Of a stretch of DNA of 64,000 nucleotides, positions 1 through 64,000 are shown one piece after another; the stretch's first letter is position 1; each line of letters opens with the position of its first letter. A program made the translations under genes and the position numbers. The DNA comes from Thermomonas sp. (GTDB taxonomy: Bacteria; Pseudomonadota; Gammaproteobacteria; Xanthomonadales; Xanthomonadaceae): positions 248,001-312,000 of the forward strand of contig NZ_JAQSDO010000015.1 in NCBI RefSeq assembly GCF_029945965.1. The letters run 5' to 3'. Below the pieces are notes generated by a model. It worked only from the letters and a program-made list of their open reading frames with translations, was not told where the DNA came from and did not search any database.

Positions 1-1090
1 GGATACGACCCTGGAAGCGCGGTGTGCCGCGGCCCATTGGCAGCTTGAGCTTGCCGATCTGCTCGATACGCTCCTCGGCCAAGCGGTCGGCTGCCATGTA
101 GGTCGGGATCGCGTCGCGTTCGGCGATCTCGTAGATGCGCGCCAGGTTGTGATAAATCGTGCGCATCATGCGCATCGCGCGCTCACGGTTGTAGCCGTCG
201 ATTTCCAGCGACACGTTCATCACGCCGCCCGCGTTCACCGCATAGTCCGGTGCGTACAGGATGCCGCGCTTGGCCACTTCGTCGCCGATCGCGTTGTTGG
301 CCAGCTGGTTGTTGGCCGCGCCGCAGATCACCTTGGCCTTGAGCCGCGGCAAGGTGGCTTCGTTGACCGTGCCGCCCAGTGCGCAGGGCGAATACACATC
401 GGCAGGCACGTCGTAGATCTCGTCCAGGCTGACCGCTTCGGCGCCGTATTCGTTGATGGCCTTTTCGACCAGGCCCTTGTTGATGTCGGTGACGAAAATC
501 TTGGCGCCGCGTTCCTTCAGCAGCTTCACGAACTCCATGCCGACGTGGCCCAGGCCCTGTACGGCATAGGAATACTTGCCGACATCCTCATCGCCGAACT
601 TCTTGTTCAAGGTCGCCATCAGGCCTTGCAAGGTGCCGTAGGCGGTGAATGGCGAGGGATCGCCGGAACCGCCATGGACCTGGTGCACACCGGTCACGTA
701 CTGGGTTTCGCGGTAGACGAATTCCATGTCGTTGACGTCGATGCCGACGTCCTCGGCGGTGATGTAACGGCCGCCCAGCGATTCCACGAACTGGCCGAAC
801 GCGCGGAACAGGTACTCGGACTTGTCGCTGGCCGGATCGCCGATGATCACGGCCTTGCCGCCGCCAAGGTTCAGGCCGGCCACTGCGTTCTTGTAGGTCA
901 TGCCGCGGCTCAGGCGCAGCACATCGTTCAGGGCTTCGGCCTCGGTCTGGTACGGCCACATGCGGGTGCCGCCCAGTGCCGGGCCAAGCACCGTGTTGTG
1001 GATCGCGATGATGGCCTTCAGGCCGGCATCCTTGTTGTGGCAGAACACGACCTGCTCATGGCCGGTGGTGTCGAGGGTTTCGAAGATCAT
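1..1090 (-). CDS. Leucine/valine (Glu/Leu/Phe/Val) dehydrogenase, 3' end cut by window edge
   Basis: Reading the minus strand from an ATG at 1090 gives an open frame of about 363 codons to the window edge, so the C-terminus is missing. It begins MIFETLDTTGHEQVVFCHNK. The Glu/Leu/Phe/Val dehydrogenase signature with its catalytic lysine is visible (GLNLGGGKAVIIGDP, about residues 70-84). A Rossmann fold follows (VQGLGHVGMEFVKLL, about 180-194), as does the CGAANNQLA motif. Such enzymes deaminate branched-chain amino acids oxidatively with NAD+ to 2-oxo acids in the cytosol. IcmF about 8 kb away handles branched-chain acyl-CoAs, so a common theme of branched-chain catabolism is possible but inferred. 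A GGGAGC ribosome site precedes the ATG. Leucine versus valine preference cannot be told from this sequence. Confidence 0.93.
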   Translation of the reverse strand, partial: MIFETLDTTGHEQVVFCHNKDAGLKAIIAIHNTVLGPALGGTRMWPYQTEAEALNDVLRLSRGMTYKNAVAGLNLGGGKAVIIGDPASDKSEYLFRAFGQFVESLGGRYITAEDVGIDVNDMEFVYRETQYVTGVHQVHGGSGDPSPFTAYGTLQGLMATLNKKFGDEDVGKYSYAVQGLGHVGMEFVKLLKERGAKIFVTDINKGLVEKAINEYGAEAVSLDEIYDVPADVYSPCALGGTVNEATLPRLKAKVICGAANNQLANNAIGDEVAKRGILYAPDYAVNAGGVMNVSLEIDGYNRERAMRMMRTIYHNLARIYEIAERDAIPTYMAADRLAEERIEQIGKLKLPMGRGTPRFQGRI

Positions 1091-1427
1091 CGGGTGCTCC
1101 CAGTCTGGACGAGGTCCGCTTGGCGGCGTCAGCCAGTGTGTGTTGAGTCGCTGGAACAATCAGGAATATGCGGTGTCGAGCGACGGTAGGCGCGAGGTTC
1201 GGATCGCGGCGCGAATTTTACGCAGGTCGGCCAGCAAAAGCGCGTTGTGCAGGTCGCGCGGCGCTTGCGGTTTCCATACGCATGCGTGTGGAAACAGCTC
1301 TTTTGAAACTATTTTAATCCCGGATGCATCCGGGCCGCCCCTGGCGGCGTATGGGCTGTAGAGACAGCCGTGCAAGTCCGGCTGGCGACGTCGCAAATCA
1401 GCTGTTCAGGTAATCAGGGGGTAATCC
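1091..1427. other. Intergenic region between divergent genes
   Basis: About 337 bases separate the minus-strand dehydrogenase from the plus-strand lipoprotein gene. It must hold promoters for both. No confident promoter hexamers, operator or RNA gene could be picked out. Confidence 0.5.
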
Positions 1428-2321
1428 ATGCACACCATCCACAGGACGGCGATCGCCGGGCTGTTGCTTACGCTCGCGGGCTGCAGCTCCGCGCCAACGC
1501 GTGAAAACAACGACACGCACGTGATGCCGGCCGAGCAAACTACGACGGCCGCCAAAGCGGCAGCGATGCCCGAATCCGTGCCCAAGGCAATTGTCGAGGT
1601 GGCCCCCGCACCCGAACCTGCGCCAGTCCCAGTGATTGTTCCGGCTGAACCAGCAGTCGTGATGTCGAAGCCTGCCGCCAAGCCCGTGCCTGCAAGCAAG
1701 CCACCTCCGGTCGCCAAACCCGTCGCGGTTGCACCAGCGCAGCAGCCTGATGCAGCACCCGCAAGCTCCATCAGCGGCACCTTGAAGCTGGTTGCCGGAC
1801 AAGGTCAATCGGTCAGTGCGGGCGAGGTCAGCGAAGGCCTGGTGTATTTCCTGCCCAAGGCCGGCAGCCCGAAGCCCAAGCCGGGCCGCTTCAGCATCAA
1901 CACCCGTTCAAAGGGTTTCGCTCCCGAGACACTGGTGGTGCCGCAGGGCAGCACGGTGCGCTTCCCGAACGTCGACACGATCATTCATAACGTGTATTCG
2001 CGTTCGCCCGGCAACAGTTTCGACCTGGGTTACTACGGCCCCGGCCAGAGCCCCGAGTTCACCTTCAACACGGCCGGGCTGGCGATCGTCAACTGCACCG
2101 TGCACCACACCATGCGCGCCAATGTGGTGGTGCTGGCCACCCCGTATTACACGCGTCCGGCAAAGGACGGTCGCTACCAGATCAAGGACGTGCCGCCAGG
2201 CCCGGGCACGCTGGTGTTCTGGCATCCACGCGCGGCCGCGAAATCATTGCAGGCCAGCGCACCGCTGACAGGCGGCGCCACGCAGACGCTGGTCGTCAGC
2301 AAGTCGCCACAAATGCATTGA
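1428..2321 (+). CDS. Cupredoxin-like (methylamine-utilisation/plastocyanin type) lipoprotein
   Basis: The 297-residue product starts with a lipoprotein signal peptide ending in a lipobox (LTLAGC, Cys about 19). A Pro/Ala/Val/Lys-rich linker (about 40-110) then leads to a cupredoxin-like C-terminal domain. That domain contains PETLVVPQGSTVRFPNVD, an H in TIIHNVYS, and NCTVHHTMRANVVV. These His and Cys residues are arranged like type-1 copper ligands. It is likely anchored in an outer or inner membrane facing the periplasm and binds copper for electron transfer, though neither metal nor partner is proven. It is the first of four closely spaced plus-strand genes (cupredoxin, Cache sensor, DUF3034, haemoglobin). 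A CAGGGGG ribosome site lies before the ATG. Confidence 0.82.
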   Translation: MHTIHRTAIAGLLLTLAGCSSAPTRENNDTHVMPAEQTTTAAKAAAMPESVPKAIVEVAPAPEPAPVPVIVPAEPAVVMSKPAAKPVPASKPPPVAKPVAVAPAQQPDAAPASSISGTLKLVAGQGQSVSAGEVSEGLVYFLPKAGSPKPKPGRFSINTRSKGFAPETLVVPQGSTVRFPNVDTIIHNVYSRSPGNSFDLGYYGPGQSPEFTFNTAGLAIVNCTVHHTMRANVVVLATPYYTRPAKDGRYQIKDVPPGPGTLVFWHPRAAAKSLQASAPLTGGATQTLVVSKSPQMH

Positions 2322-2408
2322 AGTGCTTGCAACGTCAAGCACGCACCGCGGCAAACGCCAATAGGCCGTGTGCGGTGAATCAAGTCGGCGGGATACAGGG
2401 GAAATGAG

Positions 2409-3470
2409 ATGACATCCAGGCAATATCGAATCGGAGTACTGGTCGTGCTCGCGGCGCTGTTGGTCGCATTGTTCGGGTTGTTTCGCTGGCAGGACGCGCG
2501 CCTGACCACGGCGGTCGCGGGCGAGCGACTGGAGCAACTGCAGCGGGTGCAGGGCCTGGTGGCCGAGATCGGCCGGCAGGGACTGGAATCGCGTGGCGGG
2601 CAGATCGCCAACAACCAGGGCGTGACCGGTTACGTGGCGCAGGCGCTCGGTGGCTCGTTGCCGGGCGTGGTGTTTGATACCGCATCCCTGGTCGACCTGC
2701 TGCAGGACAGGCGCGACCAGCTCGGTCTTGCGATGGCGGCGGTAATTGATGCGCAGGGCCAGGTCGTGGCCAGCACCGAACCGTTCGCGGCAGGCAACGA
2801 TTTCAGCAAGAACCCGTTGTACCTAGATGCCAGCAAGACCGGCAAGGTGCACACCGGCTTGATGGTCGATGGTGGCCGCCTGCTGCGCGTGTCGATCCAG
2901 CCCTTGGTCGACTACGGCGTTGGCGTGGCGCAGTTGCTGGTGGCCGAACGCATCGGCATCGAGCAGGCGCAGTCCATTGCCGAGATCGGTCATGCCGATG
3001 TGGCCTTGCTGGCCGATACCAGGGATGGCCTGTTGATGGTGGCTTCGACCTTGCCGGCCGACCAGCAGGCCGGACTGCTGGACCAGCTGCCGCAACATGG
3101 CAAGGTCGATGTGACACGCACCGAAATCCAGATGGAAAGCAAGCGCCAGGACGTGTCCGTGCAGCCTCTGTTCGGCCTGCAGCAGGCGCGGCTGGTATCG
3201 CTGGTGCGGCCACCCACGGACAGCGCTTCCTTCCTGGCCTTGCGGTTGCCGTTCCTGATCGCCAGCGGCTTGCTGCTGCTGGTACTTGGCACGGCTGCGT
3301 GGCGGGTCTGGCAGCAGTTGCTGCGCCCGGCCAATGGATTGGCCGAAGTCCTCGAACGTGCCGCGCAAGCCAATGACATGCATATGTCGGCACCGGTTGC
3401 CGGCGCACAAGCGCTGCGCCGCATCGGCACCGCGATCAACCAGATCTTCAAGCAGCAGCAATCGCGATAA
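2409..3470 (+). CDS. Two-TM sensor protein with Cache-like periplasmic domain and HAMP-like tail
   Basis: The 353-residue product has an N-terminal membrane segment (about 8-24), a periplasmic region of about 250 residues resembling double-Cache/CHASE-type sensor folds (with AAVIDAQGQVVAST and SKNPLYLDASKTGKV), a second membrane segment (about 277-298) and a short HAMP-like cytoplasmic tail. It ends there, with no kinase, GGDEF or methyl-accepting output domain. It may signal through a partner or control its neighbours directly. It sits 87 bases after the cupredoxin gene and 57 bases before the DUF3034 gene. A GGGGAAA ribosome site sets the ATG. Confidence 0.72.
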   Translation: MTSRQYRIGVLVVLAALLVALFGLFRWQDARLTTAVAGERLEQLQRVQGLVAEIGRQGLESRGGQIANNQGVTGYVAQALGGSLPGVVFDTASLVDLLQDRRDQLGLAMAAVIDAQGQVVASTEPFAAGNDFSKNPLYLDASKTGKVHTGLMVDGGRLLRVSIQPLVDYGVGVAQLLVAERIGIEQAQSIAEIGHADVALLADTRDGLLMVASTLPADQQAGLLDQLPQHGKVDVTRTEIQMESKRQDVSVQPLFGLQQARLVSLVRPPTDSASFLALRLPFLIASGLLLLVLGTAAWRVWQQLLRPANGLAEVLERAAQANDMHMSAPVAGAQALRRIGTAINQIFKQQQSR

Positions 3471-3527
3471 GCACGACCACATCGTTGCCACTGCACCACA
3501 ACACAAGAATCAACAGGGGACATCGCA

Positions 3528-4502
3528 ATGCGAGCACAAGATTTGAAGGGCATGCATTCGAAAGGAATGCACTTGAAGGGCAGGCGGACCAGTCTCGTCA
3601 TTTCACTGTGCCTGTTCGGCTGGGCCTTCAATGCGCAGGCGCAGGAGGCTTCCGCCTTGCAGGATCAGGAGCCACCGGCCGAACCTGTGCAGACACCGAC
3701 CGGCACCAGTGGCAAGCTGCTGCTGACAGGCGGCGTGACCCAGATCGAAGGTGCGGCCGGGGGCGGGCTCACGCCTTGGGCGGTGATCGGCGGTTACGGC
3801 ACGCACGACCAGATTGGCGCAAATGCCTATTACACGCGGGTCAACCTGTCCGACTACAACCTGCAAAGTTACGGCGCGTTGGTCGGCATCCATGACCGCG
3901 TCGAACTCAGCGTGTCGCGCCAGGCCTTTGATACCGAAGCCGTCGGTGCCGCACTTGGTCTGGGCCACGGCTTCACCATCCGCCAGGACACTTATGGGCT
4001 GAAGGTGAAGATTGCAGGCGATGCCGTGCTTGAACAGGACAACTGGATGCCGCAGGTCGCGGTCGGCGTGCAGTACAAGCACAACGACCAGGGCGGCCTG
4101 CTTTCGGCGATTGGTGCGAAGAGTGCAAATGGCACCGATGTGTATGTCAGCGCGACCAAGCTCTATCTCGCACAAAGCTTGCTGCTCAACGCCACGGTTC
4201 GGTTCACCAAGGCCAACCAGTTCGGCATTCTTGGTTTTGGCGGTGACCGCCACGACGGCTACAAGCCGCAGTTTGAAGGCTCGGCCGCCTACCTGCTCAA
4301 CCGCAACCTGGCAATTGGCGCCGAATACCGCAGCAAGCCGGACAACCTCAACATCGCGCATGAAAACAATGCGTGGGATGCCTTCATCGCCTGGGCACCG
4401 GCCAAGCACGTCTCAGTGACCGTGGCCTACGTGGATCTCGGCAACATCGTCATTCGCGACAACCAGCGCGGCTGGTACGCCTCGCTGCAGGTCGGGTTCT
4501 GA
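3528..4502 (+). CDS. DUF3034-family outer-membrane protein
   Basis: The 324-residue product has an export signal (LVISLCLFGWAFNAQAQ, cleavage near residue 39), then many alternating-polarity strands ending in an aromatic residue (YASLQVGF), typical of an outer-membrane beta-barrel. The opening GKLLLTGGVTQIEGAAGGGL and the whole layout match the DUF3034 family, whose function is unknown. The N-terminus is odd, with three similar GMHSKG/GMHLKG steps before the signal, so translation may start at the ATG at 3552 or 3564. An AGGGGA ribosome site eight bases upstream favours 3528. It is flanked closely by the sensor and the exported haemoglobin. Confidence 0.8.
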   Translation: MRAQDLKGMHSKGMHLKGRRTSLVISLCLFGWAFNAQAQEASALQDQEPPAEPVQTPTGTSGKLLLTGGVTQIEGAAGGGLTPWAVIGGYGTHDQIGANAYYTRVNLSDYNLQSYGALVGIHDRVELSVSRQAFDTEAVGAALGLGHGFTIRQDTYGLKVKIAGDAVLEQDNWMPQVAVGVQYKHNDQGGLLSAIGAKSANGTDVYVSATKLYLAQSLLLNATVRFTKANQFGILGFGGDRHDGYKPQFEGSAAYLLNRNLAIGAEYRSKPDNLNIAHENNAWDAFIAWAPAKHVSVTVAYVDLGNIVIRDNQRGWYASLQVGF

Positions 4503-4538
4503 CTTGCACGCTCAGTCCTTCCCAAGGAAGCAAATCAA

Positions 4539-5072
4539 ATGAATCTCAAGCAAACCCTGATCGCATCCAGCTTCATGCTGCTTGCCTGCCTCCCATTTGC
4601 AGCCTTCGCACAGGATGCCCATACCAATACCGATGCCAACGACGCGATGCCGATGGAAACCACTGCGCGGCTCGACCCCACCGCGCCGAATCCTGCGCCG
4701 CCGCATCCTGAACTGGCCGGCGTGCTGCTGCATGATTTCGGCGGCAAGGCCGGGCTGACGACAATCGTCGGCACTTTCATGGACAACATGATGGCCGACC
4801 CGCGCACGCAACCGTTTTTCGCCAATGTCGACCGCGAGCGGGTCAAGCGTGAGCTGACTGAACAGTTCTGCGTGATCCTGGGCGGCGACTGCGTTTACAC
4901 GGGTCGCGACATGCGCACCACGCACGCGGGCCTGAAGATCGACCGCAATAATTTCAACGCGCTGGTCGAAGACCTGCAGCTGGCGATGGACACCCACAAG
5001 GTGCCGTTCCGTTCGCAGAACAAGCTGCTGGCGATCCTGGCGCCTATGCATCGCGAGGCGATAACGAAGTAG
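4539..5072 (+). CDS. Exported group I (TrHbN-like) truncated haemoglobin
   Basis: The 177-residue product carries a clear Sec signal peptide (LIASSFMLLACLPFAAFAQ) and a roughly 50-residue linker. A 2/2 globin domain follows: a glycine-rich start (DFGGKAGLTTIVGTFMDNMM), MADPRTQPFFANVD, and THAGLKI with the likely proximal haem His. TrHbN globins bind O2 and NO and can detoxify NO. An exported form would act in the periplasm, which is unusual. It is last in the run with the cupredoxin, sensor and DUF3034 genes (36 bases after DUF3034), which suggests a shared periplasmic redox or NO role by inference. An AAGGAAG ribosome site supports the start. Confidence 0.87.
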   Translation: MNLKQTLIASSFMLLACLPFAAFAQDAHTNTDANDAMPMETTARLDPTAPNPAPPHPELAGVLLHDFGGKAGLTTIVGTFMDNMMADPRTQPFFANVDRERVKRELTEQFCVILGGDCVYTGRDMRTTHAGLKIDRNNFNALVEDLQLAMDTHKVPFRSQNKLLAILAPMHREAITK

Positions 5073-5091
5073 GGCACTTCGACTTGAAGGG

Positions 5092-5173
5092 AAAAGGGGT
5101 CAGAGTGAAGTTTCCTGATTGCGATCAGGAATGATGTAAGCCCGTAGGCAGGAAATTCACTCTGACCCCTTTT
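5092..5173. repeat. GGGGTCAG palindrome, AGTGAA sub-type
   Basis: An inverted repeat whose arms begin AAAAGGGGTCAGAGTGAA and close with TTCACTCTGACCCCTTTT, with inner TTTCCTG/CAGGAAA pairing and a loop of about 30 bases. It lies between two convergent genes. It could fold as a cruciform or an RNA hairpin and might weakly terminate both. Confidence 0.85.
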
Positions 5174-5178
5174 CCGCA

Positions 5179-8100
5179 TCAATCGCTGCCGGCGGCACTC
5201 TTGATGCAGTTGCGTCCGGCGTGCTTGGCGGCATACAGGGCCTGGTCGGCCTCGGCGATCAGGTCGTCCAGGCGGCTTTCCAAGGAGGGCCGCATCGTCG
5301 CTACGCCAATGCTGGCGGTCGTAGCCGGGCCAGTCAGCAATGCCTGGTCGCCTGTCGTCGACAGCGATGCAATCGCGGCGCGCAGCGATTCGGCCACTGC
5401 GATTGCCTGCACCGGGTCGGTGCCGGGCAGCAGTACGCAGAATTCCTCGCCGCCATAGCGCGCTGCCAGCGCCTGTGGAGGAAGATGCGACTGCAGGATG
5501 CCCGCTACCTGCTGCAGGCGCGCGTCGCCAGCCTGATGGCCGTGGCTGTCGTTGAACGCCTTGAAATGATCCAGATCCAGCATCAGCAGTGACAGTGGCG
5601 AAGAGGCAGCGGTCGAGCCCTGCCATTCGCGCGCCAACGTCTCGAACAGGTGTCGTCGGTTGCCGAGCCCGGTCAGCGGGTCGGTGTAGGACAGCCGCAG
5701 CAATTCGTGATTGAGTTGGTGAAGTTCCTGCTCGCGTCCCTTCAACTCGGTGGTGCGTTGCTGGACCATTTCGCTCAGCCGTTGCGTATTTCGCCGCAGC
5801 TGGCGTTCGCGCCACTTCAGGACCAGCCAGAACAGGCCCAAGGCGGCCAGCACTTGCGCCGCGCGCGCAGCCGGCGTGCGCCACCACGCCTGTGGCACGT
5901 CGATGGAAAAGGTAATCGGGAATGCCGTGGTGCCCATCGCATCGCGGGCTTCGATGCGGAATTCATGCAGGCCATCGCCCAGGTTGGCCAGCCGATGCCG
6001 ATTGTCGTTCGACCAGGCCACATTGCCTGATGCCTCTTCAGCGATCACCCGATACTCGCTGGCGTGTTCGTCTTCGCCAGTCAGCAGCTCGAACTGGAGT
6101 TCCACGCCGCTGCTGCGCGATGGCAAGACCAGTGGTTGCCCATTGGCAGGAACCGGTATGCGCTTGCCATTCACCAGCACCGCCGACAGCAACAGTGGCG
6201 ACGGCTTGCGCATGCCCGCCGTACGCGGCGTATACACCGCGGCGCCACCGACCGTGCCAATCCAGACGCGGCCGCGGTCGTCCACCTGCATGGCATTGGC
6301 ATTGCATTCGTCGTGGGGCAGGCCATCGGCGCGATGGTAGATGATCGACTGGTAGCCTGTGCCGGCACGCTTCAAGCGGGCTACGCCATAGTCGGTGCAT
6401 GCCAGCAAGTCGCCGCTGCCATCGCGTACAACCCCATAGACCATCGGTACCGGCAACGGTGGCAATGCCGGCCTGGTCACCAGACGAGGCACGTCCGGGT
6501 TGCCGATATCGATGCGCAACAGGCCGCTTTTGTTGCTGCCGATCCACAACACTGGACGGCCGCCTGCATCTCGGATCAGGTGCATGTCGTACAGGGCATC
6601 GGACGGAATCCCGATATCCGCGCCGAAGAAGTCCCAGTTGCCGTCGCGCACGCGGGCAAGGCCGCGGTCCGCGGTGGACATCCACACATCGCGTCCGACC
6701 CGGATCGCACCGTAGGCCCGCGACGGCATGCCTGTCCGGGTGCCTTTCCAGTCCCAAGCGCGCCCATCCCAATGGGCAATGCCCTGGTTGCGCGTGCTGA
6801 TCCAGACGCTGTCCTTGTTGGCCAGCAGCAGGCTGACCGCTTCGTTGTCGTTCTTGGCCCACGGGGTGGGGATTTCGATGAACCTGTCGCCCTGCAGGCG
6901 CAGGACGCGACCGCTCCACGCACCGACCCACAGCGCGCCTTCGCGGCTGCCATCGGGTACGCGCAGAATGCTGCGGATCGTCTTTTCGGGGAGACCTTCG
7001 GCGGCGCCATAGGCATGCCATTGCCCGGCTTCGAAGCGCTGCAGGCCATCACCGTCGCTGGCCAGCCAGATGCGTTCACTGCCATCCGCAACCGGCTCGA
7101 CCAACAGTCCCCAAACACCATTGCCGCGGGTGCCCAGGGTACTCATCAGTCGCCATGCGCCAGTCATTGGCGTGCGCACCGCACCGGCATCCGTGCCGAT
7201 CCAGATCAGCGGATTGCCCTGTGAATCCTGCCCCGGGGTAAGTGTGCGGACGCGGCTGCCCAGCTGCGGGATGCGCGGATCGGCCATGGTCCAACTGCCG
7301 TCCGCGCGCAACACCGCCAGGCCATCACGCGTGCCGATCCAGGCATCGGTGCCTGCGCCCGGCATCGCGACCAGTTCGATGTCGGCCACGAAGTTGCTCG
7401 GCAACGGACTGTTGTCGGTGTGCCAGCGAGTCCATGTATCGTCCTGCCAGCGTGCCAGCCCGCCGCCCTGCATGCCGACCCACAACGCAGCCGAGGTGCC
7501 GGCACGCGGTTGCTGCTGCAGGGTCAGGATTTCGTTGGTGCGTGGCCCCGATCCCGCCATCGAAACCGGCGAACAACTGTCACCGTCGCAACGCTGCAAT
7601 CCGGCGCCAAACGTCGCCAGCCAGATGCGCTGTGGCTGGCCAGCGCGGGTAGGCTCCAGCGCGATGTCGAAAATCTCGCGCCCAGCCAGCGACGCCGGCA
7701 GCGGCCACGCACGCCATTGCCCATCCACGAATTCCGCAACGCCGCCGCCCACGGCGAACACGCGTTCGCCCGAGCCCGACGCAAAGGCGCGCATGCGTTG
7801 CGTGCGGCGTTCATCGAACGGCGAGCCCAGCGAGGACCAATGGCCGTTCCGGAGTTGCCAGATGCCACCGCTGTCCACCGACGCCAGCAGGGTGTCGTCA
7901 GCCGTCACCAGCAGGTCCAGGACCTGCCGCTCCAGCACATCGCCAGGCCCATGTTCGGCGACCATCCGCGATCCGCTCTGGCGCGCCAGTCCACGCATGG
8001 TGCCGACCCAGACTTGCCCGCTGTGCTGGATGGCGATTGCATTCACCGTCGGGTCGGGCAGGCCTTCGCCGGTATCGAAGACATCCGACGGCAACCAGCC

Positions 8101-8280
8101 CAAGCCATGCAATCCGGATGTGTCAGCAGCGACCGTGGCTGCGGGTGATACAGCCGCCAGCTCCTTGGCGGGCGTGACCTTGGCAGGTGTGCTCGTGGCA
8201 GGCGTGACCATGGCAAGCGCGCCGATGGCAAGCATGGTGGCCAGGCAGGCAGCGGTGGAGATGGATCGGATGCCGGCCAT
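5179..8280 (-). CDS. Beta-propeller (reg_prop / Y_Y_Y) membrane diguanylate cyclase
   Basis: The 1033-residue product has an N-terminal signal, then a long series of two-component-regulator propeller blades (repeats such as DVFDTGEGLPDPTVNAIAI, with WVGT/WIGT steps). A Y_Y_Y-type Ig-like domain follows (about 700-790), then one membrane segment (about 800-820), a coiled coil and a C-terminal GGDEF domain. The active site reads GGEEF (about 943-947), so the cyclase should be active. The RxxD inhibitory site normally just before it is absent (LPPQALAARYGGEEF). The layout resembles hybrid two-component propeller sensors with the kinase replaced by a GGDEF. It probably senses a periplasmic ligand and makes c-di-GMP. 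Confidence 0.9.
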   Translation of the reverse strand: MAGIRSISTAACLATMLAIGALAMVTPATSTPAKVTPAKELAAVSPAATVAADTSGLHGLGWLPSDVFDTGEGLPDPTVNAIAIQHSGQVWVGTMRGLARQSGSRMVAEHGPGDVLERQVLDLLVTADDTLLASVDSGGIWQLRNGHWSSLGSPFDERRTQRMRAFASGSGERVFAVGGGVAEFVDGQWRAWPLPASLAGREIFDIALEPTRAGQPQRIWLATFGAGLQRCDGDSCSPVSMAGSGPRTNEILTLQQQPRAGTSAALWVGMQGGGLARWQDDTWTRWHTDNSPLPSNFVADIELVAMPGAGTDAWIGTRDGLAVLRADGSWTMADPRIPQLGSRVRTLTPGQDSQGNPLIWIGTDAGAVRTPMTGAWRLMSTLGTRGNGVWGLLVEPVADGSERIWLASDGDGLQRFEAGQWHAYGAAEGLPEKTIRSILRVPDGSREGALWVGAWSGRVLRLQGDRFIEIPTPWAKNDNEAVSLLLANKDSVWISTRNQGIAHWDGRAWDWKGTRTGMPSRAYGAIRVGRDVWMSTADRGLARVRDGNWDFFGADIGIPSDALYDMHLIRDAGGRPVLWIGSNKSGLLRIDIGNPDVPRLVTRPALPPLPVPMVYGVVRDGSGDLLACTDYGVARLKRAGTGYQSIIYHRADGLPHDECNANAMQVDDRGRVWIGTVGGAAVYTPRTAGMRKPSPLLLSAVLVNGKRIPVPANGQPLVLPSRSSGVELQFELLTGEDEHASEYRVIAEEASGNVAWSNDNRHRLANLGDGLHEFRIEARDAMGTTAFPITFSIDVPQAWWRTPAARAAQVLAALGLFWLVLKWRERQLRRNTQRLSEMVQQRTTELKGREQELHQLNHELLRLSYTDPLTGLGNRRHLFETLAREWQGSTAASSPLSLLMLDLDHFKAFNDSHGHQAGDARLQQVAGILQSHLPPQALAARYGGEEFCVLLPGTDPVQAIAVAESLRAAIASLSTTGDQALLTGPATTASIGVATMRPSLESRLDDLIAEADQALYAAKHAGRNCIKSAAGSD

Positions 8281-8385
8281 GCAGCTCCCCAGGATTTGGG
8301 AAGGACTTTAGCAAGGCCCATGCCATCTGAAGTGGCAAACATGCGAATTTCGCGCTGAATACGCTCAGCCAGGCACCATTCCGGC

Positions 8386-9210
8386 TCAGCCGCCGAGCTT
8401 CATGCCCATCTTCTTGCCCAGATCCTTGCAAGGATCCGGGCGCTGGATGGCAGGAATATGCCGTTCGCTGTCGAACTCGCCCGGCGCGCCTGCTTCTTCG
8501 ACAAACCCGATACTCGATGTCGTCAGGCCCTGCGTGTGCAGCCAGTACGGCACTGCGATGTCGCGGCGCACATGGCCATTGCCGGCAATCAGCACCACGC
8601 CGCGTGAGGCGAATGGGCGCAGGGTTTCGGCCATTACAATGTCGCGGGCAATCTGCGCGCGCGCCATCGGCTCCAGCATTTCGGCCGGCAGCATCCCGCA
8701 ATGGCCAGTGCGTACCTCCTCGATCTGCGGCCCCAACACCCCGCTCGGCAGCGGCTTGTCCAGCCCGTAACGGCTGATCTCGCCCGCATCCAGCGCCGGG
8801 GCGAATCCTTTCTCGATCACCTTGCCGGCATCCGCACGCGACAGGTTGGCGGCCAGTAGCGGCAGCTTGTATTGCATGGCCAGCGCGATCACCGGCTTGT
8901 AGAATTCCCAGTTCCAGCTGGATTTGCCAGGCGCCGCGCGCGCCACCACGCAATCGGCATCGGTGCATTCGCGCAGCGCCGCATCCAGCAGGGCCTGGTT
9001 CTCGCGGTCGAACTGCTCCATCGCAATGGCCGGGCGCCAGCCTGCCTCAACGCGGGCGCGCAATTCCTTGGCGCGCAGGCGGTGGCCTTCGCCGTTGTCG
9101 TGGGTTTCCCCAAGCAGCAGCACATCAGCCGATGCCGCCGGGTCATGGTGCACGCAGCCCAGCAGGACCAGCGGGAGCAGGGCAACGAACAGGCGGTTGG
9201 CATTCGGCAT
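8386..9210 (-). CDS. ChaN-family lipoprotein
   Basis: With the start at the ATG at 9210 the product opens MPNANRLFVALLPLVLLGC, an excellent lipoprotein signal with its Cys at about 19. A longer reading to 9297 lacks this logic. The body matches the ChaN/DUF399 fold: LLLGETHDNGEGH, IAMEQFDRENQ, a middle NLSRADAGKVI and VLIAGNGHVRRDIAVP. ChaN from Campylobacter binds haem, but most family members have no proven role. It ends about 105 bases before the start of the GGDEF gene on the same strand. Confidence 0.85.
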   Translation of the reverse strand: MPNANRLFVALLPLVLLGCVHHDPAASADVLLLGETHDNGEGHRLRAKELRARVEAGWRPAIAMEQFDRENQALLDAALRECTDADCVVARAAPGKSSWNWEFYKPVIALAMQYKLPLLAANLSRADAGKVIEKGFAPALDAGEISRYGLDKPLPSGVLGPQIEEVRTGHCGMLPAEMLEPMARAQIARDIVMAETLRPFASRGVVLIAGNGHVRRDIAVPYWLHTQGLTTSSIGFVEEAGAPGEFDSERHIPAIQRPDPCKDLGKKMGMKLGG

Positions 9211-9313
9211 GGCAGGTCCTGACGGTGGATCGGTGGCTGGAACTTTTATACGAATGAGACAGGATAACGCGCGCGCTACAATCGGCGGTCCCCGCAATCA
9301 CTGATGCCAGCGT

Positions 9314-12300
9314 ATGAGCAGTCCCGCCGAAACCCTGCCCGCAAGCCAGCCCACCGCTCTTGATGAGAGCCGTTCCCCGCTGCGCTTCGTCACCGCCGCC
9401 AGCCTGTTCGACGGCCACGATGCCGCGATCAACATCATGCGGCGGCTGATCCAGGCGCAGGGCGCCGAAGTGATCCATCTCGGCCACAACCGCAGCGTCG
9501 AAGACGTGGTCCGTGCCGCGTTGCAGGAAGACGCCGACGCGATTGCGCTGTCCAGTTACCAGGGCGGGCATGTCGAATACCTGAAGTACATGGTCGACAT
9601 GCTGAAAGAACGCGGCGCCCCGCACATCAGGATCTTCGCCGGCGGTGGCGGCACGATCACGCCAGAAGAAATCCGCGAACTCCAGGCCTACGGCGTCGAG
9701 CGCATCTACCACCCCAATGACGGCATGAAGATGGGGCTGGTGGAAATGATCGAAGACGTGGTCAAGCGGGCGGGTGAAAACCGCGGTCAGCGTGACGTAA
9801 AAAGGGGTCAGAGAACAGTTTCCTCCCCAACAGAGCTTGAGTCGGATGTGGTGTCGGAGGAAATGTTCTCCGTAAAAAGGGGTCAGAGAACAGTTTCCTC
9901 CCCGACAGCGCTCAATTCGGATGTGGTGCCGGAGGAAATGTTCTCTGACCCCTTTTTACCTTCCATCGAAAACGAAATCGCCATCGGCCGCGCGCTGTCC
10001 GCGATCGAAGACGGCACCCTGTCCGAAGCCGAGCTCTCCAAGCAGCGCAAGCAATGGCAACTCGCCAGCCGCAAGACCCCGGTCATCGGCATCACCGGCA
10101 CCGGCGGCGCTGGCAAGTCCTCGGTCACCGACGAACTGCTGAACCGCTTCCTCGCCAGCTTCCCGCAGATGCGTATCGCGGTGATCAGTGTTGATCCCAC
10201 CCGCCGCCGTAGCGGTGGCGCCTTGCTGGGTGACCGCATTCGCATGAACTCGCTACGCAGCCATCGCGTCTACATGCGTTCGATGGCCACGCGTCGGCAG
10301 AACGTCGCCACCAATGCGGTGCTGAAAGATTGCATCGGTTTCCTCAAAGGTCTGGGCTACGACTTGGTGATCGTCGAAACCGCCGGCATCGGCCAATCCG
10401 ATTCGGAGATCGTCGACCTGGTCGACTTCCCGATGTACGTGATGACCAGCGACTACGGCGCGGCGTCGCAGCTGGAGAAGATCGACATGATCGACTTCGC
10501 TGAGCTCATCGTGCTCAACAAGTACGACAAGCGCGGCGCCGAAGACGCACTGCGCGACATCCGCAAGCAATGGAAGCGCAACCGCGTCGCGTTCCAGACC
10601 AAGGACGAAGACGTTCCGGTCTATCCGACCATTGCCAGCCAGTTCAATGACCCCGGCATCAGCTGGATGTTCAGCAACTTGTGCAGGTTGCTGAAAGCAA
10701 AATGGGAGTCGAAAAGGGGTCAGGCCCATTTTTCGGCCGAGGAGAAAAGGGGTCAGACGCATTTTTCGGCCGATGACAATGATCCTGCCGGAGACAACGT
10801 CCGAAAACATGCCTCTGACCCCTTTTCGATGGTTCCTCACATCGACACCACCCTGAAAGAACCCCGCGCGACAGTGCTGATACCCGGCGCTCGCACGCGC
10901 TACCTGTCCGAGATCGCCGAGCAGGGCCGTAGCATCAACCGCCAGATCGAAACCCAGGCCGAAACCGCCGACCGCGCGCAGTCCTTGTGGCAGGCGTTGT
11001 CGGAATTGGGCGATGCCGAATTGCCGGCTGCACTGGATATCTACGGCGCCGATGCGCTCACCGATGCCCCCGACCGCAGCCTGCTCACACTGCGCCAGCG
11101 CTACAACGACGCCATCCAGTCGCTCACCGCCGAAAACATCAAGCTGCTACGCGCATGGCCGCAGCGATTGAAGTCGATCACCGACGAGATCACCGAATAT
11201 AAGGTGCGCGACAAGACCATCCGCGTTGAGAACTACACCACTTCGCTGAGTCACCAGAAGATCCCCAAGATCGCCGCGCCCACCTACCGCGGCTGGGGCG
11301 ACTTGCTGACCTTCCTCGGCAAGGAAAACCTGCCGGGCAGCTACCCGTACACCGGCGGCGTGTATCCGTACCGCCGCACCGGCGAAGACCCGATCCGCAT
11401 GTTCGCGGGCGAGGGCACGCCGGAGCGCACCAACCGCCGCTTCCACTACCTCAGCGTCGGCCAGCCCGCCGCGCGCCTGTCCACCGCCTTCGACAGCGTC
11501 ACCCTGTACGGCGAAGACCCCGCGCCGCGGCCGGACATCTTCGGCAAGATCGGTAACTCCGGCGTCAACATCCCCACGCTGGACGACATGAAGAAGCTGT
11601 ACTCCGGCTTCGACCTGTGCGCGCCCACCACCAGCGTGTCGATGACCATCAACGGGCCGGCGCCGATGATCCTGGCGATGTTCATGAACACCGCTATCGA
11701 CCAGCAAATCGAGAAATACCTGAAGGCCGATGACACGCGTTGGGCCGATGCCGAAAAGACGATTGCCAAGCTGTTCGATGGCCGCGAACGTCCGCAATAT
11801 TCGGGTGAATTGCCGCCGACCAATGACGGTCTCGGGCTTGGCCTCCTCGGCGTGACCGGTAATCAAGTGGTCGATGCCGACACCTACGCCCGCATCAAGG
11901 CGGACACCCTCAAGACCGTGCGCGGCACCGTGCAGGCGGACATCCTGAAAGAAGACCAGGCGCAGAACACCTGCATCTTCAGCACCGAATTCGCGCTGCG
12001 GATGATGGGCGACATCCAGCAATACTTCGTCGACCACGGCGTGCGTAATTTCTACTCGGTCAGCATCTCCGGGTATCACATCGCCGAAGCCGGGGCCAAC
12101 CCGATCAGCCAGCTCGCCTTCACCCTGAGCAATGGCTTCACGATCGTGGAGTACTACCTGGCGCGCGGCATGTCGATCGACGACTTCGCGCCCAACCTGA
12201 GCTTCTTCTTCAGCAACGGCATGGACCCGGAGTACACCGTGATCGGCCGCGTCGCCCGCCGCATCTGGGCGCGCGCCATGCGCGAGCGTTACGGCGCGTC

Positions 12301-13090
12301 CAGCCGCAGCCAGATGATGAAGTACCACATCCAGACCAGCGGCCGCTCACTGCACGCGCAGGAAATCCAGTTCAACGACATCCGCACCACGCTGCAGGCG
12401 CTGTACGCCCTGTTCGACAACTGCAACAGCCTGCACACCAATGCCTATGACGAAGCCATCACCACGCCGACCGAAGAGTCCGTGCGCCGCGCGGTGGCCA
12501 TCCAGATGATCATCAACAAGGAACTGGGCCTCAACTTCAACGAGAACCCGTGGCAGGGCAGCTTCGCGGTCGACTACCTGACCGACATGGTGGAAGAGGC
12601 GGTCTACAAGGAGTTCGAAGCCATCAGCGAGCGCGGCGGCGTGCTCGGCGCCATGGACACCATGTACCAGCGCGGCAAGATCCAGGAAGAGTCGATGTAC
12701 TACGAACACAAGAAGCACGACGGCAGCCTGCCGCTGGTCGGCGTGAACATGTTCCTGCCCAAGGAACACGCTGGCGAGATTGCGACCGAGATCGAGCTGA
12801 TCCGTTCAACCGAAGAAGAGAAGGGCCAGCAGATCGCCAACGTCAAAGGCTGGCAGGACTCACGCAATGCCCTGGCGCCGGTTGGGGAGACCGCGCACGG
12901 CCATATGATCGAAGACGAGAGCGGGGCGAGTGAACCGCACGACGGTCATGGATTGGGGTATTTGCAGCAGACGGCGCGGGATCGCAAGAATGTGTTCGAG
13001 GCGTTGATGGAGGCGGTGAAGACGCATTCGTTGGGGCAGATCTCGCATGCGCTTTATGATGTGGGTGGGGAGTATCGGAGGAATATGTGA
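9314..13090 (+). CDS. icmF: Fused isobutyryl-CoA mutase IcmF with two repeat-derived in-frame insertions
   Basis: The 1258-residue product has the full IcmF order. An N-terminal B12-binding domain (about 20-155) carries [10 protein letters not shown]. The MeaB-like GTPase chaperone domain has Walker [10 protein letters not shown] (about 262-270) and NKYD. A C-terminal mutase TIM barrel contains YPYTGG (about 677) and [11 protein letters not shown], which mark isobutyryl- rather than methylmalonyl-CoA mutase. The enzyme interconverts isobutyryl- and n-butyryl-CoA using adenosylcobalamin. Unusually, two stretches (about residues 163-215 and 467-505) are encoded by palindromic GGGGTCAG repeats, read as KRGQ...SDPF. 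Both fall at domain junctions, and the frame is open, so the protein is probably still functional. Confidence 0.95.
9799..9957. repeat. Tandem palindromic repeat inside icmF
   Basis: Two copies of a 75-base unit (starting 9797 and 9872) open with AAAAAGGGGTCAGAGAACAG and end GGAGGAAATGTTCTC. The second copy closes with the full CTGACCCCTTTTT arm. The 75-base period keeps the frame and encodes [12 protein letters not shown]...EEMFS twice. Confidence 0.93.
10712..10826. repeat. Second palindromic repeat inside icmF
   Basis: Two opening arms (GGGGTCAGGCCCATTTTTCG and GGGGTCAGACGCATTTTTCG) and one closing arm (CGAAAACATGCCTCTGACCCC, split by a mismatch) lie in frame. They encode [18 protein letters not shown] and ASDPF. 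It sits at the end of the GTPase domain, before the linker to the mutase barrel. Confidence 0.9.
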
Positions 13091-13103
13091 TTCAGTACAC
13101 CTG

Positions 13104-13128
13104 AAAAAACGCGTGGTTTTTTATTTCA
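13104..13128 (+). terminator. Possible weak terminator after icmF
   Basis: An AAAAAAC / GTTTTTT inverted repeat around GCGTG, followed by ATTT, lies 15-40 bases after the icmF stop. The stem is short and A/T-rich, so its strength is doubtful. Confidence 0.35.
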
Positions 13129-13150
13129 GTTTGAAAAAGGCAGATCTCAA

Positions 13151-16100
13151 ATGGCAATTGATGTAGACGAAACTAAGCCAGACATCTTAATTTGCCACTT
13201 GTCAGATCTCCATATTCGTACGGCAGAGTCTATTGCACTAAGTCGAATGTCAGATATCTCGGGCGCAATAGGCAGTCTCGTGACCAGACCGACAGCCGTA
13301 TTGTTTCTAGTATCCGGAGATCTGGCCTTTTCAGGAAAGGCTGAAGAGTATGATCTTGCCACGACGGCACTAGAGAAGCTAAAACAATCTCTAAAAGCAT
13401 GGCCGGTCGAGAGCAGTCATGTATATGTGTCGCCAGGGAATCATGATTGTGATTTCTCAAAAATATCAACCACAGTTCAATCTGCGTTGATAAACGACAT
13501 CCCCGAAGTCGCCGGCTTGGAGACGGATTCAATTATAGGGGAGCTGAGCCGAACTCAAGTGGACTTCACGCTCTTTAGGGATGTGGTTTGCTCGCCTATG
13601 CAAGCTCATGGATCGATACTGAGTCGTACTCGTATCGATCTCAATGGAAGATCAATTGCGATCTATGCGATCAATACGGCATGGACCTCTAAAAATCCCG
13701 AAACCCCAGGCGCACTCCGGATGCCAAAGGACGTCTTGCCTAATGATATGGACGAAGCGGATCTAGCTATTGCGATTGCACATCATCCCCTTAATTGGTT
13801 CTCGCCGCAGGACGCAAGATATCTTTCGCATTGGCTGGACACTCATGTTGACATGACTTTCTGGGGCCACGAACACGCGATTGACGATTTCGAACAAATT
13901 CGCGGTAAGTTCGGATCCAAAGTGAAGCATTTGATCGCCTTACCGATTGACGATAGAGAAAGTGAATGTGGATTCTCGTGTTTAAAAATTAGCGCGACGG
14001 AAGGTGGTTTGCAGAAAACAGATTTTCACTGGAGCGGGGCGGAGTTGCGCTTGAAGTCGGAACACATTGGAGAAATATGCCCGATGAATCCGGCACGCCT
14101 CTTAGGGAAAATTCGATTTACTAGCACGTTCGAGGATTTTTTAGATGATCCAGGGGCGTTTCTCAAACATCCTCAACTTAGCCGACATCTGCGGCTATCA
14201 GAAGTATATGTTCATCCTGAATTCCGTACGGTTGATTCTGCGAAGAGCGAATCCGTCAAGCTAACGAGCAGTGTAACGACGTCTGATTTAATTGATGCTT
14301 CCACCGCATTTGGAAAGGTTATAGTATTTGGACAGGAGCAGTCTGGAAAGACCACATTTGCTAAGACGCTAGTCAGTGAGCTACGGCATAATGGAAGCAT
14401 TCCTATTTACCTCGACTTTGCCACTCTAAGTAGTGCTAATAGGGGTGAAATAAAGACCTGGTTCAGGTCTGCATTGTCAGCTCAATATGAGCGCGACGCC
14501 CACGATGAAATCTCACAGCTAGAATCGAAACGTCGCTTCGTCGTGCTCGATAACCTTCAGTCGGCCCCAGCAGGTTCAACGGGTATTGCACGGGTTTTTG
14601 AGTTAGTTACAGCATGGGCAGATAGAATAATTTCACTTACAAGCGCTTCGCCGGCTATTACTGTGCTTTCTGCCGAAATTGAAGGTGATCAAGATTCGGC
14701 ATACTGGCGTGGCTCCAAGATTTTCGAGATTCTTCCGCTTTCTCATAAGCGCCGCGGGGAATTAATCAGGAAATGGGTGGAGATTGGTAGGTCGGACTCG
14801 ATAACTCCAGAGCAAATCGAGCATGAAACCAGACAAGTCAAATCCGTGATCGATGCCTGGCTGGGCAAAAATTTTCTACCCCGATTCCCAGTATTCGTAC
14901 TGATCGTGCTTCAGCAAATGGACGTGGGCCGTCAGCTGAAATCTGTGATTTCGAATGGATCGCAAGGATTTCTCTTTGAAGCACTCATTACTAAGGCGAT
15001 TGAAGGGCATGTCCATAAGCACCCTATCAACACGGTCCGTGATTTTTTAAGTGAATTCGCAGCTGCGTTGTGGGTAAAAGATGCGGCTTATCTGAGTACG
15101 GCTGATGTGGCCAGCTTGAGAGAAAAATTTGCTGCAAGACTGGTCACGGTTAGTTCGGATATTTTGTTAGAAGAGCTTGTTGAAGCCAGATTAATTGCTG
15201 TCGATGCTAGGGGTATGGCCTTTCGTTACCCGTATTTATATTATTACTTTTCAGCACTTTGGATTTCTCGGCTCAAGGACGTTGAGCGAGATATTGAAAT
15301 CAGGCGGCATGTGGAGTTTGTTAATACTGAGCGCTCCGCAAATATTCTTACCTTCCTGGCCCATTTAGAAAAACATCATGAAGTATTAAAAGTTTTACTT
15401 CCCATGGCGTCGAGCCTATATTCTGAATCGACTCAAGGTACTTTGAGTGAATACTCAAAAATATCAGTTCGATACCGCACCGCGGCGGACCGTCAAACAT
15501 TGATGCTAGGTAAGCCTGATCAAGTTAGCGACTACATGCACGATGAGCGCGATCGTATGGATGGAATGATCGAAGGTCGGGAGGATGTGGGGAACGGGTC
15601 TCAGTTGGAAGACACATTCAAATTGAATACGGCTATCAAATCGATCCAAGTGCTGGGTCAGATTTTGAAAAGTAGGGCTAGTGGTTTTGAAGCGGACGAG
15701 AAAGTATTAATAGCTAGCGAGTCAATGAAGCTTACTCGAAGAATGCTCTCATTCTTCTACAAGATAATTTATGAAAATGCGGATATGTTTGTTCATTTCG
15801 CGTCAGATGCTTTTGAGAGAGCATTAAAAATTGACAAAACAGAAGCCGCTAATATTGCAAATGATTTCATAGGATTGCTAGTGGTTGGATTCGGGAAGGT
15901 GTCAATTTCGATAGTAGGAGAGGCGCTTGCTTCCCCAGAGCTACCGTTGTTGATTTCTAGACTCGAGAAAGATGCTGCCGACGATGAAGATTCAAGATTG
16001 ATGTTGCTGGCGGCTAGACTGATAGCTGATCCAGAGTACCCGTCTCACGCAGTTATCGAATTCAATAGCGGCTTGAAGCCCGCGAATGTTCTGGCGCACT

Positions 16101-16240
16101 CAATACTCGGATGGTTGGTTGCTCGACGATTTCATTTAGATCCACCCGATCATGCTGTTCGGGATCAGGCATGCAAACTCCTAGGAATAGAAACGAAGCG
16201 CCTTCCAGCGCGGCTGGTCGGCGCCGGAGGCAAGTCGTAA
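13151..16240 (+). CDS. Metallophosphoesterase-STAND NTPase fusion, candidate defence protein
   Basis: The 1029-residue product has an N-terminal calcineurin-like phosphoesterase with all five motifs intact: SDLH (D19, H21), SGD (D57), GNHD (N97-D99), a His pair at 211-212 and GHEH (240-242). A P-loop NTPase follows, with GQEQSGKTT (about 394-402, K400) and a Walker B RRFVVLDN (D467). FRYPYLYYYFSA (about 690-705) resembles the winged-helix end of STAND/NACHT-like modules. The last 320 residues look helical and could be the sensor. Bases here are visibly richer in A/T and codon use differs from neighbours, which suggests recent transfer. By analogy to STAND defence proteins, a trigger could release the phosphoesterase to attack nucleic acid or nucleotides. 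That role is inference. Confidence 0.85.
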   Translation: MAIDVDETKPDILICHLSDLHIRTAESIALSRMSDISGAIGSLVTRPTAVLFLVSGDLAFSGKAEEYDLATTALEKLKQSLKAWPVESSHVYVSPGNHDCDFSKISTTVQSALINDIPEVAGLETDSIIGELSRTQVDFTLFRDVVCSPMQAHGSILSRTRIDLNGRSIAIYAINTAWTSKNPETPGALRMPKDVLPNDMDEADLAIAIAHHPLNWFSPQDARYLSHWLDTHVDMTFWGHEHAIDDFEQIRGKFGSKVKHLIALPIDDRESECGFSCLKISATEGGLQKTDFHWSGAELRLKSEHIGEICPMNPARLLGKIRFTSTFEDFLDDPGAFLKHPQLSRHLRLSEVYVHPEFRTVDSAKSESVKLTSSVTTSDLIDASTAFGKVIVFGQEQSGKTTFAKTLVSELRHNGSIPIYLDFATLSSANRGEIKTWFRSALSAQYERDAHDEISQLESKRRFVVLDNLQSAPAGSTGIARVFELVTAWADRIISLTSASPAITVLSAEIEGDQDSAYWRGSKIFEILPLSHKRRGELIRKWVEIGRSDSITPEQIEHETRQVKSVIDAWLGKNFLPRFPVFVLIVLQQMDVGRQLKSVISNGSQGFLFEALITKAIEGHVHKHPINTVRDFLSEFAAALWVKDAAYLSTADVASLREKFAARLVTVSSDILLEELVEARLIAVDARGMAFRYPYLYYYFSALWISRLKDVERDIEIRRHVEFVNTERSANILTFLAHLEKHHEVLKVLLPMASSLYSESTQGTLSEYSKISVRYRTAADRQTLMLGKPDQVSDYMHDERDRMDGMIEGREDVGNGSQLEDTFKLNTAIKSIQVLGQILKSRASGFEADEKVLIASESMKLTRRMLSFFYKIIYENADMFVHFASDAFERALKIDKTEAANIANDFIGLLVVGFGKVSISIVGEALASPELPLLISRLEKDAADDEDSRLMLLAARLIADPEYPSHAVIEFNSGLKPANVLAHSILGWLVARRFHLDPPDHAVRDQACKLLGIETKRLPARLVGAGGKS

Positions 16241-16262
16241 ACCGGGACTGTAAAAAAGGTAC

Positions 16263-16393
16263 AAAACAGGGGTCAGAGTCGACTTTTTCAGAGTCCAAAA
16301 AACAGGCAAAAAACAGGGGTCAGAGTCGACTTTTCCAGATTCCGTCTGGGCTGAGTTCGCCGGGAATCAAAAGTCGACTCTGACCCCTGTTTT
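16263..16393. repeat. GGGGTCAG palindrome cluster, GTCGAC sub-type
   Basis: Two opening arms CAGGGGTCAGAGTCGACTTT (16266 and 16313 regions) and one closing arm AAAAGTCGACTCTGACCCCTG (split at 21 bases) flank a spacer with the phrase CTGGGCTGAGTT that recurs at other GTCGAC copies. It joins directly to the coding part of the HNH gene. Confidence 0.88.
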
Positions 16394-16439
16394 CAAGCGA
16401 TACGCGCCATTACAGCCAAGTGGGCGCGGGCTGCAGAGC

Positions 16440-17030
16440 GTGTACCTCACCAACGTCCCAGAATCACTCGTCTTGGAGCTTGCTGACTTAATCGGTCACG
16501 AGGCTCGTATTATTCTTCGGGGCAGCAAAGTGGCTGATGCCGAGACCTTGCCCGCTGTGGGCCTAATTCAATGGGAAGAGCATCAACTGGCTGAGGTGCG
16601 ACACGACTCGACGATAACGGAGACAACGAGGCAGGCGGTGGTGCAGGCGCGTCGCGGCCAAGGCCTTTTCAAGCAGCGGGTCATGAAGATTGAACGCCGC
16701 TGTCGTCTCACCGGAGTCGATCGCCTTGAACACCTTCGGGCTAGCCATTGCAAGCCATGGCGCGATGCAGACAACACCGAGCGCTTAGACGGCGAAAACG
16801 GCTTGTTGCTTACGCCAGACGCCGATCATCTATTCGATCGTGGTTTTTTGAGCTTTGAAGATTCGGGAAAAGTCCTTGTGTCCCCCGTCGCCCATGTAGC
16901 GTCACTGAGCGCTATGGGTCTGGACCCCTCCTCACTAAAGAATGTAGGTGCTTTCTCTTCAGGGCAGCGGAGCTATCTGCGTTTCCATCGAGAAAACGTG
17001 TTTCTTCAAGCCCGGCTGCGGGGTCGGTGA
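16440..17030 (+). CDS. HNH endonuclease-like protein, native start lost at a repeat
   Basis: The 196-residue product contains an HNH-type nuclease region: CRLTGVDRLEHLRASHCKPW, DGENGLLLTPDADHLFDRG (HNH_2-like). The only start available is GTG at 16440. The codons before it (16395-16439, KRYAPLQPSGRGLQS) are in frame and look like real N-terminal protein of this family. They run straight into a palindromic repeat with no ATG or GTG, so the native start appears to have been cut away by the insertion. It may be silent or started from a poor codon. Such HNH proteins are often orphan restriction enzymes, and its position after the metallophosphoesterase-STAND gene fits a defence-type cluster. Confidence 0.7.
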   Translation: MYLTNVPESLVLELADLIGHEARIILRGSKVADAETLPAVGLIQWEEHQLAEVRHDSTITETTRQAVVQARRGQGLFKQRVMKIERRCRLTGVDRLEHLRASHCKPWRDADNTERLDGENGLLLTPDADHLFDRGFLSFEDSGKVLVSPVAHVASLSAMGLDPSSLKNVGAFSSGQRSYLRFHRENVFLQARLRGR

Positions 17031-17118
17031 AAAAAGGGGTCAGGTACATTTTTCTCTGACCTTGGGTCGGCCGCGTCGGCGCACTTTCAAATCGCGCTTG
17101 GTGAGCTCCTCGGTCTGG
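17031..17118 (-). pseudogene. RAYT 3' tail remnant with GGTACATTT foot
   Basis: AAAAAAGGGGTCAGGTACATTTTT is followed by minus-strand codons resembling the C-terminal tail of RAYTs (pattern ...ELTKRDLKVRRRGRPKV). The rest of the transposase is gone. The same tail recurs near 20.6, 23.1, 24.8, 29.4 and 34.6 kb. Confidence 0.65.
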
Positions 17119-17212
17119 AAAAAAATGGTACGGCACACGTCGAAGTGCTCGATACGCGCAAAAGTATTAAGGCGCATTATTTACCTTATCGATACAAGTG
17201 TCTACATCTGGC

Positions 17213-17441
17213 AAAAAGGGGTCAGAGAACATTTCCGTTTGAATTGCTCCGCGGAAAACAGGGGTCAGAGTCGACTTTTTTCAAACTGAGTCGGGACTGA
17301 GTTGGGCAGGGATCCGGGAATAAAGGGTCAGAGAACATTTCCGTTTGAAACGTGCAGGAAAAAAGGGGTCAGAGAACATTTCCGTTTGAATTGCGCCGCG
17401 ACGTGAGGGTGCTTCGAGGAAAAGTTCTCTGACCCCTTTTT
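17213..17441. repeat. Nested cluster of GGGGTCAG repeats
   Basis: In order: an AGAGAACATTTCC half (17213), an AGAGTCGACTTTT half (17257), another AGAGAACATTTCC half (about 17327), then a complete palindrome at 17359-17441 closing with AAAGTTCTCTGACCCCTTTT. The recurring CCGTTTGAA(A/T) phrase is part of this sub-type. Confidence 0.88.
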
Positions 17442-17640
17442 GCGTGAGTGTCTGCCCACATTCGCAACTAGAGCGTATGCCTCCCATCGGCATTGGGCGG
17501 GTGGCGTGGTCAGAAATGTACCTGACCCCATTTTTGCCACTGTATGACAGACTTTCGGAAAGCCTCGGTGCGACTCATAAGGAGTGTCTGGTGACTACAC
17601 GCTACACGCCATCCGGTATACGAATGCGCCTTCATGGTTC
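17357..17640. repeat. 284-bp exact duplication, copy 1
   Basis: Identical by eye to 20623-20906. It covers one full palindrome, a RAYT 5' leader with AAATGTACCTGACCCC, and the first 50 bases of the alpha/beta hydrolase gene with its ribosome site. Identity ends abruptly at both sides. Confidence 0.9.
17514..17535. repeat. Closing arm of GGTACATTT sub-type
   Basis: AAATGTACCTGACCCCATTT, the same closing arm that bounds the RAYT remnant at 29.9 kb. The 70 bases before it (GCGAATGTGGGC and GGCATTGGGCG on opposite strands) match the 5' leader of that RAYT. Confidence 0.75.
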
Positions 17641-18197
17641 GAAAGCGGGAACATTGAACTGGCTGCTCTTGCCAGGTGGCCCTGGCCTTGGTTCGGAGAG
17701 CCTGACGGAACTCGCCGATGCGCTGGATGTGCCTGGTTCCGTCTGGCTGGTTGATCTTCCCGGCGATGGGTCCAACGTGGCGCGAGATGATCGTGAAGTG
17801 TTCGGAAGTTGGCCGGGGGTCATCGTTGAAGCGGCCAAGGAGGTTTCCGATGCGATTTTTGTCGGTCATTCGACCGGCGGCATGTACCTGCTGGCGACAG
17901 CGGGACTGCATGGCTTAATCTGCGGCCTGGTTTTGCTCGACACGGCGGCGGACTGCTCCTGGCATGCGCAGTTCGTGGCGATGACCCGGAAGCATCCCTT
18001 GCCGGCATTTGATCAGGCTGCCGCGGCGTACGAGCAGGAGCCTTCCGCTGCGAACCTGATGCGTCTTGCGGTGGCCTCGGCCGAATGGAACTTCACGCCG
18101 AAAGCGCTGGATGCCGGTCGCGCATTACTCGCACGGTTGCCATACAACGGCGATGCTGTCGCTTGGTCCGAAGCGCATTTTGATCACACCTACAAGG
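17591..18197 (+). pseudogene. Alpha/beta hydrolase, 3' end lost at RAYT insertion
   Basis: Starting at GTG 17591 behind AAGGAG, the product opens VTTRYTPSGIRMRLHGSKAG. It shows alpha/beta-hydrolase marks: LLLPGGPGLGSESL, the nucleophile elbow VGHSTGGMYL, and an acid-region strand LVLLDTAAD. Native sequence stops around FDHTY at 18197, where a palindrome and the RAYT follow. The remaining open frame to 18490 is only antisense RAYT sequence. The catalytic His and C-terminal helix are missing, so the protein is probably dead. A copy of its first 50 bases occurs at 20857-20906. Confidence 0.82.
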
Positions 18198-18282
18198 AAA
18201 AACAGGGGTCAGAGTCGACTTTTCCAGAGTGCGTCGGGTCTGAGTTGGCTCGGCAACAAAAGTCGACTCTGACCCCTGTTTT
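18198..18282. repeat. GTCGAC-type palindrome at RAYT 3' end
   Basis: Arms AAACAGGGGTCAGAGTCGAC and GTCGACTCTGACCCCTGTTT surround a spacer with GGGTCTGAGTTGGCTCGG. It overlaps the last codons of the RAYT and supplies its TGA stop. Confidence 0.9.
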
Positions 18283-18976
18283 GCTTCTGCTGTTGTTTCC
18301 TGGGCCGCCCGATTTTTTGTGGGCCCACGGTTCTTCCAAGCTGAGCCTCGATTGCCAGCCTGAAGCGATCTTGTGCGTAGGGGTGCTGGCGTTGCAGGTG
18401 ACAGCGGATGGCGTCCACTTCTTCGGCATCAACTGCCGTCATCACCATGGCACGGTAATGCTGCTGACGTTTTGCGGTATCAGTCGATAGCGCCAAGTAT
18501 TCCGGATGAGGCGTGAGTAGGCTGTCGCTCTCGCCAAAGGCCAGTGCTCGATGGCTGGACCAACGATAGTCGCGCGGATCGGCGACCATCGCAGCGCGCA
18601 TGGGGTTGAGTTCGACGTAGCGGTGGCAGTGCATGAGGTAGCCGCCGTCGCCGACCAGACTGGATTTGTAACGTCCTTCCCACAGGGTGCCGCTGCGGTG
18701 GTATGTGGCGTTGATGTATCGAACATAGCGCCGCCCAAGAGCCTGCATAAGGCGTGGGACGGCGCCTTTCGCCGTTGGCGTCAGCAGCAAGTGGACATGG
18801 TTCGTCATCAGCACATACGCATGGATCGCGCAGCCCTCGCGGCGGGCCATGTCACGCAGTTCGCTGCGATAGCACAGGTAGTCAGCGTCGTTGAAGAAGC
18901 ATGGCTGGCGGTCGTTGCCCCGTTGAACGACATGTTGCGGAATACCGGGAAGATCTATTCGCAGTGGACGAGGCAT
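18209..18976 (-). CDS. REP-associated tyrosine transposase (RAYT, Y1/HUH family), complete
   Basis: The 255-residue product begins MPRPLRIDLPGIPQHVVQRG. It has the IS200-like HUH motif TNHVHLLLTP (H60, H62) and the likely catalytic tyrosine in CHRYVELNP (Y120). RAYTs are single-strand transposases that recognise REP hairpins. This one is flanked by GTCGAC-type palindromes (18198-18282 and 19062-19115). The C-terminal codons RGQSRLLLPSQ...WKSRL are read from the palindrome, which also gives the stop, so gene and repeat are physically one unit. It is inserted into the alpha/beta hydrolase gene. It is the only intact RAYT seen and the best candidate to have moved the repeats. Confidence 0.93.
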   Translation of the reverse strand: MPRPLRIDLPGIPQHVVQRGNDRQPCFFNDADYLCYRSELRDMARREGCAIHAYVLMTNHVHLLLTPTAKGAVPRLMQALGRRYVRYINATYHRSGTLWEGRYKSSLVGDGGYLMHCHRYVELNPMRAAMVADPRDYRWSSHRALAFGESDSLLTPHPEYLALSTDTAKRQQHYRAMVMTAVDAEEVDAIRCHLQRQHPYAQDRFRLAIEAQLGRTVGPQKIGRPRKQQQKQNRGQSRLLLPSQLRPDALWKSRL

Positions 18977-19061
18977 AGCAATTGGCAGCGTGATAAGTCA
19001 TAGGCAGGGTGCCTCGCAACGCTTCACAGACCCATCGGGAAAGTTCGTTTGCCGAGGTCAG

Positions 19062-19115
19062 GAAAGTCGACTCTGACCCCGGTTTTCAGGAAAGTCGACT
19101 CTGACCCCTGTTTTT
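19062..19115. repeat. Two closing arms of GTCGAC sub-type at RAYT 5' end
   Basis: Two near-identical arms, each AGGAAAGTCGACTCTGACCCC, stand in tandem (19063 and 19089). They face the arm at 18198 across the RAYT gene and mark the far edge of the element. Confidence 0.85.
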
Positions 19116-19151
19116 GGCAGAGCACTCGGCGTTACGGACGCGCTTCGGTAG

Positions 19152-19176
19152 GAAATGTACCTGACCCTATTTTTGG
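19152..19176. repeat. Lone closing arm, GGTACATTT sub-type
   Basis: GAAATGTACCTGACCCTATT stands alone between the RAYT and the VCBS gene. No opening partner is nearby. Confidence 0.65.
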
Positions 19177-19240
19177 GAATGACGTTCTAAAACATGGGAG
19201 AATTCTTTAGGGCTTTGGACCACCAGGGGATGAATTCGAG

Positions 19241-20554
19241 ATGTCGCCACTACGTCACGCGCTGTACGCAACTTTCATCGCATTTTTCGCCAGCCTGGTA
19301 GCGGGTTGTGGCGGGGGTGGGGGCGGCTCGTCATCGGGAACTGGAACAGGCGGTGGTGGGCCCATCGTCAATCCACCTCCACCTCCACCAAGTAATTCCG
19401 TCAACAGAAATTTCAGCTTCAATCCTCTCAAGCAATACCCGCCGCAGCTCGTGAATCAGGAAGGCAAGTACTGGGGTGCGGCCGTGGCGATCGGGGATGT
19501 CACCGGGGATGGACGCCCAGATGTTGTGATGACCACGGAAGGAACCGAGCAAACCTCTACGCCCAGCTTGATCAGTCAAGTCATGGTGTTCCCGCAATTG
19601 CCGGACAAGACGTTGGGGGAGCCTGTTCACGCGCCCTTCCTCAGTCACTATGCTTGGGCTACCACCGGCATGGCGCTCGGTGACCTCGACAACGATGGCG
19701 TACAGGAAATCCTAGTCGGTCATCAGGATGGTCTGTCCATCGCGAAATTCCGACCCAGCACAAATAGCCTGGAAATGGTGACGTTGCCGGACCCGGTGGG
19801 CTATTCCGCTGTCACTACCGGAGATTTTGATGGCGATGGCAAGGTGGATGTCGTGGCACAGACCTGGTCCAGTGGTGCCGTGTTGTATAAGGGCGACGGA
19901 ACTGGAGGCCTGCTGCGCTTCAAGGATCTGGCGACACCGCTTGCAGGGTACAACCGGATAATTGCTCGTGACATGAACAAGGACCAGAAGCCTGACCTGG
20001 TGATGACCAATGGTCAGGGTTTCGCGTTCTGGTACCTGATGCTGAACGAAGGAAACGGGACGTTCGCGGCGGCAACGTCGAATGCAATCCCGAGGCGTAC
20101 GCCCATCGATTGGCCTTGGATGGCGCGGGGCGTGGATACCGCTGACCTGAATGGCGATGGTCGGCCGGACGTGGTGACCAGCCTCGTCTCGAATAGGCCC
20201 GCGGGAATTGCCGTTTATCTTGCGCAGGCGAATGGGGGATATCAGCTGGATAAGGTGCTTGACTCGTTCGACATACCCGAGCCGGTGGTCATTGCAGACC
20301 TTGATGGAAACGGATTGAAGGACATCATCACGCTGCACGGCGGGTTCTTCAACATGGGTTATTACTTGCAAGGCCCTGGCGGTTTTGAGCCGGAAACGAT
20401 GGTTACCGTTTCGTTGACAGCCTTTCCCACCTCGCATTACAGGCCTGACGGCTTGGCCGCTGGTGACATCAATTCTGACGGTTGTATTGATGTCGTGTTG
20501 GCCGATTACCAACACGGCCTTCTGGTTCGAACGGGCGCCAAGTGCAAGCGTTGA
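19241..20554 (+). CDS. VCBS/FG-GAP beta-propeller lipoprotein
   Basis: The 437-residue product has a lipoprotein signal (FFASLVAGC, Cys about 23), then a Gly-rich and Pro-rich linker and about seven blades. Each blade has a calcium-binding loop of the type DxDxDGxxD: DVTGDGRPDVV, DLDNDGVQEI, DFDGDGKVDVV, DMNKDQKPDLV, DLNGDGRPDVV, DLDGNGLKDII, DINSDGCIDVV. This integrin-alpha-like propeller is likely displayed outside the inner membrane. Ligand and role are unknown. It is flanked by repeats on both sides and seems a single transcription unit. Confidence 0.88.
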   Translation: MSPLRHALYATFIAFFASLVAGCGGGGGGSSSGTGTGGGGPIVNPPPPPPSNSVNRNFSFNPLKQYPPQLVNQEGKYWGAAVAIGDVTGDGRPDVVMTTEGTEQTSTPSLISQVMVFPQLPDKTLGEPVHAPFLSHYAWATTGMALGDLDNDGVQEILVGHQDGLSIAKFRPSTNSLEMVTLPDPVGYSAVTTGDFDGDGKVDVVAQTWSSGAVLYKGDGTGGLLRFKDLATPLAGYNRIIARDMNKDQKPDLVMTNGQGFAFWYLMLNEGNGTFAAATSNAIPRRTPIDWPWMARGVDTADLNGDGRPDVVTSLVSNRPAGIAVYLAQANGGYQLDKVLDSFDIPEPVVIADLDGNGLKDIITLHGGFFNMGYYLQGPGGFEPETMVTVSLTAFPTSHYRPDGLAAGDINSDGCIDVVLADYQHGLLVRTGAKCKR

Positions 20555-20571
20555 CCTTTTTCGGTTTTTGA

Positions 20572-20624
20572 GAAAAAACGGGTCAGATACATTTTTTCTT
20601 GAGGCGGGGTCGGCCGCGTCCGGG
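20572..20624 (-). pseudogene. RAYT tail remnant
   Basis: AAAACGGGTCAGATACATTTT is followed by CTTGAGGCGGGGTCGGCCGCG, a short degraded copy of the RAYT C-terminal tail (RGRP codons on the minus strand). Confidence 0.5.
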
Positions 20625-20906
20625 AAAAAAGGGGTCAGAGAACATTTCCGTTTGAATTGCGCCGCGACGTGAGGGTGCTTCGAGGAAAAGTTCTCTGACC
20701 CCTTTTTGCGTGAGTGTCTGCCCACATTCGCAACTAGAGCGTATGCCTCCCATCGGCATTGGGCGGGTGGCGTGGTCAGAAATGTACCTGACCCCATTTT
20801 TGCCACTGTATGACAGACTTTCGGAAAGCCTCGGTGCGACTCATAAGGAGTGTCTGGTGACTACACGCTACACGCCATCCGGTATACGAATGCGCCTTCA
20901 TGGTTC
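20623..20906. repeat. 284-bp exact duplication, copy 2
   Basis: Matches 17357-17640 base for base as far as read. It contains a full AGAGAACATTTCC palindrome (20625-20707), the RAYT-leader closing arm (20780-20801) and the first 50 bases of the hydrolase gene. A fresh palindrome begins two bases after the duplication ends. Confidence 0.9.
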
Positions 20907-20907
20907 C

Positions 20908-21040
20908 AAAAAAGGGGTCAGAGAACATTTCCGTTTGAAACGCGCCGCGATGTGAGGGCGGGAAAAGGGGTCAGAGAACATTTCCGTTTGAAACGCGCCG
21001 CGATTCGGGGTGCATTGGGGAAAATTTCTGCCCCCCTTTT
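20908..21040. repeat. Two AGAGAACATTTCC repeats in tandem
   Basis: Two opening arms (20908 and 20962 regions), each followed by CCGTTTGAAACGCGCCGCGA, and one decayed closing arm AATTTCTGCCCCCCTTTT. Confidence 0.82.
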
Positions 21041-21142
21041 GTGCGCGAACCCTGACCGGTCTCGCGGCATTTGCCCGTTGGTATGAGGGCGTCGAAATAA
21101 AAAATTCCTGCATGCGCAGGTAAAGCGACTGATTGAGAGTGC

Positions 21143-22234
21143 ATGCAATCGCGAAACACCAAGGAATACATCGACTACCTGCACGGCTTTCGTGGCATTG
21201 CCATCCTGGCGATCATGGCTGCACATGCCTGGTCCATGCTGGGTCAGGAGGCCTAGTCAGGGCTTGGCGCGCAGTTCGACGTGCTCGCGTCCGGCGCCGA
21301 TTTCCGGATTCTTTACGCAATGACCGAAGGGTTATTCCACGGCACCACCCTGTTCTTTGCGCTGATCTCCGGAATCCTGTTTACGCGGGTGTTGCGCGGC
21401 ATGCCGTGGGCCAGGTTCTATCTCAACAAGTTCACCAACGTGATCCTGCCTTACCTCGTGGTGTCGACCGTGCTTGTCGCATTACAGTGGCCTCAGGTCG
21501 TTGCATACCTGAAGGCGAACGACCTCCAAGACTCATTCCTGCACGTGCTGCTCCTCAACGTCGTGACCGGATCCGCGGAAGTACAGTTGTGGTACATCCC
21601 GGTGCTGGCGGTGCTATTCGTGATGACGCCGGCGCTAGAAGCTATGCTCAGGTTCCGCAATGGCGTCCTGCTCCTGTTGCTGGCTCTGGTGCCGCTGGTC
21701 GTGTCTCGCACGGTTTCGCCTCACATGCTGAGCGTCAATTCGGTCATCTATTTTCTCGGTGCGTATGGGTTTGGCATGTACCTGGGTGAGCGGCTCGAGG
21801 CGATGCTGGCACTCGTGCGAAATTTCCGGGCGTTGATGTGGGCTGTGTTCTTGATTAGCCTGGTAGCGAACTTCTGGTTGTTTCTGTCGGGTTACACGCC
21901 ATCAGGGTTCTTTTCGCTGCAAGAAAGTGTGGTCTATCTCAACAAGATATTGGCAGCGCTTCTGATCCTCGAGCTCCTGCAAGCACACGAAGATCGGATG
22001 CCAAGGCTTCTGCAGACCTTGGGCACCTACGCCTTCAGCCTTTATTTTCTGCATTTCACCGTAATGGTGAACCTCGACAAGGCGCTGGTCCAGGCTTGGC
22101 CGGGCATGAGCGTGGTGGGCGTCGCCGCCGGTGCCCTCGCTATTTATCTTGTCAGCATTACCTTGACGCTGATGCTGTGCATCATGTTGAAGAAACTGTT
22201 CGGCCGCTATTCGCGGATGCTGATCGGCGCCTGA
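21143..22234 (+). pseudogene. Acyltransferase-3 family membrane protein interrupted by an amber codon
   Basis: From ATG 21143 the frame reads MQSRNTKEYIDYLHGFRGIA, the classic start of acyltransferase-3 proteins with the conserved RG and a later His. It meets TAG at 21254-21256 and then continues in the same frame to 22234. The downstream part has about nine membrane segments (LFFALISGILFTRV, ILPYLVVSTVLV, ILALLILELL and others). A separate start at 21281 would give a 317-residue protein lacking the N-terminal motif. The whole would be about 363 residues, normal for O-acetyltransferases. One base change or a sequence error would explain it; suppression of the amber codon is less likely. Confidence 0.8.
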
Positions 22235-22263
22235 TCCAATGAACGGAGTGAAAAAGGAAAGCA

Positions 22264-22319
22264 ATTACGGGGTCAGGTTCACTTAGTCAGAGCTCTCAAG
22301 TGGACCTGACCCCGTTATT
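22264..22319. repeat. GGTTCACTT-type palindrome
   Basis: Arms open GGGGTCAGGTTCACTT and close AAGTGGACCTGACCCC, framed by TTAC and GTTATT. The sub-type recurs perfectly at 39850-39900 and decayed at 47.2 kb. Confidence 0.85.
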
Positions 22320-22386
22320 GCCGCGCTTGATTCCTTCTCTCCCGTTTGCTCCCGAGCAAACACAGGAGCCGTTGCACCAGGCTGGC

Positions 22387-22515
22387 TCAGCGGTTCGACT
22401 TTTCCTCGGGCGACTTCGCGTCGTCGTTGCCTCTCATCTTGCGGAATTCGATACCGGTCAGGATGACCCCGATCATCATTAGTCCGAATACGGCAATGGC
22501 GAAATAGCCAATCAT
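22387..22515 (-). CDS. Small membrane protein, 42 residues
   Basis: Starting at ATG 22515, the product MIGYFAIAVFGLMMIGVILT spans one membrane segment and ends in a charged tail (FRKMRGNDDAKSPEEKSNR). Its start follows the stop of the next small gene by eight bases, which suggests one operon. The family is not recognised. Confidence 0.6.
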   Translation of the reverse strand: MIGYFAIAVFGLMMIGVILTGIEFRKMRGNDDAKSPEEKSNR

Positions 22516-22523
22516 CGGGTTAC

Positions 22524-22703
22524 TCACGACTTGCGCGCCATCAATGACGTGAGCTTGAAGTAGATGCCGAAGCAGAGGATCGATGGCACCCACAGCGCTG
22601 TGAACGCCCCCTCCTCGCGCTGTCCGTTGAACCACAGGAAGGCCGACAGCACGAATGAGACTGACACCGCCAGGAGAATGAAGAAATCGGATTGCTTGAT
22701 CAT
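22524..22703 (-). CDS. Small membrane protein, 59 residues
   Basis: ATG at 22703 gives MIKQSDFFILLAVSVSFVLS, then LWFNGQREEGAF and a second hydrophobic stretch WVPSILCFGIYFKL. Two membrane helices with a short polar turn. It is preceded by GAGGACAACA and sits between two other small membrane genes on the same strand. No family recognised. Confidence 0.6.
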   Translation of the reverse strand: MIKQSDFFILLAVSVSFVLSAFLWFNGQREEGAFTALWVPSILCFGIYFKLTSLMARKS

Positions 22704-22719
22704 TGTTGTCCTCTTCGGA

Positions 22720-22926
22720 TCAGGGCTCTAGCGAGCCGATTGCCGCCATTAGACAGCCGGCGACTGCGAAACTGCCCAGGCTGCGCATTTTGAATTGCAG
22801 GACTTCAGGCAGGTTATCGATGGTCAACACGCCCAACATCCCGCCGAACAACAGCAGGAGGCTTGGAACGAGCAGTACGACTCCGGCGACCAGCAGGATG
22901 CGGCGATAGTGCGGCTTGCGAATCAT
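22720..22926 (-). CDS. Small membrane protein, 68 residues
   Basis: The likely start is ATG 22926 (MIRKPHYRRILLVAGVVLLV); a longer frame to 23055 reads through repeat-like sequence. Two hydrophobic segments (about 9-30 and 50-64) with TIDNLPEVLQFKMRS between. It begins a run of three small membrane genes reading leftward, probably co-transcribed. Function unknown. Confidence 0.55.
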   Translation of the reverse strand: MIRKPHYRRILLVAGVVLLVPSLLLLFGGMLGVLTIDNLPEVLQFKMRSLGSFAVAGCLMAAIGSLEP

Positions 22927-23239
22927 GGCGTCCACGCACCCCCGCGGACGCCTTGGTGGATCCAGGAATCGTAAAAGCAAGACAGCTTCACAGTGCATTT
23001 CATGCGCCAATACTAACCCGATTAGTGGCCCGCCCGATACGAAAGAAGGGGTCAAAAAAAGGGGTCCTGGAAATAAAGAGTCAGCTACATTTTTCCTCGA
23101 GCTTGGAGCGCACGCGTGGTCGAGTCTCCAAGTCGCGCTTGGCGAGCGCTTCGGTCTGCAGCCGTAAGCAATGTACCTGACCCCATTTGTTGGCTTCTAC
23201 CCCCTTATTGACGGTGTTTCCTGCTGCACCTCGTAAGCT
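22927..23239. other. Gap with RAYT mini-element
   Basis: No gene is supported here. The left part may hold a promoter for the small membrane proteins. The right part is the mini-element at 23064-23188. Confidence 0.6.
23064..23188 (-). pseudogene. RAYT mini-element: tail plus both feet
   Basis: Opening GAGTCAGCTACATTTTTCC, a minus-strand RAYT tail (RLQTEALAKRDLETRPRVRS), then directly the closing arm AATGTACCTGACCCCATTT. All catalytic sequence is missing. Confidence 0.7.
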
Positions 23240-23626
23240 ATGACCATGACGACACCACAAGATGCCAAGCTCGACCGTATCGTTGCCGAGGCCCGGCGCA
23301 ACGCCGAGCAGCGCGACCAGGGGTATCGCGAGCGTGCCCTGAAGATGTACCCGTGGGTCTGTGGGCGCTGCGCGCGTGAGTTCACCCGCACCAACCTGCG
23401 CGAGCTGACGGTCCATCACCGCAACCACAACCACGACGACAATCCGCCGGACGGCAGCAATTGGGAGCTGTTGTGCGTGTACTGCCATGACAACGAACAT
23501 TCACGACAGGCCGACTACACCGGGGTCAGCGCCCTGGCCGCCGAGGACAAGCCGCCTGCAGCCACGTCCAACCCGTTCGGCGACCTGAGGTCACTGCTTG
23601 GGAAAGTCTCGCCCAAGGATGGATAG
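23240..23626 (+). CDS. yajD: YajD-family HNH nuclease-like protein
   Basis: The 128-residue product has an HNH zinc-type fold: two CxxC pairs (CGRCAREF and CVYCHDNEH), ELTVHHRNHNHDDNPPDGSN and WELLCVYCHD. Length and motif order match YajD, an HNH protein of unknown substrate common in gammaproteobacteria. Two possible starts (23240 and 23246) lie close together. Repeat remnants lie on both sides. Confidence 0.88.
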   Translation: MTMTTPQDAKLDRIVAEARRNAEQRDQGYRERALKMYPWVCGRCAREFTRTNLRELTVHHRNHNHDDNPPDGSNWELLCVYCHDNEHSRQADYTGVSALAAEDKPPAATSNPFGDLRSLLGKVSPKDG

Positions 23627-23634
23627 CGAACACC

Positions 23635-23716
23635 AAAACAGGCCAGAGAACATTTCCGTTTGAAACGCGCCGCGATATGGGTCTACTTCGGGGAAATCCA
23701 CTCTGACCCCTGTTTT
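23635..23716. repeat. Hybrid palindrome
   Basis: Opens AAAACAGGCCAGAGAACATT with CCGTTTGAAACGCGCCGCGA and closes ATCCACTCTGACCCCTGTTTT. The two arms come from different sub-types, so the stem is imperfect. Confidence 0.7.
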
Positions 23717-23739
23717 GCGGACTTGGTTAAGATAAGCCT

Positions 23740-24693
23740 GTGACCACACATCAAAACCAAGTATTCCGCGCGGCGCACGGGCGAGACGTGGCTGAAGATG
23801 CAGGCGTCTACAAGACGCTACTGGAATCCACCAACGCGATCCCGTGGAAGCTTGACTGGCCCGACCTGCGCTTTGCCTATATCGGGCCCCAGATCGAAAG
23901 CCTGCTGGGGTGGACGCAGGACAGCTGGAAGACCGTGGAGGACTGGGCCACGCGCATGCACCCGGATGATCGCGAGCGCACCGTGAACTTCTGCGTGGCG
24001 CAATCGCAGGCCGGCATGGACCATGAGGCGGACTATCGAGCGTTGACGCGCGATGGCGCGTACGTCTGGATCCGTGATGTCGTGCATGTCACACGCAACG
24101 ATGCGGGCGAGGTGACCAGCCTGGTCGGCTTCATGTTCGACATCAGCGAACGCAAACAGGCGGAGGTGGAGCTGCTGCGTCTGCACAAGGAATTGGAAGC
24201 GCTATCGCTCACGGATGCATTGACCGAGATCGCAAACCGCCGCCTGTTCGACCAGCGCCTGGACGTCGAGTGGAACGACTCCCGGCGCAGCGGCAAACCG
24301 CTGTCGCTGTTGATCGTGGATATCGATTGGTTCAAGCAATACAACGATCTGTACGGGCACCCCGCAGGCGATGCGTGCCTCAAGCAAATCGCCGGGGTTC
24401 TGCAGGGGGCGGCAAGGCGATCGCGTGACGTCGCCGCTCGTTTGGGTGGGGACGAGTTCGGGCTGCTGTTGCCGGACACCGATGCGGCCACTGCGCAAGC
24501 ATTGGCGCGGGAACTGGAGGCCGCCGTGACTGCGCTGCAGATCCCGCATGGCTTCGACGATGCGGGCGAATGGGTCAGTATTTCGATCGGAGTGGACACC
24601 CAGGTGGCTGGCGATGCCAACGACGCGAGTGGCTTTGTGGACCACACAAACCGGATGCTCTACGCGGCCAAGCGCAAGCCGCGAGCGGCGTAG
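23740..24693 (+). CDS. PAS-GGDEF diguanylate cyclase
   Basis: The 317-residue soluble protein has a PAS/PAC sensor (about 20-135, with YIGPQIESLLGWTQDSW and GFMFDISERKQAE) and a GGDEF domain (about 145-315). The active site is intact (RLGGDEFGLLL, GGDEF at 236-240). An RxxD inhibitory site (RSRD) lies ten residues upstream, so product feedback is likely. It makes c-di-GMP in the cytosol in response to a PAS-bound signal that cannot be named. The start is GTG. Confidence 0.92.
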   Translation: MTTHQNQVFRAAHGRDVAEDAGVYKTLLESTNAIPWKLDWPDLRFAYIGPQIESLLGWTQDSWKTVEDWATRMHPDDRERTVNFCVAQSQAGMDHEADYRALTRDGAYVWIRDVVHVTRNDAGEVTSLVGFMFDISERKQAEVELLRLHKELEALSLTDALTEIANRRLFDQRLDVEWNDSRRSGKPLSLLIVDIDWFKQYNDLYGHPAGDACLKQIAGVLQGAARRSRDVAARLGGDEFGLLLPDTDAATAQALARELEAAVTALQIPHGFDDAGEWVSISIGVDTQVAGDANDASGFVDHTNRMLYAAKRKPRAA

Positions 24694-24706
24694 CAGGTTA
24701 CGGAAC

Positions 24707-24812
24707 AAAACAGGGGTCAGAGTCGACTTTTTCGGGAAAAAAAGGGGCAGGTACATTTTCCTTTAATCCTGGGACGGCTGCGTGACCGTACTTCCAGCTC
24801 AGAAAAAGGGGT
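24707..24812. repeat. GTCGAC half repeat plus RAYT tail remnant
   Basis: AAAACAGGGGTCAGAGTCGAC without its closing partner, then GGGGCAGGTACATTTTCC followed by a decayed minus-strand RAYT tail (TGGGACGGCTGCGTGACCG). Confidence 0.7.
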
Positions 24813-24921
24813 GACGAAAGGGCACGCAGGGACGTAAGGAATAGCGTTTTTCGCAGCCTTGTACTCGATTTGAACCTGCCGCAAGATGTCAAAACATATT
24901 CACCTTCCGCAATCGAGACTT

Positions 24922-25998
24922 ATGATGCGCCTACATCCCCTGCGTCCCAACCTGATTCTGTTGAGCTGCGTGATGGTTGTGGCGCTGGCCGGTTGCAGTG
25001 CCGAGCCAGCCGGTGGAACGCAAACACAGGCCGCGGTGCAGGCCGCTCCAGAAGTCCCGACCGCGCAGTCAGCGCCAACGGTGGAGCCTGACCCAACGCC
25101 TACGTCGCAGGCATTCGACGTCAATACCCTTCCCATCAGCGATGCCGCCCTTGGCGAATTTCCCTATTTCACCTTGCCTGCAGGCTATACATCAAAAGGC
25201 CCTGGCAGAACGGAAAAGAGTGCGACAAAGGATTTCGCGCGCTTCCCATTTTGGGTGGACCAGAAGGATCAGTGGATCGAAGGCAAGTTCTACTACGCTG
25301 CCTTCGCGGCCGAACAAGGCAAGGATTTCTCTGAGTTTGAAATTTCAAAGAACTTTGACAGTGCTATTCGGCAACTCGGCGGTACCAAGGTAGGCGAGGG
25401 GAACATTCCAGTCGACGTCGTGAAAAACTGGGGGCCTGAAATCAATGGCGGCTTCAGACTCGGCATTGATCCCGCCAGATACAAGTATCCGGCTTCAACG
25501 TCGTCGGTTTGGGTGATCCGCCGCAACGACGGCAATATCTGGGTGTTCCTGACCACTAACCCGAAACGCGGCGGCTATGTTGTCGGCAAGGAAACCGCTT
25601 ACACCCAAACCTCTGAACTGATCTCCGCCTCTACCCTCAAGCAGGCGATTGATGCGACAGGAAAGGTCGCCATACAGGTCAATTTCGCCACTGACAAGAC
25701 CGACATATTGCCCGACTCACAGTCCCAGATTGATCAGGTCGTACAACTCCTGAAAGATGATGCAGCGCTCAAGCTCGCGATCAACGGGCATACCGACAAC
25801 ACCGGCAGCACGTCCCACAACCAAGCACTTTCTGAAGGACGAGCGCAATCCGTCATAGCGGCATTGGTCGCGAAGGGTATCGCTCCCACCATGCTGACCG
25901 CGGAAGGCTTCGGGGACACGCAACCCGTGGCCGATAACGGCAGCGAAGAGGGTAAAGCGAAGAATCGACGTGTTGAACTGGTGAAGGTTTCAAATTAA
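24922..25998 (+). CDS. OmpA-C domain lipoprotein
   Basis: Starting at ATG 24922 the product opens MMRLHPLRPNLILLSC and reaches a lipobox VVALAGC. The alternative ATG at 24886 adds 12 residues. A Gln/Pro/Thr linker and a family-specific middle domain of about 170 residues come next. A C-terminal OmpA/MotB-type peptidoglycan-binding domain contains VNFATDKTDILPDSQ, INGHTDNTGS, LSEGRAQSV and KNRRVELV. It probably tethers the outer membrane to peptidoglycan. The middle domain was not identified. Confidence 0.87.
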   Translation: MMRLHPLRPNLILLSCVMVVALAGCSAEPAGGTQTQAAVQAAPEVPTAQSAPTVEPDPTPTSQAFDVNTLPISDAALGEFPYFTLPAGYTSKGPGRTEKSATKDFARFPFWVDQKDQWIEGKFYYAAFAAEQGKDFSEFEISKNFDSAIRQLGGTKVGEGNIPVDVVKNWGPEINGGFRLGIDPARYKYPASTSSVWVIRRNDGNIWVFLTTNPKRGGYVVGKETAYTQTSELISASTLKQAIDATGKVAIQVNFATDKTDILPDSQSQIDQVVQLLKDDAALKLAINGHTDNTGSTSHNQALSEGRAQSVIAALVAKGIAPTMLTAEGFGDTQPVADNGSEEGKAKNRRVELVKVSN

Positions 25999-26008
25999 AA
26001 ACACAACG

Positions 26009-26056
26009 AAAGGGGACGGAGGGAATTGAGTGCGCTTAGTTCCCTCCGTCCCTTTT
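26009..26056. repeat. GGACGGAGGGAATT-type palindrome
   Basis: AAAGGGGACGGAGGGAATTG pairs with TAGTTCCCTCCGTCCCTTTT around GAGTGCGC. The foot differs from the GGGGTCAG family but the architecture is the same. Related halves occur at 27364, 30412 and 42689. Confidence 0.82.
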
Positions 26057-26130
26057 AAGATATCGCTGGTCAATCATGCATTTGCATGTGGGGACGCGAT
26101 GCGAGAGCCGTGTATCGGCCTCCCCGCAAT

Positions 26131-27297
26131 TCAAACGGAAATGTTCTGGACCTGCGGGGCGATACAGAACTGGTCACGGCCCTGCGCCTTGGCCTCGTAG
26201 AGCGCCAAGTCGGCGCGGTGGATCAGGCTTGCCCATGATTGGTCGCCATCGGGTGGCAGTGAGGCGAATCCAATGCTCAGGGTGAGCGGGCGCTGGTCGC
26301 GGAAGGAATTCTGCCGTACCGCCGTGAGCAATCTTTCGCCCATGAGCGCTGCGCTGTCGCTGTCGGCGCAAGGAAATACCATGCAGAATTCATCGCCACC
26401 GTAGCGCCCCACCAGGTCGAGGCTGCGGCATGCCTCGCTGAGCAGCTTGGCGATGTCGGCTACGACCAGGTCGCCGGCTTTATGTCCGAAGCTGTCATTG
26501 ACGCGCTTCAGGTAATCGATGTCCACGAAGGCCACGGTCAGTTGCTGCCGATGACGGATCGCGACGGCCACTTCCCGCTCGCCCGCGATCACGATGGCGC
26601 GCCTGTTCAACAGGCCGGTCAGGTCGTCGTGCGTGGCGAGCTTGTGCTTGTCGTCAACCAGCCGCTCGAAGTACAGCAGCAGCAATCCCGTCGCATACAC
26701 GAAGACGCCTCCCAGCGGCACCAGGTACAGGGTGGCGATGCCCATCGGGGAGCGCGTGACAATCAGGTCCGGATCCCGCGCGATCGCCAACACGATGCGG
26801 GTGATGTTGTTGGACATGAGTAGCACGACGGCCCCCACCGTCAACACGCTGGCGAACGTCCATCGAGGTCGAATGCCCGCCAGCAGCACGCGAAAACTCA
26901 TGGCAAACAAGGCCAAATTCGCGGTCGCGAACACGATGAGATGACGGTAGATCTGTGCATCGGCTGCAACAAGCAGGAAAAAGAGCAAGCAGGCGGCTGA
27001 GCCGATGACCCATTCCAACTTGCCCGGGCGTACCTTGTAGAACGCCTGCAAGCCCGAGAGTTGCAAAACGGCCCCGAAGACCAGGCTGCTGCTTCCGATG
27101 GGTTGCAGGATGGGAAATCTGCGGCTGGCGACGACCATCAGTACACCCGCCAGCACCAGGATTGCGGCCAACGCCCAGTATCGCGTCGAGCGTTCGGGAC
27201 GCGTGGCGAAGTGAGCGCCAACCATGACCAGTGCAATGCAGAACTGGCCAATGATGAGCGATAGCCCAGCCGTCAAGGCATCCATAGGTGGAAGCAT
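26131..27297 (-). CDS. Membrane GGDEF diguanylate cyclase
   Basis: The 388-residue product has six to seven N-terminal membrane helices (about 1-215, for example LIIGQFCIALVMVGAHF and YLVPLGGVFVYATGLLLLYF) and a C-terminal GGDEF domain. The active site is RYGGDEFCMVFP (GGDEF 300-304), and RSLD just upstream is an RxxD inhibitory site. The start is ATG 27297 or 27285. It is a likely membrane-signal-controlled c-di-GMP synthase. It stands alone between repeats. Confidence 0.9.
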   Translation of the reverse strand: MLPPMDALTAGLSLIIGQFCIALVMVGAHFATRPERSTRYWALAAILVLAGVLMVVASRRFPILQPIGSSSLVFGAVLQLSGLQAFYKVRPGKLEWVIGSAACLLFFLLVAADAQIYRHLIVFATANLALFAMSFRVLLAGIRPRWTFASVLTVGAVVLLMSNNITRIVLAIARDPDLIVTRSPMGIATLYLVPLGGVFVYATGLLLLYFERLVDDKHKLATHDDLTGLLNRRAIVIAGEREVAVAIRHRQQLTVAFVDIDYLKRVNDSFGHKAGDLVVADIAKLLSEACRSLDLVGRYGGDEFCMVFPCADSDSAALMGERLLTAVRQNSFRDQRPLTLSIGFASLPPDGDQSWASLIHRADLALYEAKAQGRDQFCIAPQVQNISV

Positions 27298-27363
27298 TCC
27301 CCTTGTTCACCACCCGGCGTTGCCCAGTGCCGCGCCTTCGATGCCATCATCTTAGTCCGCAAT

Positions 27364-27390
27364 AAAAGGGGCGCAGGGAATTAAGCGCGT
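27364..27390. repeat. Half repeat, GGAATTAAG type
   Basis: AAAAGGGGCGCAGGGAATTA followed by AGCGCG, matching the left arm of the palindrome at 42689. Confidence 0.55.
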
Positions 27391-27465
27391 TTTTGGGCAA
27401 TGACTACGAACGTGCGGAGCCGATTGAACCTCGGTATTGTGCCGTTCTGATCACGGATAGAAGCC

Positions 27466-27726
27466 ATGACGAAAAGCTACGATCCACCTCTTACTGCGGA
27501 TCCTCACGGCCCTCTCTATCGCGTCGATAAGGCGATCAAGTTGGCTCAGCAACGGCTTGATGCCGCGATCGATGCAAAGCGTCATCACACCAATCAAAAT
27601 CTGGCCCACCAGGTCATCAAGGAAGCGCGTGAAGTACTCAGGAAGTCTGAGAAATTGCGTGTGCTCAAGATCATGGAACTCGGGGCTTCCGCCACAGACA
27701 AAGAAGGTGTGAGGGGCAATTTATGA
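27466..27726 (+). CDS. Small hypothetical protein ending in a repeat
   Basis: The 86-residue product is polar and probably helical (VDKAIKLAQQRLDAAIDAKR, EAREVLRKSEKLRVLKIME). No family recognised. The last codons GVRGNL and the TGA come from a decayed GGGACAATTTCTGA-type repeat, so the native C-terminus may be shortened or lengthened. Confidence 0.55.
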   Translation: MTKSYDPPLTADPHGPLYRVDKAIKLAQQRLDAAIDAKRHHTNQNLAHQVIKEAREVLRKSEKLRVLKIMELGASATDKEGVRGNL

Positions 27727-27873
27727 TGGGAGGATGCGGGTTGCGCTGATTGCGCGTGCTCAAAAGCAGGGGTCAGAGTCGATTTTTTAAGTTGCGTCAG
27801 GGCTGAGTTGGCTCGGGATCAAAAAAATGGTGTCAGGGTGGACTGCCCCGGATTCTGGCCTGACCCCATTTTC
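27712..27873. repeat. Composite repeat region
   Basis: A decayed GGGACAATTT leader (27712-27757, with GCGGGTTGCGCTGATTGCGC as in the RAYT leader at 34.1 kb), a GTCGAC half (27762-27786), then a palindrome AAATGGTGTCAGGGTGGACT ... GGCCTGACCCCATTTT (27821-27873). Confidence 0.75.
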
Positions 27874-27889
27874 TACTACAGAGTCTTCC

Positions 27890-28384
27890 ATGCATCGTCT
27901 CTTCAGCTTCGTGAATAGTCCCCAGGAGTCACGCTGGATCGCGGTCAACGATGGCGTGATGGGCGGGCGCTCGAGTGGTGGCTCATCGGTAGTCGACGGA
28001 GTGCTGTCGTTCAGCGGCGAGTTGTCGCTGGCCAATAACGGGGGCTTTTCGTCAGTGTGCTGCGAGGTCCGCGCGTTTGACTTGAGGGACGTGTCTGTGA
28101 TCGTCCTGCGGGTATGTGGCGATGGCCGCCGCTATCAGCTGCGGCTGGCTACGGATGCCCGTCACCAAGATGTCGCCGTGTCTTACAGAGCAGGGTTCGA
28201 TACGCGGGCGGGTGAGTGGACCGAAGTGCGAGTGCCACTGGGAGAGCTTGATCCCAGCGTGCGCGGTACCCGTCTGCATGGTCCACCGCTGGACGCCTCG
28301 CAGGTGCGGGAGATTGGCCTGCTCATTGCGGACGGGCGCGAAGGCGCGTTCTCGCTGGACGTGGACTGGATTGGCGTGGAATAG
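27890..28384 (+). CDS. CIA30-family protein (NDUFAF1-like galactose-binding fold)
   Basis: From ATG 27890 the 164-residue product shows the CIA30 pattern: WIAVNDGVMGGRSSGGSSVV near the start, GELSLANNGGFSSV, RYQLRLATD and LLIADGREGAFSLDVDWIG at the end. The family includes a mitochondrial complex I assembly factor, but the bacterial role is unknown. The longer frame to 27827 reads through a palindrome and is rejected. Confidence 0.85.
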   Translation: MHRLFSFVNSPQESRWIAVNDGVMGGRSSGGSSVVDGVLSFSGELSLANNGGFSSVCCEVRAFDLRDVSVIVLRVCGDGRRYQLRLATDARHQDVAVSYRAGFDTRAGEWTEVRVPLGELDPSVRGTRLHGPPLDASQVREIGLLIADGREGAFSLDVDWIGVE

Positions 28385-28513
28385 GCGATTGCAACACGCA
28401 AAAAAACTAGGACAGAGCGATGATTTCCGCTAGGAAGGATGGCCACTACTGCTCGACAACAAACGTCCACCGCGTCCCTGTTTTCCATAGCCCATTCTTT
28501 TAGGTGTGTCGCC

Positions 28514-29302
28514 ATGATCTTCGACGTTGAAACGTGTCCTGTGGCCGGTCTTGACTGTCCAGCCGAGGTGTTGGTCACCGGGGCCAGCAGCGGCATTGGA
28601 TATGCACTGTTGCAGCAGCTATTGGAGAACCGGCATGTCGGGCGTGTATTCGCCGTGTCGCGAAGCGCCACCACCAAGGTCGCCTTGGGTGAATTACAAC
28701 GCGATCACGGCGAGCGTCTGCAGCGCATTGATGCCGATATCACCAATGAAGACGACCTGGCGCGACTGGCCCACGCGACGCAAGGGGTCGACGCGTTGCA
28801 CCTAGTGATCAACGCTGCGGGCATACTGCATGGCGACGCGTTGGCGCCCGAAAAATCGATCGAACAAGCCAGCAGGTCCACGTTCGAACGCGTGTTCGCG
28901 ATCAATGCATTCGCCCCCTTGCTGCTGGCAAAGGTGCTGCTGCCGCAACTATGCCGCGGACAGCCTGCGGTCTTTGCATCACTTTCCGCGCGCGTGGGGT
29001 CGATCGGCGATAACCGCGCTGGTGGCTGGTACGCGTATCGTGCGTCCAAGGCAGCGCAAAACCAGTTGATGAAGACCTTCGCGATTGAATGGAAACGTCG
29101 CAACCCCCTCGGCACCTGCCTCCTGCTGCATCCTGGCACGGTCAATACGCCGCTTTCGGCGCCATTCCAGTCCAAGGTGCCCGCAGAGCGGCTGTTCGAC
29201 CCACAGCGCGCCGCTACCCAGTTGTTGAAGATCATCGCTGGAAGTACCGCGAAAGACAGTGGTCGCTTCATCGGGTGGGATGGGAACGAGATCCCTTGGT
29301 GA
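28514..29302 (+). CDS. Short-chain dehydrogenase/reductase (CsgA-like group)
   Basis: From ATG 28514 the 262-residue product has the SDR marks: the nucleotide-binding TGASSGIGYALL, NAAG with the following region, the catalytic Ser in SLSARVG, YAYRASKAA (YxxxK) and PGTVNTPLS. It is a cytosolic NAD(P)-dependent oxidoreductase of unknown substrate. An upstream reading to 28439 is less likely. Confidence 0.9.
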   Translation: MIFDVETCPVAGLDCPAEVLVTGASSGIGYALLQQLLENRHVGRVFAVSRSATTKVALGELQRDHGERLQRIDADITNEDDLARLAHATQGVDALHLVINAAGILHGDALAPEKSIEQASRSTFERVFAINAFAPLLLAKVLLPQLCRGQPAVFASLSARVGSIGDNRAGGWYAYRASKAAQNQLMKTFAIEWKRRNPLGTCLLLHPGTVNTPLSAPFQSKVPAERLFDPQRAATQLLKIIAGSTAKDSGRFIGWDGNEIPW

Positions 29303-29330
29303 AAGCAACTGAAAAAAGGGGTCTAAAAAA

Positions 29331-29928
29331 GGGGTCAGGTACATTTTCCCATGAGCTTGGGTCGCCCGCGTGGCCGAACTTCGAGCTCGCGCTCGGCAAG
29401 CGCCTCGATCTGCAGCCGAAACCGTTCGCTGCCCCGGATTTTCTGCTGGTTGGTTGCCAGGCGCAACGCGTTCGCGTCGTTGTCAGACAGGCCTTCGTCG
29501 AATAGGTGCTGGTAAGTCTTTTGCTGTTCCGGCTGTTCCGCGTCGGTGGCGCCAAGCGCGCGGTAGGTTGGATGCGGGTTGATCCGAGGATCGTGCACGC
29601 CGTTCGCGTTGCAAGCATGGCTTGACCAACGGTAGTCCAGGGCAGTCGCTACCATGCCGGCGCGTATGGGGTTGAGTTCGATGTAGCGGTAACAGGCGAG
29701 GACGTACCGCTCGCTGTCCACGAGCGCTGACTTGAAGCGACCTTCCCGCAAGGTGCCGGTACGTCGATGCCGCACTGGACAATATGTTGCGCGATACCGG
29801 GCAGGTCGATTCGGGGAAGGCGGGCCATGTGCTTGAATCGAGGTGAGGACCCGCGCACATTCGCAATTAGCTCGTAGACACATACTCGGCATTGGGCGCG
29901 TGCCTTGGTAAGAAATGTACCTGACCCC
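29331..29928 (-). pseudogene. Internally deleted RAYT with both terminal feet
   Basis: Bounded by GGGGTCAGGTACATTTT (29331) and AAATGTACCTGACCCC (29913-29928). Reading leftward: a leader of about 90 bases, the start MARLPRIDLPGIAQHIVQ (29.83 kb), then a jump in another frame to RRTGTLREGRFKSALV, YIELNPIRAGM, and the tail RLQIEALAERELEVRPRGRP. The HUH region is deleted, so the transposase is dead, but Y-motif and tail remain. It defines the ends of this sub-family: leader plus gene plus tail between inverted feet. Confidence 0.85.
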
Positions 29929-29937
29929 ATTTTTGCA

Positions 29938-30333
29938 TCACTTGCCCAGGTCAGGGATGGTCATCAAGCCGACGCGCTTGATTACCCACAACCACGCGAA
30001 GGCGAGCAATGTCCCGGCCACACCATAGGCCGCATCCACTGGGTCTCGCGTGTTTAATAGCGGCAAGAACAATTCGTAGATCACGTTGCCTGCGATCATT
30101 ATGAGTGCCGCCAACGCGATGTGTCGTACCGATACGCCCATCATCAACCACAAGTATCCGACCCCAGCCAAAAGCACGTATGAGATAGAGAAGTTGGAGA
30201 TGTGGCTGTAGAACCCTGGCACTAGCTCAAGGATGTCCGCCGACCGAAATGCGCCCGGTTTGCGGCCCATGAACAGTGCGAACACGCCTGCGAGCAGCAG
30301 CAGGTGCATCAGCGTCGCCCATGGAGAGGGCAT
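29938..30333 (-). CDS. VanZ-like membrane protein
   Basis: From ATG 30333 ([18 protein letters not shown]) the product of about 131 residues has four membrane segments, with [17 protein letters not shown] between the first two and [19 protein letters not shown] near the end. That layout resembles VanZ-like proteins. Function unknown. An upstream extension to 30384 is possible but adds only charged residues. Confidence 0.65.
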
Positions 30334-30411
30334 AAAATGTATCACTGCCTGTCCATTTTTTTTCACGCGGCGATTACCCTTCATTACGAACTATTTCCGT
30401 GCGGCGAGTTG

Positions 30412-30440
30412 AGCGAGCTTAATTCCCTCCGTCCCCTTTT
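30412..30440. repeat. Half repeat, CCCTCCGTCC type
   Basis: GAGCTTAATTCCCTCCGTCC followed by CCTTTT, the closing arm of the family seen at 26009. It lies 40 bases before the DUF1993 gene. Confidence 0.6.
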
Positions 30441-30479
30441 GGATACCATGTCCTTCCCCCCCAATCACGGAACTCTCTC

Positions 30480-30989
30480 ATGTCCCTCTCGATGCATGCC
30501 GTGTCCGTTCCCGTCTTCCAGCAAATGCTCACTGCGCTTGGTGGCGTTTTGGCAAAGGCTGAAGCCCACGCTGCCGAACGCAAGATCGAGCCTGCCGCGC
30601 TACTGCAAGCGCGGCTGTTCCCCGACATGTTCCCGTTGGCACGTCAGGTGCAGGTCGCCTGCGATTTCGCCAGCAGCGTGTCGGCGCGGCTTGCGGGCGC
30701 GGAACTCCCGGCCTACGAAGGCGGCGACCAGACGTTCGCCGACCTGCAGCAGCGGATCGCCGCGACGCTGGCCTTCATTGGTGGGTTGGATGCGGCGCGA
30801 TTCAACGGCAGCGATGAACGCGAACTCGTGTTGCGCCCCGGCACGCCGAAGGAACGCCGCATTGGCGGCCAGGCCTACCTGGTGTCGTATGGGCTGCCGC
30901 AGTTCTTCTTCCATGTCACCACCGCGTACGACCTGCTGCGCCACAACGGTGTCGAAGTCGGCAAGAAGGACTTCATGGGCGCGTACTGA
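30480..30989 (+). CDS. DUF1993-family protein
   Basis: The 169-residue product matches the DUF1993 family in length and key runs: [33 protein letters not shown], and [20 protein letters not shown] near the end. The helical DinB-like fold is shared with small-molecule metal-dependent transferases, but function is unknown. It is followed 40 bases later by yceH. Confidence 0.85.
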
Positions 30990-31029
30990 GGGCTCTTTGA
31001 ATGAGGTGCCTCGCCGAAAAGGATCCCGT

Positions 31030-31695
31030 ATGGACGCTACCGATTCCCTGCCGTTGCTCACCGCCGCCGAAGCGCGGGCGCTGGGCTGCCTGATCGAGAA
31101 ACAGGCGACTACGCCGGATGTCTATCCGCTTACGATCGCTGCGGTGCAGGGAGCGGCCAACCAGAAAACCGCGCGTGAACCGGTGATGGCGCTGGAAACC
31201 GGTGCGGTGAACCACGCGCTGCGCCAGTTGGAGGGAAAAGGGCTGGCCAGGCAGGTGTTTTCCTCGCGCGCGGAACGCTATGAGCACCGGGTCGCGGCGC
31301 ACTTCGGGCTGCCATCGCAGCAGGTCGCCTTGCTGGGCTTGCTGCTGCTGCGCGGCCCGCAGACCGCGTCCGAACTGATGTCGCGGAGCGAACGGCTGCA
31401 TGCCTTCACTGATCTGGATGAGGTGCGCCACCAACTTGATCGGCTGACCCGACACCAGCCCGCGCTGGTGGTGCAGGTGCCGCGCGGCGCCGGCCAGCGC
31501 GAGGATCGCGTTGCACATCTGCTGTGCGGCCCGGTGGACGTGGACGCCATCGTTGCGCGGAGTTTGACTACCGCAGGCGAATCGGCCACGCCGGCATTGG
31601 CGGCACGCGTGTCCGCACTGGAGGCCGACGTGGCGGACTTGCGCGAGCAGTTCGAGCGGCTGCTGGATGCGACGAAAGTGGACACAGGGACGTAA
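31030..31695 (+). CDS. yceH: UPF0502 (YceH/DUF480) protein
   Basis: From ATG 31030 the 221-residue product matches Yce[52 protein letters not shown] and a C-terminal coiled coil ([19 protein letters not shown]). It carries tandem winged-helix-like domains and probably binds nucleic acid; the role is unknown. A much longer upstream reading is shadow sequence. A repeat arm follows its stop within 10 bases. Confidence 0.9.
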
Positions 31696-31697
31696 GC

Positions 31698-31724
31698 AAA
31701 AAAGTGGTCAGGTACATTTTTCCT
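31698..31724. repeat. Half repeat, GGTACATTT type
   Basis: AAAAAAGTGGTCAGGTACATT followed by TTTCC, lying at the exact place where the next gene should start. Confidence 0.65.
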
Positions 31725-32870
31725 TCTAGACCGTTCCGGATCCTATGGCGAGTCTCATTGGGCGTATTGGTCCTAACCGCACTGTGGGCTTGCTGGTTGC
31801 GGCCGTTGTTACCACGCACCGGGCCGACGCCTGAGACGCTGGCCGATGGCTGGGTAATCGATGTGCCTGCTGCGCAGGGCATCGATGGAGTGGAGCTGGA
31901 TAACACCGTCACGGCCCTGCTCGATGCGCCGCTGAACGTGCATAGCGTGCTCATCGAACGCCACGGCAAACTAGTGGCCGAGTATTACCAAGGCGGCAAG
32001 GACCGTTCCGTGTACGCATTGTTCTCGACCCGGCACAGCTTTGGACCTGCGACAAGGCAGGACATGCGGTCGATAGGCAAGAGCATCACCAGCTTGCTTT
32101 ACGGCGTGGCCCTGGGCGAAGGACAGGTTCCGGCATTGTCGACACCGGTATTGGATGCCTATCCCACGCTTGCCGACCTCGCGACGCCGGAAAAACGCCG
32201 CATTGCGATCGGCGACCTGTTCAATATGGCCAACGGCCTGGATTGGCACGAAGGCGGTCGCGGTGTGAATGACGAATTGCGCCTGTTCTGGAAACGGGAT
32301 ATCGCGCGTTACGTGCTCGGCCACGGTATGCAAACTGCGCCAGGCACCGCCTTTAACTACAACGGTGGCGGAACGGCGATCCTCGCCGACCTCATCACGC
32401 GCGGCACGGGGAAGCCGCTTTACGTATATGCGCGCAGTCGCCTATTCGAGCCTCTGGATATCCGCGACTGGGAGTGGGTGGCCGACGTGCATGGTCGGTC
32501 GATGGCATTCAACGGGTTGCGCATGCGGCCACGTGACCTGCTCAAGATCGGCCGGCTCGTCCTTGATGATGGCCAATGGCGGAACAAGCAGATCGTACCG
32601 GCGACATGGATCAGGCAATCGATGAAAACGGTCATCGGAACAGATGTACGCAACTATCGTTACGGGCACCAATGGTGGGGCGGTGTCGCGCACTGGCAAG
32701 GCCAGCCGATGGAATGGCATGCCGGTTTCGGCAACGGTGGACAGCGCCTTTACATCATTCCAGCGCTCGACATGGCAATCGTGACCACCGCCGGCGCATA
32801 CGACGAAGACCCGACCGCCATACGCGTGAACGATCTCGTGCAGCAGGTGATTGATTGCGTGAAGCGTTAG
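31704..32870 (+). CDS. Serine hydrolase (class C beta-lactamase fold), start inside a repeat
   Basis: The product has an N-terminal membrane segment ([18 protein letters not shown]), a beta-lactamase/transpeptidase-like domain with the active SxxK ([10 protein letters not shown]), FNYNGGG in the YxN place and [13 protein letters not shown] near the C-terminus for the third motif. Such proteins hydrolyse amides or esters in the periplasm. The native start was probably cut by a half repeat; GTG 31704 in the repeat is the nearest usable start and is uncertain. A longer reading to 31524 overlaps yceH and is unlikely. Confidence 0.8.
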
Positions 32871-32889
32871 CGAAGAAAAGGAAAAACAA

Positions 32890-32991
32890 TGGGATGTGGT
32901 TGGCTACCTTGCCTTGGCCAACCACAGGCTGCATTTCGGTGGCGATCTGCTCGAGCACTGCAGCAAAATTGGTTTGTTGCGCACGCGTCAT
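32890..32991 (-). pseudogene. Glutaminase N-terminal fragment
   Basis: The minus strand reads [20 protein letters not shown] then [14 protein letters not shown], which resembles the start of glutaminase GlsA (pattern VLEQ...GKVA.YIP). It stops after that. A 25-base repeat lies just upstream of its ATG (33008-33032). Confidence 0.65.
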
Positions 32992-33007
32992 GTGCTGGCT
33001 GTCGAGG

Positions 33008-33032
33008 ATATTCATCGCAGGCATGCTCGCAC
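33008..33032. repeat. 25-bp direct repeat, copy 1
   Basis: Begins ATATTCATCG and ends CATGCTCGCAC. It is identical to 36741-36765. Each copy sits directly 5' of a glutaminase fragment. Confidence 0.88.
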
Positions 33033-33102
33033 AGCGTGCGTACGCGGCTTTTTTCAACCGCATTCACCCCCATGTCATGAGTTCCCCTTCACGGCGATCC
33101 CC

Positions 33103-34125
33103 ATGATTTCCCTGTCAATCCTGGATCTTGCGCCGGTCACCGAAGGCAGTACGCCGGCGCGGACCTTCGCCAACACGCTGGAACTGGCGCAGCACGCTGA
33201 GCAGTTGGGCTTCCAGCGATTCTGGTTGGCCGAGCACCACAACATGCCTGGCATCGCGAGTGCGGCTACGGCGGTGTTGATTGGCCATGTAGCGGGTGGG
33301 ACATCGACGATTCGGGTCGGCGCGGGTGGGATCATGCTGCCCAACCACGCGCCGTTGCAGGTCGCCGAGCAGTTCGGCACGCTTGGCGCGCTATATCCGG
33401 ATCGCATCGACCTTGGCCTCGGCCGCGCGCCAGGCACGGACCAAGCCGCTACGCGCGCGCTGCGGCGCTATTACGAGGGCGCCGACGAGTTTCCAGCGGA
33501 CGTGGTGGAGCTGCTGCATTATTTCGAGCCCGTGCAACCCGGTCAGGCGGTGCAGGCCGTGCCCGGCGCGGGCATTGCAGTGGAAGCGTGGGTTCTCGGC
33601 TCCAGCCTGTTTGGTGCGCAGCTCGCGGCGCAATTGGGCCTGCCGTATGCCTTCGCTTCGCACTTCGCCCCTGCGGCACTCACGCAGGCGCTCGCGGTGT
33701 ACCGCGAGCAATTCAAGCCCTCGCCACGGCTTGCCAAGCCGCACGTGATGCTGGCGCTGAACGTGGTGGCCGCCGATACCGATGAAGAAGCGGCGCGCCT
33801 GTTCACTACCCAGCAGCAAGCCTTCGTCAACCTGCGTCGCGGACGACCTGGCCTGGTGCCGCCGCCGTTGCCGAGCACATCGGCCATGGCGGATTTCTGT
33901 ACGCCGCAGGAGCGTGCCGGCGTCGACAGTGCACTGGCTTGTGCCGTGGTTGGTGCAGCTGACACTGTGGGTGCGGGCATCGACGCTTTCGTGAAGGCGC
34001 ATCGCCCGGACGAACTGCTGCTGACGGCCAACATATTCGACCACGCGGCACGCTTGCACTCGTTCGCGCTGGCGATGCAGGCCTGGCAATCGGTGGCGAA
34101 AAATAGTGTCAGGGACAATTTCTGA
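33103..34125 (+). CDS. Luciferase-like (LLM class) flavin-dependent monooxygenase
   Basis: From ATG 33103 the 340-residue product matches the LLM family: [49 protein letters not shown] and [11 protein letters not shown]. These enzymes use FMNH2 and O2; the substrate is unknown. The last codons KNSVRDNF and TGA are read from a GTGTCAGGGACAATTTCTGA repeat, so the C-terminus has been replaced by the repeat. A longer reading to 32896 overlaps the glutaminase fragment and is rejected. Confidence 0.92.
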
Positions 34126-34310
34126 TGCTTGGGTGCGGGTTGCGCTGATCGCGTCTGCGGGCGGCGAGGGAAGGCTATGGTGCATGGCCCGCCTTCCTTG
34201 TCCTGATCTTGCCGGTATTCACCAGTATGTGGTGCAGCGGGGCAATAATCGCTTGTCTTGTTTCCTCGACGACGAGGATCGCCCCTCCAAAATTGTTCCT
34301 GACACCATTT
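34099..34310 (+). pseudogene. RAYT mini-element with 5' gene fragment
   Basis: Opens AAAATAGTGTCAGGGACAATT and closes AATTGTTCCTGACACCATTT. Between them is a leader (TGCGGGTTGCGCTGATCGCG) and the start of a RAYT from ATG 34184 (MARLPCPDLAGIHQYVVQRG, NNRLSCFLDDED). The rest of the gene is deleted. Termini are the GGGACAATTTC sub-type. Confidence 0.8.
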
Positions 34311-34373
34311 CACGGGACGTAGTGCTAGCGTGCATCCGGTATCGGACTTCCACATTCAACAAAGGGCATAGCC

Positions 34374-34556
34374 ATGAAAGCCAACATCGGCAAGATCGAC
34401 AAATGGATCCGAATCGTCCTTGGAGTTGCCCTGATTGCGTGGGCTGCGACCGGCGGGCCGATGTGGGCGTGGATCGGCGTGATCCCGCTGGCCACGGCGC
34501 TGATCAATTTCTGTCCGTTGTATCGATTGGTGGGAATCAACACCTGCGCACGCTGA
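34374..34556 (+). CDS. DUF2892 (YgaP membrane-domain-like) protein
   Basis: The 60-residue product MKANIGKIDKWIRIVLGVAL continues with two membrane helices and ends FCPLYRLVGINTCAR. This is the DUF2892 pattern, in which the paired helices often follow rhodanese domains. Here it stands alone. The role is unknown. Confidence 0.88.
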   Translation: MKANIGKIDKWIRIVLGVALIAWAATGGPMWAWIGVIPLATALINFCPLYRLVGINTCAR

Positions 34557-34572
34557 GGCGCTGGGCCTGCTG

Positions 34573-34733
34573 AAAAATGGTATCAGTACATTTTTCCTTG
34601 GTATTGGGTCGTCCGCGCAGCCGAACAGGCAGCTCGCGCTCGGCAAGCGCCTTGATCTTCAACCGGAACCATTTGCTGCCCCAAGTCTTTTGCTGCTGGA
34701 TGGCCAAACGCAAAATTGCCCCTGACACCATTA
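34573..34733 (-). pseudogene. RAYT mini-element with 3' tail, mixed feet
   Basis: Opens AAAAATGGTATCAGTACATTT and closes AAATTGCCCCTGACACCAT. In between, minus-strand codons give QQKTWGSKWFRLKIKALAE and RELPVRLRGRP, a RAYT tail. The two feet belong to different sub-types (GTACATTT and GGGACAATT), so it is probably a fusion of two elements. Confidence 0.75.
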
Positions 34734-34765
34734 TGGCCATTATGCCGCCACCATGACGACTATCT

Positions 34766-35536
34766 ATGAAATGGCTTGATCGCCTGCGTGTACGCCATAC
34801 GTTGCGCCACCATCCGATCCCGGATGAGAGCTGGCACAAGCTCATGCGCGAGGCGGATATTTTTCGTGGCCTCACTTCGGTTGAACGCGCCCATTTGCGC
34901 GAAATGAGCACACTGTTCCTGCATCGAAAAGCGTTCAGCGGAGCGCAGGGACTGGAACTGACGAACGACATCCTTGTGGCCGTGGCAGCGCAGGCATGCT
35001 TGCTGATCCTGGAACTGGGGCTGGACTACTACGATGGCTGGGTCGAAGTCATCCTGTATCCCGGTGCGTTCAAGGTGAGCAGGGACGTGAACGAAAACGG
35101 CGTGGTGTCAGATGCCGGTGGTCACTTGGCCGGCGAGTCGTGGCAACGCGGGCCGGTAGTGCTGGCCTGGGCTACCGCCGCTGCCGATCTCGCCGGGCAT
35201 CAGTCCGGACATAACGTGGTGGTGCATGAGTTTGCGCACAAACTGGACTCGCTGGACGGCAGCGCCAATGGCATCCCGCCAGTGCATTCGGGCATGATTC
35301 GTGAGGATTGGACGCAAGTCTTTACAGACGCATTTGATGCGCTACGCAGCCAGCTGGAACATCATCATTCTCATGGAATCGATGCGTATGCAGCGACATC
35401 GCCGGCAGAGTTCTTTGCGGTGGTGAGCGAGACTTTCTTCACAGCGCCCGCGACGTTGCATCATCAATTTCCAGCCGTCTACGAACAACTCGCGTTGTTC
35501 TACCGACAAGATCCGAAAAGTAGGTTGAGCGCATAA
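34766..35536 (+). CDS. mtfA: MtfA-like zinc peptidase (M90 family)
   Basis: The 256-residue product has the MtfA zinc site: VVVHEFAHKLDSLDG (H154, E155, H158) and a later Glu in VVSETFF (about 222) as third ligand. It also has RAHLREMSTLFLHRKAFSGA in the N-terminal region and ends VYEQLALFYRQDP. MtfA binds the Mlc repressor in E. coli and has aminopeptidase activity; the partner here is unknown. Confidence 0.9.
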   Translation: MKWLDRLRVRHTLRHHPIPDESWHKLMREADIFRGLTSVERAHLREMSTLFLHRKAFSGAQGLELTNDILVAVAAQACLLILELGLDYYDGWVEVILYPGAFKVSRDVNENGVVSDAGGHLAGESWQRGPVVLAWATAAADLAGHQSGHNVVVHEFAHKLDSLDGSANGIPPVHSGMIREDWTQVFTDAFDALRSQLEHHHSHGIDAYAATSPAEFFAVVSETFFTAPATLHHQFPAVYEQLALFYRQDPKSRLSA

Positions 35537-35583
35537 GCGACAAAGGGAGCCCATTTGTTGCCGATGCCGTACGAGGTAAAGTT

Positions 35584-35772
35584 TCACGGCGTGAAGATGT
35601 GCTCGATCGTTTTGCCGAATACGTCCGAAATTGCGAAAGCGAGGGTGAGGCTCGGGTCATGGCGGCCGGTTTCGAGTGCGTTGACGGTTTGGCGCGACAC
35701 GTCGAGGAGTTCCCCTAGATCGGCCTGCGTCCAGCCTCGCTCGGCACGCAGTTCGCGAATGCGGTTTTCCAT
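35584..35772 (-). CDS. XRE-family small transcription regulator
   Basis: The 62-residue product MENRIRELRAERGWTQADLG continues with ELLDVSRQTVNALETGRHDP, a clear helix-turn-helix of the XRE type close to YozG-like regulators. Its ATG overlaps the stop of the upstream membrane gene by one base (TGATG), so they are translationally coupled. It probably represses its own operon through the TGTAAAG-type sites at 36171-36226. Confidence 0.9.
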   Translation of the reverse strand: MENRIRELRAERGWTQADLGELLDVSRQTVNALETGRHDPSLTLAFAISDVFGKTIEHIFTP

Positions 35773-36170
35773 CAGCGGTCGAACACGCTGCGCACAATGG
35801 CAGTCAATCCCCAGCTCGCGCCCAACAGGGCCCACACCGTGAACATGCTCAAGCGTGGGTAACCGACGCCTTCCAAAAAGCCATATGTGAAGGTCAGGGC
35901 AGCGGTGATGCCGGCGGCGATTGCGCAGTTCTCCAGCAGTATTCGGCGCAAGAATTCGTCCATGCGCCGGTACTGGCGTACCAGCATCCAAAGCATCAGT
36001 CCAAAGCCGAGCATCGGGCTGAGCAGTACCAGTAGTCGTGCCACGCTGGGCTGCATCGCTTTGGCAAGAAAGAGTGAGGAAACCAGCAGCACGATGTATA
36101 CCGTCGAGCTGCCGAATAGTTCCAGAAGGTATTGTCTGGCCAACCGCTGGTCGCGCATCACCGTCTCCAC
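35772..36170 (-). CDS. Membrane protein paired with an XRE regulator
   Basis: The 132-residue product has four membrane segments (STVYIVLLVSSLFLA, LLVLLSPMLGFGLMLWML, AIAAGITAALTFTYGFL, MFTVWALLGASWGLTAIV). It starts at ATG 36170, directly downstream of the operator. Such membrane/XRE pairs are common, and the membrane partner is of unknown role. Confidence 0.72.
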   Translation of the reverse strand: METVMRDQRLARQYLLELFGSSTVYIVLLVSSLFLAKAMQPSVARLLVLLSPMLGFGLMLWMLVRQYRRMDEFLRRILLENCAIAAGITAALTFTYGFLEGVGYPRLSMFTVWALLGASWGLTAIVRSVFDR

Positions 36171-36226
36171 GTAAAGTAAGCTTTACATATTGAGCTGGCA
36201 TGACGGCCGTGTCAAGTAGCCTTTAC
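36171..36226 (-). promoter_or_regulatory. Paired operator sites upstream of the XRE operon
   Basis: GTAAAGTAAGCTTTAC (36171-36186) is a perfect 6-4-6 inverted repeat immediately upstream of the membrane gene. A one-mismatch copy, GTCAAGTAGCCTTTAC, lies at 36211-36226, 40 bases away, about four helical turns. These suit binding of two dimers of the encoded regulator. Confidence 0.72.
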
Positions 36227-36394
36227 ATTACGAAATGTACTTGGAGTGGCCCGGGTTCTACAGAAACCTGAAAATGGGGCAACTCCGAAGGTGTTTGGTG
36301 GCAGGAAGGGGGCGTGTGGTGCGGGAATTACGGCCGTCCCATTGGCGTACTTCAGAAGACCGACAGCCCGGTGATTGTCGTAAAGCGATCCAGT

Positions 36395-36738
36395 GCCGCC
36401 GCCCGCGCCGCTCTTGGCGGGCAGGCCAACGCGGAACGCAAACTCCACCGGCGGCGTCGTAGGTGCCGCAGGTCAGCATCAATGCGTTGATGCGCTTGGC
36501 GCGGTCCGGGCTGATGACGGCCTTGATGAAGTTTGCCAGGGCGGCATTGCGGAAGCCGGTGTCGCGTTCGGATCGCGCCACTTCCTGGTCCATGTCGATG
36601 CCGTTGTTGCCGGCGCGTTCGCGCACGAATGCCAGCAGCCGGTCGAGTGCATCGGGATATTGCGACAGCACCACGTCAGCGATGACGTGCGCACCCGCAT
36701 TGATCAGTGGATTGCACGGAATTCCGTGCTCGCTATCG
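36395..36738 (-). pseudogene. Glutaminase central/C-terminal fragments
   Basis: Minus-strand frames read SEHGIPCNPLINAGAHVIAD, DTGFRNAALANFIK, then after a deletion RINALMLTCGTYDAAG, and in another frame EFAFRVGLPAKSGAGGG. These match successive glutaminase GlsA regions. Loss of sequence between ANFIK and RINAL and a frame change show it is dead. The 25-base repeat lies at its 5' edge. Confidence 0.8.
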
Positions 36739-36740
36739 AA

Positions 36741-36765
36741 ATATTCATCGCAGGCATGCTCGCAC
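36741..36765. repeat. 25-bp direct repeat, copy 2
   Basis: Identical to 33008-33032, at the breakpoint of the second glutaminase fragment. Confidence 0.88.
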
Positions 36766-36920
36766 GACGCGCGTTGGCGGGCGAGGCGGGGAGATTTCAT
36801 TTCTTTTCTGTTTTCGACGTCTCGCCAACACTTGCAGCCACTCGCGGATATAAGCGTCACGGCCTCGTAATTGCGCCTCTGTCCTAATAACTGATTGCCG
36901 CTACTTCGAAGGAAAGCCCC

Positions 36921-37949
36921 ATGCCCCAGACAGAATCCACGAACCGTCAATGGCTGCTTAGCGAGCGGCCCAAGGGCGAGCCCACTGATCGCACGCTACG
37001 CTTGGTGGAATGCCAGATCCCCACCGTGGGAGCGGGGCAGATGTTGCTGCGCACTGTGTTCCTTTCGCTGGATCCTTACATGCGCGGACGCATGAGCGAT
37101 GCGGCGTCTTACGCTGAGCCGGTCGCGATCGGTGCGGTGATGGTGGGCGGTACCGTGGCCCGGGTGGTCGAGTCCAACCTCGACGGGTTCGCCGTGGACG
37201 ATTGGGTGCTCAGCTTCAACGGTTGGCAGGACTACGCGGTGTCCGACGGCAAGGGGGTCACGCCGCTGGGCGCATCACCCACGCATCCGTCTTGGGCGCT
37301 GGGCGTTTTAGGCATGCCCGGTTTTACCGCATGGGCGGGTCTCACCCAGATCGGCAAGCCCAAGCCGGGCGAGACCATTGCTGTGGCTGCGGCGACCGGC
37401 CCGGTCGGGGCGACGGTCGGTCAGATCGGCAAACTGCTCGGGTGCCGGGTGGTCGGCATCGCGGGTGGCCCGGACAAGTGCGCTTACGCGGTGGATGCAA
37501 TGGGGTTTGATGCGTGCATCGACCACAACGCGGTCGACTTTGCCGAGCAACTGGGCAAGGCCAGTCCGCAGGGGATCGACGTCTATTTCGAGAGTGTCGG
37601 TGGCAAGGTGCTTGATGCCGTATTGCCGCTGCTCAATCCGAATGCGCGGATCCCGCTGTGCGGACTGGTGTCGCAATACAACGCAATCCAACTGCCCGAG
37701 GGGCCGGACCGGATGAACTGGCTGCTGGGCCAGGTACTGAGCAAGAAGATCCTGATCCAGGGCTTCATCATCTTTGACAGCTTCGGCCATCTCTACCCGG
37801 AGTTCGCCAAGGCAATGAGTGGGTGGATCGAGAGCGGCAAGATCAAGTATCGCGAAGAGATCATCGACGGACTGGAAGCGGCACCAGCAGCTTTCATCGG
37901 CCTGCTCAAGGGAGACAACTTCGGCAAGCGCGTAATCCGCGTCGGCTGA
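36921..37949 (+). CDS. NADP-dependent oxidoreductase (CurA/leukotriene B4 dehydrogenase-like MDR)
   Basis: The 342-residue product matches the zinc-free medium-chain family: FLSLDPYMRGRMSDAASYAE, GVLGMPGFTAWAGL, the nucleotide-binding AAATGPVGATVGQIGKLLGC, and PLCGLVSQYNA. It likely reduces enones or related double bonds using NADPH. AAGGAAAGC lies before the ATG. The EamA transporter gene starts 22 bases after its stop. Confidence 0.92.
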   Translation: MPQTESTNRQWLLSERPKGEPTDRTLRLVECQIPTVGAGQMLLRTVFLSLDPYMRGRMSDAASYAEPVAIGAVMVGGTVARVVESNLDGFAVDDWVLSFNGWQDYAVSDGKGVTPLGASPTHPSWALGVLGMPGFTAWAGLTQIGKPKPGETIAVAAATGPVGATVGQIGKLLGCRVVGIAGGPDKCAYAVDAMGFDACIDHNAVDFAEQLGKASPQGIDVYFESVGGKVLDAVLPLLNPNARIPLCGLVSQYNAIQLPEGPDRMNWLLGQVLSKKILIQGFIIFDSFGHLYPEFAKAMSGWIESGKIKYREEIIDGLEAAPAAFIGLLKGDNFGKRVIRVG

Positions 37950-37970
37950 TTGCTGGCTCCTGGACCAGGC

Positions 37971-38864
37971 ATGTCAGCCGTCTCCTTGCACCAACGCGGC
38001 GCCATCTTTGCGCTGATCGGCACCATCCTGCTGTGGGGCTACAGCTGGATCGTGATGAAACAGGTGATGGCGCACGCCGGCCCGTTCGACTTCGCCGCGC
38101 TGCGCTATCTGATTGGTGCAGCAATACTGTTTGCCGCACTGATGCTGTCGGGGCAAACGCTGCGACCACCGCCGTTGCTGCCAATGATCCTGATCGGCCT
38201 GTGTCAGACGGCCGCTTTCCAGGGTTTGGAGCAATGGGCGCTAGTCAGTGGTGGCGCCGGTCATGTGGCGATGCTGGCGTACACGATGCCGTTCTGGGCA
38301 GTGCTGCTGGCGTGGCTGCTCCTGGGCGACAATCCCACGGGCCGACATTGGTTCGGACTCGCGCTGGCAGCGATCGGTCTGCTGTGCATCATCGAGCCAT
38401 GGCATTCGCTGGGTAGTCCGCTGAGCACCACGCTTGCCATTGCAGGCGGCATCGCCTGGGCGGCGGGTACCGTGTTGAGCAAGCGCATGTTTCAACGCCA
38501 CGCGCCATCCGTGCTCAGTCTCACGGCCTGGCAGATGCTGGTGGGTGGCTTCGCGCTAGGCATCGTGGCGCTGGCGGTGCCGCAACGTTCGATCGAATGG
38601 AACTGGGCCTTCATCGGCGGCCTTGCCTACAGCGCCGTGCTGGCCTCCAGCCTGGCGTGGTGGCTGTGGTTGATCGTGTTGCAGCGACTGCCTACCACCG
38701 TGGCCAGCGTTTCGAGCCTGGGCGTCCCGATTGTCAGCGTGCTGCTGGCGTGGCTGATCCTGCACGAGCAGCCATCGGCGATGGGGCTTGCTGGAATCGC
38801 GTTCGTACTGCTGGGACTGACCGCAGTCAGCGGGATCCGACTTGGCAATACGCGGAGGCGCTGA
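37971..38864 (+). CDS. EamA-family (DMT) transporter
   Basis: From ATG 37971 the product of about 297 residues has ten membrane segments in two EamA halves (IGTILLWGYSWIVMKQVMA; LAIAGGIAWAAGTVLSKRMF). Both halves end with the typical LLLGDNPT and ILHEQPSA turns. It exports metabolites or amino acids, but the substrate is unknown. It follows the oxidoreductase gene closely and may be co-transcribed. Confidence 0.92.
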   Translation: MSAVSLHQRGAIFALIGTILLWGYSWIVMKQVMAHAGPFDFAALRYLIGAAILFAALMLSGQTLRPPPLLPMILIGLCQTAAFQGLEQWALVSGGAGHVAMLAYTMPFWAVLLAWLLLGDNPTGRHWFGLALAAIGLLCIIEPWHSLGSPLSTTLAIAGGIAWAAGTVLSKRMFQRHAPSVLSLTAWQMLVGGFALGIVALAVPQRSIEWNWAFIGGLAYSAVLASSLAWWLWLIVLQRLPTTVASVSSLGVPIVSVLLAWLILHEQPSAMGLAGIAFVLLGLTAVSGIRLGNTRRR

Positions 38865-38885
38865 ACGAGGGATCCGAAATTAGCC

Positions 38886-39338
38886 CTAAATTTGACGCAG
38901 CGAGGGGCGAGGGCACATTGGAATTTGCTCCTGACCCGGTTCAGGCAGCCCCAGCCCGTAACGCAGGCTGCGGCCAATGCGATTGGCGTACTCGAGGACG
39001 AGTTCCGCCTGCTTAGGCGCCAGCACGTCGTCGGCGGTTTCGCGCCATAGCGCCAGCCACTGCACGAAATGCCGGGTGGTGATTGCATGCGGACGATGTG
39101 CTGACATGGGATTGCCGCGATAGGTGCCGGCACGCAGCACCACCGAACACCAGAACGACGTCAATAGCTGCTTGTGCTCGGGCCAGTCGCGCACCGCCGC
39201 GTTGAACACCGGCCCAAGATCGGGATGGACCTGGATGCGGTCGTAGAACATGTCGACCAGGGCAGCAAGCTGCTCGCGGCTGGGAATGGCTGCTGCGCCG
39301 GCGGAATCGTTGGTGGTTTCTCTGTTCATGCTGGCCAT
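38886..39338 (-). CDS. Group III truncated haemoglobin
   Basis: From ATG 39338 (or 39329) the 150-residue product has the group III globin layout: [54 protein letters not shown] with the likely proximal His. It is cytosolic. The C-terminal tail PRPSLRQI reads from a decayed repeat (CTCCTGACCCGG), so the end may be altered. A longer frame to 39869 is a shadow of the ferredoxin gene. It is divergent from the 7Fe ferredoxin. Confidence 0.87.
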
Positions 39339-39467
39339 GGATGCAGGACCGATGCGGCAGTACGGCACCGGTCGTGGATTATCGCAGCTACCATCGGTTA
39401 TGGTCTTGATCCACGTCATTCTCGCAACACGCGATACTGCAGAAAAGCGAAGGCCCGCACCACGCCC

Positions 39468-39791
39468 ATGACCCACGTCGTCACCGAAGCCTGCATCAAG
39501 TGCAAGTACACCGACTGTGTGGAGGTGTGCCCGGTCGATTGTTTCCACGAGGGGCCGAATTTCCTGGTGATCGATCCCGAGGAGTGCATCGACTGCACAC
39601 TGTGCGTGGAGGAGTGCCCGGTCTTTGCGATCTTCGCGGAGGATGATGTCCCGGCAGGGCAGGAAAAATTCCTCGCCATCAACGCCGAACTGGCGCCGCT
39701 TTGGCCGGTGATTGCCTGCAAGATTCCCGCGCCACCAGACGCTGCCAAATGGGACGGCGTGCCCGACAAGCTGCCGCAGCTGGAGCGCTGA
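39468..39791 (+). CDS. fdxA: 7Fe (3Fe-4S/4Fe-4S) ferredoxin FdxA
   Basis: From ATG 39468 the 107-residue product has the FdxA pattern: [18 protein letters not shown] (3Fe-4S site with the extra Cys) and [12 protein letters not shown] (4Fe-4S). The C-terminal extension and length match. It carries low-potential electrons in the cytosol. A longer reading upstream is rejected. Repeats follow within 15 bases of the stop. Confidence 0.95.
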
Positions 39792-39803
39792 AACACCCGG
39801 AGA

Positions 39804-39835
39804 AAATAGGGTGTCAGGGACAATTCCTGATGCTT
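39804..39835. repeat. Half repeat, GGGACAATT type
   Basis: AAAATAGGGTGTCAGGGACAA followed by TTCCTGATGCTTGGGTG, the left end of the mini-element class at 34.1 kb. Confidence 0.7.
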
Positions 39836-39849
39836 GGGTGTGGGTTGAA

Positions 39850-39900
39850 AATAACGGGGTCAGGTTCACTTAATTCTTAAGTGAACCTGACCCCGTTATT
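39850..39900. repeat. Perfect 51-bp palindrome, GGTTCACTT type
   Basis: Two 24-base arms with no mismatch around a TTC loop: the left arm begins AATAACGGGGTCAGGTTCAC and the right arm ends CTGACCCCGTTATT. It is the cleanest example of this sub-type. Confidence 0.95.
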
Positions 39901-39933
39901 ACCCCGATACTCTGCGATCAGGCAGGGCTGGAC

Positions 39934-40481
39934 CTACTGGTGTAGGCCACTGCCGCCGTTGACCAGCACGACAGCCGCCTTCTTCTTGGCGGGGACCATC
40001 GTCGCGGTCGATTCGAAACCGACGCTCGTCCCGTCATGCCAAACACTTCCGTTGCCGGTATCCACGAATCAGCCAAAGCCGTAGTAGGGCGATTCTGCCA
40101 GCTGTTCAACGATGCGTGCAAACTCATCGTTCCCGCTGCTGATGTCCGTATGCAAGGCGTTTCCTTGCAGTGTGGAGAAGCCGCTCGTGTGACTGAGCAG
40201 CTGCCGGATCGTGATTGCGCCAGCGCCGAAAAACTCTTGGAGATCGAGCCGGTCAGGAAGGCCGTGTCCGGCGTAACTTTCCTGTCGTCTCCGATATTGA
40301 CAACACCGCGCGCGCCAACCGATGTGATTTCACCATCGACACGACGGCGTAGGCCAAGCCGGGCACGCCGGAAGCAGGCATCTCGCTATGGAGGAAATCT
40401 GCTATCGATCCTTCAGGGGGCACTTGCAGTCACGGCGGCACTGAGGACAAGTGCAGGGATCGGTAGCAATCGCCGCGTCAT
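39934..40481 (-). pseudogene. Serine hydrolase (class C beta-lactamase fold) pseudogene
   Basis: The minus strand from ATG 40481 (MTRRLLPIPALVLSAAVTAS, signal peptide) reads in several frames: GSIADFLHSEMPASGVPGLA, then VDGEITSVGARGV, then TGSISKSFSAL (SxxK), then ITIRQLLSHTSGFS, then a TGA within GFG*FVDTGNGSVWHDG, and TMVPAKKKAAVVLVNGG. At least two frameshifts, a deletion after the SxxK and one stop show it is dead. Confidence 0.85.
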
Positions 40482-40899
40482 CAATTTCTTCTCCCTCGGT
40501 TGTGCTCAAAACATCAAGTTTTCGAGACTAGGTCCACTAAGTAAGAAGATCAATTTCGGACTGAGGGTCTCGACCCAGCCTACCCCCGCCCGGCAAAGAT
40601 GGCCGGTACCCGGGCGAGTTTGCGTTCCTTGAAGGTATCAGTGATGTGTCATGGTGGTTGTAAGGCTATTTGTGCGCGGGTAATCCGCGACCACAATCTC
40701 CCCGCAAAAGCGGGCGTCAAACAGTGAACAGTGCCGAGCGGGGCGGTAAGAGCCTGGCGCTCGTAAACATCGAAGCCCAGCGGCGCGATAAGCGTGAAGG
40801 CTACCCTGGACGCCTGCGATCAGAACTGGATCGCAGCACTAGGACCCATCTCCAGCTGGGCTGCAAAAAAATCAACCAGTGGTAAGGGGAGGAAACTTC
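40482..40899. other. Intergenic region
   Basis: About 420 bases with no supported gene. A short CCCGG-rich hairpin near 40590-40620 was noticed. It probably holds a promoter for the VWA gene; no riboswitch or tRNA could be recognised. Confidence 0.45.
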
Positions 40900-42644
40900 A
40901 TGCTTCGATCAATCATGTTTGGAATGCTTGTGTGTTTTGCCGGCAGCGCAATTGCCGCACAGCCCCAGGACAATACTGCCAGTGGCAAAGCCAGTACCAA
41001 TGCAGGCGACACGATCCTGGTGTTTGACGCATCCGGATCCATGTGGGGCCAGATCGATGGCGTTCCCAAGATCACCATCGCACGCGATGTAGTGCAGGGC
41101 CTGCTCAAGGACCTGCCGCCGGAACAGCGGCTGGGGCTAGTGGCGTACGGCCATCGCCGCAAGGGCGACTGCACGGATATCCAGACGCTGGTGCCGGTGG
41201 GCACCGACCGCGCTGCGATCAGCAAGGCCATCGCCGGCATCGACCCCAAGGGCATGACACCGATGACTGCGGCGGTAGAACATGCGGCCGACGAGCTGAA
41301 ATTTACCGAAAAAAAGCCACTGTCATCCTGATTTCCGACGGCAAGGAAACTTGCAAGGCCGATCCATGTGCGGTTGCCACCAAGCTGGAGAAGCTCGGCA
41401 TTGGCCTGACCGTACATACCATCGGCTTTGGCCTGGGTAACAAAGAGGCCGGCGCCAAGGATCAGTTGCGTTGTATGGCGAAGGCGACCGGAGGGCGCTT
41501 TCTTGAAGCGGACGATGCCGCTGAATTGCGCGACGCACTGTCACAGGTAAGCGCTGAAAAGCCTGCGCCTGAGCCTAAGGCAGCACCGGTGCCGGAGATG
41601 GTCGAAGCCATACTGAAGGCTACCGACCAGGATGGCGGTCCGTTGATCAAAAAGGGGCTGATTTGGACCGTGCGTCATGGCGTAACCGGCAAAGTCATCT
41701 ATACGTCCGATGAAACCGGTACCGCACAGCTTGAGCTTCCGCGCGGTGTGCATGATGTCAGCGTCCGTCGCGTGTCCGATGGCGCGACTGCCGATGGCCA
41801 AATTGATGCCGGCGGCAACGCGCGACTGACGCTGCCGATCGTGGTCGAGCTCACAGCCAGCGTGAAGGCGCCGGACAGCGCAGCCGCCGGGTCCAAGATT
41901 CGGGTGACTTGGCAAGGGCCGGATGAAAAAAATGATTACATCGCCGTCGCGAAGCCTGATTCGCCCGGCAACAAATATGAAAACTACGCCTATACAGTAC
42001 GAGGCAATCCTCTCGAGCTGCTGCTCCCTGCCGGCGCCGGTGGCTATGAGATCCGGTACGTCAACCACAAGACCAAGACCGTGCTTGCGCGCCGGGCTAT
42101 TGGCGTCACCGACATCCAGGCCACCCTGGATGTCCCCGCCACAGCGGTGGCCGGCTCCATGTTGGCTGTGAACTGGGCCGGGCCCGATTATAATAACGAC
42201 TACATTTCGGTCGCCAAGATCGACGCGGCCGGCAACAAGTACGCCAATTACACCTACACCAAAAAAGGTCACCCGCTGCAGTTGCTGATGCCGGACGAGC
42301 CCGGTGACTACGAAGTGCGCTACATCCAGCATCAGGGTGCCACGGTACTGGCGCAAGAGCCGATCAAGGTGACCGCCGTGAAGGCTAGTGTCGAGGCCCC
42401 CGGCACCGCCGCAGCCGGCTCAACCGTGAAAGTGAGCTGGACCGGGCCCGATTACAAGGGCGACTACATTTCGGTCGCCAAGGTGGACGCGGCCGGCAAC
42501 AAGTACGCCAATTACACCTACACCAAAAAGGGCCAGCCGCTGCAGCTGCTGATGCCGGCCGAAGCCGGTGACTACGAAGTGCGCTACATCCAGAACCAGG
42601 GAGGCACTGTGCTTGCGCGCAAGACCATCACGGTCAGTCCTTGA
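40900..42644 (+). CDS. VWA-domain protein with three tandem repeats; -1 frameshift at a slippery A-run
   Basis: ATG 40900 (RBS GGGGAGGAAA) gives an export signal and a VWA domain with an intact MIDAS (DASGSMWG, GMTPMTAA, SDGKETC). In frame it would stop at 41331. After a -1 slip at GAAAAAAAG (41308-41316) it continues with ATVILISDGKET and the rest of the VWA domain, giving a protein of about 581 residues. The C-terminal half has three repeats (WxGPDxxxDYIxVAK, NKYxNYxYTxxGxPL, EIRY/EVRY; starting near 41900, 42170 and 42430). The heptamer A AAA AAG is in the proper zero frame, as in dnaX. Programmed slipping, a real mutation or a base error are all possible. Confidence 0.78.
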
Positions 42645-42688
42645 TCTGTGGATGTGGAGTGCGCATGGCCACTTAACCGACAAAATGG

Positions 42689-42720
42689 CGCAGGGAATTA
42701 AGCTTGCTTAATTCCCTGCG
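42689..42720. repeat. Perfect 32-bp palindrome, GGAATTAAG type
   Basis: CGCAGGGAATTAAGC and its exact reverse complement around TT. It lies 45 bases after the VWA gene and could act as an RNA hairpin. Confidence 0.88.
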
Positions 42721-42783
42721 GGTTCTGTGCAATTGATCTGCCTCTCTGGCATGGTGGACGTCTACTCTTCCCTGGGGATTCCC

Positions 42784-43347
42784 ATGAGGCTGTACTTTTT
42801 TTTTGCAAGCCTGATCCTTTCGCTGTTTGTCTTTGCCGGATGTAGCGCAGGCGATGGCGATGGCATAGCGCCTGCGGTCAGCAACTCGGCACAAGCAGGC
42901 ACCGCAACCGACAGTAACCGTGGCGGCAACTGCAAGGCCTATATGGCCGAGGTACGTAAAGTGTGTCTGGACAGCATTACACGAGGTCTGGACATGTCGT
43001 GCGACAGCCAGTTGATTGCAGTGGATATGGTGCAAACGCAGGCAGCAGGAGCGCTGTTTGACGCCGGCTCGGAGACCAGCAATGCCAAGGTGGCCGAGTC
43101 GGTGTGTGCCAGCTACCTGAAGTCATTGCAGAAGAAACGACAGCGCAAGGATACCGGCATGCATGCCGAGAACGGCGCCGGGCCCACGTGCAATGCGCTA
43201 GCCGAAAAATTAGATACCACATGCCTGCGCAACCTGGGGCAACAGCCAATACCTGACAATTGCAGAAGCGCGACACGCATGTTCAATGCGCTCACTAGCC
43301 AGCCCGCTGAAGATCGTTGCGCCCAGGCCGAGAATCAGCTGAAGTAA
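42784..43347 (+). CDS. Cysteine-containing lipoprotein of unknown function
   Basis: From ATG 42784 (MRLYFFFASLILSLFVFAGC) the product is a 187-residue lipoprotein with the lipid-bearing Cys at about 20. The mature part has about nine cysteines (NCKAYM, VCLDS, SCDSQ, SVCASY, TCNALA, TCLRN, NCRSA, RCAQ) that may form disulphides in the periplasm. No family recognised. Confidence 0.7.
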   Translation: MRLYFFFASLILSLFVFAGCSAGDGDGIAPAVSNSAQAGTATDSNRGGNCKAYMAEVRKVCLDSITRGLDMSCDSQLIAVDMVQTQAAGALFDAGSETSNAKVAESVCASYLKSLQKKRQRKDTGMHAENGAGPTCNALAEKLDTTCLRNLGQQPIPDNCRSATRMFNALTSQPAEDRCAQAENQLK

Positions 43348-44117
43348 ATGCAGTCATCGGGAGAAAAAACGGTCTGGAAACTCAAGACAGAGTCGTTCTG
43401 GATCAACTTCGCACGCTTGCGGTCAGCATGAACGTTGTCGCTTGTTTTGCTCCAAAGAAAAATCCGATTCCGGGGATCGGCCTCTTTATGTCCGTATGCC
43501 CGCAAAATTTGGCAGGCGACGTTTGCTGATGATCGGCTACTGGGCTGCGGCGTGCCGGCGTAACCCGAGGCGATGCAGGTGGGGTCCCGCTGCGAAGTTC
43601 GTGCCAGCGGCCGCTGCCGTCTTGGAGCCGACCACGCTCTTGTAGTCTGTGCAGCCATAGCTGGCAACCGCCGAATAGCTGGAGATCGAATCCAAGAAGG
43701 AAGTATTGCCGTGGTGGTCGTTAACAATGATCACGTTGCCGCCGTCACTGTCGTAGGCTGTAATTGCCGACCTGATGGACTTCGAAAGCGTTCGTATTTG
43801 CGGTCGAAAGTATGCTGCTTTGCAGCATTGCTGCGCCTTTATTGGTCCATCCACGGCATCAATTAAAAGAGCTGAAATCATCTTGGTGCGGTGCGTGCGA
43901 ATGTTCGGGGCGATCAGCGAGATGCGGATCATCGGTGCACGCCACGAATCTGCATGATTAAACAGTTGAGTCTGGCGTCTTTACCAAGCACACTCCGGCA
44001 GCTGGTATGGGGGGGGGCTGGAACGGATCCGATATCAGCAGGGGTCGATCTGACTTGGTCGCAAGCGATGCGATCAGCGGATTCGTTTGCACACAATTTC
44101 TGAAGGGAAAGAAAGAA
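43348..44117. other. Long gap with a possible degraded minus-strand gene
   Basis: About 770 bases. A minus-strand frame at 43537-43932 has protein-like stretches (SGGNVIIVND-type and SYGCTDYKSVVGSKTAAAAG) but no clear start, ribosome site or family. The rest shows nothing recognisable. A promoter for the next operon is expected near 44.0-44.1 kb. Confidence 0.4.
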
Positions 44118-44573
44118 ATGAGGATGAAATCCACACCCTGGTTGCTGGTATCAGGGCTGCTAGTCATGGGCTCGGCGCTAGCCGCTGACCCAGTGGCGCC
44201 GCAGGTTGTCGCTCCGCAAACCAGTTCGCTCAAGATTGCCATTGATCCGGTGACCGGCAAACGCCGCGCAATGACCGAAGCCGAGAGCAGCGCGCTCGAT
44301 GTCCAGAGCCGCCAGCTGGCGACTGCGCGGGCACAGGCCAAAGTGGGCAAGCGTTCCGCAAGCGCCATGGGACCGACTGCTTTGCCGGTGACGATCGAGG
44401 AGTCGCTTTCGAACGCGAAAACCGTGAACGGAATCACCGGGTTCAAACCCACCGCCGACATGATGAGCTCCATCCAGGTGACGCGGAATGCAGATGGCAC
44501 GCTGACCGTCCAGCACTCTGATGGTTCCGATCCTGGTGCTGCAATCAATGTCGAGGAGCCTGCCAGTGAATAA
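44118..44573 (+). CDS. Secreted hypothetical protein preceding PA-domain protease
   Basis: From ATG 44118 (GGGAAAGAAAG upstream) the 151-residue product has a signal peptide (WLLVSGLLVMGSALAAD). The mature part contains IDPVTGKRRAMTEAESSALD and a short strand-rich end (IQVTRNADGTLTVQHSDGS). The family is not recognised. It overlaps the next gene by eight bases, so the two are coupled and may act together, for example as a chaperone or propeptide-like partner (inference). Confidence 0.75.
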   Translation: MRMKSTPWLLVSGLLVMGSALAADPVAPQVVAPQTSSLKIAIDPVTGKRRAMTEAESSALDVQSRQLATARAQAKVGKRSASAMGPTALPVTIEESLSNAKTVNGITGFKPTADMMSSIQVTRNADGTLTVQHSDGSDPGAAINVEEPASE

Positions 44574-46218
44574 GTCGATTCTTGCTGTAGCGATGGTCGT
44601 CGCCGGTCTTTGCGGGTTGAGCGGCACCGCTACGGCGGCAGACATCACCCTCCTCAACGTCGATCCTGCAGGCGTGGGTCTGAACGACACCACGCCCGCG
44701 CCAGTAGTAGGCGGCAATCCGGGCCGCACAGTCGGCGAGCAACGTCGGATCGCCTATCAGTTCGCCATGGATACGTGGGGTGCTGTGGTGCAGAGCCCGG
44801 TGCAAATCAAGATTTACGCATCGTTTGCCCCGCTGACCTGCACCGCAACCACCGGAGTCCTGGGGCAAGCCGGCGCAAACTGGATCTACCTGTTGACCGA
44901 AGCCGGAGTTACCCGCATTTATCCGGCGGCGTTGGCCGACTCGCTCATCGGGCAGGATCTCAGCGTGTTGCTCAATCAGGATCCGACCGATCCAGCGGAC
45001 ATCTTTTCCCAGTTCAATGGCGATCTCGGCAAGCCTAGCTGCCTGCCAGGATCGAACTGGTATTACGGCGTAGATGGCAAGACCCCGGCAGGGTCGATCA
45101 ATTTCCTGAATGTCGTGATGCATGAAATCGGGCACGGACTCGGCATGTCTGGTTTCCTGAGCAAGACCACGGGCGCCCTGTATGCCGGGTATTCGGACAG
45201 CTATACCCGCTATGCCTACGACAACGTGTTGAACAAGAACTTCGAGCAGATGACCAATGCCGAGCGTGCTTTGGCGATGAAATCCCCGGGCCGCACGGTG
45301 TGGTCGGGCACGCGCACCAATGCCGATGCGGCGTTGATTCTGGACAATCGCAACTCGCTGCGGGTCACTGCTCCCGTGGCAGCCGCTGGGTCGTACGAGG
45401 TTGGGTTTGCAACGTCGTTCGGTCCCCGCGCATCGCCGTCCAATTTCACCTCGAATCAGATTGTCGTTGTCAATGATGGCGTTGCAGGTGGATCGGTAAC
45501 CGACGGCTGCGAGTTGCCGTTTGTCAATGCCGCGGCGATAGTCGGCAAGGTCGCACTGATGGACCGTGGCGTATGCGGATTTGCGGTGAAGGCGGCCAAT
45601 GCACAAAGCAGTGGTGCCATTGGCGTGGTGATTGCCAACAACGCGCCGGGGGTGATCGACATGGGCGGCGTTCCACCGATCACTGTGACGATTCCAAGCG
45701 TCATGGTGTCGCAGGCAGATGGCAGCCGTATCAAGTCCGGCGCACCCGCGACCGGAGGTGTGATCCTCGACCCGAACTTCCTGGCCGGTGCCGACAATGC
45801 CGGGCGGCTCCGGTTGTATTCTCCCACCACGGTTGCGGGCGGCTCGACCTTCTCGCACGTCGATACTGCAGCGACGCCTAACGCGCTGATGGAGCCATTC
45901 GATAGTCCGGATGTCCAGTCGCAATACAGCGTCGACGTGACGCCGGCGATCTTCGCGGATATCGGTTGGCAGCTCAACCCGGGCAACAGCAAGATCGGGA
46001 AGTGCGATACATCCGTGGACGCGGTTACCGACGGCGGTTTGATCATTGGTGCCAATGTTGCAGCATGGAGCGGTATTTGCGCCACGCAGGCGAAGGGCAA
46101 CAAGTTGCTCTACAGCAAATGCATGACCGTGCGAGGTGACCAGATGCGCCGAGAAGGGCTCATCAATAGTGTCGAGTTCAGCCAGGTATTAAAGTGCGCA
46201 GTGCTCAATACGCCTTGA
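44566..46218 (+). CDS. Secreted PA-domain metalloprotease-like protein
   Basis: The start is GTG 44566 with GAGGAG eight bases upstream; the product is 550 residues. It has a signal peptide (LAVAMVVAGLCGLSGTATAA), a zinc-type motif VMHEIGHGLGMSGF (H186, E187, H190) and a protease-associated domain (VGKVALMDRGVCGFAVKAAN, IGVVIANNAPG). The region after the HExxH lacks the usual third His at the metzincin position. The C-terminal tail has Cys pairs. It may be an extracellular protease; substrate unknown. Confidence 0.83.
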   Translation: MNKSILAVAMVVAGLCGLSGTATAADITLLNVDPAGVGLNDTTPAPVVGGNPGRTVGEQRRIAYQFAMDTWGAVVQSPVQIKIYASFAPLTCTATTGVLGQAGANWIYLLTEAGVTRIYPAALADSLIGQDLSVLLNQDPTDPADIFSQFNGDLGKPSCLPGSNWYYGVDGKTPAGSINFLNVVMHEIGHGLGMSGFLSKTTGALYAGYSDSYTRYAYDNVLNKNFEQMTNAERALAMKSPGRTVWSGTRTNADAALILDNRNSLRVTAPVAAAGSYEVGFATSFGPRASPSNFTSNQIVVVNDGVAGGSVTDGCELPFVNAAAIVGKVALMDRGVCGFAVKAANAQSSGAIGVVIANNAPGVIDMGGVPPITVTIPSVMVSQADGSRIKSGAPATGGVILDPNFLAGADNAGRLRLYSPTTVAGGSTFSHVDTAATPNALMEPFDSPDVQSQYSVDVTPAIFADIGWQLNPGNSKIGKCDTSVDAVTDGGLIIGANVAAWSGICATQAKGNKLLYSKCMTVRGDQMRREGLINSVEFSQVLKCAVLNTP

Positions 46219-46244
46219 TTCAATCAAGTAAATAATACTTTCAG

Positions 46245-46270
46245 CCGGCGCCTCAGGGCGCCGGTTTTTT
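46245..46270 (+). terminator. Rho-independent terminator
   Basis: Perfect 8-bp GC stem CCGGCGCC / GGCGCCGG with a TCAG loop followed by six Ts, 27 bases after the protease gene. Confidence 0.95.
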
Positions 46271-46413
46271 ATGGGGCACCACCCCGCAGGCAGGAGAAGG
46301 TCTGCAAGCTGCGGCGTCTAGGCTAATATCCACAATACGAAAGACGACTGGGAGACTGATCGCGTGCTCCGGATGATAGGCAAGCTGCAAGCGGCGGAGG
46401 CGGCGAAGGGCAC

Positions 46414-47169
46414 ATGAGCATGGACCAGGCGAATGCGTTGATCGACGGGTTGGCACGCGTGCGCGCGCTGATGCCTTCCGTGGAGGCACTGGATGGGCAG
46501 GATTTCCGCCGTTTCAGCGCGGAATGGCACGCGATGACCGAGGCGATGAAAGATGCCGTGTTCCAGGCCAACCCGAAAAACTCGCAGCCGGACCGACGCA
46601 AATTCGAATATGCCTCGGGTGCGCAGTCAATCCAGTTCATGGCCGACCTGCTGCCGTTCCTGCATGACAAGATGGTGCGGCACTATGATCGTTCCGATGA
46701 GCTTGGCGTGCTCGATGTCGGTGCGGGTTCCGCCGCTGGAACCCACCTATTGGCGCAGCTCCACAGTGACAATCTGATCTGGTCGCGCCTGCGCGTCGAA
46801 GCTGTGGATCACGTGCCATGGCGGCAGCGCTGGGTCGCGATGCACTACCCACATGTGAATTACCAGGTGCTTGCGTCGGCGGCATTGCCTTCCAGGCATT
46901 GGGACTTTGTTGTCTGCAGCCATGTGATCGAACACCTCGACGATCCGACGCAGATGATCAATGATGTCCTGCGCGCCTGCCGCGGATTTGCGTTCCTGTA
47001 TGCGCCGTACAACGAAGTCGAACTGAGCCCCGGGCACCTCTCGGTGATCACCGAGGAAACGTTTCTGCGCCATGGCGCATGCGAGATTCACATGATCGAC
47101 AGCATGGGTTTCCACGGCTCCGGTCGCCGTTGCATCCTGGCGGTTTTTGATCGGCGCGAGGCCGTGTGA
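46414..47169 (+). CDS. Class I SAM-dependent methyltransferase
   Basis: The 251-residue product has the methyltransferase motif I (GVLDVGAGSAAGTHLLAQL), an acidic end of strand 2 (VEAVDHVPW) and the motif IV/post region VCSHVIEHLDDP. It is probably a cytosolic small-molecule or protein methyltransferase. The substrate is unknown. No clear partner gene is nearby. Confidence 0.85.
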   Translation: MSMDQANALIDGLARVRALMPSVEALDGQDFRRFSAEWHAMTEAMKDAVFQANPKNSQPDRRKFEYASGAQSIQFMADLLPFLHDKMVRHYDRSDELGVLDVGAGSAAGTHLLAQLHSDNLIWSRLRVEAVDHVPWRQRWVAMHYPHVNYQVLASAALPSRHWDFVVCSHVIEHLDDPTQMINDVLRACRGFAFLYAPYNEVELSPGHLSVITEETFLRHGACEIHMIDSMGFHGSGRRCILAVFDRREAV

Positions 47170-47178
47170 AGCCGCACC

Positions 47179-47254
47179 GAAAAATGGTGGCAGGGAAAAT
47201 TCCAAGAATGGGGTCAGGTGCATTTATTTTGTAAATGAACCTGACCATATTTTG
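47179..47254. repeat. Decayed repeat pair
   Basis: A GGCAGGGAAAATTCC half (47185 region) followed by GGGGTCAGGTGCATTTATTT and AAATGAACCTGACCATATTTT. The latter arms mix the GGTACATTT and GGTTCACTT sub-types. Confidence 0.65.
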
Positions 47255-47261
47255 TCCTGCA

Positions 47262-47288
47262 TAAAAAAGGCCGCCCCGGGGGCGGCCT
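47262..47288 (-). terminator. Rho-independent terminator for the EF-hand gene
   Basis: Read on the minus strand, GGCCGCCCC / GGGGCGGCC forms a strong stem followed by TTTTTTAT. It lies 20 bases after the EF-hand stop. Confidence 0.9.
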
Positions 47289-47307
47289 CTTGCTAAGTGC
47301 GCGGGAA

Positions 47308-48066
47308 TCAGTGCGCGCCTGGCATGACCTTCGTACCGGCATCGAACTCGGCGCGCGTCACATAGCCGTCGTGGTTGGCGTCGATCCTGGCGAACATCGC
47401 CGATGCAGCGGCCGCGTGTTCCTTCGCGGTGATCTTGCCGTCGTGGTTGGCATCCATCATGCCGCCCATGCCGCCATAGCCCATCCCGTCATGCGCCATA
47501 CCGCCCGGCTTCATTGCATCGTGGTCCGTATCGTGGTGCATCGCCTGCTTCGATGCATCGTCCATGTCCATCATCACGTGCTGCCCGCCATGCGCATTGC
47601 CCATCCCTGGATGGCCGTCCGGTCCGCGCATGCCGCCCATGCCGTGATTGAGTTCATCGCCCTTGAGCCGGCCGTCATGGTTGGTGTCCATGCGCGCGAA
47701 CATCGCCGCCGCGCCGGCCGCGTGCTCGGCCGCAGTGATCTCGCCGTCGTGGTTGGCATCCATCATCGTCATCTGGTGGCCGGGGCCTTGCATGGCGTGC
47801 GTATCCATCATCGCGCGGCGCATGTGCATCATCTCGTCGCCCATCAGCTGGCCGTCCTTGTTGGCGTCCATGCGCGCGAAGTTCGCCGCGGCGCCCTTGA
47901 TATGCTCCTGGGCCGAGATCCGGCCATCCTTGTTGGCGTCCATCTGCTGGAATATGTCGCCGTTGTCCGCAGCCGATGCGGTGGCGCCCAGAGCCAGCGT
48001 CGCCAGCAGCGCCAGGTACAAGTGGGTTCGTGAAATGAAGTTGCGTGGCAGGCGTGGGTTTGTCAT
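47308..48066 (-). CDS. Exported EF-hand calcium-binding protein
   Basis: From ATG 48066 the 252-residue product has a signal peptide (LYLALLATLALGATASAAD) and six EF-hand loops: DANKDGRISAQE, DANKDGQLMGDE, DANHDGEITAAE, DTNHDGRLKGDE, DANHDGKITAKE, DANHDGYVTRAE. The middle is rich in Met, His and Gly. It is likely a periplasmic calcium binder and perhaps a metal buffer. A 578-residue reading to 49044 merges shadow sequence of the next gene and is rejected. Confidence 0.9.
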   Translation of the reverse strand: MTNPRLPRNFISRTHLYLALLATLALGATASAADNGDIFQQMDANKDGRISAQEHIKGAAANFARMDANKDGQLMGDEMMHMRRAMMDTHAMQGPGHQMTMMDANHDGEITAAEHAAGAAAMFARMDTNHDGRLKGDELNHGMGGMRGPDGHPGMGNAHGGQHVMMDMDDASKQAMHHDTDHDAMKPGGMAHDGMGYGGMGGMMDANHDGKITAKEHAAAASAMFARIDANHDGYVTRAEFDAGTKVMPGAH

Positions 48067-48113
48067 CGGAGTGCTCCAATCGGTGAGATTGACCCAACAT
48101 GCGCCGCAAGGGG

Positions 48114-49247
48114 TTACCGGGGTGTCAACCTGATGGCGCCCAGGGCGGCCTGCACGCCGAGGTCCGCGGCTTCGATGGCGCCGGCGACGTAGCCCGGAAA
48201 CTGCGGCGACCACTCGCTGGCGATGCCGGTCATGCGTCCGTGCCACGGGCCGGATTCGGCCGTGGCTGCGGGGGGCTCGCCGTGATGGGCCGCTACGTCG
48301 ACATCGGCGGCGGTGGCCGTGTAGGGGTCCTGCGCCCAGTCTTTGATGACCTCCGCGCGGGGCGCCGATGCTTGCGGCCCGAACAGGCGCGTGAACTGCG
48401 CGCGGCAGTGCGTGCGCAACACGTCCTCGGGGACGTTCTTGCGAACGCGCGAAGGCACACCGAAGAAGCCGAACAGCGCAGCACTTCCGCCGGGCATGCA
48501 AGCGTCGTGGATCTCGCCCAGCGGGCCGCGTGCGCTGCGGGCCTCGCCGGACAGGCCCTGCTCGCGCCAGAACGGGGTGTCGTAGATGGCGATGTACTTG
48601 GCATGGGGCGCCATCCACGTCGCCGTCCCGCGCCATTGCCGGGCCAGCGCCTGCGGCAAGGCCGGCATGAATTCGATACGGTCCTCGGCCAGGCGCGGCG
48701 GCAACGCCAGCAGCACATGCTCGACACGCCAGGTCGTGACGCGGCCGGCGGCGTCTTCGCTGTCCAACTCGACATGCGCATCCACGCTGCGCAGACGGCG
48801 CACAGTCTGGCCGGTGAGGATGCGTGCCGGCTCCAGCGCGCGACGCAGTGCGTCGATCAGTGCGCCCATGCCGCCAATCAGGCGCATCGATGCCGGCGAG
48901 CTCACATAGCCACGCGTACGAGTGGGCGGCTCGTCGGACAAGCGCTCCACCAGCATGTCGCCGGTCTCGAATTGCTCGAATTGTTCCAGGCCCAGGGCAT
49001 TGACGAGCTGGTTCAACTCGCGCTGGTAGCCGGGCCAGAACCACGTCGGTCCCAGGTCGAAGCGATCGATGGCGTCCGCCGTCGCCGCGTGACCCAATGC
49101 GCTGAAGGACGCGATGCGGCCGCCAAGCACATCGCGCGCTTCCAGCAGCACGTAGTCCCGGATGCCACGGCGCTCCAGCAGCGAAGCGGCATACAGCCCG
49201 CTCAATCCGGCGCCGACGATGGCGATGCGTGCGTTCCTGCTTACCAT
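48114..49247 (-). CDS. FAD-dependent amine oxidase-like protein
   Basis: The 377-residue product has an N-terminal FAD-binding Rossmann motif (IAIVGAGLSGLYAASLLERR), GGRIAS as the second dinucleotide-binding element, and a C-terminal FAD loop (GIASEWSPQFPGYVAGAIEA). It resembles the flavin monoamine oxidase family and is cytosolic. The substrate is unknown. Its start overlaps the stop of the quinone reductase gene (ATGGTAAGC), so the two are coupled. Confidence 0.88.
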   Translation of the reverse strand: MVSRNARIAIVGAGLSGLYAASLLERRGIRDYVLLEARDVLGGRIASFSALGHAATADAIDRFDLGPTWFWPGYQRELNQLVNALGLEQFEQFETGDMLVERLSDEPPTRTRGYVSSPASMRLIGGMGALIDALRRALEPARILTGQTVRRLRSVDAHVELDSEDAAGRVTTWRVEHVLLALPPRLAEDRIEFMPALPQALARQWRGTATWMAPHAKYIAIYDTPFWREQGLSGEARSARGPLGEIHDACMPGGSAALFGFFGVPSRVRKNVPEDVLRTHCRAQFTRLFGPQASAPRAEVIKDWAQDPYTATAADVDVAAHHGEPPAATAESGPWHGRMTGIASEWSPQFPGYVAGAIEAADLGVQAALGAIRLTPR

Positions 49248-50248
49248 TCCAACATTATCTTCCCGATATGCTCGCTGCTCTCCATCAGCGCATGCGCCTT
49301 GGCCGCTTCGCGCGCAGGGAAGACTTTATAGATGACTGGCTTGACCTTGCCCGATTCCAGCAGCGGCCATACGTGCTCATGCAATTGCCTGGCCAGCGCA
49401 GCCTTGAACGCGATGGGCCGGGCGCGCAGCGTGGAACCGGTCAGGGTCAGCCGTCGTCGCATGATCAGCGATGCATCGATGTCGGCATGCTTGCCGCCCA
49501 AGGTGGCAATGAACACCAAGCGGCCATCTTCGGCAAGTAGCTCCAACTCGCGCGGCACGTAGTTGCCGGCGACCATGTCGAGGATCACGTCCACGCCGCG
49601 GCCGTTCGTGTGCTTTTTCACTTCCTCGACGAAATCCTGCTCGCGGTAGTTGATGGCGTGTGCGCCCAGTTTTTGGCAAGCCGCGCATTTGTCCGCAGTG
49701 CCCGCAGTTGCGAATACCTGGTGACCGAACGCATGCGCCAACTGGATGGCGGTGACGCCGATGCCGCTTGATCCGCCTTGCACCAACAGGGATTCAGGCA
49801 TGCCGCCAACAGTGCTGCACAGGCGTCCGCGATTGAACACGTTGCTCCATACGGTGAAGTAGTTCTCCGGCAGCGCAGCGGCTTCGACCAAGGTCAGGGC
49901 CTTGGGTACCGGCAGGCACTGCAGCAGTGGTGCCACGGCGTATTCGGCATATCCCCCACCCGTGAGCAACGCACAGACGGCGTCACCTTGCTTGAGACCG
50001 AACGGATTGTCGCTCCCGAAATCCCCCTCGACCAATTCACCGGCGACCTCCAGCCCGGGCAGATCCGAAGCGCCAGGTGGCGGCGCGTAGTTGCCTTGGC
50101 GCTGGAACACATCCGGTCGATTGATCCCGGACGCCGCCACTTTGATCAGCACGTCTCCCGGCCCGGGCCGGGGGATGCTGCGCTTGGTGAGTTGCAGTAC
50201 GTCCGCCGCTCCGGGCTGGGTGATTTCGATGGCTTGCATACTGGCCAT
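49241..50248 (-). CDS. Quinone oxidoreductase-like MDR (zeta-crystallin/PIG3 group)
   Basis: From ATG 50248 (MASMQAIEITQPGAADVLQL) the 335-residue product has the MDR layout: VAASGINRPDVFQRQGNY, YAEYAVAP, the nucleotide-binding VQGGSSGIGVTAIQLAHAFG and IATLGGKHADID. It lacks the structural zinc cluster. It is likely an NADPH-dependent quinone or enone reductase. It is the first gene of a pair with the amine oxidase. Confidence 0.92.
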   Translation of the reverse strand: MASMQAIEITQPGAADVLQLTKRSIPRPGPGDVLIKVAASGINRPDVFQRQGNYAPPPGASDLPGLEVAGELVEGDFGSDNPFGLKQGDAVCALLTGGGYAEYAVAPLLQCLPVPKALTLVEAAALPENYFTVWSNVFNRGRLCSTVGGMPESLLVQGGSSGIGVTAIQLAHAFGHQVFATAGTADKCAACQKLGAHAINYREQDFVEEVKKHTNGRGVDVILDMVAGNYVPRELELLAEDGRLVFIATLGGKHADIDASLIMRRRLTLTGSTLRARPIAFKAALARQLHEHVWPLLESGKVKPVIYKVFPAREAAKAHALMESSEHIGKIMLEW

Positions 50249-50317
50249 ATCGCCTCCGTCAGATTGAGTTAAAAAAGGGTCCACCGCGCCTTAACGCCTA
50301 CCGCCTATCCTGCGCTC

Positions 50318-51079
50318 ATGGAAAAACTTGCTGACACATTCTGGAACATCCGTGGTGTGCACCGCGTTGGCGGGATACTCGACATCGGCACGCAGATGTC
50401 CCTGGTCCAGCGCAGTGATGGTCGTTTTGTAGTGATCGATGGCTGCGGCCTGGATGAATCCAAGCGCGCCTCGGTCATGAAGCTCACCGATAACGGCGAG
50501 CGGGTGAGTGCGGTGGTGAACGTGCACCCGTTCCACACCCTGCACGTGGAGGCCACGCATCGGCTGTTTCCGGGCGCGACACTGCACGGCACGGCCCGTC
50601 ACCACAAGCTGGCCCCGGCGTTGCCGTGGAGTAGGGAGCCCGTGGAGGAGTGGAATGATGACCATCCGCTGGCGGATCTGTTTGACCTGTCCGTGCCCGA
50701 CGGCGTGGACTTCGTGTCTGCTGACGAGCGCGTGCACGTGGCGTCCGTGCTGGTGCGACATCGGCAGACGGGTATTGTCCATGTGGACGACACGTTCAAC
50801 GTGATCGCTGCACCCGGGTTTCTGCGTCGTGTGTTTCCGGTGTCGTCATTGCGCATGCACCCGATGTTGGGGCGAGCGCTGCAGGCAGAGGCCGGCGCGG
50901 CGGACGCATACGCAGCGTGGGCGCGTGCGCTTGCCGCGGACTGGGCCGACACGCGCATCGTATGCGCGGCGCATTCCGCCGTCCGAACGATGCCTACGGG
51001 TGGATTTGAAGAGGAAGTGGCGTTGGCACTCGAAAAAGTGAGGAGTACGCTCGACCGCCATCGCGCGAGCTATGGCTAA
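50318..51079 (+). CDS. Metallo-beta-lactamase-fold-like protein
   Basis: The 253-residue product starts GVHRVGGILDIGTQMSLVQR, then RFVVIDGCGL and VVNVHPFHTLHVEATHRLFP. These look like the first strands and modified HxxxH of the MBL fold. The classic HxHxDH is not complete, so it may bind metal differently or not at all. The DDTFNVI region and TRIVCAAHSA fit later ligands. Function unknown. The promoter shared with the divergent quinone reductase gene lies in 70 bases. Confidence 0.65.
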   Translation: MEKLADTFWNIRGVHRVGGILDIGTQMSLVQRSDGRFVVIDGCGLDESKRASVMKLTDNGERVSAVVNVHPFHTLHVEATHRLFPGATLHGTARHHKLAPALPWSREPVEEWNDDHPLADLFDLSVPDGVDFVSADERVHVASVLVRHRQTGIVHVDDTFNVIAAPGFLRRVFPVSSLRMHPMLGRALQAEAGAADAYAAWARALAADWADTRIVCAAHSAVRTMPTGGFEEEVALALEKVRSTLDRHRASYG

Positions 51080-51168
51080 GAGGCCCAGAGGATTCAGAGA
51101 CCCATGTCTGTCTGTAACGCACCGCCAAGGGAGCCTGCATCGGCGAAATGTTGCCTGACCCGGGTTAG

Positions 51169-51435
51169 TCAGCTGGTGTCGCTCTGGTCACGCTGCACCC
51201 GCTTGCGGTACTCACGCACGTTGTCGCCACGTATGCGTGTCTCCCTTGTGCCCTTCACCTCGTCTACCTTCATGTCCTGGTCGGAGCCGGTCACCGGCTT
51301 GGCCTCGACGGCGGTTTCGTGCTCGAACGCGTGCGATTTGTCGGTGTTGCGGTAATAGCGGTACAAGGCCCAATACAGCCCCGTTGCGCCGGCCGGGCCG
51401 AGCAGGAGTATCGCTAGTCCGCCATCGTCGCTCAT
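51169..51435 (-). CDS. YdjH-like small membrane protein
   Basis: From ATG 51435 the 88-residue product has one membrane segment (LAILLLGPAGATGLYWALYRY) and a charged tail. Its start overlaps the stop of the zinc-ribbon gene (ATGA), and both follow the SPFH gene. Position and size fit the YdjH member of a ydjGHI-type cluster, by analogy to Bacillus. Confidence 0.65.
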   Translation of the reverse strand: MSDDGGLAILLLGPAGATGLYWALYRYYRNTDKSHAFEHETAVEAKPVTGSDQDMKVDEVKGTRETRIRGDNVREYRKRVQRDQSDTS

Positions 51436-52733
51436 GACGAGTTCCCCACGATCCAGAGTGCAATGACTTCGAGAAAGCTGCCGACGGTGAGCGCGGCCAG
51501 CAGCAGCTTCCACTGCTGCACCGGCACGCTGCCCATGGTCTCGCCGGTGCGACCGTTCACCGCGATGTAATGCAGCAGGCCGCCGTTGCTGCCCGGCTGG
51601 TGGTACGAATAAAGCCATACTGGCAGATACATCGACACCCAGCGAGTGCCGTGTACGCTGAGGCGTTCCTGCTGCCAGCGCACTCCGCGGTCGTAGCGAC
51701 CGACCGATGCTTCGACTTCACAACGGGCGATCGACAGCAACTGGTCTTCAAGGCGCGGCCGCAGGTGTTCAACGTCCTGGTTGCGCTTCTCCGAAGTGAT
51801 GCCCATCAGGTAGGACGCATTCCACTTCACCGCATTCTTGGTGTCGAATGGCAGGATCGTGTTGATGATGTTGTTGGTGTTGGTGCGCGTGTCCAGGTTG
51901 CCGCGTTCGGTGGAGGACTCCAGCGGCAGGTCGTCCACGGTGAAGTCCACGTGCCGTTCCACCTTGTACACGTCGGCATCGTAGTAGGTCTTCTTCTTGT
52001 CCCCGCTGCCTTCGGTATAACGGCGCGTCTCGATTTCGCCTTCGCCGACGACGTCGACGCTCGTGTTGCCATCGACGATCATGTAAGGCAAGTAGACGGC
52101 GATGACGTTTTCGGGCGTGAACTGTTCCTTGAACGCCTTCAGCGCAAACAAACGCCGCTTATCCACGAACTGGCGGATGCGCGCGACCGCGTCGTCCTTC
52201 TTGATGTGGAAGGGCAGTACGGCATCTGGCACCGCACCGTTCGCCACCTGCTCGTTGACGCCGAAGACGTGGCGGCACCAGTGGCACCGCGCGGTCATCG
52301 CGCTTTCGGTATTGACGGTCACCTCAGCGCCGCAGGCGGTGCACTTGAAGGTCATCAGACTGGCGGCGTCGGCGGCGATATCCTGCGCCCCGGACGCGAT
52401 GATCGTGCCCTTGAGCTGGTCGATGCCCTCGCCGAGCCCGAATGCCTCTTCGACACTCTCGCCGTGCCATTCGTTGCGGCAGAACAGGCAGATCAGCAAG
52501 TCGGTGCCGGGTTTCTGCCGGATTTCGGTCGAGCCGCATTTCGGGCAGCGGTTGAGGCCGTCCTTGAGTTCGTCGGCGGCTGTATCGATGGCAACCGGGT
52601 CGGGCGCCAATACTTCGTCGCGGATCGGTTCAGGCAGGGTGGCCGGGTCGATCGGGAAACTGCCCGGTGGCGGCGGCACGTCCAGCGGCGACCCGGGGCC
52701 GGTTGGTGGCGGCGGACTATTGGCGTTCGACAT
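51432..52733 (-). CDS. Zinc-ribbon membrane protein, YdjG-like
   Basis: The 433-residue product has a Pro-rich start, then two zinc ribbons (RCPKCGSTEI with LICLFCRNEW; FKCTACGAEV with RCHWCRHVFG), a large middle domain and a C-terminal membrane segment (LLAALTVGSFLEVIALWIVG). The arrangement resembles YdjG, which with YdjH and the SPFH protein YdjI anchors PspA at the membrane in Bacillus. No pspA gene is visible here. Confidence 0.82.
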   Translation of the reverse strand: MSNANSPPPPTGPGSPLDVPPPPGSFPIDPATLPEPIRDEVLAPDPVAIDTAADELKDGLNRCPKCGSTEIRQKPGTDLLICLFCRNEWHGESVEEAFGLGEGIDQLKGTIIASGAQDIAADAASLMTFKCTACGAEVTVNTESAMTARCHWCRHVFGVNEQVANGAVPDAVLPFHIKKDDAVARIRQFVDKRRLFALKAFKEQFTPENVIAVYLPYMIVDGNTSVDVVGEGEIETRRYTEGSGDKKKTYYDADVYKVERHVDFTVDDLPLESSTERGNLDTRTNTNNIINTILPFDTKNAVKWNASYLMGITSEKRNQDVEHLRPRLEDQLLSIARCEVEASVGRYDRGVRWQQERLSVHGTRWVSMYLPVWLYSYHQPGSNGGLLHYIAVNGRTGETMGSVPVQQWKLLLAALTVGSFLEVIALWIVGNSS

Positions 52734-52755
52734 GGGTAGTTGCGCGGTACGCGAC

Positions 52756-53907
52756 TTAGAGACCGAGCGCTTTGGTTTTTGCTGCGTCGTAATCGGCCTG
52801 GGTGATCAGGCCGAGATCAAGCATCTCCTTGGCCTTCTTCAATTTGGCGATCGGATCGTCGGCAGCTGGCGCGGCCGGCGCAACCGGCTGCTGCAAACTG
52901 CCGATGCCGCCGAGCATGCCCGTCGCCATGCCAATGCCCATGACGCCCGCCGCTCCGCCGGTCTCGCCCGCTGACTGGACGCCCGCGGCAACGCTGGCCT
53001 GCAAATTGGAATTGCCGCGCGAACCGGACAACGCGTCGGCGCGCTGCACGGTCTTGAGCAGTTCCCGCGTGTTCGGGTCGTATTCGATGGAAATGATGGC
53101 GGTCTTGACGATGGCCAGACCACGATCGGACTTCCACTGATAGGCATTCTCCACCGCGTCGGACAGGCTCTTGGCAAAGCCGACTGAATCCTGCTGGAGC
53201 TTGGTGATGCGATTGCCCTTGCTCGGATCATTCGTGTACAGGCTGAAAGCCGGTGCGAGCGAACCCACCACTTCGTTGAAGAGCTGGCTGGCGGCGGCAT
53301 TGTCGATGTCAGTGAAATCGAAGACCTGGCCGGGTTGCAGATACGTTGCAGGCACGAAGTTCTTCACGAACAGGATCGGATCGACGATCTTCATCGTGTA
53401 GGAGCCGCGCGTGACCGCGCCGACCTGGGTGTTCAGGAAGCCGTCGTCCCAGTAGATTTCGGACTGCGTACCGAAGCGGTTGTCCGGCAGTTCCTTCAGC
53501 GAGACGAAGAAGGCGGCCTGCTGCGAACCCGGCTGGCCGCCGAACTTGAAACGCTCCCAACTCTGCTTGATGAGCGAATCGACAAGGCCATCGCCCGAGA
53601 AGATCGACTTCGAGTTGAGGTCGTCTGATCGCCATTCGTAGCCGCCTGCCTCCGCAGCGAAGCCGGTGATCGCGCCATCCTGGAACAGCAGCAGCCCGTA
53701 ACCTTCGGGAACCACGATCTTCGAACCATTGGTGATGATGTTCGAGGAAGCGCTCGTATTCGAACCGCGTCCGGCATTGGTGCCGTGGGGCACCGCGGCG
53801 AACAGCGCCGCCGTCGACGGCAACCCGGCCGGAACCGTGTAGAAGTCCTTCCACTGGTCGCCGAGCATGCCGCCGACCGCACCTGTTACTGCCTGAATAA
53901 GACCCAT
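52756..53907 (-). CDS. SPFH-domain protein, YdjI-like, with SHOCT tail
   Basis: From ATG 53907 (MGLIQAVTGAVGGMLGDQWK) the 383-residue product has a SPFH-type core (KIVVPEGYGLLLFQDGAITG, FFVSLKELPDNRFGTQSEIY), a Gly/Ala-rich region and a C-terminal SHOCT-like helix pair (DPIAKLKKAKEMLDLGLITQ). It heads an operon with the YdjG- and YdjH-like genes. It probably scaffolds membrane microdomains or envelope-stress assemblies. Confidence 0.85.
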   Translation of the reverse strand: MGLIQAVTGAVGGMLGDQWKDFYTVPAGLPSTAALFAAVPHGTNAGRGSNTSASSNIITNGSKIVVPEGYGLLLFQDGAITGFAAEAGGYEWRSDDLNSKSIFSGDGLVDSLIKQSWERFKFGGQPGSQQAAFFVSLKELPDNRFGTQSEIYWDDGFLNTQVGAVTRGSYTMKIVDPILFVKNFVPATYLQPGQVFDFTDIDNAAASQLFNEVVGSLAPAFSLYTNDPSKGNRITKLQQDSVGFAKSLSDAVENAYQWKSDRGLAIVKTAIISIEYDPNTRELLKTVQRADALSGSRGNSNLQASVAAGVQSAGETGGAAGVMGIGMATGMLGGIGSLQQPVAPAAPAADDPIAKLKKAKEMLDLGLITQADYDAAKTKALGL

Positions 53908-54055
53908 CACATCTCTCCGTGATTCGTGGGCGCGCACCGTGCCCGCCATTCCCTATGAACTATACGTTCCCCGGCGGCGCAGCCGGACAAAAAGTGGTGC
54001 ACGGGGCAATTTCTGCAAGAATCGCATCTGGGGCACAACTCAAGAGGAGATGGTC

Positions 54056-55477
54056 ATGAAGTCAGCAGTTCTTGCGCTCGCTGCAGCAGCGCTCGTGGCG
54101 GGTCCGGTGGCGGCACAGGTGCCGACCGGCACGATGGACGCGCTGCGTCCCGACCAGCAACAATTCTTCAAGCTCTACAAGGAACTAGTCGAAACCGACA
54201 CCACGGTCACCAACGGCAACTGCACCCAGGCCGCCGCACAAATCGCGACGCGATTGAAGGCAGCGGGCTTTGCCGACGACCAGGTCACGTTGTTCTCGGT
54301 GCCCGATCACCCGAAGGAGGGCGGAATCGTTGCCGTCTATCCCGGCACGTCCAAGGCCCTCAAGTCGATCCTGCTGCTGGCCCATATCGACGTGGTCGCG
54401 GCCAAGCGCGCCGACTGGGTGCGCGACCCGTTCACCCTGATCGAGGAGAATGGCTACTACTACGCGCGCGGCATAGCCGACGACAAGATGATGGCGGCAA
54501 CCTGGGCCGATATGTTGATTCGCTTCAAACAGGGCGGCTACAAGCCCAAGCGCACGGTCAAGATGGCGCTGACCTGTGGCGAGGAGACCGACACCGCGTT
54601 CAACGGTGCGCAGTACCTCGCCAACAACAAGCGCGAGCTGATCGACGCGGCCTTTGCGCTCAACGAAGGCGGCGGCGGGGACACCGACGGCAACGGCCAC
54701 ATCGTCGCGCAGTCGATCCAGGTCGGCGAGAAGATCTATCAGGACTACAAGCTCGTCGCCACCAACCCCGGCGGGCACAGCTCGCAGCCGGTGCGCGAAA
54801 ACGCGCTCTACGCGATATCCGACGCGCTGCTGAAAATCCGCGAGCACGAGTTCCCGGCCGAGTTCAACGACACCACCCGCGTGTTCTTCGCGCGCGCTGG
54901 CGCCGCGCGCAAGGGCGCGATGGGGGCGGCGATGGTGGCGCTGGTGAAGGACCCCAACGATGCCAAGGCAGCCGCTATGGTCAATACAGACAAGGGCTTA
55001 CATTCGATGCTGCGCACGACCTGCGTGGCGACGATGATCGACGGCGGCCATGCGCTCAATGCGTTGCCGCAGCGGGTCGATGCCAATGTCAATTGCCGCA
55101 TCTTCCCCGGCCATACGCCAACCGAGATTCAGGAGCAACTGGCCAGGGTCATCGGCAATCCGGCCATCTCGATCGAGCAGGCGCGCAAGGACAAGCCACT
55201 GGCCACGTCGCCCCCGCTCGACCCGGCCATCATCGGCCCGATGGAAACGCTGAGCGCGAAGTACTTCCCCGGCGTGCCGGTGATCCCGTCGATATCGACC
55301 GGCGCAACCGACGGGCTCTACCTGTCGGCGGTGGGAATCCCGACCTACGGCGTGCCCGGTGCGTGGGGCGATCCCGACGGTAACGGCGTCCACGGCCTCA
55401 ACGAACGGCTCGAGGTGCGCGCGGTCTGCGTCGGCCGCGATTACCTGTTCGACCTGGTCAAGGCGTTGGCGGAGTAA
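54056..55477 (+). CDS. Exported M20-family metallopeptidase
   Basis: ATG 54056 is preferred because AAGAGGAG lies six bases upstream; the product is 473 residues. It has a signal peptide (LALAAAALVAGPVAAQ) and the M20 metal ligands: LLLAHIDVVAA (His), YYARGIADDKMMAATW (Asp), CGEETDTAF (Glu), LNEGGGGDT and STGATDGLY. It is a likely periplasmic carboxypeptidase or dipeptidase with two zinc ions. A longer start at 53939 is unsupported. Confidence 0.93.
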   Translation: MKSAVLALAAAALVAGPVAAQVPTGTMDALRPDQQQFFKLYKELVETDTTVTNGNCTQAAAQIATRLKAAGFADDQVTLFSVPDHPKEGGIVAVYPGTSKALKSILLLAHIDVVAAKRADWVRDPFTLIEENGYYYARGIADDKMMAATWADMLIRFKQGGYKPKRTVKMALTCGEETDTAFNGAQYLANNKRELIDAAFALNEGGGGDTDGNGHIVAQSIQVGEKIYQDYKLVATNPGGHSSQPVRENALYAISDALLKIREHEFPAEFNDTTRVFFARAGAARKGAMGAAMVALVKDPNDAKAAAMVNTDKGLHSMLRTTCVATMIDGGHALNALPQRVDANVNCRIFPGHTPTEIQEQLARVIGNPAISIEQARKDKPLATSPPLDPAIIGPMETLSAKYFPGVPVIPSISTGATDGLYLSAVGIPTYGVPGAWGDPDGNGVHGLNERLEVRAVCVGRDYLFDLVKALAE

Positions 55478-55685
55478 TCGAACAACAAAGCCGACTCCAA
55501 CACGGGTTTCGGGGACGACCTATTGCGTGGCAATTGGGCCGACCACCAGCAAAAGCCATGTGCAAGCGCCGTTCGAGGTCGTTTTGCAAAGCATGCAGAT
55601 GCAATCGATCATCAGGAGCGAAGCCAAGTACCCTTTTGCGAGTTAGCCAAGTCCAGGCTGGCGAAGCGCCTGGAACCGCCGCGTG

Positions 55686-56168
55686 TCAGCCCTTGCCCAT
55701 GCGAACCTTCGCCACGTCGTCTTGGTAATCGTTCTTGGGATCAATGCCGACAAGCATCTTGATGCCAGCCAGCAAGCTTGAGGAGTTCTGCCAGATTTCC
55801 GCCGTGTCCGGGTCGAAGCGCAACAGGCGCAGCTTGGGGTCGTCCTTGCCGGTGTACCAAGCAGCGACGAAGGGATTCCACAGGCGATCGATCACCTTGC
55901 GGTCGTTGTCCTGGCGCAAGCTGCCGCCGACGGTGGCGAAAAGGTCATGGCCCTTGCTGGTGAACAGCAGCAGGCCCTGCTGCGGCTTGCGCGTGGTGGC
56001 TTCGGCAAGATCGTTTTCGCGTGCGGTGAAGAACCACATCGGGCCATTGCCTTCCTCGACCTGGGCCGTCATCGGCTTTGGGTAGACACCGCTGCAGCCC
56101 AGCATAGCGGTGCGTTCCTTGTCCAGGGCCTCCCAAAATTTCGCCTTGAGTTCCTTGTGCGTGGTCAT
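55686..56168 (-). CDS. Pyridoxamine-5'-phosphate-oxidase-like (general stress protein 26) flavoprotein
   Basis: From ATG 56168 or 56174 the product of about 160 residues has the split-barrel pattern: KFWEALDKERTAMLGCSG, PMWFFTARENDLAEATTRKP, GLLLFTSKGHDLFATVGGSL and WNPFVAAWYTGKDDPKLRLL. It likely binds FMN or F420. The role is unknown but this family is often linked to stress. It stands alone. Confidence 0.87.
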   Translation of the reverse strand: MTTHKELKAKFWEALDKERTAMLGCSGVYPKPMTAQVEEGNGPMWFFTARENDLAEATTRKPQQGLLLFTSKGHDLFATVGGSLRQDNDRKVIDRLWNPFVAAWYTGKDDPKLRLLRFDPDTAEIWQNSSSLLAGIKMLVGIDPKNDYQDDVAKVRMGKG

Positions 56169-56236
56169 CGTCATCGTCCGTGCGGGGTGAAGAGTGGTGT
56201 TGTAGCGCATCCGGAGTGAGGGACAGGTCATGTCGC

Positions 56237-57142
56237 CTAGCGAACGTCACTGCGCACCTGTGCGTGGCTGATCAGGGCAAAAATCAGGCTGCCGCCGACC
56301 ACGTTGCCGGCAAGCGTGGGCAGGGCGAAGCGCAATACCGCATCAGCCAGCGAGATCTGGCCGGCAAACACCATGTACATCGCTTCGGCGGAGCCGACGA
56401 CGATATGGGTGAAGCCACCGATCGCGATCAGGTAGGTGCAGAGGATGATGATCAGCAGTCGCGACTGTTCGGTGGCGGCCATCATCCAGACCATCATCGC
56501 GATGATCCAGCCCGCGAGCACGCCTTTGGTGAACATCTCGAAGGGCGTGTTATGCATCAGCTCCCGACCGATGTCGACAAACGACGCCTGCGTGGCGGCA
56601 TCGAACTGATGCAGGTGCAGCAGTCCAAGTGCAAACAGCGTAACCCCGAGCAGATTACCGGCCAGCACCACGCCCCACAGCCGGAACAGGCGGCCGAACT
56701 TGCGCCAGCTGGGTGCGGTCATGACCGGCAAGACCACGGTCAGCGTGTTTTCGGTGAATAGTTGCTGGCGGGCAATGATCACCACGATGAAGCCGAAGGT
56801 ATAGCCGAAGCCTTCGATCAGGAATCCCGCAGGAACATCCTGCACGTAGCGGTGCAGCACGGCCCGTGCCACGAATGAAAAACCCATCGACAAGCCGGCG
56901 GCCAGCGCCGACCAGGCGAGTGCCGCGACTCCGCGCGACAGCTCCTCCTGGCCGCGGCGGCGGATGATCTCGTGCAGCACCGCCGCGCGCGGCGGGCTGC
57001 TGTCCTCCACTGTCTCGTGCTCATGGTCGGACAGGGAGAATCCGCTGCCGGACGCCTCTTCGAGGTTTTTCCGGACCACCGCTTCTTCCTGCTCGTCGGC
57101 CTGCTCTTTCTCGTGCTCGTCGGCCTGCTTATTGCTGTGCAT
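56237..57142 (-). CDS. Formate/nitrite-type channel family protein (YfdC-like)
   Basis: The 301-residue product has a highly charged N-terminus (about 1-50) and six membrane segments of the FNT fold (LAWSALAAGLSMGFSFVARA, AGFLIEGFGYTFGFIVVIIA, GVLAGWIIAMMVWMM, LPTLAGNVVGGSLIF). YfdC-type members differ from FocA and their substrate is unknown. It is followed 38 bases later on the same strand by the APP1 gene in opposite order (upstream), so they may be co-transcribed. Confidence 0.85.
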   Translation of the reverse strand: MHSNKQADEHEKEQADEQEEAVVRKNLEEASGSGFSLSDHEHETVEDSSPPRAAVLHEIIRRRGQEELSRGVAALAWSALAAGLSMGFSFVARAVLHRYVQDVPAGFLIEGFGYTFGFIVVIIARQQLFTENTLTVVLPVMTAPSWRKFGRLFRLWGVVLAGNLLGVTLFALGLLHLHQFDAATQASFVDIGRELMHNTPFEMFTKGVLAGWIIAMMVWMMAATEQSRLLIIILCTYLIAIGGFTHIVVGSAEAMYMVFAGQISLADAVLRFALPTLAGNVVGGSLIFALISHAQVRSDVR

Positions 57143-57179
57143 GCGTGTTTGTCTCCAGCTGGCACATTCTTGTTTGCCT

Positions 57180-58457
57180 TCATTGATTGACTGTCATCGT
57201 GTCCTTGACGTCATCCTTGATCGCATCCAACGAGGCTTCACCTTGGGTGGCGCGCTGCTGGTCGCGCTTGACCTCGTGGGTGATGGCATCAATGGCGTCG
57301 GCGGCGATCAACCCCGCACCCAGTGCATGCTGCGCAATGACCAAGCTGTCGCCTGCCAGCAACATCGGCACCTTTGTACTGCTCAGCTTTTCGACGAAAC
57401 TTTCAACGAAGATATCGCGGGCGGTCTGCGTCTCCAAGTCGACATCGCGGATGTATATCGCGATGACGCGCTCGCCGTATTCATGCGCAATCCGGCTGTA
57501 GACCTCGGCGTCCGCCTGGCCTGAGTCGTCCAGCAATACCCAGCGTAGGGTGGGGTAGCGCTGCAGCAGATGGCGCACGCGCTCGAATTTCTGCCCACCG
57601 CCGGGGCCGAGGATCTCGTGCTCGCGCAACCCGAGACGCCGCAGTGAGATCGGACCGTATGGAATGCCGTTGAGCTCGAGGAAATCATCCAGCAGGTCAT
57701 ACAGGTTCCAGGGTGAATTGGATACGTAGAAGATCGGATTGGCGACCTTGCCCCGCGTACCCAGTTGCAATGCCTGGTAAAGCGCCGCAACCCCGAGCAG
57801 GGGCTTGCGGGTACGGGCGTTGTGCAGGAAGGTCAGTTGCGCGGCGGTTTTCCAGTCAAGGATGCTGCTTTGCAGGACGGTATCGTCGATGTCGGAGATC
57901 ACGCCGAACTGCGCATCGGGGCCGACCTGCAGCACCGGTTGCGGCGTCAACAGGCTGCCATCCGCAAGCGATACGCTGGCGTTTTCCCAGAGCGCATCGC
58001 TTGTTGCGTTATCGGTCTCCAGGCGAACACGATAGAAACCTTCTGCATCGGTCACCGTCTGCGCGCTCACATTGCGGAAACGCGCGTGCAGCGCGATGCC
58101 CGGGGCGTCTTCAGCATCGAAGCGACGGTAGGTATTGAGCAGGTTGTCCCACCAGCCATCATCATCCTGTGGTCCGCCCATGGGGGGGCTGGCCAGCACA
58201 CGGCCGGCAAGCTCGACGCCAGTCGCGGTGATGACATGGCCCAAGGCGATCAGGGCGACGGTCAGCAATGACAGCCATTGCCCCGCGGGCACCACGGCAT
58301 ACGCGTCGCGGCTATGCACGAAGGCATTGAAGATGGCGGTGTCAATCGCGGCAGCGTTGAGCCAGAAGTCGATGTGCTCGGCGGAGCTCGACAAGCGCCA
58401 CAAGGTGATCCGTACCTGCGCCAGGTTTATGAGGCGCGGCAGGATGGCCTCCAGCAA
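57180..58457 (-). CDS. APP1-type phosphatase domain protein fused to a DUF2231-like membrane part
   Basis: The 425-residue open frame has a membrane N-terminal part (about 1-85) and then the APP1/DUF2183 domain: WWDNLLNTYRRF, the catalytic DIDDTV (D189, D191), YVSNSPWNLYDLLDDFLELN and WVLLDDSGQADAEVY. APP1 enzymes are Mg-dependent phosphatases on lipids. The N-terminal part (LINLAQVRITLW, WLNAAAIDTAIFNAFVHSRD) looks like DUF2231. That gene seems to begin at ATG 58592 but is cut by two stops, and the APP1 start has been lost, so this looks like an accidental in-frame fusion. Confidence 0.78.
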   Translation of the reverse strand: MLEAILPRLINLAQVRITLWRLSSSAEHIDFWLNAAAIDTAIFNAFVHSRDAYAVVPAGQWLSLLTVALIALGHVITATGVELAGRVLASPPMGGPQDDDGWWDNLLNTYRRFDAEDAPGIALHARFRNVSAQTVTDAEGFYRVRLETDNATSDALWENASVSLADGSLLTPQPVLQVGPDAQFGVISDIDDTVLQSSILDWKTAAQLTFLHNARTRKPLLGVAALYQALQLGTRGKVANPIFYVSNSPWNLYDLLDDFLELNGIPYGPISLRRLGLREHEILGPGGGQKFERVRHLLQRYPTLRWVLLDDSGQADAEVYSRIAHEYGERVIAIYIRDVDLETQTARDIFVESFVEKLSSTKVPMLLAGDSLVIAQHALGAGLIAADAIDAITHEVKRDQQRATQGEASLDAIKDDVKDTMTVNQ

Positions 58458-58592
58458 GCCAATCGTGATCAGCCAGGCAGCAGCCTTGGTTCACATGATC
58501 TACGTGCTGTTGGTATAGACCACGTCAAACACCAGCGCTGCGACGAAGCAACCGAAGGGAATGGGGTTTAGCACAGCGTAGACGGCATTCAT
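58458..58592 (-). pseudogene. 5' part of a DUF2231-like gene with two stop codons
   Basis: From ATG 58592 the minus strand reads MNAVYAVLNPIPFGCFVAAL and FDVVYTNST, then TAG (58500-58502) and TGA (58491-58493), then TKAAAWLITIGLLEAIL in the same frame into the APP1 reading frame. The stops sit where related proteins have hydrophobic residues, and W to stop is a likely change. Confidence 0.65.
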
Positions 58593-58846
58593 GACAGCGG
58601 AGCGGCATGGGTGTGCCTGGGCGACGGCCTAAGCATGGGTAGGGGAATTCATCGTGCGGGCGGGCGGTAACTTTCGTGCGCCCAGTGTCAGCAGAAAACT
58701 AGCCGGGGTCTTCACCGGCTGTGAGCATAAAAAACACGAATAAAGGGTAAGGTTTGGACTGACCCGGATTCCACGGGCAGGCGTCAGGATTGATTTCCTC
58801 CGTCTCCTTACTGGACTTGTCCGCTTACTTTTTCAGGAGCCATGTT
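58593..58846. other. Intergenic region
   Basis: About 250 bases without a gene. A decayed repeat-like stretch (GGACTGACCCGGATTCC near 58760, ATTTCCTCCGTCTCC near 58792) is present. Confidence 0.5.
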
Positions 58847-59131
58847 ATGAAGACCGCCACCTGGCACGACACCGTTGTGGCCCATAGTGACGACACCGTC
58901 ATAGTTGAGAACAACCATTATTTCCCGGCCGACGCCTTGGTGCGCGAGTACTTCCGCCCCTCCGACCACACCAGCATCTGCCCATGGAAGGGCACCGCGC
59001 ACTACTACGACGTCGTGCTGGGCGATGCCGTCAACGCCAATGCGGCCTGGTACTACCCAGAGCCGAAGCAGGCGGCTGAGCAGATCCGTGGACGGGTGGC
59101 ATTCTGGAAGGGCGTGCAGGTCAGCGCTTAG
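58847..59131 (+). CDS. DUF427-family protein
   Basis: From ATG 58847 (CAGGAGCC upstream) the 94-residue product matches DUF427: VAHSDDTVIVENNHYFPADA, REYFRPSDHTSICPWKGTAH, YYDVVLGDAVNANAAWYYPE. The fold is a compact beta-tent. Role unknown. Confidence 0.93.
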   Translation: MKTATWHDTVVAHSDDTVIVENNHYFPADALVREYFRPSDHTSICPWKGTAHYYDVVLGDAVNANAAWYYPEPKQAAEQIRGRVAFWKGVQVSA

Positions 59132-59276
59132 GTTAGCAGTGAGGTCGGTCGTGGGATTTCCTAAGGCGCCACGAGCCATCAAGTTCGACGCGCCACACGG
59201 TCGCACCGCACGGCAATGACCCCGCGTTCACGAGCTCTGGGTACATATGGGGCTCTTGAGACCTTGAGAGCATTCC

Positions 59277-59960
59277 ATGAACGACACAATCCGCGGCTTC
59301 GGCCTGGCGCTGGTCACGAGCGTTCTCCTGCTGCTCGCCGGCTGCGTCACCCCGGGCGGCTATGGCAGCACCGGCGGCTATGGAAGTAATACCGGCGGCT
59401 ACGGGCAGCCCGCACCGGGCTACCCCTCGCAGCCCAACAGCCAGTTGCAGGGCACCGTAGAGCGCGTCGATCCCGGCTACAACCGAATCTTCATGGTCGT
59501 CGACGACCAACGCTCCGGCCGCGCACAGCGGATGGAAGTGCGCTACGACCAGCGCACCCGCCTGGTCTACCAAGGGCGCGAGCAATCGGTCGAAGGCCTG
59601 GAGCGTGGCGACGTGATCCGCATCGATGCCGTGCAGTCGGGGCTCGAACTCTGGGCACGCTCGATCGAGCTCGTGCGCAATGTCCGTGACGGCGGTAACA
59701 GTGGCGGCTACGGCAACGACCTGCGCGGCTCGGTCGCCCGCGTCGATACGCGGGCGCGCCTGATCCGCCTCGACGGCGCCGGTTATGGCAACGACGTGCA
59801 GGTGGGTTACGACGCCCGCACCACGGTCGAATACCAAGGTCGCAGCTACCGTCCGGAGAACCTGCAGCGCGGCGACATCGTGCGTATACAGGCGCGACAA
59901 GTGGGCAATAACCAATGGCTGGCTGTACGCATCATTGTGGAGCGTTCGGTTGGGCGTTAG
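59277..59960 (+). CDS. Lipoprotein with GGYG linker and two repeated beta domains
   Basis: The 227-residue product has a lipobox (VLLLLAGC, Cys about 22), a GGYG-rich linker and two similar beta domains, each ending RGDVIRID/RGDIVRIQ and starting LQGTVERVD/LRGSVARVD (DUF5666-like). It is a periplasmic-facing lipoprotein of unknown role. Confidence 0.82.
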   Translation: MNDTIRGFGLALVTSVLLLLAGCVTPGGYGSTGGYGSNTGGYGQPAPGYPSQPNSQLQGTVERVDPGYNRIFMVVDDQRSGRAQRMEVRYDQRTRLVYQGREQSVEGLERGDVIRIDAVQSGLELWARSIELVRNVRDGGNSGGYGNDLRGSVARVDTRARLIRLDGAGYGNDVQVGYDARTTVEYQGRSYRPENLQRGDIVRIQARQVGNNQWLAVRIIVERSVGR

Positions 59961-60086
59961 CCCGTGCCTGCGCTAACAAAACGGGATTACCCGCTTGGCG
60001 CGATGCGACAGCCACCCCTGATCTGCATCAATTTCCCGGACAGGCAACCTGCGTAGTCTCGGTCCAAACCCAGCGAGGCATACGTC

Positions 60087-61184
60087 ATGACCATGATGAA
60101 AGCGGCAATTTTCGTGGCCCCAGGCCGCATCGAGCTGGCCGACAAGCGCATCCCCGAGGTCGGTCCCAACGATGCCTTGGTGCGCATCACCACCACCACC
60201 ATCTGCGGTACAGACATCCACATCCTCAAGGGTGAATACCCGGTGGCGAAGGGCCTGACCATCGGCCACGAACCGGTGGGCATTATCGAGAAGCTCGGCA
60301 GTGCGGTCACTGGCTACCGCGAGGGCCAGCGCGTCATCGCTGGCGCCATCTGCCCGAACTTCAATTCCTACGCGGCGCAGGACGGCGTGCCCTCGCAGGA
60401 CGGCAGTTACCTGATCGACAGCGGTCGTTGCGGCTGCCATGGCTACAAGGCCACGGCGGGCTGGCGCTTCGGCAACCTGATCAATGGCACCCAGGCTGAG
60501 TACGTCCTGGTGCCTGACGCGCAGGGCAACCTGGCGCCGATCCCAGACGGCCTGAGCGACGAGCAGGTGCTGATGTGCCCGGACATCATGTCGACCGGGT
60601 TCCGCGGCGCCGAGAACGCCAACATCCGCATCGGCGACGTGGTGGCCGTGTTCGCGCAGGGGCCGATCGGCCTGTGCGCCACCGCCGGGGCGCGGTTGCT
60701 GGGGGCGTCGACCATCATTGCCATCGATGGCAACGCCCATCGCCTCGGCATTGCGAAGGCGATGGGCGCGGACATCACCCTCAACATCCATGAGTGCGAC
60801 GTGGTGGACGAGGTGATGAAGCTCACCGGTGGCCGGGGAGTGGACGCATCAATCGAGGCGCTGGGCACACAGGGTACGTTTGAATCGGCACTGCGCGTAC
60901 TCAAGCCCGGCGGCACGCTGTCGAGCCTGGGCGTGTATTCCACCGACCTGACAATCCCGCTGTCTGCGTTCGCCGCCGGCCTGGGCGACCACCGCATCAA
61001 CACGGCGCTGTGCCCGGGCGGAAAGGAACGCATGCGACGGCTCATGGACGTCGTGGCCTCGGGCCGCGCGGACTTCGGCGCATTGGTCACCCACCATTTC
61101 AAGCTCGACGACATCGTGGCCGCGTATGAGCTGTTCGGCCATCAGCGCGATGGCGTGCTGAAAGTAGCGATCAAGCCAGGCTGA
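60087..61184 (+). CDS. Zinc-dependent alcohol dehydrogenase (TADH/secondary-ADH-like)
   Basis: The 365-residue product has the Zn-ADH layout: TICGTDIHILKGEYPVAKG (catalytic Cys), TIGHEPVGIIEKLG (His, Glu), the Rossmann AQGPIGLCATAGARLLG, and MCPDIMSTGFRGAENANI. The structural zinc cysteines are largely absent, as in Thermoanaerobacter-type secondary alcohol dehydrogenases. It oxidises alcohols with NAD(P)+. It could also start at the ATG at 60093 or 60096. Confidence 0.9.
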   Translation: MTMMKAAIFVAPGRIELADKRIPEVGPNDALVRITTTTICGTDIHILKGEYPVAKGLTIGHEPVGIIEKLGSAVTGYREGQRVIAGAICPNFNSYAAQDGVPSQDGSYLIDSGRCGCHGYKATAGWRFGNLINGTQAEYVLVPDAQGNLAPIPDGLSDEQVLMCPDIMSTGFRGAENANIRIGDVVAVFAQGPIGLCATAGARLLGASTIIAIDGNAHRLGIAKAMGADITLNIHECDVVDEVMKLTGGRGVDASIEALGTQGTFESALRVLKPGGTLSSLGVYSTDLTIPLSAFAAGLGDHRINTALCPGGKERMRRLMDVVASGRADFGALVTHHFKLDDIVAAYELFGHQRDGVLKVAIKPG

Positions 61185-61242
61185 GCGCAGCATGGTCTAG
61201 AGTGTCCCAGGCACCAATTTTTCCAGACGACTCGAGGTCTCC

Positions 61243-61953
61243 ATGAAGCCCGCATACATCCCCGTTCTGCTTGGCATCATCGCGTTCCTGCTGCTGCTGG
61301 TATCAGGCCCGGGTACGCGCCTGGACCTGTGGGAATTCCGTACCGGCTTCCAACTGCTGAAGTGGGCGGCATACACCGGGTTGGCTGCATCTGGATTGGC
61401 GCTGGTGATGCTGTTGTTGCCCCGCATCCGTCGCCGTGGATTGGCCGGCCTGGTGGTGGCGCTGGTGCTGGGACTGGGTGTGGCGTTCGTGCCGTGGAGC
61501 GGGATGCAACGGGCCCGCTCGGTGCCGCCGATCCATGACATCAGCACCGACACCAAACGCCCACCCGAATTCGTCGCGATATTGCCGCTGCGCGCCGATG
61601 CGCCGAATTCGGCCGAGTACGGCGGACCGGAGCTAGCGGCGGCGCAAATTGCTGCGTACCCCGACCTGCAAACGCATCAGATGGACGCTGCACCTGCACA
61701 GGCGTTCGAGCGTGCGCAACAGGCCGCGCGCGGGCTTGGTTGGGAGATCGTATCGATTGATCGAACTGCCGGACGCATCGAGGCCACGGACACCACGTTC
61801 TGGTTCGGTTTCAAGGACGACGTGGTGATCCGGATCGAGCCCGATGCTGCCGGTAGCCGGGTCGACGTGCGTTCGGTATCCCGTGTCGGTATGAGCGACG
61901 TGGGCGCCAACGCCGCGCGTATCCGCAAGTTCCTGCGGACGCTGGGCGCGTAA
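61243..61953 (+). CDS. DUF1499-family membrane protein
   Basis: The 236-residue product has three membrane segments (IPVLLGIIAFLLLLVSG, AYTGLAASGLALVMLLLP, LVVALVLGLGVAFV) and a C-terminal DUF1499 domain (PDLQTHQMDAAPAQAFERAQ, IEATDTTFWFGFKDDVVIRI, RVDVRSVSRVGMSDVGANAA). Function unknown. It is followed eight bases later by the GST gene, probably one operon. Confidence 0.9.
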   Translation: MKPAYIPVLLGIIAFLLLLVSGPGTRLDLWEFRTGFQLLKWAAYTGLAASGLALVMLLLPRIRRRGLAGLVVALVLGLGVAFVPWSGMQRARSVPPIHDISTDTKRPPEFVAILPLRADAPNSAEYGGPELAAAQIAAYPDLQTHQMDAAPAQAFERAQQAARGLGWEIVSIDRTAGRIEATDTTFWFGFKDDVVIRIEPDAAGSRVDVRSVSRVGMSDVGANAARIRKFLRTLGA

Positions 61954-61961
61954 ACGCAAAC

Positions 61962-62603
61962 ATGTTAATCCTCCACTCTTTTTGGTTGTCGCTTGCTACC
62001 TACCGCGTGCGCATTGCCCTTCATTTGAAGGGTGTCGCGTTCGAAGAACGTGCCCATGACCTGAGCAAGGGCGAGCATGACTTGCCAGAGTTCCGGAAGC
62101 TTAATCCGGCCGGTGCGGTGCCAGCCCTGGAAGGCGGTACGCGCCAGCCGCTCACACAAAGCCTGGCCATCCTGGAATGGCTGGATGAAACCTACCCGAC
62201 ACTGCCGCTTCTGCCTTCCGATGCAGAAGGGCGCGCCAAGGTGCGTTCTCTTTTTTTGCTGACAGCCGCGGACACGCATCCTCTGGTGGTGCCACGCGTC
62301 CAGGCCAGACTGGTCACGCAATTCGGATCGGATGAGACAGCAGGGCGGGCCTGGTCTGCGCACTGGTTTCGCGAGGGTCTTGTCGCTTACGAAGCACAAC
62401 TTGCGCCTGGCGCCACGCGCAGCCACGGCGACGCGCTGAGCATCGCCGACTTGGCACTTGCCAGCCATCTTGTTGGTGTCGCGCGTTTTGGCGTTGATCT
62501 TGTGGAGTTTCCACGCACCGCCGCTGTAGGCGAGAGTCTGTTTGCGATACCCGAGTTCGCGGCTGCCCACCCGCGCTTTCAATTGGGCGCACCGGGTATA
62601 TAA
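61962..62603 (+). CDS. maiA: Zeta-class glutathione S-transferase / maleylacetoacetate isomerase
   Basis: The 213-residue product has the zeta GST pattern: SLATYRVRIALHLKGVAFEE, KLNPAGAVPALEGG, LTQSLAILEWLDETYP in the thioredoxin-like half, then a helical half with SIADLALASH and EFPRTAAVGESLFAIPEF. The expected active-site SSCS is SLAT here, so the catalytic serine may be lost or replaced. Maleylacetoacetate isomerases act late in tyrosine breakdown using glutathione. It overlaps the GGGGTCAGGGTCGAC repeat region only after its stop. Confidence 0.85.
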   Translation: MLILHSFWLSLATYRVRIALHLKGVAFEERAHDLSKGEHDLPEFRKLNPAGAVPALEGGTRQPLTQSLAILEWLDETYPTLPLLPSDAEGRAKVRSLFLLTAADTHPLVVPRVQARLVTQFGSDETAGRAWSAHWFREGLVAYEAQLAPGATRSHGDALSIADLALASHLVGVARFGVDLVEFPRTAAVGESLFAIPEFAAAHPRFQLGAPGI

Positions 62604-62610
62604 AAACTAA

Positions 62611-62694
62611 AATAAGGGGTCAGGGTCGACTTTTATTGCCAGGCAACCTCGGCCTCGAAACACGCTGGAAAAGTCGACCCTGCCCCCTGACTTG
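62611..62694. repeat. Palindrome of GGGTCGAC sub-type
   Basis: Arms AAGGGGTCAGGGTCGACTTT and GAAAAGTCGACCCTGCCCC enclose about 40 bases. It differs from the AGAGTCGAC copies by AG to GG. Confidence 0.85.
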
Positions 62695-62788
62695 GTTCAG
62701 CTCCGCGCTTGGCGTGGTTTGACACCCATTGCCACTCGGAGGACATTGGCTCAACTACGAAAGCAGTCAAAAGGGCTACCCGAACAGG

Positions 62789-63376
62789 ATGTATCCGATG
62801 AAGACTTTCCAACGATCGCTTGCACTTGGCGCGCTGATCATTGCCACTGGCATGGCAGCCGCTGGATCAGGCTCGCTCAGCGAATTCATACCGAAGGTGC
62901 TGCCGGTGCTGGTGCAGGTGGACTCGCATGGCAAGGTCACCAGTGCGTCGCCAGCAACGGAACTTCCACCCAAGCTCAGGCGACTGCTTCGCGCGAACCT
63001 GGACGAGATGATTACCGCGCCGGCAATCGACAAGAAGGGACACCCGACGTCCAGCCAGTTCGTCATGAATCTGGCGCTGCACGCGTCGCCGCGCCCTGAT
63101 GGCGACTACGATGTGAAGTTTGCCTATGTGTCGACAGCGCCCGTACCGCCCGGCTCATGGTATTGGGTCCACACGGACGGTCGCCAACTTGCACTCGCCA
63201 GTCAGAACTCCAGGAGTCGCCGGGAGTACATCCCCGATCGCCATGACCAGCCTGACTCATGGCGCGGTTATGAACGACCGTCGATGCCCAATATAAGCAA
63301 TATGGACCGCCCTGCGCACACGGCTTCGTCGACCCCTGCACCCGCTGCAGTACCCGATCCCGGAAGAGGCCATTGA
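62789..63376 (+). CDS. Exported hypothetical protein
   Basis: From ATG 62789 or 62798 the product of about 195 residues has a signal peptide (SLALGALIIATGMAAAGS), a TonB-like middle domain with VLVQVDSHGKVTSASPATEL, and a Pro/Ser/Arg-rich tail. The family is not recognised; the pattern resembles TonB C-terminal or periplasmic binding partners. A terminator follows at 63385. Confidence 0.65.
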   Translation: MYPMKTFQRSLALGALIIATGMAAAGSGSLSEFIPKVLPVLVQVDSHGKVTSASPATELPPKLRRLLRANLDEMITAPAIDKKGHPTSSQFVMNLALHASPRPDGDYDVKFAYVSTAPVPPGSWYWVHTDGRQLALASQNSRSRREYIPDRHDQPDSWRGYERPSMPNISNMDRPAHTASSTPAPAAVPDPGRGH

Positions 63377-63384
63377 GCAAGCGA

Positions 63385-63410
63385 AAAGCCCGCCGATTGG
63401 CGGGCTTTTC
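63385..63410. terminator. Bidirectional terminator
   Basis: AAAAGCCCGCC and GGCGGGCTTTT around GATT, so both strands have a T-run. It serves the exported protein gene and perhaps the membrane gene from the other side. Confidence 0.92.
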
Positions 63411-63437
63411 GTATCGGCGAAACTCTCGTGGTCGTTG

Positions 63438-63466
63438 CATGAAAAAAAGTGTCAGGGACAATCCCT
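63438..63466. repeat. Half repeat, GGGACAAT type
   Basis: AAAAAAAGTGTCAGGGACAAT, then CCCTGCTACCC. It is at the 3' end of the membrane gene, just after its stop. Confidence 0.7.
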
Positions 63467-63467
63467 G

Positions 63468-64000
63468 CTACCCGGACAGGCCCTTGAGCTTCATCCACAG
63501 GAAGATAGGCGCCATCGCGACCAGCACGATCGCTGCCAGGGTATCCAGCCAGACACGACGGGTCCGCAGCGCGACAACGGTGCACGTCGCCGCGATAAGC
63601 GCGAAGGCCGATGCGGCGAGCCACTCGCTGAAGTCGCGGCTCTGGTGTGCGATGACCAGCAACGCCACTACTGCGAATACCAGGTGCATCGTCTTGTAAC
63701 GCCGGCCTTGCCGAGCGTGGTAATCGCGCAGGTCCAGCACCTGGCCTTGCTTCGGTTCATCCGGCATGACCAGATCGCAGAACGCATACAGCACGCCGAC
63801 GAAGAATCAGTGGGCTGAGCACGTCGATTGCTCGCCATGCTTGAATATCGCGAAATTTCCAGAACGATGCCCAATTGCCCAGCAGCAACATGAAGGCCAT
63901 GGCGGTCCAGCACGCACGCCGCCAGGAGAAGCGGATATGTTCGGCGTGCCGGTACAAACCCACGCAACCGCTCAACAGGCGGGTCAGCGCCAGTGAGGTG
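63468..64000 (-). pseudogene. Membrane protein, frameshifted, 5' end beyond window
   Basis: The right-hand part reads CVGLYRHAEHIRFSWRRACW, then MLLLGNWASFWKFRDIQAWR and AIDVLSP. A frame change near 63805 leads to FVGVLYAFCDLVMPDEPKQG and four hydrophobic segments (FAVVALLVIAHQS, AASAFALIAATCTVVAL, LDTLAAIVLVAMAPIFLWM). With one base shift it would be a single membrane protein of at least 175 residues. The gene runs off the right edge. Function unknown. Confidence 0.65.

Follow-up and report, generated by a model that had tools for sequence, protein, structure and literature searches.

The window analysed here, a stretch of 64,000 nucleotides from a Thermomonas genome, carries an icmF gene whose product scored 1610 bits against the NCBIfam model NF045497 (cut-off 1500), and Pfam placed in it a B12-binding domain (aa 24-127), a MeaB GTPase domain (aa 248-425) and an MM_CoA_mutase domain. 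Two palindromic elements, both of them dimers of GGGGTCAG arms, lie in frame in this apparently intact gene, one in linker 1 (INS1) and the other in linker 2 (INS2), and a tyrosine transposase gene sits 5.2 kb downstream (Table 1). The earlier note on this DNA described the INS1 element; the observation was right but too narrow, as it missed the second element, the transposase gene, the third linker (INS3) and the recurrence across the order. Because the same pattern recurs across the order, the icmF insert is not a one-off; the inserts are real, in frame and recurrent.

Table 1 Features of the icmF and transposase region, in window coordinates
Feature	Position	Strand	Location or basis
icmF, fused isobutyryl-CoA mutase/GTPase, 1258 aa, reads through both elements	9314..13090	+	NCBIfam NF045497, Pfam
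Opening arm, probably decayed, from an older element of the AGTCGAC-type variant	9777..9796	+	Linker 1; local alignment
Partial first 75-nt copy, with opening arm, loop and truncated closing arm	9796..9870	+	Linker 1
Complete palindromic element with closing arm	9871..9959	+	Linker 1 (INS1)
Second in-frame element (partial 33-nt copy and complete copy)	10711..10828	+	Next interdomain linker, linker 2 (INS2)
Third linker (INS3), palindrome-free in the window, other palindrome classes in relatives	10991..11143	+	
Further arms and elements, three variants	16257..17541	.	Between icmF and transposase
Element flanking the transposase gene, AGTCGACT variant	18193..18288	.	
RAYT/TIRYT-type tyrosine transposase gene (Y1_Tnp)	18284..18976	-	Pfam PF01797, E 2.7e-14
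Two arms, AGTCGACT variant	19060..19120	.	Other side of transposase
Further arms and elements	20619..20999	.	Beyond transposase

The INS1 insert consists, as the note had described, of two 75-base units and a full closing arm: the tandem copies at 9796-9870 and 9871-9945 are 92% identical, and the closing arm at 9936-9959 shows 96% complementarity with each of the opening arms across 24 nt. The reported stop-free read-through was likewise seen, the reading frame being open throughout 9314-13090, and the insert (approximately aa 162-216) indeed falls between the B12-binding and GTPase domains, while its size, given there as about 53 codons at 9799-9957, is corrected to 164 nt at 9796-9959, or about 55 codons. 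When folded as RNA, 177 nt spanning both copies reached -85.8 kcal/mol (z = -8.05 against dinucleotide shuffles), and the DNA fold of the full copy gave z = -8.38 against such shuffles. The sequence GGGGTCAGA was present at 25 sites in the window against 0.42 expected. The possibility that the INS1 palindrome is a chance structure was ruled out by these fold scores near -8 and by the excess of GGGGTCAGA sites. An Rfam search of 9000-21500 found no known RNA family at the gathering score.

Between two alignment blocks at site 1, the solved IcmF structure 4xc6 has 21 residues against 69 in the window, and at site 2 it has 17 against 53; the domains of IcmF are described as joined by a linker in the accessible part of PMC10481361. 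An AlphaFold2 model of aa 1-640 (mean pLDDT 71.4), built on an alignment of the window protein and 41 hand-picked sequences of 76 usable relatives, had pLDDT values below 50 at aa 170-206 and 472-501 and also at aa 298-313 in the GTPase domain; in the inserts, low values are to some extent to be expected, as residues at these positions are present in few of the aligned relatives. Foldseek ranked IcmF structures at the top with this model, with an rmsd near 27, so the domain arrangement was not matched. The gene right after icmF (13151-16240) resembled the NCBIfam anti-phage protein DS8 over nearly its full length (710 bits, below the cut-off of 790), and on this match it is likely a defence gene.

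We compared icmF genes from the best 80 of at least 584 relatives in named genomes and from 25 genomes of the same genus, the window genome included; four named loci duplicating genus genomes were dropped, leaving 101 genes, and four fragments were then dropped, leaving 97. When palindromes were required to have arms of 20 nt or longer, with no more than 2 mismatches per 16 and a loop not exceeding 110, all 46 in these 97 genes lay in the three linkers (INS1, 12; INS2, 17; INS3, 17), which make up 41 of 345 kb, and none was found elsewhere in 304 kb. With a laxer cut of 16-nt arms, palindromes were seen outside the linkers too. The bounds of INS1 and INS2 were taken from the window insert, whereas INS3 was bounded after the palindromes there had been seen, and therefore its share is not an independent test. 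At least one such palindrome was present in 36 of the 97 genes and none in the remaining 61. Elements of the GGGGTCAG type were seen in relatives at INS1 and INS2; none was seen at INS3 in this icmF sample. INS3 was filled instead by other classes, by eye GTAG-type repeats and CCTCTCCC or CGTCATCCC palindromes (e.g., L034, L038, L076, L089 and L090). Along the icmF tree, the presence of GGGGTCAG-type elements changed 8 times at INS1 (11/97 rows) and 8 times at INS2 (13/97 rows), palindromes at INS3 changed 15 times (18 rows), and variant states changed 11 and 12 times at INS1 and INS2, these counts being made from hand-set states, with gain and loss not told apart, on a quick tree (a similar tree had 22 of 94 inner branches open).

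The residues of the window insert occurred in no other gene of the 80 relatives and 25 genus genomes, and alignment, the check proposed in the note, showed them to be absent from 4xc6, from G009 and from the other genes compared. G009, which of all rows has the highest identity to the window (92% across 1090 tree columns), has a short linker at both sites. The same residues without palindromic DNA, which the note had named as the sign of a native linker, were looked for in the relatives and not found; where relatives have GGGGTCAG-like peptides at these sites, the DNA is palindromic or decayed palindromic. A native linker was thus ruled out by the relatives together with the short linkers of 4xc6. 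Linker length varies for other reasons too, since long linkers without palindromic DNA exist (e.g., L039 and L075).

Across the same 25 genomes, neither of two control genes, malic enzyme and valS, contained a GGGGTCAG-type pair, and the idea that any large gene takes up these elements was rejected on these controls. The malic enzyme genes had at most one chance arm each and valS had none. These sets included some partial genes (two for malic enzyme, three for valS), the valS query was without one end and the malic enzyme label (NF009501) was assigned at 1126 bits, under its cut-off of 1178. A weaker 19-nt repeat was present in one gene of each control set. Other palindromes were found in frame in 3/25 valS genes (L261, L262 and L263, from three genomes of the same genus), indicating that icmF is not the only gene to hold palindromes in frame.

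The arm has a recurrent build: an A-rich start, GGGGTCAG, a variable stretch of about 7 bases and a T-rich end, followed by a loop and then the reverse complement. By eye, the variable stretch distinguishes the variants AGTCGAC, AGAACAT, AGTGAAT, GTACATT and GTTCACT, and also GGACAAT, which follows GGTGTCAG. In the 3.24-Mb window genome (G000), GGGGTCAGA occurred at 102 sites versus 3 for a reversed control, and 100 of the 102 were taken further. Opening-closing pairs were formed at 41 sites in the window and in the own-genome stretches around these 100, and the stretches contained 75 GGGGTCAG clusters, some of which are chance single sites; across this genome the arm repeats occur as singles, dimers and clusters. 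Among the 46 GGGGTCAGA sites listed on the contig, 25 were within 15 kb of the transposase, against 1.1 expected under an even spread. Of the 16 paired elements found across 20 neighbourhood stretches totalling 369 kb, 18 of which include icmF, 10 were inside that gene. Elsewhere in the window genome, ORFs spanned elements in 12 cases at ten loci, of which three were tested with Pfam and the rest were by eye intergenic or spurious. One further short GGGGTCAG-type element lies in frame in thiL (L143, ~3001-3044; TIGR01379, 334 bits, cut-off 184), and the C-terminal tail of scpB (L132, ~3001-3073) includes an element that opens in another frame than the icmF elements do.

The transposase scored 68.1 bits against NCBIfam NF047646 (REP-associated tyrosine transposase), below the cut-off of 80, and Y1_Tnp was its sole Pfam domain at E values up to 10. 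When GGGGTCAG-like sites were counted up to 500 nt away from 24 transposase loci of the genus, 11 loci had them on both sides, 9 on one side and 4 on neither, the pattern being loose enough that some sites may be chance. Among the 17 icmF neighbourhoods readable in the genus, 11 had a transposase within ~5.5 kb of icmF (the window genome, G001-G004, G010, G011, G014, G015, G019 and G020), and nine of these carried an icmF element, versus none of the six without a transposase match (G005, G006, G007, G009, G013 and G017; Fisher p 0.0023). The two exceptions with an element-free icmF were G003 and G014. G009 has one arm just after icmF, and G013 has three arm-like sites further on. G008, G012, G016 and G021, in which contig breaks or missing genes interrupt the neighbourhood, stood outside this test although they carry icmF elements (G016 one arm only); G018, G022, G023 and G024 were likewise not part of it. 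When relatedness was taken into account, the link between neighbour and element was not significant (4 independent pairs, on average 2.9 concordant and 0 opposite). The arm variant beside the transposase was the same as that in icmF in 5/9 genomes (permutation p 0.009, with hand-set variant lists), and in the other four, including the window, the two differed. G005 has 182 GGGGTCAG sites (reversed control 60) with neither a transposase match nor an icmF element. The link fails to hold outside the genus: GGGGTCAG-type icmF elements were present there at eight loci (L049, L051, L054, L063, L074, L079, L080 and L084), in whose flanks of up to 4 kb a transposase was found only at L051, as a fragment, and a transposase match without such an element was seen at L042, L068 and L108 (full-length) and at L041 (fragment). 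In view of the loci outside the genus and the relatedness test, we do not claim the neighbouring transposase as a proven cause.

The reading frame of the elements was constant. All 22 opening-closing arm pairs in icmF among the 101 genes were in one frame and all had lengths of 3n+2 (two pairs in the window share one closing arm; L054, L063, L074 and G016 were too damaged or incomplete to be included), whereas the same arm phase was seen in 10 of 39 pairs outside icmF, a few of them weak, in the window and own-genome stretches. The frame used is stop-free with a GRAVY of -1.07, as is a second frame with a GRAVY of -0.31; in the third frame, every one of the 22 pairs contains a stop. The earlier remark that the frame avoids the TGA of the closing arm is correct for the frame used, but one other frame avoids it too. 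The possibility that stops force the frame was rejected because the second frame is open in 22/22, so stop avoidance alone does not fix it; it can be fixed by selection that favours a hydrophilic linker, or be inherited when one element replaces another in place.

We consider it fairly probable that palindromes linked to a transposase have repeatedly entered tolerant linkers of icmF and that only the in-frame outcomes have survived. In this view the inserts are inverted-repeat dimers like those on either side of a RAYT/TIRYT-type tyrosine transposase gene, and this enzyme or its relatives, whose part is likely, may move or copy such dimers with a local bias. Some would land in or on the disordered linkers of a nearby icmF, where an insertion would survive if it preserved the frame and encoded a hydrophilic peptide without stops, and would otherwise be lost. 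Later arm variants would then land in or beside earlier elements and replace them without a change of frame, which may give rise to the tandem and nested structures. The peptide, if made, is probably a neutral, tolerated piece of linker.

Nested remnants were seen at several sites. The decayed arm at 9777-9796 resembles an arm in the same linker of G004; its alignment to the G004/G001 arm scored 14, while the best of 1096 control windows of the same gene scored 9. By eye, G008 has a full element followed by an apparent closing-arm remnant of another variant, and the element of G011 sits between short ends like those of the element of G021. These remnants suggest, at the level of sequence, that newer elements replace older ones in place.

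Such succession could also come about by recombination instead of transposition, with one old insertion per linker and later variants swapped in through shared arms by gene conversion or interspecies transfer, which would account for the constant frame as well. Consistent with this, G002 and G011 have an identical 86-nt element despite flanks that are 12-13% diverged (119/135 and 250/288 identical), the loop of this element is otherwise absent from the 25 genomes except for a two-mismatch match in G010, and G021 has a related loop with both arms changed (70/86 identical to G002). The window loop in turn matched exactly only its own two copies, with two-mismatch matches in five other genomes; copying of a whole element from another site was therefore not seen, because the two icmF loops searched occur essentially nowhere else in the 25 genomes. 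However, INS1 and INS2 are separate sites, the hand-set states count 8 presence changes at each and the 11 and 12 variant changes given above, and the distance of the elements from the native codons varies, so that we regard a purely recombinational origin as doubtful.

It is improbable that the inserts are kept because they are useful, either as an mRNA hairpin that slows ribosomes between domains or as a longer linker that aids domain movement. The confinement of all strong palindromes to the linkers, the very stable hairpin and the closer match of the variable 12 nt of the arms within an element (0.875 identical) than between elements (0.651) would fit this, but the 61 genes without such a palindrome and the freely varying sequence and length of the peptide speak against it, and recent mobility also predicts paired arms. 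That icmF is decaying and tolerates insertions as a gene no longer needed is very improbable, as nothing beyond the insertions themselves points to it and the 1258-aa frame is intact, above the IcmF equivalog cut-off, with icmF matches in 25/25 genus genomes (some truncated where a contig stops). It is hardly credible that the linker is natively variable or the assembly faulty and the palindrome due to chance or error: linker length varies in palindrome-free relatives too, but this reading is largely contradicted by the fold scores, by the tandem copies differing at 8% of positions and by the same kind of insert in assemblies of other species.

Beyond repeated entry of transposase-linked palindromes, it is possible, and we put it forward tentatively, that the icmF linkers are a standing coding home for these elements, holding live coding copies, with newer variants invading the reading frame in place of older ones and the transposase next door feeding the site in one genus. 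If true, a family of miniature mobile elements would have in a host gene both a protein-coding landing pad and a reservoir.

In-frame palindromes are already known, from Rickettsia palindromic elements (RPEs) and from REPs within ORFs. In the accessible parts of PMC3733652 and PMC6006769, TIRYT transposase genes are flanked by inverted repeats with the motif GGGGWSAS, which GGGGTCAG fits, and in the window GGGGTCAG arms lie on both sides of the transposase gene. The TIRtrons of PMC3733652, as far as its main text describes them, are like the window in having a Y1 (IS200-like) tyrosine transposase gene, flanking GGGGWSAS repeats and singles, dimers and groups dispersed in the genome; they are probably the same as TnpAREP subclass 2.1 of PMC6006769, which in the accessible text has an additional C-terminal helix-turn-helix domain. 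The main texts of both papers, where accessible, describe no in-frame TIR dimers in a host enzyme, reuse of linkers or succession in place. Intragenic GTAG/CGTC REPs are reported in the main text of PMC3733652 as palindromes inside ORFs. Some of them recur at roughly one position, as in recB of X. campestris and X. oryzae, some genes hold two, and icmF is absent among the genes named there; these REPs carry a tetranucleotide tag, whereas by eye the window icmF arms are without it and start with an A-rich run and GGGGTCAG. The same text describes RPEs as in-frame parts of genes whose protein products are likely functional. Like the window elements, RPEs are palindromes in frame inside apparently intact genes, but in other organisms. 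To our knowledge, their sequences differ from those of the window elements. REPINs are mainly intergenic, whereas the window repeat is coding and without a REP tag. In the accessible part of PMC3116915, REPINs are like the window elements in having two inverted repeats that form a hairpin and in being RAYT-linked. A text search for the motif gave 187 papers, and 30 of these, judged by their titles, seem to deal with other subjects. The icmF case was not found in searches of open-access full text or in parts of PMC3733652, PMC6006769, PMC2817692, PMC3116915 and PMC10481361, and the recurrence and succession of palindromes at one gene look new.

With the same linkers filled or empty in close relatives, icmF offers a natural, replicated experiment on how mobile palindromes become protein, in a system with several element families and a candidate enzyme nearby. 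Two open questions become testable here: do RAYT/TIRYT proteins move the repeats that belong to them, and do coding copies remain mobile? The case is also a warning that linker length in such multidomain enzymes can stem from mobile DNA and not from function.

Some smaller features of the neighbourhood were also observed. About 197 nt that include a gene start (hydrolase-like by eye) at ~17444-17640 are repeated at ~20710-20906, where the second copy is interrupted by elements, and this repeat suggests a local duplication around the elements. At 18200-18290 the transposase frame stays open into the flanking element (QNRGQSRL), which is thereby read in the same frame as in icmF. A second RAYT-like gene at 29356-29784 is frame-shifted, apparently without the HUH part and 41% identical to the intact one, and the arms on either side of it are of the GTACATTT variant, as though every transposase had an arm variant to itself.
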